Below are positions 1 to 64,000 of a stretch of 64,000 bases of DNA, piece by piece; within the stretch, counting starts at the first letter, position 1; the number at the start of each line of letters is the position of its first letter. Under the pieces are notes generated by a model that did no database searches, was not told where the DNA came from, and saw only the letters and a list, made by a program, of their open reading frames with translations. Origin of the DNA: Haliotis asinina (lineage: Eukaryota > Mollusca > Gastropoda > Lepetellida > Haliotidae). The stretch is from positions 17,796,001-17,860,000 of the forward strand of contig NC_090280.1 in the NCBI RefSeq assembly GCF_037392515.1. The letters run 5' to 3'. A program made the translations under genes and the position numbers.

Positions 1-2340
1 CAGTGAGTATGTGAAAGGCTACGACCCTAAAAAACCTACAAACTATCTCCTCTACCTTAATGCCAACAACCTAGATCTGGTAATATTTCGGAGTTAAAAA
101 TATCAATAAAAAAATCAATCCTATAAATATAGGATACCTCAATGTAACACAACACATAGAATAATGACTAGCCCTCAAGGTCCAGGAATGCAAATAAAAA
201 AATGTGTGAGACGTAGGTGATACTTGGGGATTTGATGAATCAGGAATAGATGGTAAAATATACGCTTCTCATCTTAGAAACAGCCTTTACAGACGCGTTG
301 AAGTTCCTGCCGTCTGCGGATCTGGTAGTAACTTTAACCTAGATACATCAAGATCTGTCAGCAACACTCGATATGATCTAGTCCACAATGACGATGACAA
401 ATGGAGAATATACATCGTTCAGTGGTAAATTGTTCAGTCTAGAAGACATTGACAGAATGAACATTGATCAAAACAAACCATACTATCTAATGCTCACTGA
501 CGACTTCAAGTGGATGATGTTGCCATCTTGAATCAGCTGGTTTCTCAACATCACGCTAGGATCCCCATCCGTATTCACGGAAAACAAAGACCGCTACCTA
601 AACAAAGTCGTTAACAATGGAATCCTAGTAGTGGCTTACGTCCCAATGCAGAAACATAGTGTAATCATCAGCCCAATCTCGAGTCACATGCTATCGAGTA
701 AACCCGGAGACTTGGTATTGCAGTTGGTGTCTGAATTCGACGGTTGCTCATCATCCTGGAAAGTTTACCGGAGACTTCCACACTGGTCATCCAAGTTTAC
801 CTAGGCAAACCATCGCAGTTCAAGATTGAGATCGGGAAGGGAATCAAACTCCGGAGGGCTAAAAAAAACCAGTAACACGTTTATTCTGTTTACATGCGAG
901 TTGGAGACAATTCACACACCAGTCTGCAGAGTGTCACCTTTAACATGGAAGACACATTCATCACTCCAACGTCACACTCGGTGATCTTGGAGTACACAAA
1001 GTGTTTCAATTTACCTGGTGAGGAAGACACCCTGTACCTCCTATACTATAAAGAGCCTGATTGGTAGATCAACATAACCCTCACCTCATCTTACCAGTCT
1101 TTTAATCAAAATGATTCCATTTCTGAAATAACAGATACCTCCTTTAATTGCTTCAGAGGTAATACCATACAAGTATTACAAATACCAGGTCACACTGGCA
1201 ACATGTTAGCTCCAGAATATACGATTACCAGCGTGATTTTTTTTTCAGATTCAAATTATGGTACAAAATCACACACCATGCTCGTTATAGAAGCATATCT
1301 AACAGTGAATTCCAGTCCAAGAACACTTTAGAAGGACTGATAATACACTGGTTCAACAGACATGACAATCAACGATGTCACATCATAATAATATATGTCA
1401 TCAGTAAGCCTCTTCACATTATACTCCAAAACAGACCTATTCATGTCTCACCAGTTTACCTGTACGATAATTTAAACCTTAGATGCCTCAAATATATTAA
1501 TAAAAAATTAAATGAAATACAATTAAAAAATATTTTATAAATTTTATTTCAGACACACCCAGGATGGGGCTGTAGATCAAGAAGGTGACCACCATCGTAG
1601 CTGTAGCCATGGTGTTAGGCCTTGAAATAAAGCTAAGATGACTGGAATGGCGGGGTGGGTGTTTAAGTTTGTATCCTAAAAATTGAATCATATAGCAAAG
1701 AAACACAATGAAATTAGAATCCTTGCTGAAGCAAAATTAACATGATAGAAGATCATATTTCCATCGCACTCAGTGACAATACAATCTCACAGGAAGAGTT
1801 TTGTTTGATTCTATGTGAACTCGAAAATATAACAAAATGAAAGAAGAGATTTGATCAAAGTCTGGTAAAAAAAGGTCTGCCATCTGCGAGTATGAGAAAA
1901 AAAATGCATAAAACAAGGGATACAACAAGCCCAATGAGCATTTGTTACGAAAACAAAAGACGCATTAAAATCAAAGAAATCCCTGATGATGTTGAAACAT
2001 TAGTACCATGGTTTCACGCTTACGATTGAACTAAACCGATTTTCAATAAAGACGATCCACAAAAATGTATTGGGTATCAACCATTTTTACATAACGATGG
2101 AAATAAAGTACTACGAAAAACATCCATTTGTTATTAGGGCACTTTCCATACGTGAAGTGTTGACGTTTCCTCTATTTGTTTGTGTCGGAATTTCTAAAAT
2201 TAGTGGGAACTGTAATTACCATGGGAAAAAAGTAAAGATTTTTATGTTAAACGATATCTTACAAGATGAAGAAACTATCAGAGTGCCTACACCAACTGTT
2301 TCAAATCATGAAGAATTAATTGAATACTGCATGTAAATTT
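1..2340 (+). mobile_element. Virus-like fossil region, possibly Polinton-related (left edge)
   Basis: The first ~75 bases translate to a stretch resembling a protein-primed family B DNA polymerase of Polinton/adintovirus type (reading YDPKKPTNYLLYLNANNL). Further coding-like stretches follow on the + strand to about 2.34 kb, but I do not recognise them. The region is broken many times and looks old, and the element begins outside the window. Only the polymerase-like start supports the family; the rest is assigned by continuity. Confidence 0.35.
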
Positions 2341-2344
2341 GCAC

Positions 2345-3285
2345 AGGAGATGAAAAGTAGTCGTGTTATGGGTTTACAAATTATTAGGAGTGAGGAATGG
2401 GATACTTATTGATTCCATGCCTTACATGGGGTGCACCCGTACCCTCAGTGTGTATACTACTCAAAGCTCCCGATATATGGCAGATATCTGTTAGAAAATG
2501 TGACAGTCAGCAGTGCTTGTGTCCTTACAAGTAATTTTTCCTAACTTTGCATCATTGTCCTAAATTGATAAATTTACTACTATGTACAAAATTGTTAAAT
2601 CCACCATCACAGTCTCCCTTGAACAAAATGGGGGACACCCCACACCCCCTTAAAATCATCATCATATCTCATTTGCTTAGATAGTTGTTCATGATCTTGA
2701 TCACTGGGCTGGCTGGTTATTTGCAGATAGCAGCTTAAAGCTGGAAAACTGTCGAGTGTATCAATAGCTCTAAAACAACTTGCCCTGGCTGAAAAGTCGC
2801 TATCATATTTTTTCACTGTAGTTGTTAATGGTTATACATGTGACACGTCACACGAGACACCCAGACACACAAACCTACCATTTCAAGGATTGAGGACGTC
2901 ATCTTTGCTGCATGTGTCTGCGGTTTCAGGTAATGCACACTTAAAGCTCGCTGGCAGCTTAATATTATGTGAATAATGAATAATACAGGTGTCTGTTGTA
3001 TTTTTTTCGAATCATGGTTCACGTTTACTATAACAGCCCACGCAAACTAGGTTACACGGAGTAGCTTCCTTCCGTGCGGAGTGTTAGGAGACTCGGAGCT
3101 GTTGGCTTTGCCGGGTCGCATAGGTATGTTCAGACAATTAAGGTCGAATTCATATTTAGGAATTAAATAGTTTATTTTAATGGGATTTTGGAATTCTTAG
3201 TGGATATCTGGGTTTGTGTGACTTGAGATGAACATGGACTGATGGCGTGTCTGTGCTAGATTTGCCCAAGTCTCTAGGGTAACAC
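2345..3285. other. No gene recognised
   Basis: Only short shadow ORFs occur. I see no exon, tRNA or clear repeat border here. Confidence 0.4.
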
Positions 3286-3289
3286 CTCA

Positions 3290-4430
3290 TACGCAACAAA
3301 TGCGCATGTGTGCTTATCACTTTAGGGGTCGTGGCATATCTTTGTCTCATAGTGTAAAATACGCGGGTGTCCTTCTGCAAAGTAATCTCTCTTTTAAACT
3401 ACATATTGAGGAGAGTTGTACTAAAGCCAGGCGCACTGTTAATTCTCTCATCTCTGTTGGGCTAAACAGTGAATCTGTGAAAACTTCTTTTGTGCATCAA
3501 CGTCACTCTATTATACTCATTCCAAGAACTTACACGGTTTATGTGGTGTTGCTATCAACACCTAAGAAATATTGTGAGTGAGTGAGTGTAGTTTTACGCC
3601 CCACTCAGGAATATTCAAGCCAAATGGCGGCGGTCTGTAAATAACCGAGTCTGGACCAGACAACCCAGTGACCAACAACATGAGCATCGATCTCCGCAAC
3701 TGGGAACCGATGGCATGTGTCAACCAAGTCAGCGAGCCTGACCACCCGATCCCGTTAGTCGCCTCTTACGACAAGCGTGGTCGCCTTTTATGGCAAGCAT
3801 GGATTGCTGAAGGCCTGTTCTACCCCTGGACCTTCACGGCCCGCTAAAAACTATGACCTACTTGACCATGTACATTGTGTATTTCACTAAATCTACTCAG
3901 GAGAATTCCCAACAAAAAAATAAGTGGAGAAAGATTGTAGTAAATGAAATAAGTAATCACGAGGAAGAACAATGGAAATATAAACTGTCATGTAGAACTG
4001 ACTTGTCTCGATATTCTAAAATCCATACAGCACTTTGACCTCATGTGTTATACAGCATGACATATTTATATCCAGATTTGAGAGAAGAATTGCGACATGT
4101 AATAAGGATTGGATCCAGTAACAAAATATCAAAAGAACGTAAAAACTGTAATACCTTTGCTAATGATTACTGTCACCATGTTATCCTAAGCTGTGTATAC
4201 CTATTTTCAGAGAGAGATGTATTCTTCTTAACTCTCATCGATAATCTCCATGTTGAAATGTGTGTCAAAACAGAGATTATGGAAGAGCATGACATGCAGG
4301 CATTCTTTCTTGGGGCCCAAAACAATGATATTGATGAAATAAATGTCATTTTTTCTATTAAGGAATTTTCAAAGTACTTGTATAAACTAAAAGATATCCT
4401 CATATATTACGCGTGGTAATAATCTAATCA
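3290..4430 (+). mobile_element. LINE 3' fragment (reverse transcriptase C-terminal part), split by a SINE
   Basis: Positions 3300-3570 translate to a mollusc-type non-LTR reverse transcriptase C-terminal region (SVKYAGVLLQSNLSFKLHIE, then KARRTVNSLISVGLNS). After an inserted SINE (3574-3842) the theme resumes at 3853-4419 with the typical tail of such proteins (RYSKIHTAL, then LYPDLREELRHVIRIGS). The 5' end is missing and in-frame stops separate the parts, so it is a dead 5'-truncated copy. Family placement is from recalled motifs only. Confidence 0.6.
3574..3842 (-). mobile_element. SINE family A, near full length, inside a LINE
   Basis: This is a ~270-bp element whose CACT-type tail (read here as GTGAGTGAGTGAG) lies at the left, so the SINE points to the minus strand. 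In its own direction family A begins near GTGAAGGTCC, carries GGGATCGGGTGGTCAGGCTC and GATTATTTACAGACCGCCGC, and ends GAATATTGCTGAGTGCGGC followed by (CACT)n. This copy is nearly complete and interrupts the LINE. Confidence 0.85.
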
Positions 4431-4439
4431 ATACCTAAA

Positions 4440-5640
4440 TGTTGATAGCCTGTATATATTTATATATTTGGGGAAATATTCCTATTGTCTGTATATGTAT
4501 GTGCATTCTGTTACGTTCATTCATTCATCCATTCTGTCATTCATTCATATAAATCACAGCCTGGGGTTCTATATAGGTAATAAATAGTTTAAGTCTCTCC
4601 ACTTATCTAGACTTGCCTCTGTAAAAGATAGAATTGGTATGCATGCATGGGTTTAGAACTCACTAGAGCTTCCAGTCTTATAATTACACGTGGAGAGAAC
4701 AAAATGTAGCTGAAACCATGGTATTTCATATTTTATGCATTTTCAAAAGTCGTACTCTTCACTATGTTCACACAATAAATTAAACCATTACTCCTGTTTT
4801 AAATAATTCATCCTTCCTGAACAATATCTTCCAGACATTAATGTTAGAAAATTCCGAACTAGCATTGGTCCGTTTCAGATTTACTGGTAGATCTCATGAA
4901 TTTAGAGATATATAGCGATAGCACGGGAAAAGCGACTGTGTAAATATTGTACTTATTAGGAGGTAGAAGATAAATGGCAATTCTTGCTTGTTTGACCATT
5001 GTATACAAATAGCAGAAAAGAATACATATAGAACTATTTCTGTTTCAACCCCCGAATAAATAAATTCTATTCCCTCATGTCATCCAAAAATCAAACAGTC
5101 GCAAAATATCTTATTATCTCATATACTGGCCAAACATTTACTTATGGACAGATGTAAACTTTGAGATTATGAATGGCGATCTATCCATTCACTGACACAA
5201 GTAGTATAGGGAGCCCCTATACGACTGACACTCTGAAACAATATCAATGATAAAAATATCAATATCCCTAACTTGTCTTATCTAGTATATACACCATGTA
5301 GTGAATATCAGATCCTCGGCATTACAGATGTAATATTATTGCAGATATATGCATTTATATTACACCTTCTGCTACAGTGTTTGAAAATGTACTATAGGCC
5401 TACAATCTCTTCAGTGTAAGCAATAAAGACTGATAGCGCCTTGGAGCAAGGGTATGCCTGTGTGTATATCAGTTTGCATACATACGAGTGACTGTGATGT
5501 TGTACGCATAAACAAGTCTGTACAGTATTCCAACAATATCAAAATGGAGTCACACTTGACATAATTATGTCAAACTAGTCAAAATATAGCCAGCTAGGCA
5601 GAATGTTCATGGGAATCGTCGAAATGAGCACATATGTCCG
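4440..5640. other. No gene recognised
   Basis: AT-rich sequence with only short chance ORFs. No exon, RNA gene or repeat border could be supported. Confidence 0.4.
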
Positions 5641-5694
5641 TGAGAACTGCCGACCGCGATGCCAAGTGTTAATCGTTCATTTGCCTTTAAACAG

Positions 5695-5833
5695 GCGGGA
5701 CAGGCAAACGGGATAGAGCCTGCGGATATCGAGAAGGTCGCGGACAAACCGGAAGAAAGGCAAGCCATCGAGAACCGACCAGTCAAAACAGCCATCTACT
5801 GTCAACATCATTTCACCCCCTTCCCCTTGTAGC
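5695..5833 (+). other. Possible terminal coding exon (weak)
   Basis: A pyrimidine-rich stretch ending TTTAAACAG is followed by a 46-codon open frame (containing GIEPADIEKVADKPEERQAI) that ends in a TAG stop at 5831-5833. Local GC is higher than around it. No family was recognised and no upstream exon could be linked, so this may be chance. Confidence 0.2.
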
Positions 5834-5899
5834 CTCAGTCGGACTCTGTAAGTTGTATGCACGTGATTCGTATGGTGGCTGATTAGGGACATCGCTTTC

Positions 5900-6645
5900 T
5901 CTCCTTAAAACGGGATAAAGTGATATAACAAGGCGAGAAAGCAATAGAGAGAGAAGGGGATATTTCCCCTATATCTGCTCTGTCTGAACATGACCTATTG
6001 CCTGCGCATCACTTAACCCAACGGAGTCTTTATAGCCATTTCTTTTAATTGTATAGAAACAAAATGCACATGCTTTCAAATTCTGTGGCATTGTGATAAT
6101 TTATCCTTTACTTGTCCAAACAATATTCCAACAATAACTCCAGAAACCGAGAGTGTTTTCGTTGAAATAACTAGTTGTTATTAAAATCTATTTAAAAGGT
6201 AACAATAATTATTGTTACATCACTAATTAGGCATGGATTATTTACTAGCTTACGTTACTTTTCGTTATTATCCTTGCTAAATGCCACCATTGTTATATCA
6301 TCATTCATGCCTGGATTAACACCTCCCTGGCTTCCACGTGCCCTCCCGTTCGACCAATTTTGCGTTAATTAAGCTCTGGCGTTCCATGTTCCCTTCTGAT
6401 TGTTGTTTTATTCACCTCATGACGGAACAATAACACACCCGTAACATCATGTTCCACAGGTGCAGACGCTGACGTCCATATATTCTCCTAAATGCCATAG
6501 GCATTTACAAGTCCTTTTTATCACTGGACTAAAGCTACACATTTGCCGTAAGAACGAGTATCAGGAAGTGAGATAATACCCCTCAAAGCATAATACTCAG
6601 TACCCCCCTACTCCCTATGCTACCCTTGAAGATCCGCATCTTCGG
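5900..6645. other. No gene recognised
   Basis: No exon or recognisable repeat was seen in this stretch. Confidence 0.35.
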
Positions 6646-6649
6646 CAGC

Positions 6650-6835
6650 TCATGTTAGTCACCGTCGGGTTTGGGTGGTCAGACTCGTTGACTTGATTGT
6701 CACACGTAACCCAGTTGCATTGATCGATGCTCATGTTGTTGATCACTGAGCTGCCTGGTCCAGACTCGATTATTTACGGACCGCGGCCATATAGCTGGAA
6801 TATTGTTGAGTGCGGCTTAAAACAACAAAGCAAGC
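6650..6835 (+). mobile_element. SINE family A, 5' truncated
   Basis: Matches family A from the GGGTGGTCAGACTCGTTGAC segment through the ATATAGCTGGAATATTGTTG tail. The 5' ~80 bp are missing. Confidence 0.75.
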
Positions 6836-6851
6836 AAACCAACTCTCCACG

Positions 6852-6959
6852 TGGTTGCCCAAATCGTATGTTATATACTGGTTGCCCAAATCCTATGTTA
6901 TGTTGGTTGCCCAAATCGTATGTTATATACTGGTTGCCCAAATCTTATGTTATGTTGGT
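6852..6959 (+). repeat. Tandem 25/27-bp repeat (about four copies) abutting a mariner
   Basis: Units begin GGTTGCCCAAATC and alternate between endings GTATGTTATATACT and CTATGTTATGTT, giving two ~52-bp dimers. One further copy lies at 7707-7735, directly after the mariner 3' end, so the mariner sits inside or beside this repeat. Confidence 0.75.
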
Positions 6960-7706
6960 TGACAGCAGAACAGAAACGTGTCAGGTTCCAGACGTCCCTT
7001 GACAATTTGCGTCGTTTTGAAGCAGATCCCGATAATTTTATGGCACGATTTGTAACCATGGATGAGACCTGGATACATCACTTTCAACCAGAAACAAAAC
7101 TACAGTCAAAACAGTGGAAGCATCCTGATTCACCAGCTCCGAAGAAAGCCAAGTCTGTTCCTTCAGCTGGAAAGGTGATGGCATCAGTCTTTTGGGATTC
7201 CAGGGGTATTCTGCTCATTGATTATCATGAAAAAGGTCAAACTATCAACGGCAGATACTATGCTGATCTACTGAACCAGTTGCGAGAAGTAATCAAAGCC
7301 AAACGACGAGGGATGATCGCTAAAGGTGTCCTCTTCCACCAAGACAATGCGCCTGTTCACAAATCGGTGGTGGCCATGTCAACAATCCGCGATTGTGGCT
7401 TTGAACTCATTGACCATCCTCCTTATTCACCTGATTTGGCTCCTTCTGACTTCCACATGTTCCCCAAAATGAAAAAGGAACTCGCCAGTCGCCATTTTGC
7501 AAGTAATGATGACGTCATTTCCGCTGTGACTGATTTTTTTAGGGTAGCTGAAGAAGATTTCTTCCTGACCGGGATTCGGGCCTTGCAGCATCGCTGGCAA
7601 AAGTGTGTGAACATGGAAGGGGACTATGTAGAAAAATAAATTACAAACGTGGACTTTGTAACTTTTTTTCACAGTGAGGCTTAGAACTTTTCAGCCAACC
7701 CTCGTA
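6957..7706 (+). mobile_element. mariner transposon, 5' truncated, DD34D transposase fragment
   Basis: The open frame (real mariner part about 6957-7639) carries the mariner catalytic motifs VTMDETWIHHF, FHQDNAPVHKS and YSPDLAPSDFH, which fit a DD34D triad. It starts at LTAEQKRVRFQTSLDNLRRF, which is mid-protein in full mariners, so the helix-turn-helix half and 5' inverted repeat are gone. The 3' end is preserved: it finishes AACTTTTCAGCCAACCCTC just before a TA. The upstream tandem repeat is fused in frame by chance. The element is non-autonomous, but the remaining frame is open and so probably not very old. Confidence 0.85.
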
Positions 7707-7739
7707 TATACTGGTTGCCCAAAACCTATGTTTTATTTT

Positions 7740-9085
7740 TTCTCGGGCAGGTAGGATTTTATACTTACTGTGCCGTTCATACGATCTTTTTATGTGTGCA
7801 GATTTCAAATATATATCTTTCAACTATTATGTGAAAATAGACATTGATCTGAATGCATGTGCCATAGGCTCCCATACTTTTACAGGAACGGCCTGTGTAT
7901 ATACAATGTACGTGTATGTCTGTCTCACCATATCCCTCACTACCATCAACTTGAGACAGTGCCACAATAATCCAGAACCTACTCAATAGGTTAAATGGGG
8001 TTAAATTTAAGGTTAAATGTTAAAAGGTGGACTGGGGAGGCAGGACACGGTGTTTATGATTTGGTTCCGAAACGTGTGGCGTGTGGCCTTGGCAATGGCA
8101 GTGCGAATAACCAAGTAGATACTGTATTGTGTGACTGGAGTGGAATGAGTTCCTATTGATAGCGAATAGAGAATGGGAGCGACGCAGTCCAGGGTGTACA
8201 TAACAAACATTTTGTTGATGTGTAATAGGGTTTATTTCTCTGCTTCCCAGTGAGAGTGTCCTTTTGCTCTCATTTCATTTTAATCAATTTCATATGAGTT
8301 GACCAAGTTATAAACAAGATGATACAGGTAGATATAAACGAGTTTCAAGTCCTACTCTGGAAACGAAAATGTTACACTGAAAAGGGTTACTTGGATACAC
8401 GTATCACAAATCATCTTATCAAAACCGCCGCGATCATGTGCAGCTGTAGCATAGGAGATGCATCTGTTCTGTACATAAATGTAACCTTTAGAGGTAAATC
8501 AGTATTATATGTTATGCATCATAACAGATTACCCCACTATCTAAAGGAACTTGACCTTTCCTTCGTCTCTCAAGTCAGTACCTGTCTGTTACGTAACGCG
8601 TCACATTTGCAAACTATTGCCTGTCGTGCTGCTCTATATGAAAATTTATTTCTACCGGACGCTGTAAATTTACGCAAAATAGAAAATCTCTCATAGATAG
8701 GTACTGACAGGTACAACAGACATGCATCAGAGAGAACAGATTGTTTGTGTGGCCACCGTACCGAAGATGCACGTCACTATTTCTTTGTATGACCTCCATT
8801 CGTTGTTATAAGAGTAAATGAATTTTATTATACCAATGGCTTCTCATTAGAAATAATCTTTTACGGATCGTCTTCCATAAACTCACAAACTCGGTCATAT
8901 ATCTTAAGATCAGTTCATCTATTTATAATTGAAACTATGCGTTTTAAGTAAGCAAATCACATACTATAACCTTTATTCTCAAAGCTGTACTACTATGGAT
9001 CCAGACTGCAAATGTCATAAATGTATACAATTATCAAGATGTTAATCTTTGAGTATTTATCATAACATAACGTCCATTTCTATAC
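7740..9085. other. No gene recognised
   Basis: A 125-codon ORF at 8319-8696 shows no family resemblance and no splice context. Nothing else could be supported. Confidence 0.35.
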
Positions 9086-9087
9086 AT

Positions 9088-10610
9088 CAGTCAAAAAAGA
9101 AACTTCACAAAACGTACTTTTTAAAAATAATGAATAATTTTTCTCTGATGATACATCTATGTATCCGAAATGGGATCCCTATCTTTCGACTCCAGAAAAA
9201 CGTTAGCAAAAACCCACTCACACCCATCCGTACGTCGTGCAAATGACGTTAGTGCCAAATCAGGTTTTGCACGAGCAGTCGATCACGTGATCTTCGCATC
9301 GAAGTTTTCTTCATTTGCACGTGTTTGCATTGGCCTCAAGAATTGGAAAAAAAATACATTAAACCACAGTTCTAACGGTACTTTAAATGCCACGATTGTC
9401 AAATGTGCAACATCTTCTTGCCGTACGCATGTTGCAAGCGGGAAGATCAGTTATTGACGTCGCAAGAGCAGTGGGATGCACTCGCCGTACTCTGTATGAC
9501 TTGCGAGGTCGTCTACAACAAACTGGTACCACTTCTGATCGCCCAAGGTCGGGTCGTCCACGTGTGACATCACGAGCAGAAGACCACCAAAACGTCCTAC
9601 GTCACCTACGTGACAGCTTTTTGCTGGATACACGAACCAGGGCTAAGACGTTTACAGGTCGACTGTCCTCACATACCATTCGAAATCGGTTGCAGGCTGC
9701 CAATCTCCATTCTCGACGTCCATATCGTGGGCCAATATTAACGCCGTTTCATCACCGTCAACGTCAACGTCAACGTCTGCTGTGGGCTCAACGTCACCTC
9801 CGATGGAGCCAGAGAGACTGGAATCGAGTCGTCTTTAGCGATGAATCCAGATTTGCCCTCAGATTCGAGGACGACAGGCATGGAGTCTGGAGACGACGTC
9901 GTGAACGGTATACCCAATGTTGTGTACATGAAGTCGACAGATTCGGGGGAGGAAGTTGCATGGTGTGGAGTGCTTTCTCTGAGAACAACGGTTCCCGACT
10001 TCTGGTCATCCGTGGAAACCTCACAGCTGTTACTTACCGCGACCAGGTGCTCACCCCTGAACTGGTTCCTTTATGGCGGTTCATGGCTCAGGTCTACAGT
10101 TCCAGCATGATAATGCTCGGCCGCGTACCGCGGTGTTGACACGAACCTTCCTTCAAAACGCTGGAATCAACGTCATGGACTGGCCATCGAGGTGCCCTGA
10201 TCTTAATCCAGTAGAGCACGTGTGGGATGTGGGAAGAGGCTTCGTGGTCCTAGGAACCAACCTCAGAATTTGCAGGAACTTGGCGCTGCCTTGCAAGAGC
10301 AATGGCGCAGAATCCCCAACCACGTCTTCACAAGCATCAGGCAATCGATTAGGAGACGGTGTTTGACAGGGGTGAATGCGCGGGGCGGCCATACATAATA
10401 TTGAACTGAGATATTTCGAATTTTTATTCTTGTGACTTGACATTCTGTACACCCATGTTTTGGAACGGCGGTATAGCCTAATGGAACTGATTGTGGCACT
10501 GTCAGTGTATCACACAGATCCCAGGAATGAAATGATAACAATTCAACCATCTTACCACCTCTTGTTCTTTTATAGTGCCCTTAAGTAAGAATATGAAGTT
10601 TCTTTCTTCT
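9088..10610 (+). mobile_element. Tc1-like transposon with frameshifted transposase
   Basis: The transposase ORF starts at 9387 with a Tc1 paired-type helix-turn-helix region, then a GRPRVTSRAEDH linker and the first catalytic motif VVFSDESRFALR. Near 10.1 kb the frame shifts: the second and third motifs (LQFQHDNARPRT and CPDLNPVEHVW) lie in another frame at 10073-10366. A 5' end starting CAGTCAAAAAAGAAACTTC is seen at 9088, with a decayed counterpart (GAAGTTTCTTTCTTC) near 10594. This is a moderately old, inactive copy related to the element at 20506-21430. Confidence 0.75.
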
Positions 10611-10624
10611 TTTCTTGTCATGAT

Positions 10625-11200
10625 ACTGTTTCACATACATACATACATACACACATACATGCTTTTCTCGATGTTCTGTATGATTTGATATAAAGATAAT
10701 GCAGACAAACTGTTGTTATTTACTGAGTGAAATGACATGGACATTTGGCTTCAATATACACCATTTCTGTTGCGTAAACATCAGTCGACTTACTGAACAA
10801 ACGTTACTCATGTATATACAGTTCTTTCCTGCAATATTGTACTACACTTGATTGATAACGGTGCTTGCATGTAACCAAAACGTCTGTTATATGATAATAT
10901 AAGTTGTATATCCTTAGAATTTCCCCGTTCTTGAGCAAGTTCACTATGGTTAGACCAGTGTTTAACTGTGTGTTATTTTCAGTTTTGATTAGACGAACGT
11001 TTAACTGCATCCTCTTATTTGATCAGATTATTGACTGTGGTGTGGTTCCGAACATTACTACATTGAGGTACCAAGGTGCTCCACTGTCACCTTCTTCTAT
11101 GTCTTTGGGTAGGATGGTTGGGTTTATGTTGGTGAAGATCGTCAGTTAATAAATTTCATCATTATTGTTAACTCAAAGATTCTACGGGTGTATTTTGTTA
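10625..11200. other. No gene recognised
   Basis: Short CATA runs near 10640 and AT-rich sequence; no exon or RNA gene was seen. Confidence 0.35.
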
Positions 11201-11205
11201 TCCTA

Positions 11206-11432
11206 AAATACAATCAAGTGACGTAAACATACAGAAATACAATCAAGTGACGTAAACATACAGAAATGCAATCAGGTGACATAAACATACAGAAATACAA
11301 TCAAGTGACATAAACATACAGAAATACAATCAAGTGACGTAAACATACAGAAATGCAATCAGGTGACATAAACATACAGAAATGCAATCAGGTGACATAA
11401 ACATACAGAAATACAATCAAGTGACATAAACA
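11206..11432 (+). repeat. 29-bp minisatellite, about 7.8 copies
   Basis: The unit has the form AAATACAATCAAGTGAC followed by RTAAACATACAG. Three variants occur in the order 1-1-2-3-1-2-2-3, suggesting blockwise duplication. Variant 1 contains TGACGTAA, a bZIP/CRE-like site; the others have TGACATAA. Confidence 0.9.
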
Positions 11433-11439
11433 AATATGG

Positions 11440-12240
11440 TGAAGTTCCCATACCACATTCCTCCACCTATAACCAGACAGCGAGAACTGATAATTATTAT
11501 AGAATTGTCTACATATGGCACTTATGGTGTCACATACCTCGAAACTCTCCGAATGCGATGTACACGTAATACACTGAGCTGTAAATCAAAGTTCCAATTT
11601 GTTGGAATATCGTTAAAAGCGGCATGAACCGCGACTCAGTTTGGTAGGATGTTGCAGTAATTGTATTTATTTAGGCCGATGGTTTGGATGCGTTTAAATG
11701 TACGGTATTAAGTTGTCTTAATGCTGGCCGCTCATGGTGGAGATCAGCATGGACGATACTCATGACAATGCCTTACTAGTTGCACAATATCATATGTCAA
11801 TTGGTTGGTGTCATTAAGTTGGTTAAAACAGTCCGATGCAAACGCGTTAACCGCGGTCCATTAATGGCGGCGATGCTCTCGCAAAGCATGCACTGTAGTT
11901 CAAGCTGAATTCAAAATGGGTCACAGGTTTCAAATAGTGATTACTATGGAATTCTAGAAGGGACATTGTCCTGTTACCACCACCACAAAAACAAGAAAAA
12001 AAAGAGTCAAGATTAACCAAAACGTCATAACGCGACAAAGCCCCTTCTAGTATTTCATAGATTACCATATGTGCTCATGAATTGCAAATCGTCATAACAT
12101 TAAACATGTATAACGTGAGACGTTGCACATCTGTGCATTGTACGATCCACTACACAGTTACGTTCGGTAGGTTTGTAAAGCAATGGCGTATGCAAGCTAC
12201 AAAAAATGTGTTTCGTATAAAGTTGTAACTGCGATAGGAT
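11440..12240. other. Upstream of the NQO-like gene; no exon identified
   Basis: A 5' UTR exon is expected here or further left, because the first coding exon begins just after a splice-acceptor-like site. I could not place it. Confidence 0.3.
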
Positions 12241-12242
12241 AA

Positions 12243-12291
12243 CCTGCGTCAGCCAAGTCAGCAAACATCAGGACCCGATCATGTTAATGCA
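12243..12291 (-). mobile_element. SINE family A, short fragment
   Basis: About 50 bp matching the middle of family A (CAGCCAAGTCAGCAAAC and onward). Confidence 0.5.
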
Positions 12292-12351
12292 AAATTATTA
12301 TTGATTCCTCTCTTATTCTATAATCAACCACTTGCCTCTTTCATCAACAGA

Positions 12352-17613
<5,262 letters not shown>

Positions 17614-18150
17614 GTGAGTGAGTTAGTGAGTGAGTGCCATGTTGTGCCATGCCTGTTGCACCTATATTAGAATTACAGTTGTGAGTGCAAGGCAGCCAAT
17701 TAATGTATCGCTGGAAAACCACAGAAAAGACATGCCATGTCACAGTCCCACACAAGCTTGAACATATCTTGGAGAAATCGGGTAGTAATCAGTTTTTGAT
17801 GTATATTTGTGAGTGAGTGAGATCATGAACATAATTTTATACCATTTCCAAGAAATTGAAGATGTCGAAACATGAACAGATACCATGAACAGAAGAGATT
17901 TCAAGCCGACGACTAAAGGTCTCTGACACAGATGTAAGTCCATATCACCATATTATCCAGACAAGCGCAGACAATCTACTTGTCAACATAATAGGCTTAC
18001 TTGTTCATTCTGAAAATGCCAGAAGACATATTCTGTATGTTGTGTATACACATTGCCGGTTTTTATCCCCCATGGCTGTGCTTTCTTTTATTTACAGATT
18101 TTTGGCATTTATATAATTTTTTGTTGTTTTTTTTCCATGGAATGTTTTGG

Positions 18151-18735
18151 TACGGCGGCGTATTAGGGCCACGGTGAAAAACTTAATATCTCCTACGTAG
18201 GACTTAGTATCACCTACGTAGGAGATAGTAAGTCCTACGTAGGATATAATAAGTCCTACGTAGGATATAATAAGTCCTACGTAGGAGATAGTAAGTCCTA
18301 CGTAGGAGATAGTAAGTCCTACGTAGGATATAATAAGTCCTACGTAGGAGATAGTAGGTCCTACGTAGGATATAATAAGTCCTACGTAGGATATAATAAG
18401 TCCTACGTAGGGGATAGTAAGTCCTACGTAGGATATAATAAGTCCTACGTAGGGGATAGTAAGTCCTACGTAGGAGATAGTAAGTCCTACGTAGGATATA
18501 ATAAGTCCTACGTAGGAGATAGTAAGTCCTACGTAGGAGATAGTAAGTCCTACGTAGGAGATAGTGACACCAACGTAGGAGATAGTAAGTCCTACGTAGG
18601 AGATAGTAAGTCCTACGTAGGCGATAGTTAGTCCTACGTAGGAGATAGTAAGTCGTACGTAGGAGATAGTAAGTCCTGCGTAGGAGATAGTGACACCAAA
18701 AATATTTTTCACCGTGGCCCTAATACGCTTCCGTA
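18151..18735. mobile_element. TIR element (MITE-like) filled with a palindromic 21-bp array
   Basis: 31-bp terminal inverted repeats (18151-18181 and 18705-18735) match at 29 of 31 positions. Both begin TACGG and contain GCGTATTAGGGCCACGGTG. The flanking direct repeat TTTTGG (18145-18150 and 18736-18741) fits a 6-bp target duplication. Comparison with an uninterrupted unit of the host repeat near 39.17 kb shows the insertion point. The interior is almost wholly the 21-bp array, with no transposase. I do not recognise the superfamily. Confidence 0.75.
18185..18698. repeat. Palindromic 21-bp minisatellite, 24 units
   Basis: Each unit has the core TCCTACGTAGGA, a perfect 12-bp palindrome, followed by a 9-bp spacer, mainly GATAGTAAG or TATAATAAG. 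I count 24 cores, a few with single changes. Each unit carries one CpG at the palindrome centre. The minus strand is open across the array as a 7-residue repeat (TISYVGL) because 21 is divisible by three. Confidence 0.9.
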
Positions 18736-19756
18736 TTTTGGTCATAGTCTAATAGTGGGGTGGGCTTCGTTTCCGGAGCATAACTCAAAAACCGTTCAAT
18801 ATTTTCCTGCAAAACGTGGTAGCTATATCAATCACAACACAAAGTAGTGCCTTTTTGCTATTTACGGCTTTTCATGATTTATTATTTTCTCGGCTTCCAT
18901 GGAAACGTTTCGGACTTAGTCCCTAGTGAGAGGTGTGTTTCGTTTCCGGAGCACAACTCGAAAACATCTTAATATCTTTCAGCAAACGTGGACAGATATT
19001 TGAGGCAGACCTCAAAGTGGTGCATTTTGCTATTAAAAATTCGTTTGAATAAAGTAATTGCTTCCAAAGTAAATGTGTTTCGTTTCCGGAGCACAACTCG
19101 AAAACATCTTAATATCTTTCAGCAAACGTGGACAGATATTTGAGGCAGACCTCAAAGTGGTGCCTTTTGCTATTTTCAGATATTTGTCATTTTTGTTTTT
19201 CTTGGTTTCAACGGAAACGATTCGTAGGTAGTCTCAAATGGGGGTGATGGACTACGTTTCCACAACTGGAACACTTCTTAATATCTTTATGGAAAACTAG
19301 GCAGATATGTGAGCCAGACCCTAAAGTGGTGCCTTTTGCTATTTACAAATTTGTGGCATTTCTGTTTTCCCATTTTCCATGTAAACAGTTTTGACTTAGC
19401 CTCGAAAGGGAGGGCTGGACTTCTTTTCTACAGCACAACTCGAAAAGCATTTGATATCTTTCAACAGATCTTGGCAAATATATGAGACAGATCTTGAAGT
19501 GGTGCCTTTTGCTGTATACAGATATATGGCATTTATGTTTTTCACGATTTCAACAGAAACGATTCAAACTTAATCTAAAAAACATCAAGTTACTGTCAGA
19601 TGATTTATCCTTTCAGATATGTGGAGGCAAGGGATATATGTTTCTTATGACTCTTGTTTGTTTTGTTGTTTTTTTTTGTATTTGTGTCCGGTTGTTTGTT
19701 TTTTTCTTGACGTTCTTATTTCCGTGAGATACATGATATATATCAGTTATTGACAA

Positions 19757-19769
19757 CATACATACATAC

Positions 19770-19800
<31 letters not shown>

Positions 19801-19887
19801 CATACATACATACATACATACATACATACATACATACATACATACATACATACATACATACATACATACATACATACATACATACAT
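19757..19887. repeat. (CATA)n microsatellite
   Basis: About 32 tandem CATA units with one early interruption. Confidence 0.95.
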
Positions 19888-19889
19888 GT

Positions 19890-20500
19890 ATGTCATAATG
19901 TTGGTGCTCAGTAGTGATTATTAGTGGTACATTCTGATATGATTATTCTCTGCTGTACCATTGTAGGTCTAGGTATATTTACATAAAACAGGCAGTTTGT
20001 ATCACAGGTTTAATGTTACTGTCATCATGGAAATCTACAGTGATCATTATCACACTTATGATAATATCTGGTTAATAATAGTATATCATCCTTTAGTTAT
20101 TCCATGTGAGGCCACAGTAGGTCCAGGTAAGCTTGCGTATAGCAGGCAGTTTAATAGTACATGATAATATAATTGTTCCTTTTGGGACCACATTAGGTCA
20201 AGGTAGACTTGTATGTAACAGGCACCTTGTGTTGAATACATGCATGCATACAAATCAAACAACTTTCAAGTCAAAGTCATCATGGGATTATATGGTAATC
20301 ATCATAAGAGTAGTGATGTCATCCGATTATTAATAGTGCGTCTCATATGATAATTCCTTGTGGGGCCACATGCGGCCGTGGTAGACTTGCATATTAGAGT
20401 CATGATCACCATGAAAGTGCTCATTGATCATATTTTTAGTACTGCAAATATCCGAGTAACAATAGCACATCGTCATGTAACTGTTCCATGTGGACCACAT
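19890..20500. other. No gene; degenerate repeats of a short motif
   Basis: Several loose repeats of a pattern with GGTCCAGGTA, AGGCAGTTTG and GTCATCATGG spaced ~120-140 bp suggest an old tandem array. No exon was seen. Confidence 0.4.
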
Positions 20501-20505
20501 TAGCT

Positions 20506-21430
20506 CTGTCAAAAAAGAAACGCACCCCCTGTCCTCGGATATTAAAAATTCGTTTGAATAAAGTAATTGCTTCCAAACTAAATTTTATTGAAAAACATTG
20601 AAATTAAACACATATTTACTGAAGATTACCATCCAAACAACTGTATTTTCACGCATAAGTGTATTTCATTGCTTATTCCGTCACAATGCATGAAATGACG
20701 CTGGTGACTACGTACAAAAAAAACAACAACAAATGCACGTGCACATCACGAAAATGGTTACAGCGTGTGTATATATGGACTGATTTGGTGAAGAAAGCGT
20801 TATGGTTTGGGGAGCTATCTCAAACAACCAGAAATCAGTCTTGGTGATCGTTCCAGGGAATTTGATAGCCCAACGTTGCATCAACCACGTGTTACAGCCT
20901 CACTTTCTCCCAGATAATGACCAACAGATGCAGATTTTCAACAGGACAACGCCCGCCTGATATTGCACGTGCAACAATGAACTTTCTGCAGAATTCCAGC
21001 GTCAGTGTCTTGCCATGGCCCTCTAAATCACCAGACCTCAATCCTACTGAACACCTGTTTGATACTCTGGATCGACGCGTACGTTACCGTCAGCCGCCGC
21101 CACAAACGCTGCAACAGCTCACCGTTGTCTCAGGAGTCGAGAACCATTTCCCAGGAGATAATCCGGCGTCTTGTCCATGCTTGCCCAAGGAAATGTACAG
21201 TGATTGCAGCTCGTCCGTGGTGCTCAAAAGAGATACTGCGAAACACGTCCCCTGGTGACAAACTGGTGTGTGTGAGATGGCTTTTGAAATGACAGTTGTA
21301 AACATAACTATCTTGGTTATTATTCTGCCAAAGTACAGACTTCTGTCTTAAATAATAAATAGGCTGTGTTGTTCTAAAACTAAAGATTAAAATTTCTGCA
21401 ATACAGGGGTTGCGTTTCTGCTTTTGGCAG
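20506..21430 (+). mobile_element. Tc1-like element, internally deleted, with both terminal inverted repeats
   Basis: The left end CTGTCAAAAAAGAAACGCAC and the right end (reverse complement starting CTGCCAAAAGCAGAAACGCA) form ~27-bp imperfect inverted repeats. The interior keeps the C-terminal half of a Tc1-like transposase in more than one frame (VMVWGAISNN; LPWPSKSPDLNPTEHLFDTL). The N-terminal half is deleted, so it is inactive. Confidence 0.8.
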
Positions 21431-21434
21431 AATT

Positions 21435-21775
21435 TATATATGCATACAAACAATCCAGCTTTCGAGTCACTGTCATGGAAATATACATGTACATTGATCA
21501 TTATCTGAGTAGTGATAATATCTGATTAATGACAATACAGTGTCCTATCATTATAGACCCAAGACCATACAGAATCTGGATGGAGTTTGCTAGGTCAGTA
21601 TGTAAACAAGGCAATAAATGTACATGATTTGTAGTATCCATTAATCTCAGTTTTCATCTGGTGAAAGTTTGGTTAAGTTCTTTTCTGCCTATAGTGTAAA
21701 TATATATGTATATTCTTCTTTACTATTAGGCAGATAATGGGTTAAGGGTTGTTATTTACCCCATTAAATTCAAGT
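21435..21775. other. No gene recognised
   Basis: AT-rich spacer between the Tc1-like element and the LINE relic. Confidence 0.4.
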
Positions 21776-24625
21776 TGTCCTTCGCCCAATATCCGAGGGC
21801 GAAGAGTGCCATGAGGACAGTTCTGTCCACACTCCCTTCACAAACTTACACTCAAACAGTAGATGCCATACAAACTCTCGTACCTGTTTACAGAATGTGC
21901 ACGATGGTGATTTCCAAATTCCAATCTTTGTAAATAAGTATTAGTTTTTAAAGAATTCTGAGTAATCCTGCATTTGGAAATGTTTCAGATTTTCTCTCTG
22001 TGTACATCTATGTTAAATTTATATTCTCCCATTCATTATGGGAAATCGTCTTCCTAATATGTCTTCACATTTATCTTGACCTGCACTTTTTTTGCAAAAG
22101 TAAAATCACATAGTATTTCAAAATAATATTTACTTTTCTTTCCATTTGTTATCACGCTTACATTAAATGGTGAAATATACTTGTCTGTTTTGCAACATCT
22201 TAACACACATATTTTCTTACTGAAGTAGTGATGTACTGAATTCTGAATACTAAGGTATTCAAGGAAATTACTGTCGACATTGTAAATGCTTTTAATGTAT
22301 TCAAGGGAGTGAAAGATACCATTTTGATTTATAATTTGCTCAGTAATGTAATTCTCCTTTCCTCCCATTTCTTGAAATGAACCGGTTTTCCTTCTAACAA
22401 AAGGTTATAATTGCAACATAATGATTGGTTTAATATATCTTTTCCCTCAGACGCTTTTTCTGGGGCCAATATTATAAATGCAGACCATGCCTCGAGTACA
22501 TCTATCCGAAATATATTTATACTTTTCGGTAGTATATTTTTACTGATATATTCTCCATCAGCTTTGACATGTTTGGAATGTATGTTGAAGTATAATTCTA
22601 CCATAAAGAATCCAGATTTCATAATATTATTATCCACATCAACTTTTGTGCTCTAATAGTATTTTTGTTATAACTGGAACGTTAATACCTCCATATTGTG
22701 GAGTAGAAATCATCATTGTTCTATTGAAATTGTTTCCTTGCCAGATAAAATTAATGCATTTCTATTGTATTTCAATTGCATCATCTGGTGGGATGGGCAA
22801 AGATGAAAAAAGATTATTCACTTTTGGTAAAAGTAATGATTTTAGAACGATATTCCTCCCATAGGTGTAGGCGATCTTAAGGATCACATTTTCATCTCCT
22901 TGTCTATTTTGTCAAGATTTTCTGTGTAGTTAATATTTATCATTGAGTCAAATAATGAAATGAAATTAATGCCCAAAAGTGAGAATTCCCATTATCACCA
23001 GTCAAGGTTGTACACTTTGCATAGCTTGTATCTAGACATCTTTATTGATCCTATCCATATCAGTCTTGTTTTTTCTTTGTTAACCTTCAGTCCTGAGAAT
23101 CTAGCTTAGAATTTCAGTGTATTGTAAACCAAAAGTTACTGTGTTCTGTAATCTGATTGGTTGAAAAACATGATTAAATGGTATCAGATTCCCGGAAACT
23201 GAAAGACTATTCACCGCGTATTGACACGTAAACAATTGTTTTGTTGTGTCATCAACAGTGGTGACGTCATTCAAATCATATTGTGACGTAAAGTTAGAAT
23301 GGCGTCACAAATGAGCAACTCCAGATGCTACCATGAGAACCAGCTGAAACGGCCAGCTGATGACTCTTCACTGCTGTGTCCGTATTCGATGTAAACGAGT
23401 GCAGACACTAAAACCCCTTTGGTTTACTTTTGTGTTTACAATGTCGATAAACATCGGTTCCAAATGCATTCCCGTGCTTCAAATACTCAATAACACCCGG
23501 AAATTGGCCAACACATGATGTTTATCTCCTAATTGAGTACTCCATACAGATATTTTCTGTCCCACTGTAGTATCATCAACAAATTGTGCAAGAAGACTTT
23601 CCATGTTACTAATTTTAACACATTTGATGTTCTTATTAATCTTTATTAACAGGGCTAGAATTTCTGCACACAAAATAAACATATATAACGACACTGGATC
23701 TCCCTCCCTGGTCTGCAGTCCCTTGACATTCTAAAGAATTAACTTCCTGAACCAGTTACTAACACACTGGATTCAATATCACTGAAAAATGTTGAGATCT
23801 ATTTTTGTATACTATCCCCCAAGTTGAAAAACCTTAATACATTCATTATAAAATGAATGTCAACTGAGACAAAAGCCTTTTTAAAGTCAATCATAAGCAT
23901 GACATCGTAAATGGTTGATAATTATTTTGTAAAAGGTACCAGGGGTCCAAAATAGTAATTAACGTTGTGTGTATGGTAACTCAGTAACTTCATGTACTTT
24001 TGTTAACAAACCTGCTCCTTGACATCGTAGATCAAGCATATTACCTCTCTTATGTATCTACCTAACACAAAACCTTTTTGATCATCAGCTATGATCAGAG
24101 ATAATACTGCTTTAATTCCGTTTGCAATGACTGCTGAGGCTACTTTGTATGAAGTATAAAGTAGATGTATTGATCTACATGATTAAAAAAATGTTTGGGT
24201 GCATTGTTTTTAAGTAGACATGTAATCAGTCCTTGTTTCTGTGTTACAGAAAAAGAGACACTATCGCAAGCATAGTTCTTCAAATATTTCACTGAAGAAA
24301 AAATTCAGAAATTCCACCGCAAATCATCGGATCCTGGTGATTTTTCATTTTTCATTTTTTAAAGCAGTTAAGCATTACTCATAAGTCATTTTTACTTCTA
24401 ATAATAATGCTTCCTCATCCGATATTTTCTCAACATTGATTTTTGAGTACATTCTTGACCAGTGTATAGTTCCTTATAAAATATCCTAGTTTCTTCTAAA
24501 ACCTCAACTTGTTTATCTGTTGTTGTGCCATCATTTTTTTTCAATTTGGTAATGGGTTTATTTAAAACATTTTTAAAAATGTCAAAACTTTCAAGAAGTA
24601 TTTACTTGGCTTTTCTCAATATTCT
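21776..24625 (-). mobile_element. LINE relic (L1/Tx1-like reverse transcriptase and zinc knuckle)
   Basis: Read on the minus strand, the region runs from an EEALLLEVKMTYE-type stretch (24.4 kb) through DFKKAFVSVDIHFIMNVLRF (23.85 kb), the palm motif FILCAEILALLI then LLAQFVDDTTV (23.6 kb), the thumb region FRIDVLEAWSAF (22.5 kb) and a C-terminal PSCTFCKQ/HLLFECKFVKGVWTEL zinc-knuckle domain (21.85 kb). This order is that of L1/Tx1-like non-LTR elements. Many stops and shifts interrupt it, an insertion lies near 23.1-23.45 kb, and no endonuclease domain was found upstream. Confidence 0.75.
23121..23445. mobile_element. Possible MITE inserted in the LINE relic
   Basis: The block interrupts the reverse transcriptase between palm and thumb. 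Its ends are weakly inverted (TGTAAACCAAAAG against CTTTGGTTTACTTTTGTG). It contains ATCTGATTGGTTG and an internal inverted pair of TGACGTCA/TTACGTCA-like words. No clean target duplication was seen. Confidence 0.35.
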
Positions 24626-24804
24626 ATTCATTTTGCCCTATATCTTATCAATGCTAATTGATTTGCGGGACGAAAGGAATTAGGGCGTTGTCTTAATTTG
24701 AATGTGTGGCAGATGTCTTCTCATTGCAAGATTAATCAACTTGCATCGTGGATATTTGAATCCAAGTTTTGAACAATTAAAATAAATGTGATTGTAATAC
24801 TATC

Positions 24805-25075
24805 TCCTCGTTGTTTGTCGTTGTTTGTCGTCTAACGTTACACTGCAATATTTCCACTGTATGATGACAGTATGTAAATAATACAGTCTGGACCAGACAA
24901 CCCAGTGATTGATATCATGAGCATCGAGCTACACAGTGAGGCATGATGGCATACGCCTACGAAGTCAGCGAGCCCGACCACCCGAACCCGTTAGTCGCCT
25001 TTGACGACAAGCGCGTGTTGGTGAAAACCAATCTAACCCGGATCTTTCCGGTCCATACGAGTATGCTTTTCTGGT
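24805..25075 (-). mobile_element. SINE family A, degenerate
   Basis: The reverse copy starts at GTCGTCTAACGTTACACTGC and continues through AGTCAGCGAGCCCGACCACC. It is diverged and internally shortened. Confidence 0.65.
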
Positions 25076-25104
25076 GTCAATCAGCAGTTTGAAAATGGAT
25101 ATAT

Positions 25105-25330
25105 AATTGAAAAACGCCGCAGTCAGCAATTAATGTTCCAGCTATATGGAGACGGTCTGTAAATAATCGAGTCCGGACCAGTCCATCCAGTGATCAACAG
25201 CATAAGCATCGATCTAATCAACTGGGAACCAATGACATATGTCAACCAAGTCAGCGAGTCTGACAACTAGATCTCGTTGATCACTTCTTTCGAAAACCAA
25301 TTCTAACCCGGACCTTCACGGGTCATAATC
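25105..25330 (-). mobile_element. SINE family A, second adjacent copy
   Basis: Same orientation as the copy 30 bp upstream, from AACGCCGCAGTCAGCAAT to AACCCGGACCTTCACGGGTC. Confidence 0.7.
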
Positions 25331-25914
25331 TCCAAGTATCGATGCCAGGAACTTATAACAACTGAGATGTGCTATTTTCAATCATATTTGCGTAAAAATC
25401 GCTCGTAATGTCCTTGCATGAGAATCTTTGAGACACTCTTGTCAATGATCTACCCACTAGAAATTGTTGAAAACGATTACATGTTTTAGATATTTCGACA
25501 TTTTACTGACACATGCACAATTCAGTCCTGCAACCAAAATAGTTATTCCTCAAAGGGACATTTACAATTCAACAACTAATTCCAAGGTTCACCCTGGATC
25601 GTTGACATTCACCATGGACCGTTGACATTCACCCTTATAAGCCATTTAGCTATGTTTCTTTGTTACTTCACATTTAAGAATTGTTTGGGTTTTATGACAT
25701 AATCAGTTTCAGAAATATGTCTAACAATAGTGGAAATATTTTTTCCCAATATCACATATCGTATACTCCGATACAAAGTAATGACATGATGTATTGAATT
25801 GATATAGCTTTGAAAACTGTGGGACCCAGATAAATCAGTCCGGTGCTTCCACTTAAAATAGCATAAAAAATAGTCGCCAGAGTCTCGTTCAGCTTGTTTC
25901 CCTTGTAACAGGGG

Positions 25915-26062
25915 CGACAGGATAGCCTGGTGGTTAAGTGTTCTTTCGTCACCCGGGTTCGATTGTCCATATAAGTACAGTGTATGAATCTCTGATTTTC
26001 CCCATTGTGATATTGCTGGAATATTGTTTAGAACAGATTAACGAAACCCATTCACTCGGATG
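25915..26062 (+). mobile_element. SINE family B copy
   Basis: The tRNA-like head has a box-A-like ATAGCCTGGTGGTTAAG and box-B-like GGGTTCGATTG. The tail is GATATTGCTGGAATATTG. It lies upstream of fibrillarin. Confidence 0.75.
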
Positions 26063-26329
26063 TTTTCACCATGCTGCAGGGACAGCAACAGATTTTCACA
26101 AGTCTCTATAAGGTAGTAATTAATTGTTTAAATAAAAAAAACCCCAAATCTTTAAAAATGATAAATAACAGTGTGGCATCATCTAAGTTGTCCATGTACA
26201 TAGACTTGCCTCTTTGAAGGATAGAATTACTATACATCCATGGGTTCAGCGTTCAGTATAGCTTTGAAGCAAGGCTTGGACAGCAACGACAGCGGTGTTA
26301 AATGTGATGGGCTGCGAGAGGATCATATT

Positions 26330-26470
26330 ATAATTTGTCTTCAGTAAACCATGCTTGTCGTACGAGGCGACTAACGGGAGCGGGTGTCCAGGCTTGCTGA
26401 CTTGGTTGACACGTCATCGTATCCCAGTTACGTAGATTGATGCTCAAAATGTCGATTTCTAGATTGGTTT
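26330..26470 (+). mobile_element. SINE family A fragment
   Basis: Matches the middle of family A, from AAACCATGCTTGTCGTACGA to GTAGATTGATGCTCA. Confidence 0.6.
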
Positions 26471-26479
26471 AAGACTCGA

Positions 26480-27251
26480 TATTCTATCACAGAAAACGCA
26501 TAGATGGTAAGGTAGGGATAACTAACAAGCAAATGAAAGCTAGAGTACGGTTACAATGCTTAAAGATTGTCATTGGGTTTGATTATCACACATAATTCGT
26601 TTAAAGCCGCTCTTATCAGTGTATGGTACATATTTCTCGACGACGACCACCAGATATCGGCGGCACAAACTGAGAACAAATTATATAAGAATCTCAATTT
26701 AGGCATGAGAATCGGTAAGGGATAAACCGTTATAAACGCCCCTTTGTCCGATCTGCATTCGACGGCGTTATAGTTTTGGGGCGACTTGGGCCAGTCTGAG
26801 GTTATTTGCGCCCGACACATTGGCTTCACTAATTATATTATTCACAAAATTTCTCCAAAAAGAGTCGCTTAAATAACGTGCTTTAATAGTATTCACTTTA
26901 GATAGACAAATGTATACTTAATAATTATGGGGAAACAGAACAGATGCCCCCTACTTCATATTACGCAAAACTTCTGAAACAAGAATATTGAAATGATTTA
27001 AAATCAGAACTAAGTCTGCCTTGAGTCGTTTGAGAGCCCATTTAAATTACATCACATTTTCCGTTGCTCGGAGCCATAAATGATACTTGGGGCAAAACTT
27101 TAACAAAGGAAAATGTATGAGGGGTGAGTACGAGTAGATTTCAGGAAGAGTTATCGGTCTTTGTAGGAAGTTTAGTGCATGACGGGATATTTCCAAATCA
27201 ACACACGCACGTGGTCGAAACATTTCATTTCAACAAGTAACTTAGGCAAAT
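26480..27251 (+). promoter_or_regulatory. Fibrillarin upstream region and 5' UTR (promoter not resolved)
   Basis: About 770 bp of non-repetitive sequence precede the fibrillarin ATG. I see no TATA box or other clear core element, so this is a positional call. The start has A at -3 and G at +4. Confidence 0.35.
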
Positions 27252-27264
27252 ATGGGACGACCAG
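27252..27264 (+). CDS. FBL: Fibrillarin coding exon 1 (13 nt)
   Basis: Encodes only MGRP plus the first base of a Gly codon, followed by donor GTATGT. The split Gly is completed by GA at the start of exon 2, giving MGRPGFSPRG, the typical fibrillarin N-terminus. Confidence 0.9.
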
Positions 27265-30200
27265 GTATGTATTTGTCCCTGCTTGTGTAGTTTTTACTCA
27301 AGGAACATAACGTGATTCCAACGTTGTCACAATAGTTGTGTGTTATGTCCCACTTGCTATCACAGAGACAAAATTAAATTCCACGTTTCTGCACTATATA
27401 TCTAGATCAAGTATGGGACATTAAATAGTCTGTGATAGTTTTCTACTTTTGAAATTATGAGACTATTCACTATGTAATATTAAAGCAGCTTCTGGAGCTG
27501 ACTGTTAGCCCGGTTGTTGTTTTAGTTCAATCCAGTCAATTTAGTTCACGGTCACGTTTTAGCGCCACCATTGGATTTACTTGTTTGAGGGCTTCCAAAT
27601 TCGCCTACAGCACGCCACCAAGGATGTTTATCCTCCGTTTAATGTTGTATCCTACTTTTGCATGTCAGAGTTGTTTCTGCGTCAGTGTTTTATATCTAAA
27701 TGGTTGATAACTATTTTGTAAAAGGTACCAGGGGTCCAAAATAGTAATTAACGTTGTGTGTATGGTAACTCCGTAACTTCATGTACTTTTGTTAACAAAC
27801 ATGCTGCTAGAGCTATTTGTGTGCATGTTTATGAGGTACACATGTGGGCTAGAGTGCAGTTTACCGGGCGCGCGACCCGGGACTGCTCAGCGCTCGCTAA
27901 TGAGCCCGCTATAGCGCGCTGTAGAGCTACTGAACTGTCTCACTTTACCGCGCTGATGTGTCCTTAGGGTTAGGGACCCCCCTTCTAGATCCTTAGGGTT
28001 AGGGACCCCCTTCTAGATCCTTAGGGTTAGGGAACCCCCCCCCCCCCCCTCTAGATCCTTAGGGTTAGGGACCCCCTCTTCTAGATCCTTAGGGTTAGGG
28101 ACCCCCTCTTCTAGATCCTTAGGGTTAGGGAGTAAAGGTTAGGGTTGGCTTACCTTAGATGCGATTATATCCATATATCCATCCACGAATCGAATATATC
28201 ATATCATTGGCTGCACAACACCTTGAAAACAATGCCTAGGTGTGGCTTCTCGCTTTGATGAATGGGTAGGCGTGGCCTAGCTCTGCGCATGCGCAGTAAA
28301 TGAAAACAAACCATAATAGTTTGTTTTCATTCACTGCGCATGCGCAGAGCTAGTGGGGTAATGACCCGTTAAACGAGCACCAACTAACTGTGATCGCACC
28401 GGTGGTCCTGAGGTAGCGTGTCCGCTAATTAGTCAGTTGATATCCCACGACCCCTGCTGAGAGCGTTCGAGCACCGCCAGCTCAGCGAAAAAAATCTGAG
28501 AAAGCGCGCCCGGTAAAGTGCACTACTCCCCACATGTGTAGTAGAAAATATATATCATAATATAATGCATGATATGATATTATAGAAATGTAGTAATGAT
28601 GATACAGTAATACCATGTATTATTATTATTATTATTATTATTACAATACCAAGACACCGTAATGTTGAAAAAAAACCCCATGAGGTAGCAGAACGAACTC
28701 TTTCATAGTACCCCTGATGACAATTATCCCTTCAGCGTAATTATTGCAGTTGGAGAGGGAAGCCCACATCTGCATTAATTCTTTGGCATTTAGTAAGCTC
28801 TGCAAATAATGGCATATAATAAGCTAAACTGATACTGATGTTATGTTCAGGCTACCAGCTTTAAAATTGAATGTTTGTGTTTTTGTGCTGGCTCTTATTG
28901 CAAACCCTAGACACGCTAGGAGACCAAGACATAGTCAGTTTGGTGTGTTTTATAAATAACGTATAAAAGACAGTTTCCTAGTGTGTGCGCCCTCCAGTGC
29001 ACGCTTCCCCAAACCTGTGAAGCCTAAACTGATTGTGTTTTTGGTTTGGTTTTGGAGGGCAAATGAAGAGGAAGTTTGTGTTTTTCTGACAGATGAGTAA
29101 CAAATTGCCAACTGAAATATTGATTGGCTTAGAATCTGATGTTTACTAAAGCCTAGATAGCTATGAAACCATTCTTTTAGCAAGATAGATGTAGTCAGTG
29201 GCAAGAAGCATTTCCTGTCTGGCCAATGAACCTTCTCCTCTAGTGGGGTTACCAGAGCAGAAATTTCTCACAGAATAAACCCAGGGTTGTCGACTGTTTG
29301 CAAACAGTGATTCAGACAGGTCAAAATCATGGCAGTGTGATGCTCTCCTCAAGAAATTGCAGATATTCTGGAAATGTGTTACGTTGTTCAATGTGCTTAC
29401 TTAAGTTTCTGATGTTTTTACAAAACGTTTTACGCAGTTTTAATATTTTATGAAAAACTTTCTTTTGCAGGATTTTCTCCTCGAGGAGACCGGGGTGGTT
29501 TCCGTGGACGGGGAGGGTTCAGAGGGGGACGCGGTGGTGACAGGGGAGGACGTGGTGGGTTTGGAGACAGAGGAGGACGTGGTGGACGAGGTGGTTTCCG
29601 AGGGGGACGAGGAGATTCACGTGGCTTCCGTGGCGGCGGTGGTAGAGGAGGTGGCGGTAAGAAATTAATTGTTGGAACTGACATGCAGATATATTTCTTG
29701 GGTGATATTTGTTCGTTTAATGATCAGTTACAGCACTGGTCCTCAACAACCAATGCTGGTAAGAGGTAACTAAAATGGATCATGTGGTCTGACTTACTAA
29801 CTTGGTTTATGCATATCATTGTATACCAATAGCATGCATTGAAGAAGATGATGTAATTACTAGACTGCCTCATCCAAACTCGATAATTCACAGGCTGTTA
29901 TCATACATGTAGCTGTAACATTGCTGAGTGTGGCATTAATCAACAAACAAGTGAAACAAAACTGGCATTTCTGGCAGAGGGGAGGTCTCAGGTGGACGAT
30001 ACTAGTCACATTGAATCTGTCCCGTATGTTTGACTAATAGTTTGTCAAAATGGGTTGATGTCGTCAACGTCTTACTATGCTCTGTTGCGGGAGGACAGCA
30101 GGTGCATGTTCTGGTTTTGAGTTTATGCTTCATGCTGAACTTCCCATGAAGATAAAGGTTTCTTTGGGCTTGTTGTAAATGAGGGATTGGATTGCAAAGT

Positions 30201-33200
30201 CAGACCTAGTTACTTGGTTGACAAGTGTCATCATATCTCATTTGGGTAGATTGATGCTCATGCTGTTGATCACTGAACTGTGTGATCCAGATGAGATTAT
30301 TTACTCCAATTCAGGGATTGGGAAATGCAGGGGCCATGGACCATTTTACACATCAGAATGAAAAATACCCATTAAAAGTTGGAAGTTTACTATTGATACA
30401 AGGACAGTGACCCATTCATTGATTCAAAATTCAGGAAATGGCTAGTAATCCTAAAAGTGGCCCATTGTCAATGTTCTCTTTCCCAATCCCTGCTCCTTAA
30501 AGCTGGATTATTGCTGAGTGCATCGTAGAACAACAAGCCAAACTTAGAATTGTACTTCAGTACTGAGCTGCAGTTCTGTGTGTAATCATGCTGTTGTTTC
30601 TCTTTGCAGGTCGAGGAGGGAGAGGTACGATGAAGAAGCAGCGTCTTTACATAATTGCATATTGACAGCCGTGATTGTCTGATCATTTAAGTCCAAGAAA
30701 CATAGTGAATGAAGACGTTTACATTTTTAACCAGTAAAGTTCTAATTACATGTAACTGTTGAGGTGGTATTGTGAGGTTTTACAAAGACTTTTTTTGGAT
30801 CTTATCAGTAGCAAGGATTCTGTCATCAGCAGTTCCCCGTTGAGTAAAGGAGAATCTCTCACATTTTTGCAAATATAAAGTCATTCCAGAAATACAAAAA
30901 CTTCAACTAATCCACGACACTGTTTGGTAGCATTCATTAATTCAGTAAGGAAACAATTTCATTCATTAATTCAGTAAGGAGACAATTTCTCAAAGGATGC
31001 CAGTAGAATTCAGCAGGTGTAACCATGGTAACACTCCTTCTTCTACAGGTGGCCGCGGTGGCATGCGAGGAGGGAAGAAGGTTGTAGTGGAGCCTCATAG
31101 ACATGAAGGTCAGTGGTCTATTCATTTTGGTTGAAAACGTTTAACTATCAGAGGCATAAGATACACGTAAGGCACCCCATCTCTTACACTGAGAGAGGTG
31201 GGGTATACGAGTGGGTAAAAAAGTCTATTGTCATGCTGAAGACCTGGTTAAGATTCCCCACATGGATACAGTGTGTGAAGCACATTTCATGATGTGACAT
31301 CATTACCATGATTACTAATAAAAGCAGTGTAAAATTAAACTCACTGACGCGCTTAGGTGAATGTGTTTTGCTACTACCTTAATGAACTTGAGAGTATGAA
31401 TCAGGCAAGTGACGTTGTAACATCCCAGTAGTTGTCATTTGCGAGCTATCAAGGTCCTCAATGAGCAACTGCACAGATTTGCAACTTCCTCTGTAAAGAT
31501 TATGAAGTGTGAACATTGTAATCTGCATGTCACAAAGTTTGTTAATTCTTTGTATAAGTATGATTTGTCAATCGATATCTGTTCAGACAAAATGAAAAAT
31601 ATTCATCTCTCCAACATAATCCGACTTAACATACTTTGGTATGATGAAGTTTGGTTAGTTACAACAAATGCAATTGCAATGGGTGTAGTTCAAAGTTTTA
31701 TGGTGAGATTGTATTTGAAGAATAGTCATGAGTTGTACTGCACCGTGGAGGGTGGTCTTGGTCATGGATATAAGTACAGATTGTTTGTCTTGTCACAGTG
31801 TGTTTGTTTACTGTGACCATAAATCAACATGTTTATTGACTGTATTTAGGTGTGTTTATCGCAAGAGGAAAGGAGGATGCTCTAGTGACCCTTAACCTCA
31901 CACCTGGTGAGACTGTCTACGGGGAGAAGAAGATCAGTGTTGAGGTATGTAGCACTTCAAAATCATCTCAAATGTTGTAAACTTCTTTTTCGAACTGCTT
32001 ATGTATATAGAGTCACAATCTGAAAGTTTAAAAGCCGTGAAGATTCGGGGTAGAATAGGCCTTCAGCAACCCATGCTTGCTATAAAAGCTGCCTATGCTT
32101 GTCTTAAGAGGCAACTAATGGGATCGGGTGGTCAGGCTTGCTGACTTAGTTGACACGTCATCGGTTCCCAGTTGTGCAGATTGATGCTCATGTTATTGAT
32201 CACTGGATTGTCTTTTTAGACTCGATTATTTACAGACCGCCGCCAAATGGCTGGAATGTTTCTGAGTGCAGAGTAAAACTAAACTCACTCACTCTTGAAA
32301 GTTGTTTGTTTTCTTTCTCAACAGTTTATAGTTGTTCTGCATTCACTCACACAAATTGAAAGAAGGGATACACAACAAACATATGGAGTGCATCCATTGG
32401 GGCAAAGTTAAAGTCTTGAACTAAACTACTGAGAAGAACAATAAAGATCCAAGGATCAAAGTAATCTAAATCCTAAAGTATGCAAAAGATACCGACACAG
32501 ACATATAACTATTAATAATAACGCAAGTGAAAATGCTGTTGAAATGTCAGAATAAACAAGCTACACTTCACTATTTATTTTGACTATGGGATATCTGTTA
32601 TGGCAGTCATAAAACCAGGACTTGCATCCTCCCAGCACACCAGAATTATGGTTTGGGCTGATTTGCCCAGTTTCTTCACCATGATCGTTTCTAGGTCTGT
32701 CAGCATTCAAGCTGAACAAGTCTGTGTTTACTTTTTTGAAAACGTCTGCCTCATGCATCAGTTTAGGCTGTTCGCACATCATGATTTTGGCACAGTTGAG
32801 CACATCATGATTTTGGCACAGTTGAGCACATCATGATTTTGGCACAGTTGAGCACATCATGATTTTGGCACAGTTGAGCACATCATGATTTTGGCACAGT
32901 TGAGCACTGCTTGTTGGAAAAATGGCGAGATCAGTATCATTATTAGTATATTACTTCCACGTTAAGCTAACCTATCATTTTGTAACTGGAATATTGCCAA
33001 GGTAGCATTAAACCATACTCCTTCATCTGTTTGAAGAAGTTGTGATTGCATATTTGCCAATGTTGACTTGTTTTTTTTATTATGACAGGATGGGGAGACG
33101 AAGATTGAGTACAGAGCCTGGAATCCCTTCAGGTCCAAGTTGGCTGCAGCCATCTTGGGTGGAGTGGAGAAAATTCATATGAAACCTGGGGCCAAAGTCT

Positions 33201-36200
33201 TGTATCTTGGTGCAGCTTCAGGAACAACAGTTAGCCATGTGTCCGACATTGTGGGACCTGTGAGTACTGCCAGTTTAGTGAATTTACAGTAGGACAAGGG
33301 AGGCTACTGTACACATTGTCATTGTAAACATAGTAGGACCTGAAAGTAAACAGTTCTGTTGACCTGAAAGTTCTTAATGTAGTATTTAGGGACTATTTCA
33401 TCAAGCTCCCCACAGTAATAGCCTTTGTGCTGTGTTGTCTGTACTTCGACTGCCACCTGTAATAGTTCCTAACGGTGCTAGGATTTCAGCAAGCAACATG
33501 GGTTTCACAAAGTACAAATGAATGATACTCTGTTTCAGGAGGGTTTAGTATATGCTGTAGAATTCTCACATCGAAGTGGCCGAGACCTCATCAATGTCGC
33601 CAAGAAGAGACCCAATATCATCCCAATCATAGAGGACGCACGTCATCCACATAAGTACAGAATGTTGGTTGGTAAGTGGTAGGATTTACAGCAGGTGCCA
33701 AACGAGTGAGTGAGTTTAGTTTTACGCTGCACTCGTCAATATTCCAGCTGTATGGCGGCGGTCTGTAAATAATCGAGTCTGGACCAGACAATCCAGTGAT
33801 CAACAACATGAGCATCGATCTGCGCAATTGAGAACCGATGACGTGTCAACCAAGTCAGCAAACCTGACCACCCGATCCTGTTAGTGGCCTCTTACGACAA
33901 GCACAGTCACCTTTTATGGCAAGCATGGGTTGCTGAAGGCCTGTTCTATCCCGGGACCTTCACAGGTCACAGCAGGTGGCCCCTGAAAGATATTGTACAG
34001 CAGTCCTCCCAATGAGTACAGGATACTGGTTGGCCAGTGGTAGTAGTCACTGCAGGTGCCCCATGAAAGAGCAGAAGTTGCTTCCCTTTGACAAGACATG
34101 ATGTCCTGATTGTGGATTATTATCTTTGGGTTTTATTAAAATGGCAGTGTTTGTAAAAAGCAGGATGTTTGGGATATGATTCCTGGCTGCATCATGCTAA
34201 AGATGTTAAAAACAGTCACTCGCTGCCCTGCTTGGTTATTGTTTTGAAACAAGGAATGGTGGACACAGAGTTTGTGTACTGTGTTTCAGTGGGGTAATTA
34301 TGTTTAACTGTAGCAGTGAATCTCACTGGGAGAGGGTAAGTCCTGACTTATGAGTTATCCTGCTTTTGGGGATGGTGGGGTAGCCGACTGGTTAATGCAC
34401 TCACTTGTCACCCCAAAGACACTGGTTCAACTCTCCACATGGTAACAGTGTATGACGCCCATTTCTGGTCTTCCCAACCATGATATTGCTGGAATATTGC
34501 TTTTTCAGGAAATTCATGACCCACCGGTCCCCAGTTATGTGGGTCATGTCAAATTGCTGTGACATTTTAGTCATGCACTACTAGTTAGATGTGTGTCCCC
34601 ATGGCAACTAAAGTATGAAAGTGCAACATGGAATTTGATTCACAGATTTTTGTGGTATCATTCTAAACACAGATGGAAAGTCATGAGGCGAGTTTTGGCT
34701 TGAATAGGTGTATTGTTGTTTTACAAGATGCATTTGAGTTGCCAAGAGCAAACTCATGATGATGAGTTTCTGGTTTACATTTATAACCTGTCTACCTGTA
34801 CTTTGTTCCATGTTAAATATTAGTGCCATGAAAGAACATTGACTAGAGAAACAGCATTAGTGCAATCACACACACATGAATGTTCATCGTAATATGAGGA
34901 AGTAATGTTTTGTGCAACATTATGTCCCAAGTGATTATGGATTCTGTCATATCTAAGGCCTGTATCTGTCGATACTTCCCTCCCTTGAGAATTCTGACGT
35001 GTATGACTGCAATACCTTTCAATTTCAGTTTTTTGTGAGTCAAGTTGTAAAGGCTCTGGGACACATTTTCCATGACAGTGCACATGAATGTTGCCTCTCT
35101 TTTAGGAATGGTCGACACAATCTTCGCAGATGTTGCCCAGCCAGATCAGGCGAGAATCGTGGCCATCAATGCGCACATGTTCCTGAAGAATGGTGGCCAT
35201 GTAGTTATCAGTGTGAAGGTGAGACCTTGTGTTCAAAACATACACAAAGAAACATGTAGTTGTATCAACTGTGTGCTTGTTTGTCATTGTTCATAAGGGG
35301 CAGTGGAGTATCCTAGTGGTTTAAGCTTTCACTTGTCATGTCGAAGACCCATGTTTGATTCCCCAAATGGTGAAGTCAATTTCTTTTGTCCCTCACGGTG
35401 CTATTGATTGACTATTACTAACTTAAAACTAAACTCACTGTTAATGTATGTATCACAAACACTCAGGTGACTCTGGGTTAGAATAGAGCCCAAATGAACC
35501 AAAGCTGCTTGTGAGGTCGGGGACATGAACATGGTTTTGCAACAAAAAGTAAAATAAAACAACACACTTAGGAGATGAATACAGGCTTCTTTCGGTGGAA
35601 ATAATCGCTGGCCCTGAGGCATCGCTGGCATCAGTTGATACTGTATTTGGCCGTCAGTTTAAGATATTTGCAGGCCATTGTGGTCTTCAGCAAATTTGTT
35701 TTTTGTCATTTTGTTTTTGTTTTGTTTTTTCCAGCGGGAAACTTTCCCATAATTGGTTTCTTTATTATCATTTGGGAATCATCCTTCATGGTATTTCAGC
35801 GCTTTGCGCATAGGAACATCAGCACCACTTTAACCTTTTAAATTTTCTGTCTGTGTTAAAAGCTTGCTTCGCTAATTGATTTTGTAGAAACAGTGTGACA
35901 CTGTACAGTTTGACATTAAGACAGTTAGCAGGGCAGATTTCATTTGGGGCCTATAGGCATTAAAGATTGTCGCCGGCAGCAGGCCCTAACGTCCTGAATA
36001 TCTCAAGGGTATACGTTCTGATAAATCTTCATTTTTCCCTGGAGTGCATCTACAACTCAGCCCTATGATTCTTTTTCAGAAGAAGTCCTCCTTGGGGTAC
36101 GTATATAGCATTAAAATGTCCATTTTAAAATGCCTACGACAGTTGTAACAATATTGAATATATATTTTACAAAACAAAAACTCGTTTTTTGTCTTTCACT

Positions 36201-39200
36201 TCGTCCAGCGCACCACCTTCTCAACCTTCACAACCTTTGATGTATTAACCAGTCTTTTAGAGCAGCAAATGGGTTCAGTCCAAACGCTCATTTCGGACGC
36301 GATGTCTTTTCTCCGTTAGATCGGCATCTGTCCAGAAGGGGGTGTGGCTCCTAATATGGCGTCCCATGGGGTCCCCAGCCAAACCTCTGGTATTGGTGTG
36401 GGGACACCCTTAGTGGGTGAGCTGGTGCTGTTGGCAACATCGGTAGCCGGTCACTTGGGGACGACCTCTGTCAGTGTTCCTAGGGAAGCGGTGCCGGCTA
36501 TTCGTCACACGGACTCGGTCTCGGTCGGGTCAATGGTGTCGAGCCTCTCTCGCTCTCCGATGTTCCCTCGACCGATCCTCCGGAGCTGTCTCTCGAGTCA
36601 GAGACGTCGTTGCTGGAGGACTGTGTCGAGGAGATCATGGAGGAGGGGGGTCGGGAGGGGCCAGGCATAGCTTCTTTTTCGCTCGGCGCCTCACTGGCAG
36701 GTTCGAGAGCGTATAGCTACTGTCCTGCCTCAGGTAGTCGCTGCCACGGCGACCGGCTTCCGGACAAGACGTTCACTCCGACGAAGGTGGCGGATACCCA
36801 GCTCCGCATCATCCCGTCAATTCTAGTCAATGCTATCAACCCTCTCCTGTTGGGATCCTGATCTCGCTTCGATTTAACGGAGCTTGATTGGAGATACCTG
36901 ATGGGAGATCTCGGCATTTATAACCCCCCTGTGGTGGACGACTGCATTTATGCGTCAGTCGCCCTGGGGGGTTCATCTGGTAGCTCTCTAGCCTCGGTGA
37001 GGCAGGGTCGGAGGCTACCACCCTTTACATCTAATGCGACTGCCCTCAAATCCGCCTATAGGTCATTTGAGGAGCAGTACCGCAACGCTGCGCAATGCCT
37101 CAAGGTCACTCCATGCTGCGTACACTTCAGTGTTACAGCGCAACCTGGCGGACAGTGAGGGGGGTGAGGGGGAGCCTCTCCACATTTAATTATTCTAAAC
37201 CCTTGTTGGAGCCGCCGCACTCTCCTCGTGCGCGGCCCTCGACCCTTGCCTTGGTGTATCCTTCGGTTCCAGACCGGTGAAGGTCCCGGGGTAGAATAGG
37301 CCTTCAGCAACCCATGCTTGCCATAAAAGGTGACTCAGCTTGTCGTAAGAGGCGACTAATGGGATCGGGTGGTCAGGCTCGCTGACTTGGTTGACGCATG
37401 TCATCGGTTCCCAATTGCGCAGATCGATGCTCATGTTGTTGATCACTGGATTGTCTGGTCCAGACTCGATTATTTACAGACCGCCGCCATATAGCTGTAA
37501 TATTGCTGAGTGGGGCGTAAAACTAAACTCACTCACTCACCATTCGGTTCCAGCCAAGGACACTACCAAATGGGCGCAGCCTTTACAAGTGCGCAAGGGC
37601 AAGGGAAAGGGTAAAGATAAGGGCAAGGCTGCCGGGCCCCAGCAGCCTTTTCAGAGGAAGGGGAAGTCGGCACCGGCTTCCCAGTAGTTTCTCCTCTGGT
37701 GCCCTTATTGACCCCGAATCAAGCAGTTGGAGTTCTGCTGACGTCGGGGGATTCACTCCCTTTTACCACATATCCCTGTGGGTGGCCGCCTTTCTCTCTT
37801 CCTACCGGAATGGGAAAAGGTCACATCCAATCCCTGGGTCCTATCCACACTCAGGGACGGCCACTTACCACAGTGGAAGCGAGACCAACCTCTCTTTTCC
37901 GGAATCCGTTGCACGCCAGTGCCGGCTGTTCCGGAGTAAGTCAATGTGCTCTGCGCCGAGGTCCATTTGTTACTGGTCAAGGCGGCCATCGAGGTGGTTC
38001 CTAGGGGACAGGAACAGGAGGGATTTTATTCCACTTATTTCCTAGTCCCCAAAAAGGACGGAGGGTTCAGACTGAACAAAATGTTGCGGGTCCCTTCATT
38101 CAAGATGGAGACACTACGGTCGGTGATCTCATCTGTAGAAAGAGGCTTACGTTCATCGATCTCAAGGATGCGTTAGCTATATTCGAGACTATCTCCCGGT
38201 TGTTCGGGTCGTTCCAGGTGGATCTGTTTGCCTCTGGGGGGACGAACCAGATTCCGGATACCGGATGCGAGAGCCATCGCCCAGGACTTTTCCCAGCTCG
38301 ATTGGACAGACAGGGTATTGTGGGCGGTCCAACCGCTTCTGGCACTGCTTCCTGTCCTGTTACCCTTTCGACCGGACTTGCAATCCCAGAATGGAGCGCC
38401 GCACCCGAATCCCAGGATTCAATTGGTGGCTTGGCCATTGTCAGGGATCGCCTCCAGGTGAGCGGAATTCCTGCACCAGTTGCAGACATAATTCTGGCTT
38501 CGCGGAGGGATCCGACAAACGTTCAATACAAGGATAGATGGGCCTGTTATGCGCGCTGGTGTGTTGACAGTGGGATTCAACACATTCAACATATAGCATA
38601 AAACAGTCTGACGAGTTCAGCATGAAAAGTGAGGTGCGAGGTGCACAGCGGGACTTCCCTGCTCTTGGCTGTTAAGGGGCTCAGGTAGGGGCCCTGTAGG
38701 GGTGGTCTCACAAGACAAAAACGAGTTTTTGTTTTGTGAAATATTTATTCAATATTGTTACAACTGTCGTAGGCATTTTAAAATGGACATTTTCATGCTA
38801 TGTATGTACCCCAAGGAGGACATTCTTCAAAGAATTCATAACCTCTACAGGTTTGTATAAATTTATTATCGCCCTTGACTTGTTTTATCCAATCAGGTGT
38901 GTACGCTGGGAAGTTGAGCATACCAATCCTAACTCACTTTTGCTTCTTAAATTATGCGATTAAACTTGGCAGCACAAATTATAAGAGGTACTCTGAAAGA
39001 GCTAGAAGGACATGTAATGTGGGCGGATATAGTCAACGCCTCGTCCGTCCCCCGTCCGTAATCATTTTGTTTCAGGAGCATAACTCAGAAACCGTTCAAT
39101 ATTTTTAGACCAAACTTGGTTGTGCCTTTTGCTATTTACAGATTTTTGGCATTTATAGTTCTGTTTTTCCATGGAACATTTTGGTGTTAGTCTTATGTTT

Positions 39201-41864
39201 GCGTTGGCTTCGTTTCCGGAGCAGAACTCAAAAAGCATTCAATATTTTTCTGCAAAACAGGTTTTTGTGATTTATTATTTTCTTGGTTTTCATGGAAATG
39301 TTTCGGACCCATTCTGAAAAGTGAGAGGTGTGTTTCGTTTCCAGAGCAGAACTCAAAAACTTCTTAATATCTGTCTGTAAAACTTGGCAGATATGTGTGG
39401 CAGACCCCAAAGTGGTGCCTTTTGCTATTTACATGTTTTTGTGATTTATTATTTTCTTGGTTTCCATGGAAACGTTTCAGACTTAGTCTCCAAATGGAGG
39501 GATGGGCTTCATTTCCAGAGCAGAACTCAAAAACCATTCAATGGTTTTCTGCAAAACTTGGTATCAGAAACTATAGTGGTGCCTTTTGCTATGTACAGGA
39601 TCTTGTGATTTATTATTTTCTCGGTTTCCATGGTTTACAAACGTTTTGGACCTAGTCTGAAAAGTGAGAGGTGTGTTTCATTTCCAGATCAGAACTCAAA
39701 AACTTCTCAATATCTGTTAGTAAAACTTTCTAGATATGTGTGGCAGACCCCAAAGTGGTGCCTTTTAAATTTTAAAGGTTTTTGTGATGTATTATTTTCT
39801 TGGTTTCCATGGAAACGTTTAGGACTTAGTCTCAAAATGGAGGGGTGGACTTCGTTCCCGGAGCACACCTCAAAAACCTTTTCATATCATTCAGCAGATC
39901 TTGGCAGATATATGAGACAGCTCTTGGAATTATGACTTTGCTGGTTACAGATATATGGCATTTATAATTTTCATGAATTCCATGGAAACAATTCAAACTT
40001 AGTCTAAAAAAAAAACAATGAGTAACTGTCAGATGATTTGTCCTTTCAAACGTGTAGGGGCCGGGGGGATATGTCATCTTCTGATGACTCTTGTTTGTAA
40101 AAGTTTCGGACCTGTCAGTTTGTCTACATGATTTCCCCCAAACAAGAGTCACACTGCAAACAAATTTTCGCAGCTGTAACCACTGTCTTTGTTGACTGTG
40201 ACAAGCTTGGTTTTAACAGCTGTTTAGCGGATTGGCTACTGTCAGAATGCAGAGCCAGCAAAGGAAGGTAATAAAATTATGGGGCTGAGCCGTTGATGCA
40301 TCCAGGGCATAGTCGAGATTTATCGGATATTGAGGATGCAGGCCCTGATGGCCAACTGGCAAATTAAAGTATAGCAAACACTGCTGCTTGTGATAAAGAT
40401 GGGAAAGGTATCATCTGTTAAAGCCTAGCATGGCTAAGTATAAGCTGCTAGCACTATGAAGGGGATCTGTTTGAGAGAATCATCTGTAATTAGGTGCTCA
40501 TCATATCAGCCACTAGTTTGCTTGCATTATGAAAAAAGATCATGTACGCTAAAAATATTTTAAATTGTAATCTTGTTACTGGGGCTGAAATCGTACTCTT
40601 ACCACGGTACGGGATACAAACTGAAGACAAAATACAGTGATATACCCTTTCACCCTGCTTGTTACGTTTCCATGACAACAGGCTATTACTCACTCAGTCC
40701 CATGCACTTCCTGTTCCAGGCAAACTGCATTGACTCGACAGCCGAACCTGAGGCTGTGTTTGCAGGGGAAGTAAACAAACTGAAGACAGAAAAGATCAAG
40801 CCCCAGGAACAGCTGACGTTGGAACCATACGAGCGTGACCACGCTGTGGTCGTTGGCTGTTACAGGTCAGTGATACTTGTCAGCAAGGAGGCATTGGGGT
40901 GGTCAAGTGGGTAAAGCTTTGTCATGCAGAAGACAGGTTTTGACTCCCCACATGGATACATGGTCTGGTGTCACCCATCGTGATGTTGCTGGATTATTGC
41001 TATAAGTGGTTTAAAACCTCACTTGATCCATGAAGATCTGGGGTGGAATACCTCTTCAGCAACCCTTGTTTGCAACAAAAGGTGACTTACTATGCTTGTA
41101 AGAGGTGACTAGAGGGATCGGGTGGTCTGGCTCGCTCACTTGGTTGACACATATCATCGGTTCCCAGTTGTGCAGATCGATGCTTGTGCTGTTGATCATT
41201 GGATTGTCTGGTTCAGACTCAATTATTTACAGACCGCAGCCATATAGCTGGAATATTACTCACTCACTTAAAGCCTCATTCACTCAGCATAGCAGGGCTT
41301 ACCTCTTTGACTTTGAGTCAAAGTCAACAAATTGCACTCGCAGCTTAAAATCAAATAATTGTAAATGACTCAAACGAACACCAAAGTGAACAGGAAAAAC
41401 ACACCAACTCTGCAGAATTTCATTATGATTTTGATCAACAAAATATAAAAGTTGTTTAAAAAACCATTATTTTCATTCAATACTGCAAGACTTGTGACAT
41501 GGGTGTAGCAACAGCTAAAGTAACAGCCAGGGAAGTGAAAGACACATGCGATGTTGATTTCATCGGTAGGGGATGGTATCAAGAGTCATCACACTGTGTT
41601 TCTCAATCGGACATGGAAAGTTCTGAGAGTTGATGTCGTTCTCCTAGTTTCTTAGCATTAGTTTGAGTCATTTACAATTATTTGTTTTTGAGTTAGAGTG
41701 CAATTCATTTGGGAGATTTTGACTCAAATGGACTTAACTGGTAACTTTGATTTCTCAAAAGATTTTTGTCTAGCTTGTGTGGGACTGTCACATGACAGTT
41801 GTCTTTCGTTTTATATGTTAGTTACCAGCTGTTGTTTGTTTGTTCCAGAGCGCCAAAGAAGTAA
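27252..41864 (+). CDS. FBL: Fibrillarin, rRNA 2'-O-methyltransferase (10 coding exons, complete)
   Basis: The exons (27252-27264, 29471-29656, 30610-30624, 31049-31108, 31850-31944, 33089-33259, 33539-33671, 35106-35218, 40720-40865, 41849-41864) all have GT-AG borders and join in frame to 315 aa; human fibrillarin is 321. Residues 5-82 form the Gly/Arg-rich domain. The methyltransferase domain follows, with the SAM-binding motif [20 protein letters not shown] (160-179), [13 protein letters not shown] and [19 protein letters not shown] (230-248), nearly identical to the animal proteins. Fibrillarin is the nucleolar catalytic subunit of box C/D snoRNPs, methylating rRNA with NOP56, NOP58 and SNU13. 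Intron phases are 1,1,1,1,0,0,1,0,2. Unusual points are the tiny exons 1 and 3, Cys in place of Val in the usual GVYR motif, and a short C-terminus (RAPKK). Intron 8 is 5.5 kb and full of repeats. A likely poly(A) signal is at 42381. Confidence 0.97.
27697..27805. repeat. Copy of a LINE segment from 23908-24016
   Basis: About 109 bp are nearly identical (around three to five differences) to 23908-24016 inside the LINE relic 3.8 kb away, in the same orientation. The copy ends ~30 bp before the TIR element. Confidence 0.8.
27965..28138 (+). repeat. Interstitial telomere-like minisatellite, six copies
   Basis: The unit is CCTTAGGGTTAGGGA followed by a C run and a TTCTAGAT linker, ~28-32 bp. Each unit has two TTAGGG hexamers. 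One unit has a C run of about 16. A trailing AGGTTAGGGTT follows. Confidence 0.9.
28277..28353. repeat. 35-bp-arm hairpin carrying two NRF1-like sites
   Basis: The arms 28277-28311 and 28319-28353 match at 34 of 35 positions around a 7-nt loop. Each arm has TGCGCATGCGCA, itself a palindrome and the consensus NRF1 binding site of animals. The hairpin is the centre of the TIR element in fibrillarin intron 1. Confidence 0.9.
29471..29656 (+). CDS. FBL: Fibrillarin coding exon 2 (GAR domain)
   Basis: Acceptor TCTTTTGCAG, donor GTAAGA, 186 nt, phase 1-1. Encodes [20 protein letters not shown] and further RGG repeats, the arginine-methylated region of fibrillarins. Confidence 0.95.
29735..29945 (+). 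mobile_element. SINE family A, degenerate (fibrillarin intron 2)
   Basis: Recognisable by CAACCAATGCTGGTAAGAGG, CGATAATTCACAGGCTG and the GTAACATTGCTGAGTGTGGC tail. Confidence 0.5.
30185..30310 (+). mobile_element. SINE family A fragment (fibrillarin intron 2)
   Basis: Matches the middle of family A (TTGACAAGTGTCATCATATC, TTGATGCTCATGCTGTTGAT). Confidence 0.55.
30610..30624 (+). CDS. FBL: Fibrillarin coding exon 3 (15-nt microexon)
   Basis: Acceptor CTCTTTGCAG and donor GTACGA enclose GTCGAGGAGGGAGAG, adding GRGGR in phase 1-1. Skipping it would keep the frame and remove five residues of the Gly/Arg domain. Confidence 0.75.
30932..30990 (+). repeat. 29-bp direct duplication (fibrillarin intron 3)
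   Basis: The word starting ATTCATTAATTCAGTAAGGA occurs twice in tandem with one change. Confidence 0.8.
31049..31108 (+). CDS. FBL: Fibrillarin coding exon 4
   Basis: Acceptor TTCTACAG, donor GTCAGT, 60 nt, phase 1-1. Encodes the end of the Gly/Arg domain and the [11 protein letters not shown] linker. Confidence 0.95.
31185..31345 (+). mobile_element. SINE family B copy (fibrillarin intron 4)
   Basis: Head GAGGTGGGGTATACGAGTGG, box-B region GTTAAGATTCCCCACATGG, decayed tail ending AAACTCACTGAC. Confidence 0.65.
31850..31944 (+). CDS. FBL: Fibrillarin coding exon 5
   Basis: Acceptor GTATTTAG, donor GTATGT, 95 nt. Encodes [20 protein letters not shown] and EKKISVE, the start of the methyltransferase half. 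Confidence 0.97.
32034..32294 (+). mobile_element. SINE family A, near full length (fibrillarin intron 5)
   Basis: Runs from CCGTGAAGATTCGGGGTAGA to the tail AAACTAAACTCACTCACTC. Confidence 0.85.
32774..32903 (+). repeat. 26-bp minisatellite, five copies (fibrillarin intron 5)
   Basis: Five head-to-tail copies of a unit starting GCACATCATGATTTTGGCAC, essentially identical, so recently expanded. Confidence 0.95.
33089..33259 (+). CDS. FBL: Fibrillarin coding exon 6 (SAM-binding motif)
   Basis: Acceptor TATGACAG, donor GTGAGT, 171 nt, phase 0-0. Encodes [20 protein letters not shown] and the SAM site [20 protein letters not shown]. Confidence 0.98.
33539..33671 (+). CDS. FBL: Fibrillarin coding exon 7
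   Basis: Acceptor TGTTTCAG, donor GTAAGT, 133 nt. Encodes [20 protein letters not shown] and [15 protein letters not shown]. Confidence 0.98.
33705..33968 (-). mobile_element. SINE family A, full length (fibrillarin intron 7)
   Basis: A complete reverse copy from GTGAGTGAGTTTAGTTTTAC to CCGGGACCTTCACAGG, starting ~33 bp after the exon 7 donor. Confidence 0.9.
34366..34512 (+). mobile_element. SINE family B copy (fibrillarin intron 7)
   Basis: Head GGTGGGGTAGCCGACTGGTT, box-B-like CTGGTTCAACTCTCC, tail CCATGATATTGCTGGAATAT. Confidence 0.8.
35106..35218 (+). CDS. FBL: Fibrillarin coding exon 8
   Basis: Acceptor CTCTTTTAG, donor GTGAGA, 113 nt. Encodes [20 protein letters not shown] and [10 protein letters not shown]. 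Confidence 0.98.
35296..35440 (+). mobile_element. SINE family B, decayed (fibrillarin intron 8)
   Basis: Head GGGGCAGTGGAGTATCCTAG, box-B region ATGTTTGATTCCCC, tail near CTAAACTCACTG. Confidence 0.6.
35445..36079. other. Fibrillarin intron 8 sequence, no feature recognised
   Basis: No exon, RNA gene or repeat border was seen. Confidence 0.35.
36080..38827 (+). mobile_element. DIRS-like retroelement fossil with inverted terminal repeats
   Basis: Inverted ends of ~112 bp (36080-36196 and 38712-38827) face each other, as in DIRS elements. Between them, left to right on the + strand, are a gag-like region, reverse transcriptase remains, RNase H-side remains and the N-terminal part of a tyrosine-recombinase-like region. 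It is GC-rich relative to its surroundings. The element is broken in several places and shortened, and carries a younger SINE (37273-37542). It lies sense in fibrillarin intron 8. Moderately old. Confidence 0.75.
37273..37542 (+). mobile_element. SINE family A, full length, nested in the DIRS-like element
   Basis: An 11-bp direct repeat TTCGGTTCCAG flanks it (37262-37272 and 37543-37553). The 5' end reads ACCGGTGAAGGTCCCGGGGT and the tail ends ACTCACTCACTCACCA. The intact duplication defines both ends of the family and marks a recent insertion. Confidence 0.95.
38985..40110 (+). repeat. Dispersed repeat of ~171-bp tandem units, locus 2 (fibrillarin intron 8)
   Basis: Same anchors as locus 1 at 18-19.7 kb (GGAGCATAACTCAGAAACCG, GTGCCTTTTGCTATTTACA), about five to six units, ending in the same tail (CTGTCAGATGATTTGTCC, TGATGACTCTTGTTTG). 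The left end has CCTCGTCCGTCCCCCGTCCG. Confidence 0.8.
40720..40865 (+). CDS. FBL: Fibrillarin coding exon 9
   Basis: Acceptor CTGTTCCAG, donor GTCAGT, 146 nt. Encodes [20 protein letters not shown] and [15 protein letters not shown]. Most animal proteins have GVY where this has GCY. Confidence 0.97.
40885..41022 (+). mobile_element. SINE family B copy (fibrillarin intron 9)
   Basis: Head GCATTGGGGTGGTCAAGTGG, box-B region TTTTGACTCCCCACATGG, tail GATGTTGCTGGATTATTGC. It starts 20 bp after the exon 9 donor. Confidence 0.75.
41026..41272 (+). mobile_element. SINE family A (fibrillarin intron 9)
   Basis: Runs from TGAAGATCTGGGGTGGAATA to CTGGAATATTACTCACTCAC, placed directly after a family B copy in the same orientation. 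Confidence 0.85.
41849..41864 (+). CDS. FBL: Fibrillarin terminal coding exon 10
   Basis: The acceptor TTTGTTCCAG is followed by 16 nt that complete an Arg codon and add APKK and TAA. Vertebrate fibrillarins end RPPPKVKN, so the tail is shorter here. Confidence 0.85.
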
Positions 41865-42380
41865 ACAATACACCTCAGCATGACTTGTGAGAAGGACATT
41901 TTGACATCTCCAAACTGAGGATGAAGAAAACTGTTCAAAACTTCATCATTACAATGAAATGTGTACAGATTGTGATGAAGATTGTAGACATGCCAAGTGT
42001 AGGATGTGTCATTTTTCAAGCCATGTGTAGGGGTGTGTCATTATACAATCTGTGTATAGGGGCATGTTGTTCTTCAAGCCACGTGTAGAGGTGTGTCATT
42101 CTACCAGCCTCATACAGGGGGGTTTCATTCTTCAAGCCATTAGTCGTCTGTCATTTCATGAACCCCTTCAAGATCTTAAACCATCATGATGAACTGTGCT
42201 GAGGAGGGTTTATTGAGGAGTTAGATCTGCTTGGGATTCCACATTGGGCTCCAAATCCCAAGCAAATGCTCACTCTAATTCCCTAAAAGTGACACCCATT
42301 TCCATATAGTTTGAGCCATATTGTTGCGGTGTGTGTAAAAGCCAAGTACTACTAAACTCACTTACCCATTTCTTAGTGTC

Positions 42381-42386
42381 AATAAA
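42381..42386 (+). terminator. Likely fibrillarin poly(A) signal AATAAA
   Basis: The first AATAAA after the stop codon (517 nt downstream) in suitable AT-rich context. Confidence 0.5.
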
Positions 42387-42499
42387 TTATCGTTAATGTT
42401 ACGGCTTTTCAAATATTACTCCTGTTTCACTTAGAAGCAGGTACAGTGAAGAGGACGAGGCCTTTATGTTCGGATGCAAAGTTAGAATATGGTGTTAAT

Positions 42500-42625
42500 G
42501 AAAATATTGGATATAATGGTTAAAGCGTCATGCAAAGGACCCGAGTTCAGTTTCTCATGTGTGAAGCGCATTTCTGGTGTCCCCAACATGATGTTGCTGA
42601 AATATTGCTTAAGTGACAAAAAAAT
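42500..42625 (+). mobile_element. SINE family B, partial
   Basis: GGTTAAAGCGTCATGCAAAG, CGAGTTCAGTTTCTCATG and CCAACATGATGTTGCTGAAA follow the family B order. Confidence 0.65.
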
Positions 42626-42754
42626 TCCTTAAAAGTGATAATATAAAAGTACTATGTGTAAATGATATTTGTCCTTGACCATGTAAATTCTAGGAGGCAA
42701 GGTGTATTATTTTTGTGTATAGAAACTTTCAAAATATGACGATGTCTAAGCTTC

Positions 42755-42820
42755 AACGCCACCATATAGCTGAAATATTGCTGAGTGTGGCATAAACCTA
42801 AACTCACTCACTCTAAGCTT
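42755..42820 (+). mobile_element. SINE family A, 3' tail fragment
   Basis: Only the tail is present (CACCATATAGCTGAAATATT to AAACTCACTCACTC). Confidence 0.65.
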
Positions 42821-43084
42821 CACCAGCTCTGTTACTGTTTTCATTCATCTGGTCTGAATGTACCTATGTGACTATTAAAGTTTAGTTGGGTGAGATGCTT
42901 TGTTGCACACAGATCGGTGTGAAAGATGGTCATGAAAGCAAATTTTGTTGTCACACATTTTCCATTAAAATCTTATAACGAACTTATTATGCATGTCATA
43001 TTTTTGTGTCATTGTGACAGTTACTGTGTTGCACAAGTGCATAAGACTTATCATCCGTTAGTCTCATTTCACTCACAACACTCT

Positions 43085-43245
43085 GCAGTGGGATAGCCAA
43101 ATGGAGAAAACATTCACTCATCACCCTGACGACTTATTTTTGATTCCCCACATTGATACAATGAGAAGATGATTTATGGTGTACCCCATCATGATATTGC
43201 TGGAAAATTGCTAAAAGCAGCATAAAACCATATTCAACACAACAC
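43085..43245 (+). mobile_element. SINE family B, decayed
   Basis: Head GTGGGATAGCCAAATGG, box-B region TTTTGATTCCCCACATTG, tail CATGATATTGCTGGAAAATT. Confidence 0.65.
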
Positions 43246-43534
43246 TGAGGTACTTCTTCGTGCTGCAGAGCTATGTCCCTTAGATGTGTCAGGATTTTTA
43301 CCATCGCTTAAGATCAATCCCCAGTGTGTTTCTTGGTACATCAATACCACAGATCCCATGGGTTAATCCAAAGTTCTATGCTGCCTTTGTTGCCCCTACA
43401 GTGCCATGTCATAACTCGAGTACTGTTGCATACTAGCATACTGACCTTTAGTGGGACAGGAGTGCATATACAGCGTTTGAGAATGTCACATATGTAGGGT
43501 TAAGACATTGACACAAGACTTTTGTCCAATATGA

Positions 43535-43640
43535 TGCAGATGCTGATGATCACTGCATTGTCTAGTTCAAACATGATTTCTTGCAGACTGCTGCCATATA
43601 GCTAGAACATTGCTGATTGTCAGAAATTGCTCACTCTTCT
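43535..43640 (+). mobile_element. SINE family A fragment
   Basis: Matches the 3' half of family A (GATGCTGATGATCACTGCAT, CTGCCATATAGCTAGAACAT). Confidence 0.6.
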
Positions 43641-44109
43641 GTCAGCCTAGATGGCTTTCTGAAGACTTTAACATGGTATGACTCTATAGGAGAGCAACCC
43701 TTTTGTAACAAGCTTTGTTAACGTGTACACTTATTCTGTGCTGCTTTGAATTTAATTTTGAAGTATTTTGGTTGAATACTTCAAGGTCCAATAATGAATT
43801 ATTTGTATTCTGTAGGATTTCAGCTGAAAGATTCCTTATCTTAATTTTGGTATTCTGTTTGTTATAGATTAAGAGGTTATAGAAACACTGACTGGTTATA
43901 TATCAAACATTTTATTTCATCCATACAGCATTTATGTCTTAAAAGGAATAAAAAATGAGCATATTGATTGTTTTGAAATGTTTTGTTGTGAAATAGCCTT
44001 AATATCTCAGCTTGACCACTAGTTTTTCAGTTTGCATGTCAACATAACTTGATTTTGCTGAAAAAGCCCCAACAAACAAAAGGAGATTATTATGTTGTAC
44101 TGAAGGTTT

Positions 44110-44730
44110 CAGTGTTTATCACAGCTTGATGGTTAAAGCATTTGATTGTCACGTTGAAGACCTATGTCCGAGTCCTTGCTGGGTACAGTAAGTAATGGCA
44201 GTTTCTGGTATTTTCTGCCATGATATTGATTACATGATGCCATTTAGAAAGTGGTCAAATGCAACATGTCATATTTGGGACTCTGAGGGTGCGTGTTCGA
44301 ATTCCGGATGGGACTCGACCAAAAAAGTACTAGAATTTGTACTTTACTGAGAAAGTGAAATCCCAAATATGACATGTTGCATTTGACCACTTTCTAAATG
44401 GCATTCTGTAGTCATAGCTTTTGGCTGTGGGAGCCATGCCAATTCACACTTATCAGAGGGGTACACAAAGTACGCAGTCTAGACTACCAGGTGTCTGACT
44501 TTCATTTTTTGTGGAAGTCGCGGTGGCTGAGTGGGCTAGGCGGCTGACTTTGTGTGCTGGCGATTAGGTGCCTGACTCTGAGCGTGCGTGTTCGAATCCT
44601 GGATGGGACTCGACCAAAAAAGTACTAGCATTTGTACTTTACTGAGAAAGTGAAATCCCAAATATGACATATGTTGCCATGATATTGCTTGAATATTGCT
44701 AAAAAGGGGCATAAAACCATACTCCATGTT
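44110..44730 (+). mobile_element. SINE family B split by a family C insertion
   Basis: The head at 44110-44228 (ATGGTTAAAGCATTTGATTG, then TCCGAGTCCTTGCTGGG) and the tail at 44675-44730 (ending GCATAAAACCATACTCC) belong to one family B copy. The 13-bp word TGCCATGATATTG occurs at 44216-44228 and 44675-44687 as the target duplication of the insert. Confidence 0.8.
44229..44674. mobile_element. SINE family C inverted pair inserted in a family B SINE
   Basis: The 44-bp arms near 44236-44280 and 44361-44405 are inverted and essentially identical (TTTAGAAAGTGGTCAAATGC). A second head follows at 44514-44670 with a long-variable-arm tRNA-like sequence (GTGGCTGAGTGGGCTAGGCG, then GTTCGAATCCTGG). Family C tails read TGAAATCCCAAATATGACAT. 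Confidence 0.75.
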
Positions 44731-44839
44731 TATGGCTTCAGAATATTATTCTGCAGAACAGTACTGGTTATGTAGACAATTACTTCAAGAATTTTCTCTA
44801 ATACAAAAGGTTTGTCTGTTTAATGCTGAATCAGACATC

Positions 44840-44930
44840 TCAGTGATGAAAAGCATGAGTATCGATTTCCACAACTGGGATGCAACAATTTGTCAAGTCA
44901 GTGAATCTGTCCTGAATCTTAACAGGTCTC
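44840..44930 (-). mobile_element. SINE family A fragment
   Basis: The middle of family A in reverse (AGCATGAGTATCGATTTCCA, AAGTCAGTGAATCTG). Confidence 0.55.
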
Positions 44931-45009
44931 ACACCAGCCCGAGTTCAATTCAAATTGAAGGTATGGTGTGTGATGCCCTTTTAATGGTGTCAGCTGTAGA
45001 AACATTGCT

Positions 45010-46700
45010 ATACATGGCATAAATTCATGCCAAGGGGAGATGATACTGATAATTGATTCAGTACAAGTGAGAATTTTAAAATATTTTTTCTTGCTGTGAA
45101 AACAGCCTTCCTATGGCCAAGCAGAACAAATCGATAACACATGTTGCCAAGGCAGCATCTCTTAATATGTCAATGTTTCAATGCTTGTCATAAAACGTAT
45201 GGAGCGTTCGTTACAGATGTGACTGTAACTGGAAGACCGGTCTCATTGACTAAAACATATTTCCAGCAGGAGATAAGGTAACAGTCTATATAGGCTGTCA
45301 TATCTTTCTGGTCACATGCTGGACGATTGTGACGTCATGAGGTGTTTATCATTATATTAGTATTCGCACTACTTGTGTAAAACAAGGGTCATTGGGTTAG
45401 AGCTGATAGCACTTTATGCGTCAATATCCCAGTTTGTACTTATCACGGAGCTGTCTTGTCAAGAAATACAATTTTCCATGTAAATATTGATTAACATTTA
45501 CCATGAGGGAACTCTCCTACCTATTTTGTAACCATATAGAGAGTCAAACTGGTGTCTCCGGTCCTGGGAGGCAACATTTCGACCACTGGGCTATCTCACT
45601 ACCCTAAATGATGGAACAGTCATCTGAACTTAGCAGCTGTTTCCGAATGTAAAGCGTTCTTTTGCAGGCGGGACACAGTCACATAACGATCTGGTGCATA
45701 ATCATTGATCCATTGTGTGAGGGACCTTAAATTTACCTTCTGTTGTGAGTCTGCAATTCACTGGACTAGCCATACTGATGACTAGTACACGTACTGCACG
45801 TGGTGTTCGCCATTGATCATAACCTTTGCATTTGTAAAATCAATGTGTGGTGCTCGAAGGATCAAAATGTTATAGAAACATAATTATCTGAACATAAATA
45901 TCCGTATTGCGATTTATGTAGGTATTTGGACTAAGGTATTAGGTACAGGACGTTTTTCCTTGGTGACTTCTAAGTTTGACAAAGTACAACAGATAATCTA
46001 TCCGGATTGTACAGATGGATGTAATGAGATTATACGTGAGTAATGGGATTTTCTGGACAGTGGCTCGGCTCAACCTTGGTCATAAATCGCTTCTCAAAGT
46101 TAAGGAATATATCCACTGATCTGGACTTCAGTCAAGTTATAAGAGTAGCTGGGTGGTTTTCGTTGGACCTTTGCAGATTCCGAAATGTCTTTGTGTTCCG
46201 AAATCCGCGAGGAACTGACAAATAAATGGTGTCGTCAATAATCAAAATTATATAGTAAGGCCATGGCGTACTCGGCGCACTTAGTTCTTAAAATAAGGGT
46301 GGCGGATATCTACACGGGATATGCTTTTTACAGTTACCTGAAGCGTGCAATTTACTTTTAGTTGAAGGAGGACGGTTGAACTGACCAAGCCAGGATAAAC
46401 AAGGAATTTATGCAAACTCACTGAAGATTGGTTTATCGACATTCTAGAAGTTGGTGAGGCAATAATGAAACTTTGAAGTGTATGGATAACAATTTGTCTA
46501 TTGCATAGAGCTGCGTAGATTCTCACTGTCACGCTCGAAGTGACTACAAACACGTGTTGACAATTATATACTAGCCACATAAATAAACTGTGCCTTGTCA
46601 AAATATTATCCCACTTGAAAAGGTACAATGTCAAAGGTACATATAAACTTTAATGGAGGGATCATGAAACCATAACAAGTCGGGAGAATTTCAACTGAAA
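45010..46700. other. No gene recognised
   Basis: Apart from a decayed reverse family B fragment near 45520-45610, no exon or element was identified. Confidence 0.35.
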
Positions 46701-46733
46701 CGTCAATCACAATAACGTCACGAATCCATAAGC

Positions 46734-47690
46734 TCAGTAACGGGTATGTCCACCATCGGCATTGAGAACAGCAGTGCATCGACGACTCATAGAGCCTATC
46801 AAACGTGCAAGGAAGGCTTGTGGGATTCTCTCAAGTTCTGTTGCAAGGTCAAGGACGTTATCTGGCGGATGAGGAAGACGTCGTAGGCTTCGACCCATCT
46901 CGACCCAATCATGCTGTACATATCGGGGTGAGAGGTTCAGTGAATTTGCAGGCCAAGGCAATAAATCCACCTTTTCGTGTTGCAGTGGCGGGTGTATGAT
47001 GGCGGGCATTGTCCTTTTGGGCTATGACTTTGCAGGTCGAAGAATCTGATCCCTGTAGCCCACACCACTTAAGTTGCCCTGAATAATCACCAAAGGAGTT
47101 CTTTGGCATGTTGTTATTCCACCCAAAATCATCACGGAGCCACTACCAAAGCGATTCCTCTCCAAGACACAGGTCTGTCCATTACGTTCTCACACGCGTC
47201 TATAGGCACGTTGACTTTCATCACTATGGAAAATGTTAAACCTGGATCCATCTGTAAAAACAACATTTCTCCACCAAAACCAGGGTCTACGGACATGATT
47301 TCGGCACCACATTCGGCGAGCTTGTCGATGACGTTGTGTCAGGATAAGTCGTGTGGCGGGACGTCGTGGTCTGATCTGGTGATGACGTAAATGTTACCGA
47401 ACTGTGTTTGGGTGAATACGGCGAAGTCCTGGGATGGTCCGGGCAGTCATCACTGCAGTCTGAAACCTGTGGCGAGGATGGGTCACCCAAATCCATCTGT
47501 CCTGTCTTGGTGTTATTACACGTGGACGTCCAGAATGTGGCCGATCGATGACGTCATTTGTGTTCTGCCAGCGTCTCACCTGAGCAGAAATGGTGTTCCG
47601 GTGGCAGTGGAAATGTGTTGCCACTTGTTGAGACATGCCCCCACGGACCATCCAATGGCCTCATGACGTTTGGCAGGCGTTAGCCTTGAC
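46734..47690 (-). mobile_element. Tc1-like transposase relic
   Basis: The minus strand reads a Tc1 N-terminal domain at 47394-47651 (HFHCHRNTISAQVRRWQNTN, GRPRVITPRQDR, ARTIPGLRRIHPNTVR), catalytic-domain remnants near 47.0-47.3 kb, and a C-terminal LIGSMSRRCTAVLNADGGHT at 46734-47009. Several frame changes make it dead. I could not find inverted terminal repeats with confidence. Confidence 0.75.
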
Positions 47691-47699
47691 CTGCCATGC

Positions 47700-48570
47700 G
47701 TTTCAGTAGCCGTTTAATTCGTTTAACGATCGCAAGGGCGGGGATTGGGCGACAGTATTGTGTGGTATTCATTTGCTTTGTTTCTCTTTCCCGGGATGCA
47801 TTTGCAACACCGTATTAGACGTCTCAAGGACGAAACCACTGACGTCATGGAACGGGGCACGTCTCTGAGTATAAATCCTTATGTGTCTACTCAGTTTTGA
47901 TTAAATTTAGATTTTATATTTTTGCATGCACAGTTTCTTTATGTGCCTAGTATACATTCATTTGTTGTGACAAACATCAGATCTTGCAAAGAAGATTATG
48001 GACATGAGGTCCAAGTAAAGGTATCCCACTGACATCTGACCCTGTTCGGTTGTAGGTCAACATTTGATCAGATTAGTCAGTCAATATTTGACTCGATATA
48101 CATTTACATTTCAAAGGGATATATATATTCAATATGTCAACGGGGCAAGTTTACTTTCTCTTAAACTATATAAGTGCTTGATTTGTTTGTTGAGGAATAT
48201 CTGATTCCTTGTGTCAAGCTTTGGGTCGCCGAGGAGCTGCGCTGACTCGGTCTTATTGACCAGCCGAGAGGTTTAGTGAAACCAATATCCTTCTAGACAT
48301 AACTTGTGTTCTGTATTGGAGTGAATCACCCTTGTCTTTTGATATTAGATATATCACCACGACTTGATAAAGGGCTTGCCCAGTAATTTTTTCACTTTCA
48401 TCAACGAGTGTTGATATATTTCTTAGACGTCATAGCATTGTCATGTCATCTAGTTCATGACGCCATATCATTGTGAGGGCATTGTACAAAAACTACTGTA
48501 AAAACGATATGCTAGGGGAAAGCAATATCGCCTGTGGGACGCAGTTTTGGGGAATAAACACTTAATAGTG
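47700..48570. other. No gene recognised
   Basis: Mixed-composition spacer; nothing supported. Confidence 0.35.
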
Positions 48571-48571
48571 A

Positions 48572-48724
48572 GTGAGTGAGTGAATATGGTTTTATTTAGC
48601 TTTTAGCAGTATTACAGCATTATCATGTTGGGGTCACTAGAAATTCTGCGTCGAGCACTGAACTCATGTGGGGAGTCGAACCCAGGTCTTCGGCATAACG
48701 AAAGAACCACTAGACTACCCTAGG
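48572..48724 (-). mobile_element. SINE family B, reverse copy
   Basis: The left end has the (GAGT)n tail; then come GGGGAGTCGAACCCAGG and CACTAGACTACCC, which are the reverse of box B and box A. Confidence 0.75.
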
Positions 48725-48951
48725 AATGCCTCTTTGCTAAAAACTGCAAATGAATTATTATGTTAGACATCTTCTCTATGCCTTGAAATCTATTGATTTG
48801 CTTTTTTTTGCACAAATGTACAAGATATCAAACGTGACCGGGTCTCATCATTGGGGCCATGTGATTGCAGGTTAATTACTTTCCCGAGTGTTTGCTAATT
48901 CATAGAGTTCGCACATACGAGTTTAAATTCCACCACAATGACCTGAGAGGC

Positions 48952-48990
48952 CGGGGGAGGGGGGGGGGGGGGTGGTGGGGGAGGGGAGAG
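48952..48990 (+). repeat. Poly-G tract with quadruplex potential
   Basis: Runs of 5, 14 and several shorter G tracts lie within 40 bases, ~360 bp upstream of the beta-galactosidase-like start codon. Confidence 0.85.
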
Positions 48991-49344
48991 ACATGTATGG
49001 TTAAAAACTTCGGCCTCATATTTCCGGTACTGTTGTTTCAAGAAAGAGGACGTCAGTCTGAATATTTAAATCTTACAGCTGATGATCACGCAAATTATCT
49101 ACAGGCCGCCGTTATGTAACTGTTATCGACAAAGAAACGAAAATACCGGGGCCGTGAAAATATCATTTTACGAGCGTTTTCATCACTATTAGATCGCTTC
49201 AGGCCTTGACGGTGAATGTTTACATGTTAGAGTGACCTGCCCTTGATTGGGAGGAGTCACTATGCATTTACGATAGTTGAGGTTCAGACTGCAAGTCTAG
49301 CTGTCGCATAATTCACCGAAAGCGTATCAACGACAGTGACCTAA

Positions 49345-49715
49345 ATGAAAAGAGAAATGTACACACCAGCGATATCATTTCGCGGGGTTCATATAAAGCG
49401 TCTCCTAGCACTGGTTATATGCGGCGTGGTCTTAATTTGGATAGTAGGTCGATCACGCCACAAGTCGCAAGCGCAGAAGTCTTTGGGGACCGATCTACTG
49501 GCAAACGGAAAAGACAGATACGTTTTCAACATGGATAGCAATCGCCGAGGCATGACAGACGGTACAAGTTTGAGTTTTAGCAATGGACATTTTGTTCTGG
49601 AAGGAAAAGCTATAAAGATTTTAAGTGGAGCGATGCATTATTTCCGTGTGGTTCCTGAATACTGGAAGGACAGAATGCTAAAGCTGAAGTCTTGTGGACT
49701 GAACACTCTGGAAAC
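49345..49715 (+). CDS. GH35 gene, coding exon 1
   Basis: Encodes the cytosolic tail, the membrane anchor, a linker and the first barrel strand up to LNTLET. Donor GTATGT at 49716. Confidence 0.92.
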
Positions 49716-52700
49716 GTATGTAGTTTTGTAACAATCTTTTAAAAGTGTTCCTGGTAACTGAAAGATTTGCACAACGTTTAGGAAGGATTTCCGTCCTTAA
49801 CAGCCTTTTTTTATCATTCTATACCTAAGAATATTTTTTTTTAAATAAAAAGAAGGAAAGAAAGCTTAACCCAAGACCTAACCCATAACCCTAACACCTC
49901 TAAATAATCCTAGTAAATAGAATACATTTCAAGCGGGGATTTGGACGACACTCGCCAGGGTGACTGTTGTTGTGTCTGTTGTCGCATTCTGGAACCATCA
50001 TATAAGACCCCACTAACTCTTGTAAGTCAAGGAAAACTTTTTCCTAAACGCACGTCATCTTTCTAAGAGCAGCACCGCTCTTTTCAGCTGAGGCTCAGGG
50101 AAATCATGTCCAAACACATACAGTATGGTTCAAAATTATTGAGAATAGCTAAAGCATTTCATATTATTAAACGAGAACAAATCAGATAAAATTGAATGTA
50201 TTGTGAAAGTGAACTGACCTTTTCATGTTGTGTAGGTAACAATTTAATATTTTATCAAGTCTCCTTGAGCTTCACGGCACAGTCTAAGACGGGTAGGCAT
50301 ACTTCCTATCAGAGAGGTTAGTGTTTCGTGAGTTATGCTGTCCCAGTATCGGACCACTTCTCTCTTCATGTCTTCAATTTTTGTCAACCCCTTTTGATTC
50401 ACACATTCCTTCATCATCCACCAAATGTTCTCAATGGGATTTAAGTCAGGACTATATGCAGGAAATGGTAATGCAGTCACATTTTTCTCCTGAAACCACT
50501 GCTTGGCATGTTTTGCGGTGTGTTTAGGAACATTATCTTGCTGCAAAATCCAGTCATTTCCATAAAACACATGTGCACTTGGAAGGAGAAAATTATCTAA
50601 TATGTTAGTGTAGCGTTGACTTGTCAGATTTCCCTCAAACACACACAGCGGGGTCGTTCCTAATAAGGATATCCCTCCCCATACATGAAACTTTGGGCTG
50701 TATTTAGGTCGTCGATACAACGGTGCTGACGCAGACTTTGTCCATATTTTCACATTATTGGGATATACCCATATTGAGCTTTCATCAGTAAAAATCACAT
50801 TTTCCCAGTCAAAGTTTTCATGTGCCAAACACCACTCAACACGCCTGTCTTTATGTTCTTGTTTCATGAGAGGAGAAGGAATTCCAGTCTTTTTCTCCCA
50901 TCCAAGATCAATCAAATTTCTTCTAACTGTAGATTTTGATACAACTGTTGATCCACTTTCTATTATTTCATACCTGATGTTGGAGATGCTTGCCCTTTGC
51001 TTTTTAGACGCTAAAATTCCCAGCCGGACGCGATCTGAGAAGTCCAATTTTCTGGGTCTCCCTGTTCCTTTCTGGTGCCCAAAATCCTTTCCCTCTTTAA
51101 AATTCTTCCAAATCCTATACACAGTAGAAAGAGGAGTTCCTGTTCTCTCTGCCAATGTATTTACATCATCAATTCCTTGATTACACAACTCATAAATCAA
51201 CCTTCTTTTATCTTCAGCAGACATTGTTGACAGTGCTGAGGAAAATGACGTCTGCTACAAATTCAGGGGAGGTAACTCTAATTGTACTATACTCAGTAGG
51301 CCAAGATGAGTTACCTCCCTTATACCATTACTTAGTTTTAAGTATCAGTGAATCAGTTGAGGTGTTAGGATAGCTCAAAGTAAGAAGAAAAATTCTCAAT
51401 AATTATGAACCAGACTATATAATAAAACAATAAATAAGGAGCATTTTCATTATTAGCAGCGTAAATGCACTTTGGTCACACACATGTGAAAAAGCACAAA
51501 ATCTGATTTTGTGATGCCTGGTTTTAGCTGGTTGGCTGATATACATCTGTCACTCATTACAAAGTTTGGGTGTGCCAGCCCTATCTGGTACAGTGGAAGT
51601 TGTCTAAACTGTCGGTACAGAAGAAGTAATCCGATTTCAACAGCTAGCCGGATTGTTGACTGACATGGTTACCTACAACCAGTTTTGCCACTCTCATATA
51701 CATTGTGTCACATAGTTCTCTCAGTTACTGCACACATTGACACAACAGACTAATTACAAGTACAAGTATACCCATGCTGAACTAAGACTAACTTATCTTT
51801 GTCACCAACCGTGTAGTTTCAAGCAGCATTAATTGGTGCTGCCATTGTAACACATACCATTGACTCCTCGCCACACACTGGATTAGACAGTGCTGATTAC
51901 TGTGTAAACACATATTTGTCCGACTCATTTCATGCCAAGATCCGGAAATGACAGCTGCTGGTTTGTAGATTTGTATGATGATAAATGTATAAGCCACTGT
52001 TGGGACTGAGATCTTATGCTAGTATTGACAACCGGCTTGATTAGACAGCTGCCGGTATTGACAGCTTTTGAGTGTTTTCTTCAGGTAGCAAGATAGGATT
52101 TTGAATAGTAAATTTGTTACCTCAAAATGTGAATTTTGAACCCTGTACAGTAACAAATTATAAAAAATGTGAATTCAGCTTATAAAGTTGAAAAATAATG
52201 CAATGAAAAAAGTCCCGCAAAATCAAAGTTCAAATGATTCACTAATTTCTCCCTATCTGGCGTGAAAAGTTCTTTTAACAGCTGTGCTGAGCTGCACTCA
52301 TAGTGCATGAGCAGCGAAGAGGTTGATGCAGCTTGAAGCGGGATACCCTGATAAACACACCACAGCCCTGACAGACAGACAGACAGACAGACAGACCCTA
52401 TGCAGTCCAAACAGACACACCATATGGAGAAACAAATAGACAGAGCCTGAACAGACCATGTAGAAATACCATCTCAGAGATGTTTTGATGTTTCTATGTT
52501 CTCTATATATGACAATGTTACTGCTCTTGGATTTCCAGCAAGGTTGCCTTGGCGGATGTTTAATGTGCTGCATCAGGTATAATTAGGTTCAGTATTGAAC
52601 ACATTTTCATTCTTGCTAGAGTATTGCCATAGTCAAGTCAAGTTCAAACTGTCATCACTCTCTGACAGTATGTCACCGAAGACATGGTTTAAGTCTCCAA

Positions 52701-55700
52701 ATGGGTCGTGTCTGTGTAGCCCATTCCTGCTGTCCCCAACTGTATTGGGGAAATTGCTGGAATATTGCTCCAACCATACTCACTCACTCACTCACTCACT
52801 CACTCACTCACTCACTCACTCACTCACTCACTCACTCACTCACTCACTCACTCACTCACTCAATTATGAAGTACCTGTTTCATTCACTTTTTTCCATTTT
52901 GTTGAATTAAGTGCATCAACGTCACTCGCTATTTGTCAGTATTGTGTGCAGTATAATTTGAACATTCAGTTTGTCATGTTCTGAGAGGTCTGTTTCATTT
53001 GTGTCACTATGCTGAAGACCCTGGTTTGATTTCCCACATGTGGTCAGTTTGTGAAGCCTGTTTCTGTTGTCCCCAACCATGCTCGAATATTACTAAAATC
53101 AGCATAAAACCACACTCACTGGCCCACTCACCCACCCAGCCACTCACTTACCCACCCACCCACTCACTCAAAATAGATCGAAAGAAGGATGAAAAATAAT
53201 TATCGGTTGTAAAAAGGTTTTCAATCAGAATTTTGTTGATTTAGTATAACACACATAACTGAAATAAACCAACCATTAAATCTGACAAATATTCACTAAC
53301 GTCTGCCCCATCGCTTGAATATTACGACTAGGGCCTTTCAGAATGCACACATTTTCAAGGCTTATGAGGCTACACATGAGATGTCATATATATTTCTATA
53401 TATATAATTGTGTATGAAAGTTGTTGGTTCAGAATCATCACAAAGTAGTGTTTTGTAACATTGTTCCGCATGATATCTTTGAAGGGCATTTAGAAGTGGA
53501 AAGTGTAAGAAAAGCCAGGTTTATTGACAACTTCCTCATTGTGGATAACACAACGTTTCGGAGTATAAGCTGATGAAGGAGCAAGCATGCACTCCCAAAC
53601 ACTGTGTCACTGTTACCCACAGTAAAAAAATGGCCTGTTTTTATTGTTGTGCATGACATTGAATGTTAATAACAGATTGCAGATATAGCATACAATGCAG
53701 TTATTATTAAGCCTCAACAGCTTGCTTGCCTGCTTGATATGTCCCACATTAATACAAAGCTGATATAGCATTGAAATTCAGTGTGACTTGCGCTGCAGCA
53801 ACGTGATGTCATGAAACACTAATTTGTAAAATATTAATACCTTTCACCAGGACTGCAGGTTATTACTGGTATACAAGTATGTCACAATACGCCTTTCAAA
53901 CTGTAGGTATTGCAGTATTTTCCCTCAAACTCATATGTTGGGTAGTAAGAATATGTGATGTGTTGTGACTGTCTCCATGGTTTAAATTAAAAAACACTCA
54001 TACTTTCATTCACACTAAAATTTCATTGTAATTGACAAAAGAGCGTGCTTCACTTACAATAAATTTTGCGAAAAAAGAGAAAATAAATCCCTCAAAATCA
54101 AATCTGAATTTGAAATTTTGTTTATCACAGCAGTAACATTTATTTGAGTGTGTTAGGAATAATAATAGTTTGCAGAAAATAAGCTCTGCAAATAGAATTG
54201 ATGTCTCTCTCTCTGTCAAACGCAGAAGCACCCAGTATTGATGAAGTGCTAGTATTGATATTTCTCTTGCACATTTTTTGCCAAGGAGGACAAGGGCAGT
54301 AGGACTTTTTCAAAAATGTTTGATAGAAAAAAGAGTGACGAGGGAGGAACACATCTTAATTTTTTTCTCACAGAAATACTGCTTGGAAAGATTATGAGTT
54401 GCAGATTCAATCACACTCATTCTTACAGACACTTGTTCTTATAGTTGACAAATGATGATCGGGATGCAGCAAAGTCAAAATTAATTTTTTTGAATGGCAA
54501 TAAAAAATTGTTATGTGCACAAATAAAAGTGACCGATGCCCGAGAAACTGTTATATTTAGCCTAATGCAATACATGTCAGCCCCTGTGGTGGCATGTGCA
54601 TGGAGCTCAGGTCACAATCAGCTCAAGTTAAACAACATCAAACGCTGAAAATCCAGTATAATTATAGATATTAATACCAGTATCAGAATGGCAATAAACT
54701 GCAATGTAATACAATTTCTTGTCAGTACACACCCTACCTTTGACAGTTTTTCATGCATCTCTTCAGTGTGTCACCAGAGTCACTGTCGGGTACATCACGA
54801 CTACATCGACTCCATGCTGTTATACAACAGACTGGAATATTAATAAATGTGTATCATATTTCATTTGAAAAGAACTGGTATTTTTCAAAGTCATGCTTGT
54901 CTGAGTTTATCACCAAATCTTTTTGGCTGTCAAAATGTCAACGAGAAGGATTACAGATTGTTTCACATTTGGTTATCAGCCCACATTTCCCAGAGGTAGG
55001 GACCAACTTGCCCCTTCCAATAATATCCTGGCTGTAGTGTTATTGTCAATTTGTTTTAACAAAGTTCATAAGAGAAAACTTTGGACAAGTTGTGTTATTT
55101 TAATTTAATTGTGAAATTGTGAAATGTGCTACTGTTTTTTGTTTCTTGTTTCCTGTATACTTTGTAACTGATACTAATTCTGTCATGAGCATAGCAACAG
55201 CCAACAATACATTAATTTGTCAAAATTTAAGGGGGATTTCTTATGTAGTTGGGTTAAAAATGAAAACACTCCTTGACATGTGTATCCATGAAGATCTGTG
55301 TTAGAACTGATTTTCAGTAATTTGTTCTTTGTCATGAGAGGCAGCCAACAGGATTGCATGATCAGACTCGGTGACTTGGCTGACACATGTCATTGTATCC
55401 CATTTACATAGATCGATGCTCATACAGTTTATCACTGGGTTGTTTGATCCAGACTTGATTATTGACAGACTGCCGCCTTTTATAGCTGGAATATGAGTGC
55501 TGCTTTGAACCACAACCAAACCAAATACTGACACATGCTTCTTGACGCATGTCGTTCCATTGTCTTCATGGTTTCATGGTTGTCAGGTTATGGTGGAAAT
55601 ATTGCTGATATGATGTTATATTTCAACTCACTCACTCAAACCCACCTACTCGCTCGCTCACTCACTCACTCACTGCCATATGGTCAATACCTTTCAGAAT

Positions 55701-58700
55701 ACACTTTCCTTTCTTATGCTCATTGAGACATGCATCTTCATATACAGCAGAAGCTGTCAAAACTGATTCTCTTTGAGACCAAATTCTAGTGCTGATAATG
55801 AGTGCATGTCGGTTTGGGTGGCTGCTCTTTTAGGAGAGCTACACTGTATGCGTTTTGTTGGCACACTGAAGTGCCAAAGGGCACGTCTGTAATTCTTTAT
55901 GAATCACATTTTGCTGTCTTTCATAACACATTTTATCCCTGGTTTTCTGTTTGTTATTTCAGATATGTGCCGTGGAATCTGCATGAAGCAACTCCCGGAA
56001 TATTTGACTTTGAAGGCATGCTCAATGTCCGGTATGTCAACTTACTTAACAAAACATAAACTAGATCACAGGGTCTGGTGATACTCAAATAATACTATTT
56101 TCTTTGAGAGGCATTTTAGAAGTTGTGTAGGTGGAAGAAAACCAAATTCTATGTACAGTCAATTTCTTTATTGCAGTGAGTGTAACATTTCAGTGCAGGT
56201 TCAGTGTAAATATTACCAATCTGCTTCTGCAATTCTCGTTCATTAGGAGATCCAAGTTGCATATCATTTACATTTTAAGATTAAGACTTGTAACTGCCTA
56301 CAAAACCTCACTCAAATATTGACTTCATACAAAACCTCACACCACTTTTGACATACTGTCATCAACTGCAACACAGCAACCCATACATATCAATATCTGT
56401 TTCACTTTAATTGTTTGTGACTCACTCCTGAACTCAATGCTTTGGTCCCACTGAAAACTGAAACTGAAAATTAACATTTGTAATATGGCTAGGACAGATA
56501 ACCCGGATACCCGGGATGGGTGGGTGATGAGTTGGACCTGGGTACCCATCTCAGTGCCCGGGATGGGTGGGTGATGAGTTGGACCTGGGTACCCATCTCA
56601 GTGCCCGGGATGGGTGGGTAATGAGTTGGACCTGGGTACCCATCTCAGTACCCGGGATGGGTGGGTGATGAGTTGGACCCGGGTATCCGTCTCTGTACCT
56701 GGACCCTTCTTGATCATGTGACTAATAGATTCAACAGTGTAATAAGTTAGTCTGTCATAATTAAGGGATATTTCCTTGAACATTAAGACATGATTACATG
56801 GTTAAGATGTTGAAAACCTCATAATTCTAGTAACATGTCATATTTGGAATTACACTTTCTTAGTAAAGTACAAATTCTAGTTTGTTGTTGGCCGAGTCCC
56901 ATTTTGGATTCAAATCCACTCCCTCAGAGTCCGGCATCTAATCGCCAGCACACAAAGTTAGCCACAAAAATGGAAGTGTTACGGTTAAAGATTTGCCGTG
57001 ACAAAAGGTGTAAGAAATCCCATCAGAACCAGCAATATATATAACACTGAGAAGTTTGAAATTTTCAATAATTTGTATTCAGCAAAAACAAAGGCAAGAT
57101 ACAAAAGGTTCACAGTAAGTCAATTCTAAAGTAATGGGTCACAATTATGATCTCAACTCACTGAAGTCTTGGTGTGCAAGTGAGAAACAGTTTTACTGAA
57201 TGCAACATAGTGAGCACATACGACCGTCGCCATCAACGTAGAATACGAAAAGTACTGAACATTTACTATATGGAATGTAACCCATAATAATTATCATTCA
57301 AAGCACTAAATGTTGTGACCCAATAATAATTAATACTTACTTAATAGTACAATTTACAGAAAATACACTCTCATAACAGTAGTCTAAACTGCGTACTTTG
57401 TGTACCCCTCTGAGTAGTGGCTGAGCAGGTTGAGAGGCTGACTTTGTCTCCTGGAGATTAGGTGCCTGACTCTGTGGGTGCGGGTTCGAATCCCAGATGA
57501 GACTCAACTGAAAATGTAGTGGTATTTGTACTTTACCAAGATAGTGTAATCCCAAATATAACATGTTACATTTGACCACTTTCTATATGGCATTGTGTTA
57601 TCATGGCCGTGCCAATTTACTCTTATCAAGAGTACACAAAGTACGCAGTCTAGGCTACCAGTTGTCCATCTTCCATTTTTGTGGAAGTTGCAGTGGCTGA
57701 TTGGAGTAGGCAGCTGAGTTTGTGTCTTGTAGATTAGGTGCCTGACTCTGAGGGTGACGGTTCGAATCCCAGATGGGACTCTACCAAAAATTACTTTGCA
57801 CTTTACTAAGAGAGTGTAATCCCAAGCATGACATATGTTACTTTTGACCACTTTCTGTATGGTATTGTGTAAACATAATTTTAGCCTCCAAGCTTAAGAA
57901 GGTGATGCCATTTCTTACAAATTTGATGTCAGGAGTTAGCACAACAGTTATCAGGGTTGGGTAGGGTAATAGTCTGTGAGGTACCTGGGTAGAAAATTTG
58001 GACCCATCCCGGTCTTTATGCACAAGCAGTCAGCTTGTCTAGGAAGCACCAAATGGAACATTACAGATTTAGGTCAGGCAAGCCAACAGTGTTGGGCTGG
58101 GTTTCTTGTGGTGTTCACAAGCACCTGCATTTATAATAATACATTGAAAATACAGCCTCAGAAATCTGTGTGCTGTATTCATTGCATGTATGTCATTTGC
58201 ATTTCTGGTGTTCCCTTTAGTGATATTCCTTGGAATAATGCTAACAGTTGGGTGTAGATAAACTCACTCACACAAGCATGTCATGTGCAGTAAACATGCC
58301 CACATCTTCAGCTGTTGAGTATCATCTATTTCTTACCTTTGGTGCAGAAAAAATGTGTTTCCCTTTTCAGTTCAGAGAAAGGGTACTCAAGACTCTGTTT
58401 CATCTCTTTGACCTGATTTTTGCATAAAATGCCTGGTTCATTTGCACTAGAGCAAGCAAATATAGGCCAGCTTTCTAAGGCTAGTGGTGGCAGGTAGCCT
58501 AGTGGCCATAGCGTTGGCTCATCACGCAGAAGTTCTGGGTTTGATTCCCCAATTAGTATGGTAATCCATGATTCCCCTAAGCCTACATGTTTAATACTTA
58601 GGGTGAAATGGTATACCACAGTATTAGTAAAGGTGGTATTTTGCCTTTAGTTCGGTATGCCGTTATGCAATAAAGTTTTCTTGTATTTTTGGTTTTCGTT

Positions 58701-61700
58701 ATGGTTTTTCTGTCAAGTCATAAAATGAAAAGTTTGTTAATTCAAAATAGCAAAAAGTATGTTTAAGATTATTTTTCATGTTATTAGACAATGAAAGTCT
58801 TGATTTTGTGCCTTTTGATCATAAATCTCAAGTTCCGAACCAAAACAGGTCAAAGCCAACTCCTTGTACTGCAATACATAGTGTACTATGGTAAGAGTGT
58901 ACTGTTTTGAGACTATTTTGTACAGTGAGTGATTTATGTATGACAATATCAAAGCATTACCGAAGTAACCATGGCAACATTTGTATGGAGACATTGATAC
59001 AGGTGATGATTACGGCTGCAGGGAATCCTCATGACATGAATATGACACATATCATGAATACTGGATGATGAATGCAAATGTTGGATGACAAATGCAAGTG
59101 TTGGGTGACAAATATACAAGTCAGCAGATCATGCTTTATTTGGAATATTCAGTGAAACAGCAATTAAATTGCTATATTCTTTGATGTTGTGAGAGTCTAG
59201 ACTGATGTCATGAGTACTTAGACAGAAGTCATGAGACTTATGAGTGATTCATGAGACTGAAGAGTGATGTCATGAGAGTCTAGACTGATGTCATGAGAGT
59301 GAAGAGTGATGTCATGAGTGTCTAGACTGATGTCATGAGACTGAAGAGTGAATGTCATGAGACTGAAGAGTGATGTCATGAGACTGAAGAGTGACGTTAT
59401 GATTGTCTAGGCTGACGTCATTAGAGTGAGGAGTGATGTCATGAGTGTCGAGACAGATGTCATGAGAGGAAGATTGATGTCATGAGACTGAAGAGTGATG
59501 TCATTAGAGTGATGAGTGATGCCATGCTTGTAACAGTGCCATTTTGTCCCAGTCCAAAGTGTTGCAATGTTTGTCCCTTAGTACAACAGCCCAAACGGGG
59601 GACTATGTATTCAACAGTGACACCAGTCAATTTTGGTGACCTTGACCACGACATTTTGACCTCTTTCGAACTCTTGTTAAACCAATATGTCAGACACCAG
59701 TTGATTTTGTTCACCTTGACCTAATTCTTAAAGGTCACATGCAACCAAAAAATCAAACATAATTAAAACACATTTATCACTTATTCATGACATATAATAT
59801 ACATTGCTGCTTTTAAAAAAACAAATAAACAAAATTATAAGTGTACAATCGCGATTCAAAAGTGCAATATTTTGTACTTGGGCTTACTTCCCCCGAAACG
59901 AAGCCCTCGGGAGACCGAACCCAGTCATAGCGGGTGGATATGCACTCAAGTGTAACGACGGCTTCCGATTGGCTGTTCCATTTGCTGACATGCTGAGGGT
60001 TCATTGTGTGTACAGAAAGATGATCTGTTTGATGGGCATTTTAGAAGTATAGCCAAGAAAGTAAGATTCTTTGTGGATAACAACTTCTTTTTGTGTACTT
60101 GATGCATCGTTTCAGTATGGATTCATATTCTGTTGTCAAGCAAAATCATATACACCAAAAGAAGTCGATATCCATGAAGAATGTATATAGAGATGTTAGG
60201 TTTTGAAAATACATGTTCTCTGAATTTGCGCTCGATCCAATAAAAAATCATGTCAGTAGAGATGGTAAACTACTGCGTGGCTCCAGCCATCTGTCATTCG
60301 TCCAAGTACAAAACAGGACTGGAATCTGGAGTTTGCACAAGTTTCCGTCACATCCAGTCATCCGAATAAAATGAATGTAGTTTGTTTGCAACCCACAGAC
60401 ATAAAAACATGTCATGTGTATCACACGTGCCTAATTACATAATGTGGCAGACACGGGACTCGGGTGCACGAGTCATAAATCAACTTATTTTCTTTATGTC
60501 GTATAGTCTGATAGGTGTTAAGTTCAAATTGCACGTTGTCAATGATTGAAGCTGTGTATTGCATGTTGTCTTTAGCAGACAGGCAGACAGACATATAGGT
60601 GTGAATAAACGAGACACTGAGTTTTCTCTATGACAGAGACTGCTTGCCACAGTCAACAAGTTGTTTTACGTAACGAGTAGATTATGTACTTGTTTGTGTA
60701 CACAACCGAGATTAGACTATTGCTCACGACCTCAGACGCTGGGCATGCATACTGTTTCAAGCTCCGCGAACCTATTCACTGCGCATGCGTTATGGACGCA
60801 GCGCAGCACAGCTGTTGAAACCAGTTTTCCCCCCAGCGCTGGGGGGAATTTAGTAAAACGTTTGAACTCCGATTTCGCGGGCTTTTTTTCATCGCGTTTT
60901 TTTTCAACTTTACAGGTTGAATTGGCATTTTTTATGATTTGTTTCGGTAAGTGCACACCGAAAGGTACCAGAATTGCAAAGTTGTATTTTACGTTGCATG
61001 TGACCTTTAAGGTAACCACAATACTTTGACCAGTTCTCAAACATTTGTAAGCACAATATCTCATAAATTATTGCACCCAAAAGTCTTCAATATTTTGACA
61101 ACCTACATTGCGGGATCATGCAGACACCTGTCATTTCAGGCGTCCAGTATGTGACCAAAAATTAAAAAGTAGTAAATGCGTTATGAATATTTTGTTCTTC
61201 TTTAGCGACGGGGGACATTGCCATATTAATGGCAAACACTTGTCTGTGCAGAGATGCATCCCTTTGGCACACCAGAAACCTGTGATTGTGTTAGAAAATT
61301 GTTTAAAGCAGTTATAATCAAACCCATATATGTGATTCACAGGTGTTTGACCTCAAGTAGAAAAACAGATAATAAGACATTGGAACTACTTGTCATGTAT
61401 TGCAATAAGATTATAAATTGTTTTCCAGTTTGTTTCTCAGCATTTAGTAACTTAACATCAAAAGATAATTTCCAACTAGACCACGGGGCAAAAGAGTGCA
61501 CCATAAGTGCCAGTTCACTTCGTCACTTCCTGTTGGGTCCCTTCCTCCTTTCCTCACTCTCTCACTCACTCACTCTTACTGGCTCTTCACTCCAAGCCTA
61601 CCTCTCCAACTCATTCCTTGTTCACATTCTCTCCAAACCTCTCTCTCACTTCAACCTTTGTCCTTTGACTCCTTCCTTCCCTCCCTCACTCACTCCTTCC

Positions 61701-62142
61701 TGCCACCTGTCACTCTTCCACTCACCTACAAACTTAAATTATTATTACAGGAAGTACATCCAACTGGCCCAAGAGGTCGGGCTCCATGTCATCTTTCGAC
61801 CGGGACCCTTTATATGCTCAGAGTGGGACTTTGGAGGACTCCCCAGGTAAGATCATTGTCTTTCTCTGCAAACTAACTGGTAAATGTCATTGTTGGTATT
61901 TTCCAGGACTAATTTTAGTTTGTTCAGCTATAATCTAAAGCAAGTGTCCGGGTTCTAAGATATGATTCGTATGTATAATATTGGTCAGTTTGTTGCAAGC
62001 ATTGTTTACCTGTAATCTATTGTTGGTTGTCAGCTGGCTCCTGGCAGATCCCCACATGAAGATACGCTCCAACTATCCCCCCTACCAGAAGGCAGCCGAC
62101 AGATTCTTCAGTAAACTGCTGCCCCTTGTCTCTGACCTCCAG
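49345..62142 (+). CDS. Beta-galactosidase-like glycoside hydrolase family 35, membrane anchored, 3' truncated by window
   Basis: Exons 49345-49715, 55963-56031, 61751-61846 and 62034-62142 join in frame (phases 2, 2, 2, 0) to the first 215 residues. Residues 20-34 ([15 protein letters not shown]) form a single hydrophobic segment after basic residues, fitting a type II membrane anchor. The GH35 barrel begins at about residue 78, with [40 protein letters not shown] and [22 protein letters not shown]35 enzymes remove terminal beta-galactose. The general acid (in the VENEYG motif) and the nucleophile are not yet reached, so the gene must continue to the right; full proteins have roughly 600-650 residues. 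A TAA codon directly precedes the chosen ATG in frame. The anchor and the [13 protein letters not shown] variant suggest the GLB1L2/GLB1L3 branch rather than lysosomal GLB1, but this is a judgement from memory. Confidence 0.92.
50121..51417 (-). mobile_element. Tc1/mariner transposon with intact transposase (GH35 intron 1)
   Basis: The ~26-bp terminal inverted repeats (50121-50146 starting CAGTATGGTTCAAAATTATT; reverse complement of 51392-51417 starting TAGTCTGGTTCATAATTATT) are flanked by TA duplications at 50119-50120 and 51418-51419. Element length is 1297 bp. A single uninterrupted transposase gene lies within. The element is antisense to the host gene. Confidence 0.93.
50244..51224 (-). 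CDS. Tc1-like DD34E transposase, 326 aa
   Basis: This protein cuts and pastes its own element by binding the inverted repeats and inserting at TA. Residues ~1-60 form the first helix-turn-helix ([19 protein letters not shown]). A GRPRKL AT-hook-like linker follows at about 56-61, then a second helix-turn-helix to ~115. The catalytic domain has [29 protein letters not shown] and [13 protein letters not shown], giving a DDE triad with 34 residues between the second D and E. Length and motifs are complete, with no stop or shift, so it may be functional or only recently dead. IS630/Tc1 relatives of this sequence type are also found in fungi and microsporidia; whether this copy was transferred is unknown. 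Confidence 0.92.
   Translation of the reverse strand: MSAEDKRRLIYELCNQGIDDVNTLAERTGTPLSTVYRIWKNFKEGKDFGHQKGTGRPRKLDFSDRVRLGILASKKQRASISNIRYEIIESGSTVVSKSTVRRNLIDLGWEKKTGIPSPLMKQEHKDRRVEWCLAHENFDWENVIFTDESSIWVYPNNVKIWTKSASAPLYRRPKYSPKFHVWGGISLLGTTPLCVFEGNLTSQRYTNILDNFLLPSAHVFYGNDWILQQDNVPKHTAKHAKQWFQEKNVTALPFPAYSPDLNPIENIWWMMKECVNQKGLTKIEDMKREVVRYWDSITHETLTSLIGSMPTRLRLCREAQGDLIKY
52140..52345 (-). mobile_element. Second, decayed fragment of the Kolobok-like family
   Basis: The reverse complement aligns with 60.78-60.95 kb: it shares CAGCACAGCTGTT, the FAGFF/FAGLF-coding stretch and the CAACTTTA...GAATT..CATTTTTTATAATTTG end region, at a clearly lower identity. Only the 3' part remains. Confidence 0.6.
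52690..52862 (+). mobile_element. SINE family B, 3' part with expanded CACT tail
   Basis: Decayed family B tail (CTGTCCCCAACTGTATTGGG, TTGCTGGAATATTGCTCC) running into (ACTC)n at 52777-52861, about 21 units. The tail microsatellite has expanded far beyond the usual 2-4 units. Confidence 0.75.
52990..53165 (+). mobile_element. SINE family B copy
   Basis: CTATGCTGAAGACCCTGGTT, then TGATTTCCCACATG and a tail CATAAAACCACACTCACTGG with degenerate CACT units. Confidence 0.7.
53180..55280. other. GH35 intron 1 sequence, no feature recognised
   Basis: AT-rich; only short chance ORFs. Confidence 0.35.
55288..55515 (+). mobile_element. SINE family A, degenerate (GH35 intron 1)
   Basis: From CATGAAGATCTGTGTTAGAA through CAGACTGCCGCCTTTTATAG. 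Confidence 0.6.
55963..56031 (+). CDS. GH35 gene, coding exon 2
   Basis: Acceptor TTATTTCAG, donor GTATGT, 69 nt. Encodes [20 protein letters not shown], the conserved strand and loop of GH35 barrels. Confidence 0.95.
56510..56700 (+). repeat. 47-bp minisatellite, four copies (GH35 intron 2)
   Basis: The unit starts CCCGGGATGGGTGGGTGATG and recurs at 56510, 56557, 56604 and 56651 with few changes. Confidence 0.93.
56830..56975 (-). mobile_element. SINE family C, reverse copy (GH35 intron 2)
   Basis: Starts ACATGTCATATTTGG and includes GATTCAAATCCACTCCCTC and TAATCGCCAGCACACAAAG, the reverse of the family C head. Confidence 0.65.
57405..57605 (+). mobile_element. SINE family C copy (GH35 intron 2)
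   Basis: The head GTGGCTGAGCAGGTTGAGAG with GGTTCGAATCCCAG, then the CCCAAATATAACATG tail and GACCACTTTCTATATGGCAT. Confidence 0.75.
57660..57875 (+). mobile_element. SINE family C copy, next to the previous one
   Basis: AGTGGCTGATTGGAGTAGGC, then GACGGTTCGAATCCCAGATG and GACCACTTTCTGTATGGTAT. With the 57.4-kb copy it forms a direct tandem pair. Confidence 0.75.
58495..58625 (+). mobile_element. SINE family B, head region (GH35 intron 2)
   Basis: Box-A-like GTAGCCTAGTGGCCATAGCG and box-B-like GGGTTTGATTCCCC. The tail is replaced by other sequence. Confidence 0.6.
59181..59525 (+). repeat. ~21-bp minisatellite, about 15 copies (GH35 intron 2)
   Basis: Units have the form AGTGATGTCATGAGACTGAAG or ACTGATGTCATGAGAGTCTAG, with length drift. 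The two variants are interspersed. Confidence 0.85.
59732..61006 (+). mobile_element. Kolobok-like DNA transposon remnant, TTAA duplications, THAP-like piece
   Basis: The ends are inverted (AGGTCACATGCAAC at 59732; AGGTTGC-type reverse complement ending TGCATGTGACCT at 61006) and flanked by TTAA at 59728-59731 and 61007-61010. Near 60.26 kb an ORF starts [19 protein letters not shown] and, after a frame change, [10 protein letters not shown], which fits the N-terminal zinc finger of a THAP domain. TTAA duplication plus a THAP domain is the known signature of Kolobok elements. No catalytic region was recognised, so it is a deleted, inactive copy. Confidence 0.72.
61540..61735 (+). repeat. Pyrimidine-rich low-complexity tract (GH35 intron 2)
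   Basis: C/T-rich with CTCACTC and TTCCTCC runs, ending at the exon 3 acceptor. Reads open in two frames by composition only. Confidence 0.7.
61751..61846 (+). CDS. GH35 gene, coding exon 3
   Basis: Acceptor TTATTACAG, donor GTAAGA, 96 nt. Encodes [20 protein letters not shown] and [11 protein letters not shown], one of the best conserved GH35 segments. Confidence 0.96.
62034..62142 (+). CDS. GH35 gene, coding exon 4
   Basis: Acceptor GTTGTCAG, donor GTAGGT, 109 nt, ends in phase 0. Encodes [20 protein letters not shown] and [10 protein letters not shown]. The next exon, expected to hold the VENEYG catalytic motif, is not in the remaining 1.86 kb. Confidence 0.95.
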
Positions 62143-62149
62143 GTAGGTT

Positions 62150-62282
62150 GAATGATGAAGACCTGGGTTCGATTCCCCATGTTGGTACAATGTGTGAAGC
62201 CCATTTCTGGTGTCCTCCACCATGATATTGCTGGAATTTCGCTGAAAGCAGTACAAAACCCAATTCACTCACTCACTCACTA
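62150..62282 (+). mobile_element. SINE family B, starting at the exon 4 donor
   Basis: Box-B region CCTGGGTTCGATTCCCCATG, then CATTTCTGGTGTCCTCCACC and the CACT tail. The box-A side is missing; the copy begins within ~8 bp of the exon 4 splice donor. Confidence 0.8.
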
Positions 62283-62384
62283 CAGTACTTTACAGAGAGG
62301 TTAATGAACAGGTAGATGTAAGGGTACTGATGTCTATGGGGTCCCAGACTTAGATGCTGTTCCCAAATGTTATGCTTTGTTTGT

Positions 62385-62575
62385 TCGTGTGTTGTTGTTT
62401 AACACTGTAATAAGCGATATTCCATCTATGCAATTGCAGTCTGTAAGTATTTGAGTCTAGACTAGAAAATCCAGTGATCAACAGCATAAGCATTGATCTG
62501 TGCAGTTGAGCTGCATTGATAAGTGTAAACCACCTAGTCCATTTCATTGCCTCTTACAACAAACATGGGTTACTG
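62385..62575 (-). mobile_element. SINE family A, reverse, degenerate (GH35 intron 4)
   Basis: TTTAACACTGTAATAAGCGA and CCAGTGATCAACAGCATAAG follow the reverse family A order. Confidence 0.65.
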
Positions 62576-62579
62576 CAGA

Positions 62580-63070
62580 CCTGAAGTTATGCAGCTATAT
62601 AACAGTGTATGAAACTCCTACAAAAAGACAGGAAGCCCACAGGGCTGATAACTAAAAAATGTTGCGGGCCCTGTTAACATGTAACCAGCCCTATATTAAA
62701 TATAGGAAACTGAGACATGGTGTTAAAAGAAAGTAATTAATGAATTACTGGGGAGTGAGGTAAATTTAAAGGTGTGCAAAAGCAAATTTAATAAAACCTT
62801 GACTTCAATTCATTTAGTGTCACTGCCATCAGGAAAGAACGACATTATTCATTGGTGAAAGCATTCTCTAGACCAGTCACATGTAGTGTTAGATAAATGG
62901 GTAGGTTGATCTGTGGAAGTTACAGTTTGATTGATCATGAAAGTAGTATAGGGAATGATAGTCCGAAAACACTTTTCAAAAACCCCTCTAAAAAGCCTCA
63001 TTTACTAAATGAGGCTTTGGTGGGACCCTTAGCTCTTGCTACTATTGCCCCTACTACAAAACCACGCCAT
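62580..63070. other. Intron / element-flank sequence, no gene recognised
   Basis: Contains small ORFs only. The right part may already belong to the integrase-bearing element. Confidence 0.35.
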
Positions 63071-63075
63071 CACGT

Positions 63076-64000
63076 TTACCGTGACTTGGCAGGCGGTAAC
63101 ACTGTGCCGTACGGTACGATCAATAATTCTTCTCTTACAAACCCCCTACCCGGCCCATCCCTCAAGTAGTATAAGTTAGGTTCGTCGGCTTTCATATCCA
63201 CTTTATCTATGTTGTAAGTTTTGACTGACCATATAGGATCGGTGGCTCGCTTACGGCTATCGCCCTCGTGTTCCCCCGGCTGGTATAGATACCTCACTAG
63301 GGCCCTATCTGGTATCTGTTTCTCCTTCCCACGCAATGGAGCGGCCGACTCTGCAACTATTGATTTTAGTTTGATAGCGTCTGCCGGTTTCTTACCGGTG
63401 AGACGGGTGACTTCATGGTTGATTGCCGACACCACCTTGGGTAACCTCGTGACCCATTCAGTCGATCGTTTTCCAGGGGTGGCCATCTCCCTAGCATACT
63501 GATAGCCGAACAAGCGCTCAGCCAAAGTCCTATTAAATCTCTCAACTATGGCTTGGCTGCGATGGGCTCCGGCCGTGCCACGCCTGACCTTTGTATCGTG
63601 TTTGGCTAGCAGTTGTGACACGGCACCCATGAACTCCCGTCCGGGGTCAACTTGCAGCTCTGTTGGCCACGTCAGCGGGCTGCGTTTGTATATGCGTTCA
63701 AATCCTCTGGCTACCTGAGCCGAATCTTTCGTGGTCAAGGGTTCGGCTTCCTTGTAACGACTGGCTACATCCACTACGGTTAAGGCATACTTGTACCTCT
63801 TGTCGTGGGGTAGGAACAGTAGGTCTGCCTGGTGAATGCTATTAGGTATGTTAATACCGAACCTCCTTCTAGGCACGTAGCGTGGTGCCGGCAAATAGAT
63901 CTGCCACAGGGCTTGTTTTTCAAGCCACGCTTTGGCTTCCTCCGGGGGTACTCGCGCTAGTTTAGCTAGCTTATCTACTGCGCTAGCTCCTTTCCAGTAC
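63076..64000 (-). mobile_element. Polinton/adintovirus-type integrase, cut by the right edge
   Basis: A retroviral-type integrase core followed by a C-terminal chromo/SH3-like region reads on the minus strand to the window edge, as in Polinton/Maverick elements. The visible part looks whole, so this insertion seems younger than the left-edge fossil. The remaining parts of the element lie outside the window. It sits antisense within the GH35 gene, in the intron after exon 4 if that gene continues. Confidence 0.7.

Follow-up and report, generated by a model that had tools for sequence, protein, structure and literature searches.

A non-autonomous, foldback-like transposon family with IS3EU-type ends, its palindromic 21-bp arrays and their probable continuation as satellite DNA

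Tandem-repeat MITEs of the clam Donax, reported by Satovic and Plohl in 2013, are said to be mollusc MITEs with internal tandem repeats, and the element described here, compared with them by title only, is of that general kind. We know of no palindromic unit in the Donax elements, nor do we know of palindromic structure in the TIR-220 repeat of Tetris, a foldback transposon of Drosophila virilis. According to the parts of the published account considered here, the TIR-220 arm repeats of Tetris seeded a satellite, its target-site duplication (TSD) is 8-10 bp and a Mutator affiliation was suggested (PMC4079207); a foldback or MITE seeding a satellite is therefore a kind of event already known. 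Like Tetris as presented there, the family described here has no conserved ORF, inverted arms with tandem repeats, kb-long satellite arrays and no autonomous copy that could be found, whereas Tetris differs in its TIR-220 repeat, its 8-10 bp TSD and its only three structurally complete copies. In Galileo, of the P superfamily, tandem repeats within the terminal inverted repeats (TIRs) are described in the same source as containing additional transposase binding sites, the transposase being of the THAP-domain type and so of another superfamily (PMC4079207). The present family likewise has tandem repeats near its ends, for which a binding-site role is putative.

With regard to the ends, the comparison is with IS3EU/GingerRoot. 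In the passages of the literature used here, IS3EU elements have TA..TA ends and a TSD that is usually 6 bp (PMC10045372), fungal IS3EU elements have termini TAYGG..CCRTA and TIRs of more than 30 bp (PMC12730594), and Repbase holds 45 IS3EU families of which 17 are autonomous, non-autonomous families being known (PMC10045372, PMC12730594). Our family resembles them in each of these end and TSD traits and differs in that no rve-type transposase was found in the copies analysed; its subterminal palindrome arrays receive no mention in the same passages. Two oyster satellite DNAs, CgiSat35 and CgiSat47, are labelled DNA/IS3EU in a table of another partly consulted source, and they are thus, like the arrays here, mollusc satellite DNA with IS3EU similarity, although their monomers are 690 and 129 bp and ours is 21 bp (PMC8268682). 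What is new here is the spacer polarity that marks the copies as foldbacks, a hypervariable spacer base, large arrays bordering the interior of a long form, and insertions into the family's own ends.

The element lies in a stretch of 64,000 nucleotides, which we call the window (Table 1). A first-pass annotation had proposed 31-bp inverted ends, and these proved exact in their coordinates, 29 of the 31 bp being inverted-identical, with the termini TACGG..CCGTA; the suspected 6-bp duplication TTTTGG is indeed present on both sides. Its 24-unit array holds when up to two mismatches are allowed (24 palindromes, against 23 at up to one), and its statement that every unit is a 12-bp palindrome is exact only for 17 of the 24. 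In shuffled sequence 0.04 palindromes at up to one mismatch would be expected against the 23 found, and 0.00 TIR cores against two. A tandem-repeat call on the array gave a period of 21, 23.9 copies and the limits 18191-18691. The first palindrome starts 50 bp from the right terminus and 40 bp from the left, and because the family mode is 50 bp the left end of the window element looks shortened.

Table 1. Features of the window element and of its paralogous empty site (window coordinates)
Feature	Position	Strand	Remarks
Whole element	18151..18735	.	585 bp; non-autonomous, foldback-like, IS3EU-type ends
Left target-site duplication TTTTGG	18145..18150	.	Single copy at paralogous empty site
Right target-site duplication TTTTGG	18736..18741	.	
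Left terminal inverted repeat	18151..18181	+	TACGGCGGCGTATTAGGGCCACGGTGAAAAA
Right terminal inverted repeat	18705..18735	-	Reverse complement TACGGAAGCGTATTAGGGCCACGGTGAAAAA
Array	18191..18685	.	24 palindromes, consensus TCCTACGTAGGA, every 21 bp
Single left-arm-oriented spacer	18203..18211	-	CTTAGTATC
22 right-arm-oriented spacers	18224..18673	+	GATANTAAG type
Paralogous empty site	39117..39258	+	One TTTTGG at 39179-39184; aligned to joined flanks

The window element inserted as a unit and duplicated 6 bp of its target. The annotation had named empty sites as a check on the duplication, and when the two flanks, fused through a single TTTTGG, were aligned with the remaining window sequence, a paralogue with a single TTTTGG was recovered with 121 of 152 columns identical, the 10 gap columns lying upstream of the junction and none at it. 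More diverged copies of the flanking repeat align across the junction too, some with small gaps nearby. The annotation had also allowed that the ends might be part of a longer unique inverted repeat, and this fails because the ends belong to a dispersed family. Among 38 two-ended copies delimited by script (the 69-bp copy L079 falls below the length limit of the script and is excluded), 17 have flanks that agree over 6 bp, and none has flanks that agree over 3-5 or 7-10 bp. A further 11 carry a 6-bp duplication with one mismatch, giving 28 of 38, while flanks permuted 1000 times gave a mean of 1.37 and a maximum of 6; two of the 38 copies, both in L065, are near neighbours with shared flanks and are perhaps not independent. 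A Mutator-type TSD of 8-10 bp, as in Tetris, was not found in the 38 copies, which show 6 bp only. Among the ten remaining copies, inspection by eye gave an exact TSD in L042, L064, L069 and L073 after stepping over extra terminal octamers, and in the outer copy of L095 after stepping over a nested copy. L038 is counted among the 28, yet its flank is really terminal repeat and its outer flank also differs by one base, and five of the 38 (L027, L061, L067, L081 and L087) have no convincing TSD. The 17 exact TSDs, a small sample, favour G at position 1 (8 of 17), C at position 6 (9 of 17) and an A/T-rich middle.

If the structure were not mobile at all, it would be an inverted repeat made by chance or by the assembly around a minisatellite. 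One copy, L067, lies at the centre of perfectly inverted flanks and could be an assembly fold-back, but the empty site, the TSD statistics and the hundreds of dispersed ends refute such an origin for the family, and we give it practically no credence. In L067 itself (C5:5616219-5617000) the flanks at 1-50 and 707-756 match as reverse complements at 50 of 50 bp, as far as the sequence was fetched, and the locus is either an inverted duplication with the foldback at its centre or a fold-back of the assembly.

The window's own genome (1.14 Gb) was searched with the 21-bp TIR core TATTAGGGCCACGGTGAAAAA at up to two mismatches, which gave 266 + 295 = 561 places and none on either strand for the reversed control; the 31-mer with two free bases gave 42 + 37 exact matches genome-wide and again 0/0 for the control. 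The loci analysed (L009-L038 and L056-L095) represent 82 of the 100 matches listed among the 561, one of them (C10:7689442) cut by one base, and since all 100 have no core mismatch they sample the best-preserved ends. Among the 103 distinct ends of these loci, 102 have a palindrome within 70 bp inward, which starts 50 bp from the terminus in 72 of the 102; a palindrome lies outward of only four ends, all in L038 and L095, where copies are nested or adjoining. The 38 two-ended copies are 112-4449 bp long and carry 1-122 palindromes. The single end without a unit belongs to L079 (L079:1083-1151, - strand), the smallest family member seen, which has both TIRs, no palindrome and an exact TSD, CTTAAC, while the 133-bp copy L086 has two palindromes and also an exact TSD. 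The annotation had looked to other genomes for numerous copies that share these ends, differ in unit number and carry 6-bp duplications; such copies are present in the window's own genome, and the short, non-coding copies with TIRs and TSDs, in high number, are MITEs. No match to the TIR core was found in viral contigs. Neither the TIR nor the 21-bp unit was found as a printed repeat in the open-access literature, Repbase, Dfam and most subscription papers lying outside that search; the 12-mer palindrome string occurs in three open-access papers which, by title, are on unrelated subjects.

The ends and TSD suggest a non-autonomous DNA transposon with IS3EU-type ends, and it is on these two features that the superfamily assignment is made because no transposase was found in the analysed stretches. 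The window termini are matched by TA..TA in 32 of the 38 two-ended copies, by TAYGG..CCRTA in 26 and by exact TACGG with CCGTA in 25; the TSD is 6 bp, both by count and at the empty site, and the inverted repeat of the window element (29 of 31 bp) is accompanied by about 50 bp up to the first unit at most family ends. No transposase ORF was seen by eye in the TIR loci, most of which extend inward by no more than about 1.2 kb; searched with a profile built from four rve proteins, the same loci, with the same reach, gave a best E of 0.24 (L075). As a route to an autonomous partner, a genome search for the IS481 family returned mostly long ORFs read as Gypsy integrases. Two pairs of rve-core genes that read as non-Gypsy were also rejected: the DNA fetched around the L054/L099 genes contains no TIR core or unit, and neither does that of L097/L098, of which the right end was not reached and the left boundary differs from the family TIR.

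L054:3235-5180 and L099 contain an IS481/rve-like integrase core and are about 95% identical over 4.3 kb, and L054 also has an OTU-like domain (Pfam); the region is possibly an uncharacterised transposon or a domesticated gene. The rve-core region of L097 and L098, taken with the flanks L100-L103, is 95-96% identical between C1 and C13 over about 7.7 kb, measured from its left boundary as far as the sequence was fetched on the right.

Alternatively, the ends could derive from another superfamily in which TA..TA ends and 6-bp TSDs occur by coincidence. Among the stretches analysed none links a transposase to the family ends, and the genome holds many copies of a 326-aa integrase which, rejected as a partner, was read as Polinton-type from the neighbouring ORF; Polinton ends, however, begin differently, with AG. 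Although Polintons also make 6-bp TSDs according to the section of the review used here (PMC10045372), TACGG..CCGTA fits the termini published for fungal IS3EU, as quoted above (PMC12730594), and 6 bp stands out as the only TSD length among those tested from 3 to 10. We regard a different superfamily as improbable, and retain IS3EU-type ends as the preferred assignment.

The array has a regular architecture. The spacing from unit to unit is exactly 21 bp, or two turns of B-DNA, in 824 of 1009 neighbouring pairs, followed by 28 (46), 42 (23) and 27 (19). The spacer GATANTAAG is directional, reversed in the left arm and forward in the right with a single switch between them, and this rule fits 540 of the 564 spacers in 33 two-ended copies and is broken by 24; the opposite order still fits 456, a consequence of the many copies that have almost all their spacers in one arm. 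The switch falls after the first spacer in the window copy (1:22), in the interior of L014 (10:5) and towards the other end in L067 (19:3). Since spacer orientation is mirrored in this way, the copies are foldbacks with long inverted arms of tandem repeats, often lopsided, with the switch anywhere from near one end to near the other. As a single strand the window copy folds at -182.9 kcal/mol against -64.6 when shuffled, a strong fold which follows from the repeats and proves nothing about function.

Whether the unit does anything for the transposon is the point on which the sequence comparison is most evenly divided, and we place a putative transposase binding site and a neutral passenger at about even odds. 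In the family consensus TCCTACGTAGGAGATANTAAG, position 17 holds 0.18 bit and position 12 0.86, all others holding 1.45-1.89; palindrome positions were selected at up to two mismatches, and the spacer, to which no filter was applied, is about equally conserved. Position 17 also differs from the consensus in 108 of 185 private unit types, other positions in 9-50, and while the filter for private types exempted position 17, the analysis with the unfiltered spacer gives the same pattern. One free base among conserved ones is unlike uniform neutral decay, and a protein site with an uncontacted centre would fit it. Within the palindrome, changes on both sides were no commoner than expected in 824 units, and with no such compensatory change selection on the dyad as such is unproven.

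As a neutral passenger of the same transposon, the array would expand by itself because palindromes slip and fold at replication, a reading we hold only slightly less probable than its being wrong. It would account for a unit number that varies from 1 to 122, for a switch point that moves, and for the higher-order periodicity of the array L008 (see below), which is ordinary satellite behaviour. L079 with no unit and L086 with two both have exact TSDs; movement thus does not require a long array, unless units disappeared after insertion. The unit-free L079 in particular counts against a required role of the array; in this copy the unit was either not needed for insertion or lost afterwards. Against neutrality are the placement of the unit, which follows closely inward of the terminus at 102 of 103 ends and in 72 of them at one distance, and the concentration of variation at one base, position 17, of the private types. 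A more elaborate version of the binding-site reading, in which the transposase would read a helically phased row of dyads (every 21 bp, on the same face), array length would tune mobility and the family termini would be targeted as well, in the manner of the bacterial IS30 and IS911, seems to us doubtful; were it true, satellite formation would be driven by selection on a binding platform.

A link from the transposon to larger arrays comes from a long form of the element. There are 41 ends with no partner within 1.5 kb, 15 of which fall in one cluster by common interior. The two-ended copies L039, L042, L043 and L044 and the one-ended L041 and L045 share an interior in which no gene was recognised; L043 measures 1786 bp, with the same ends and units as the short copies. 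Extra sequence in L039 and L044 was considered as a family transposase and rejected, being a nested Penelope-like reverse transcriptase in L039 (by ORF reading) and in L044 a hAT-like insertion, CAGGG..CCCT, nested there and flanked on either side by GTTCACAC (by eye). Units multiply at one end of the long form, from 9 in L043 to 54 in L042.

Arrays of the 21-bp unit about 2-6 kb long are present on C4, C8, C11, C14 and C16, and on C4 three kb-long arrays are found at 4.11, 4.55 and 4.99 Mb, about 0.44 Mb apart. Both edges were fetched for the arrays at C4:4.55 Mb, C4:4.99 Mb and C11:57.86 Mb. The left edge is long-form interior in all three (82-85% identity to L043), the right edge in none, and no TIR at up to five mismatches was found in the six edge stretches. 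The array L008 (C14:43.38 Mb) contains 127 units at up to one mismatch, with unit identity of 0.88-0.90 at even lags and 0.84-0.86 at odd lags. These kb-long arrays outside the element, with higher-order repeats, are satellite DNA, and since long-form interior adjoins three of the three large arrays tested, descent of the satellite from the transposon is probable, the direction being our reading of the borders. The idea in the first-pass annotation that the element carries its own satellite is supported by up to 122 units in one two-ended copy and by these three borders. It is conceivable that the order was the reverse, a pre-existing 21-bp satellite having been invaded or captured by a TIR element so that the association is secondary, and large arrays do exist without TIRs at the edges examined. 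However, 102 of 103 ends have units on their inner side, usually at a single distance, and an outer unit is confined to nested loci; spacer orientation mirrors the ends, and each of the three large arrays tested borders long-form interior on one side; capture is therefore very unlikely.

The family is dispersed, its units start at a preferred subterminal distance, its arms have foldback polarity, unit number varies and kb-long arrays are linked to the long form. To explain these observations together we propose, with a probability of roughly 0.7, a transposon with IS3EU-type ends that is moved in trans, whose unit is a putative binding site and whose arrays give rise to the satellite. Mobilisation would be by an IS3EU-type transposase, and the palindrome would be a subterminal binding site, most likely for that transposase, helpful and not strictly required. 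In such an array a dyad site would recur at each second turn of the helix, and one base in the interval between sites would be free to vary. Units may multiply within an arm by slippage, unequal exchange or hairpin-templated repair, short array-only copies would be internal-deletion derivatives of the long form, and arrays at one end of the long form may lose the outer TIR and continue as satellite arrays. The origin of satellites from transposons is usually inferred from few intermediates, and here one genome seems to hold the whole series, from the long form through foldbacks with 0-122 units to TIR-less kb-long arrays on long-form interior. With a unit that is short, palindromic and conserved except for one or two bases, the idea of a binding site as the seed of a satellite becomes directly testable.

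The family also appears to have inserted into itself. At 8 of 109 ends, TIR and flank are separated by at least one additional terminal octamer TACGGNNG (at up to one mismatch), or in L038 by a decamer, against a chance expectation of about 0.5 octamers; the eight include both ends of one element (L003/L042), and the loci are L003/L042, L038, L064, L069, L073, L075 and L095. Extra copies in L069 and in L038 are different alleles, which slippage would not readily give, and the four in L003/L042 are alike. In L095, inspected by eye, a 704-bp copy has a 172-bp copy nested in its left TIR, at a depth of two bases; the inner TSD is CGTAAG/CGGAAG, and the outer TSD GTATAT stands on both sides. In the light of this arrangement, the best reading of the extra octamers is as traces of earlier copies that entered the family's own TIR two bases from its end; if recombination then trimmed such a copy, an extra octamer would remain. 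In the portion of the literature considered here, the bacterial IS30 and IS911 target their own inverted repeats and form IR-IR junctions by a route that appears unlike ordinary insertion (PMC9333248). What these cases have in common is a target that is, or adjoins, an inverted repeat of the element itself; unlike the junctions described there, the nested copy in L095 resembles the product of ordinary insertion, its TSD falling within the TIR. IS911 belongs to the IS3 family and can be considered at most a distant relative of the present family.

At another locus, L093 (C10:7679462-7689461), three TIR starts in the same orientation lie about 3.15-3.19 kb apart with a common interior, probably a tandem triplication. 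In the window itself, positions 39257-39879 hold a diverged tandem repeat of about 174 bp, related copies of which flank the element at about 18740-19550, and positions 27977-28131 a tandem repeat with TTAGGG motifs.
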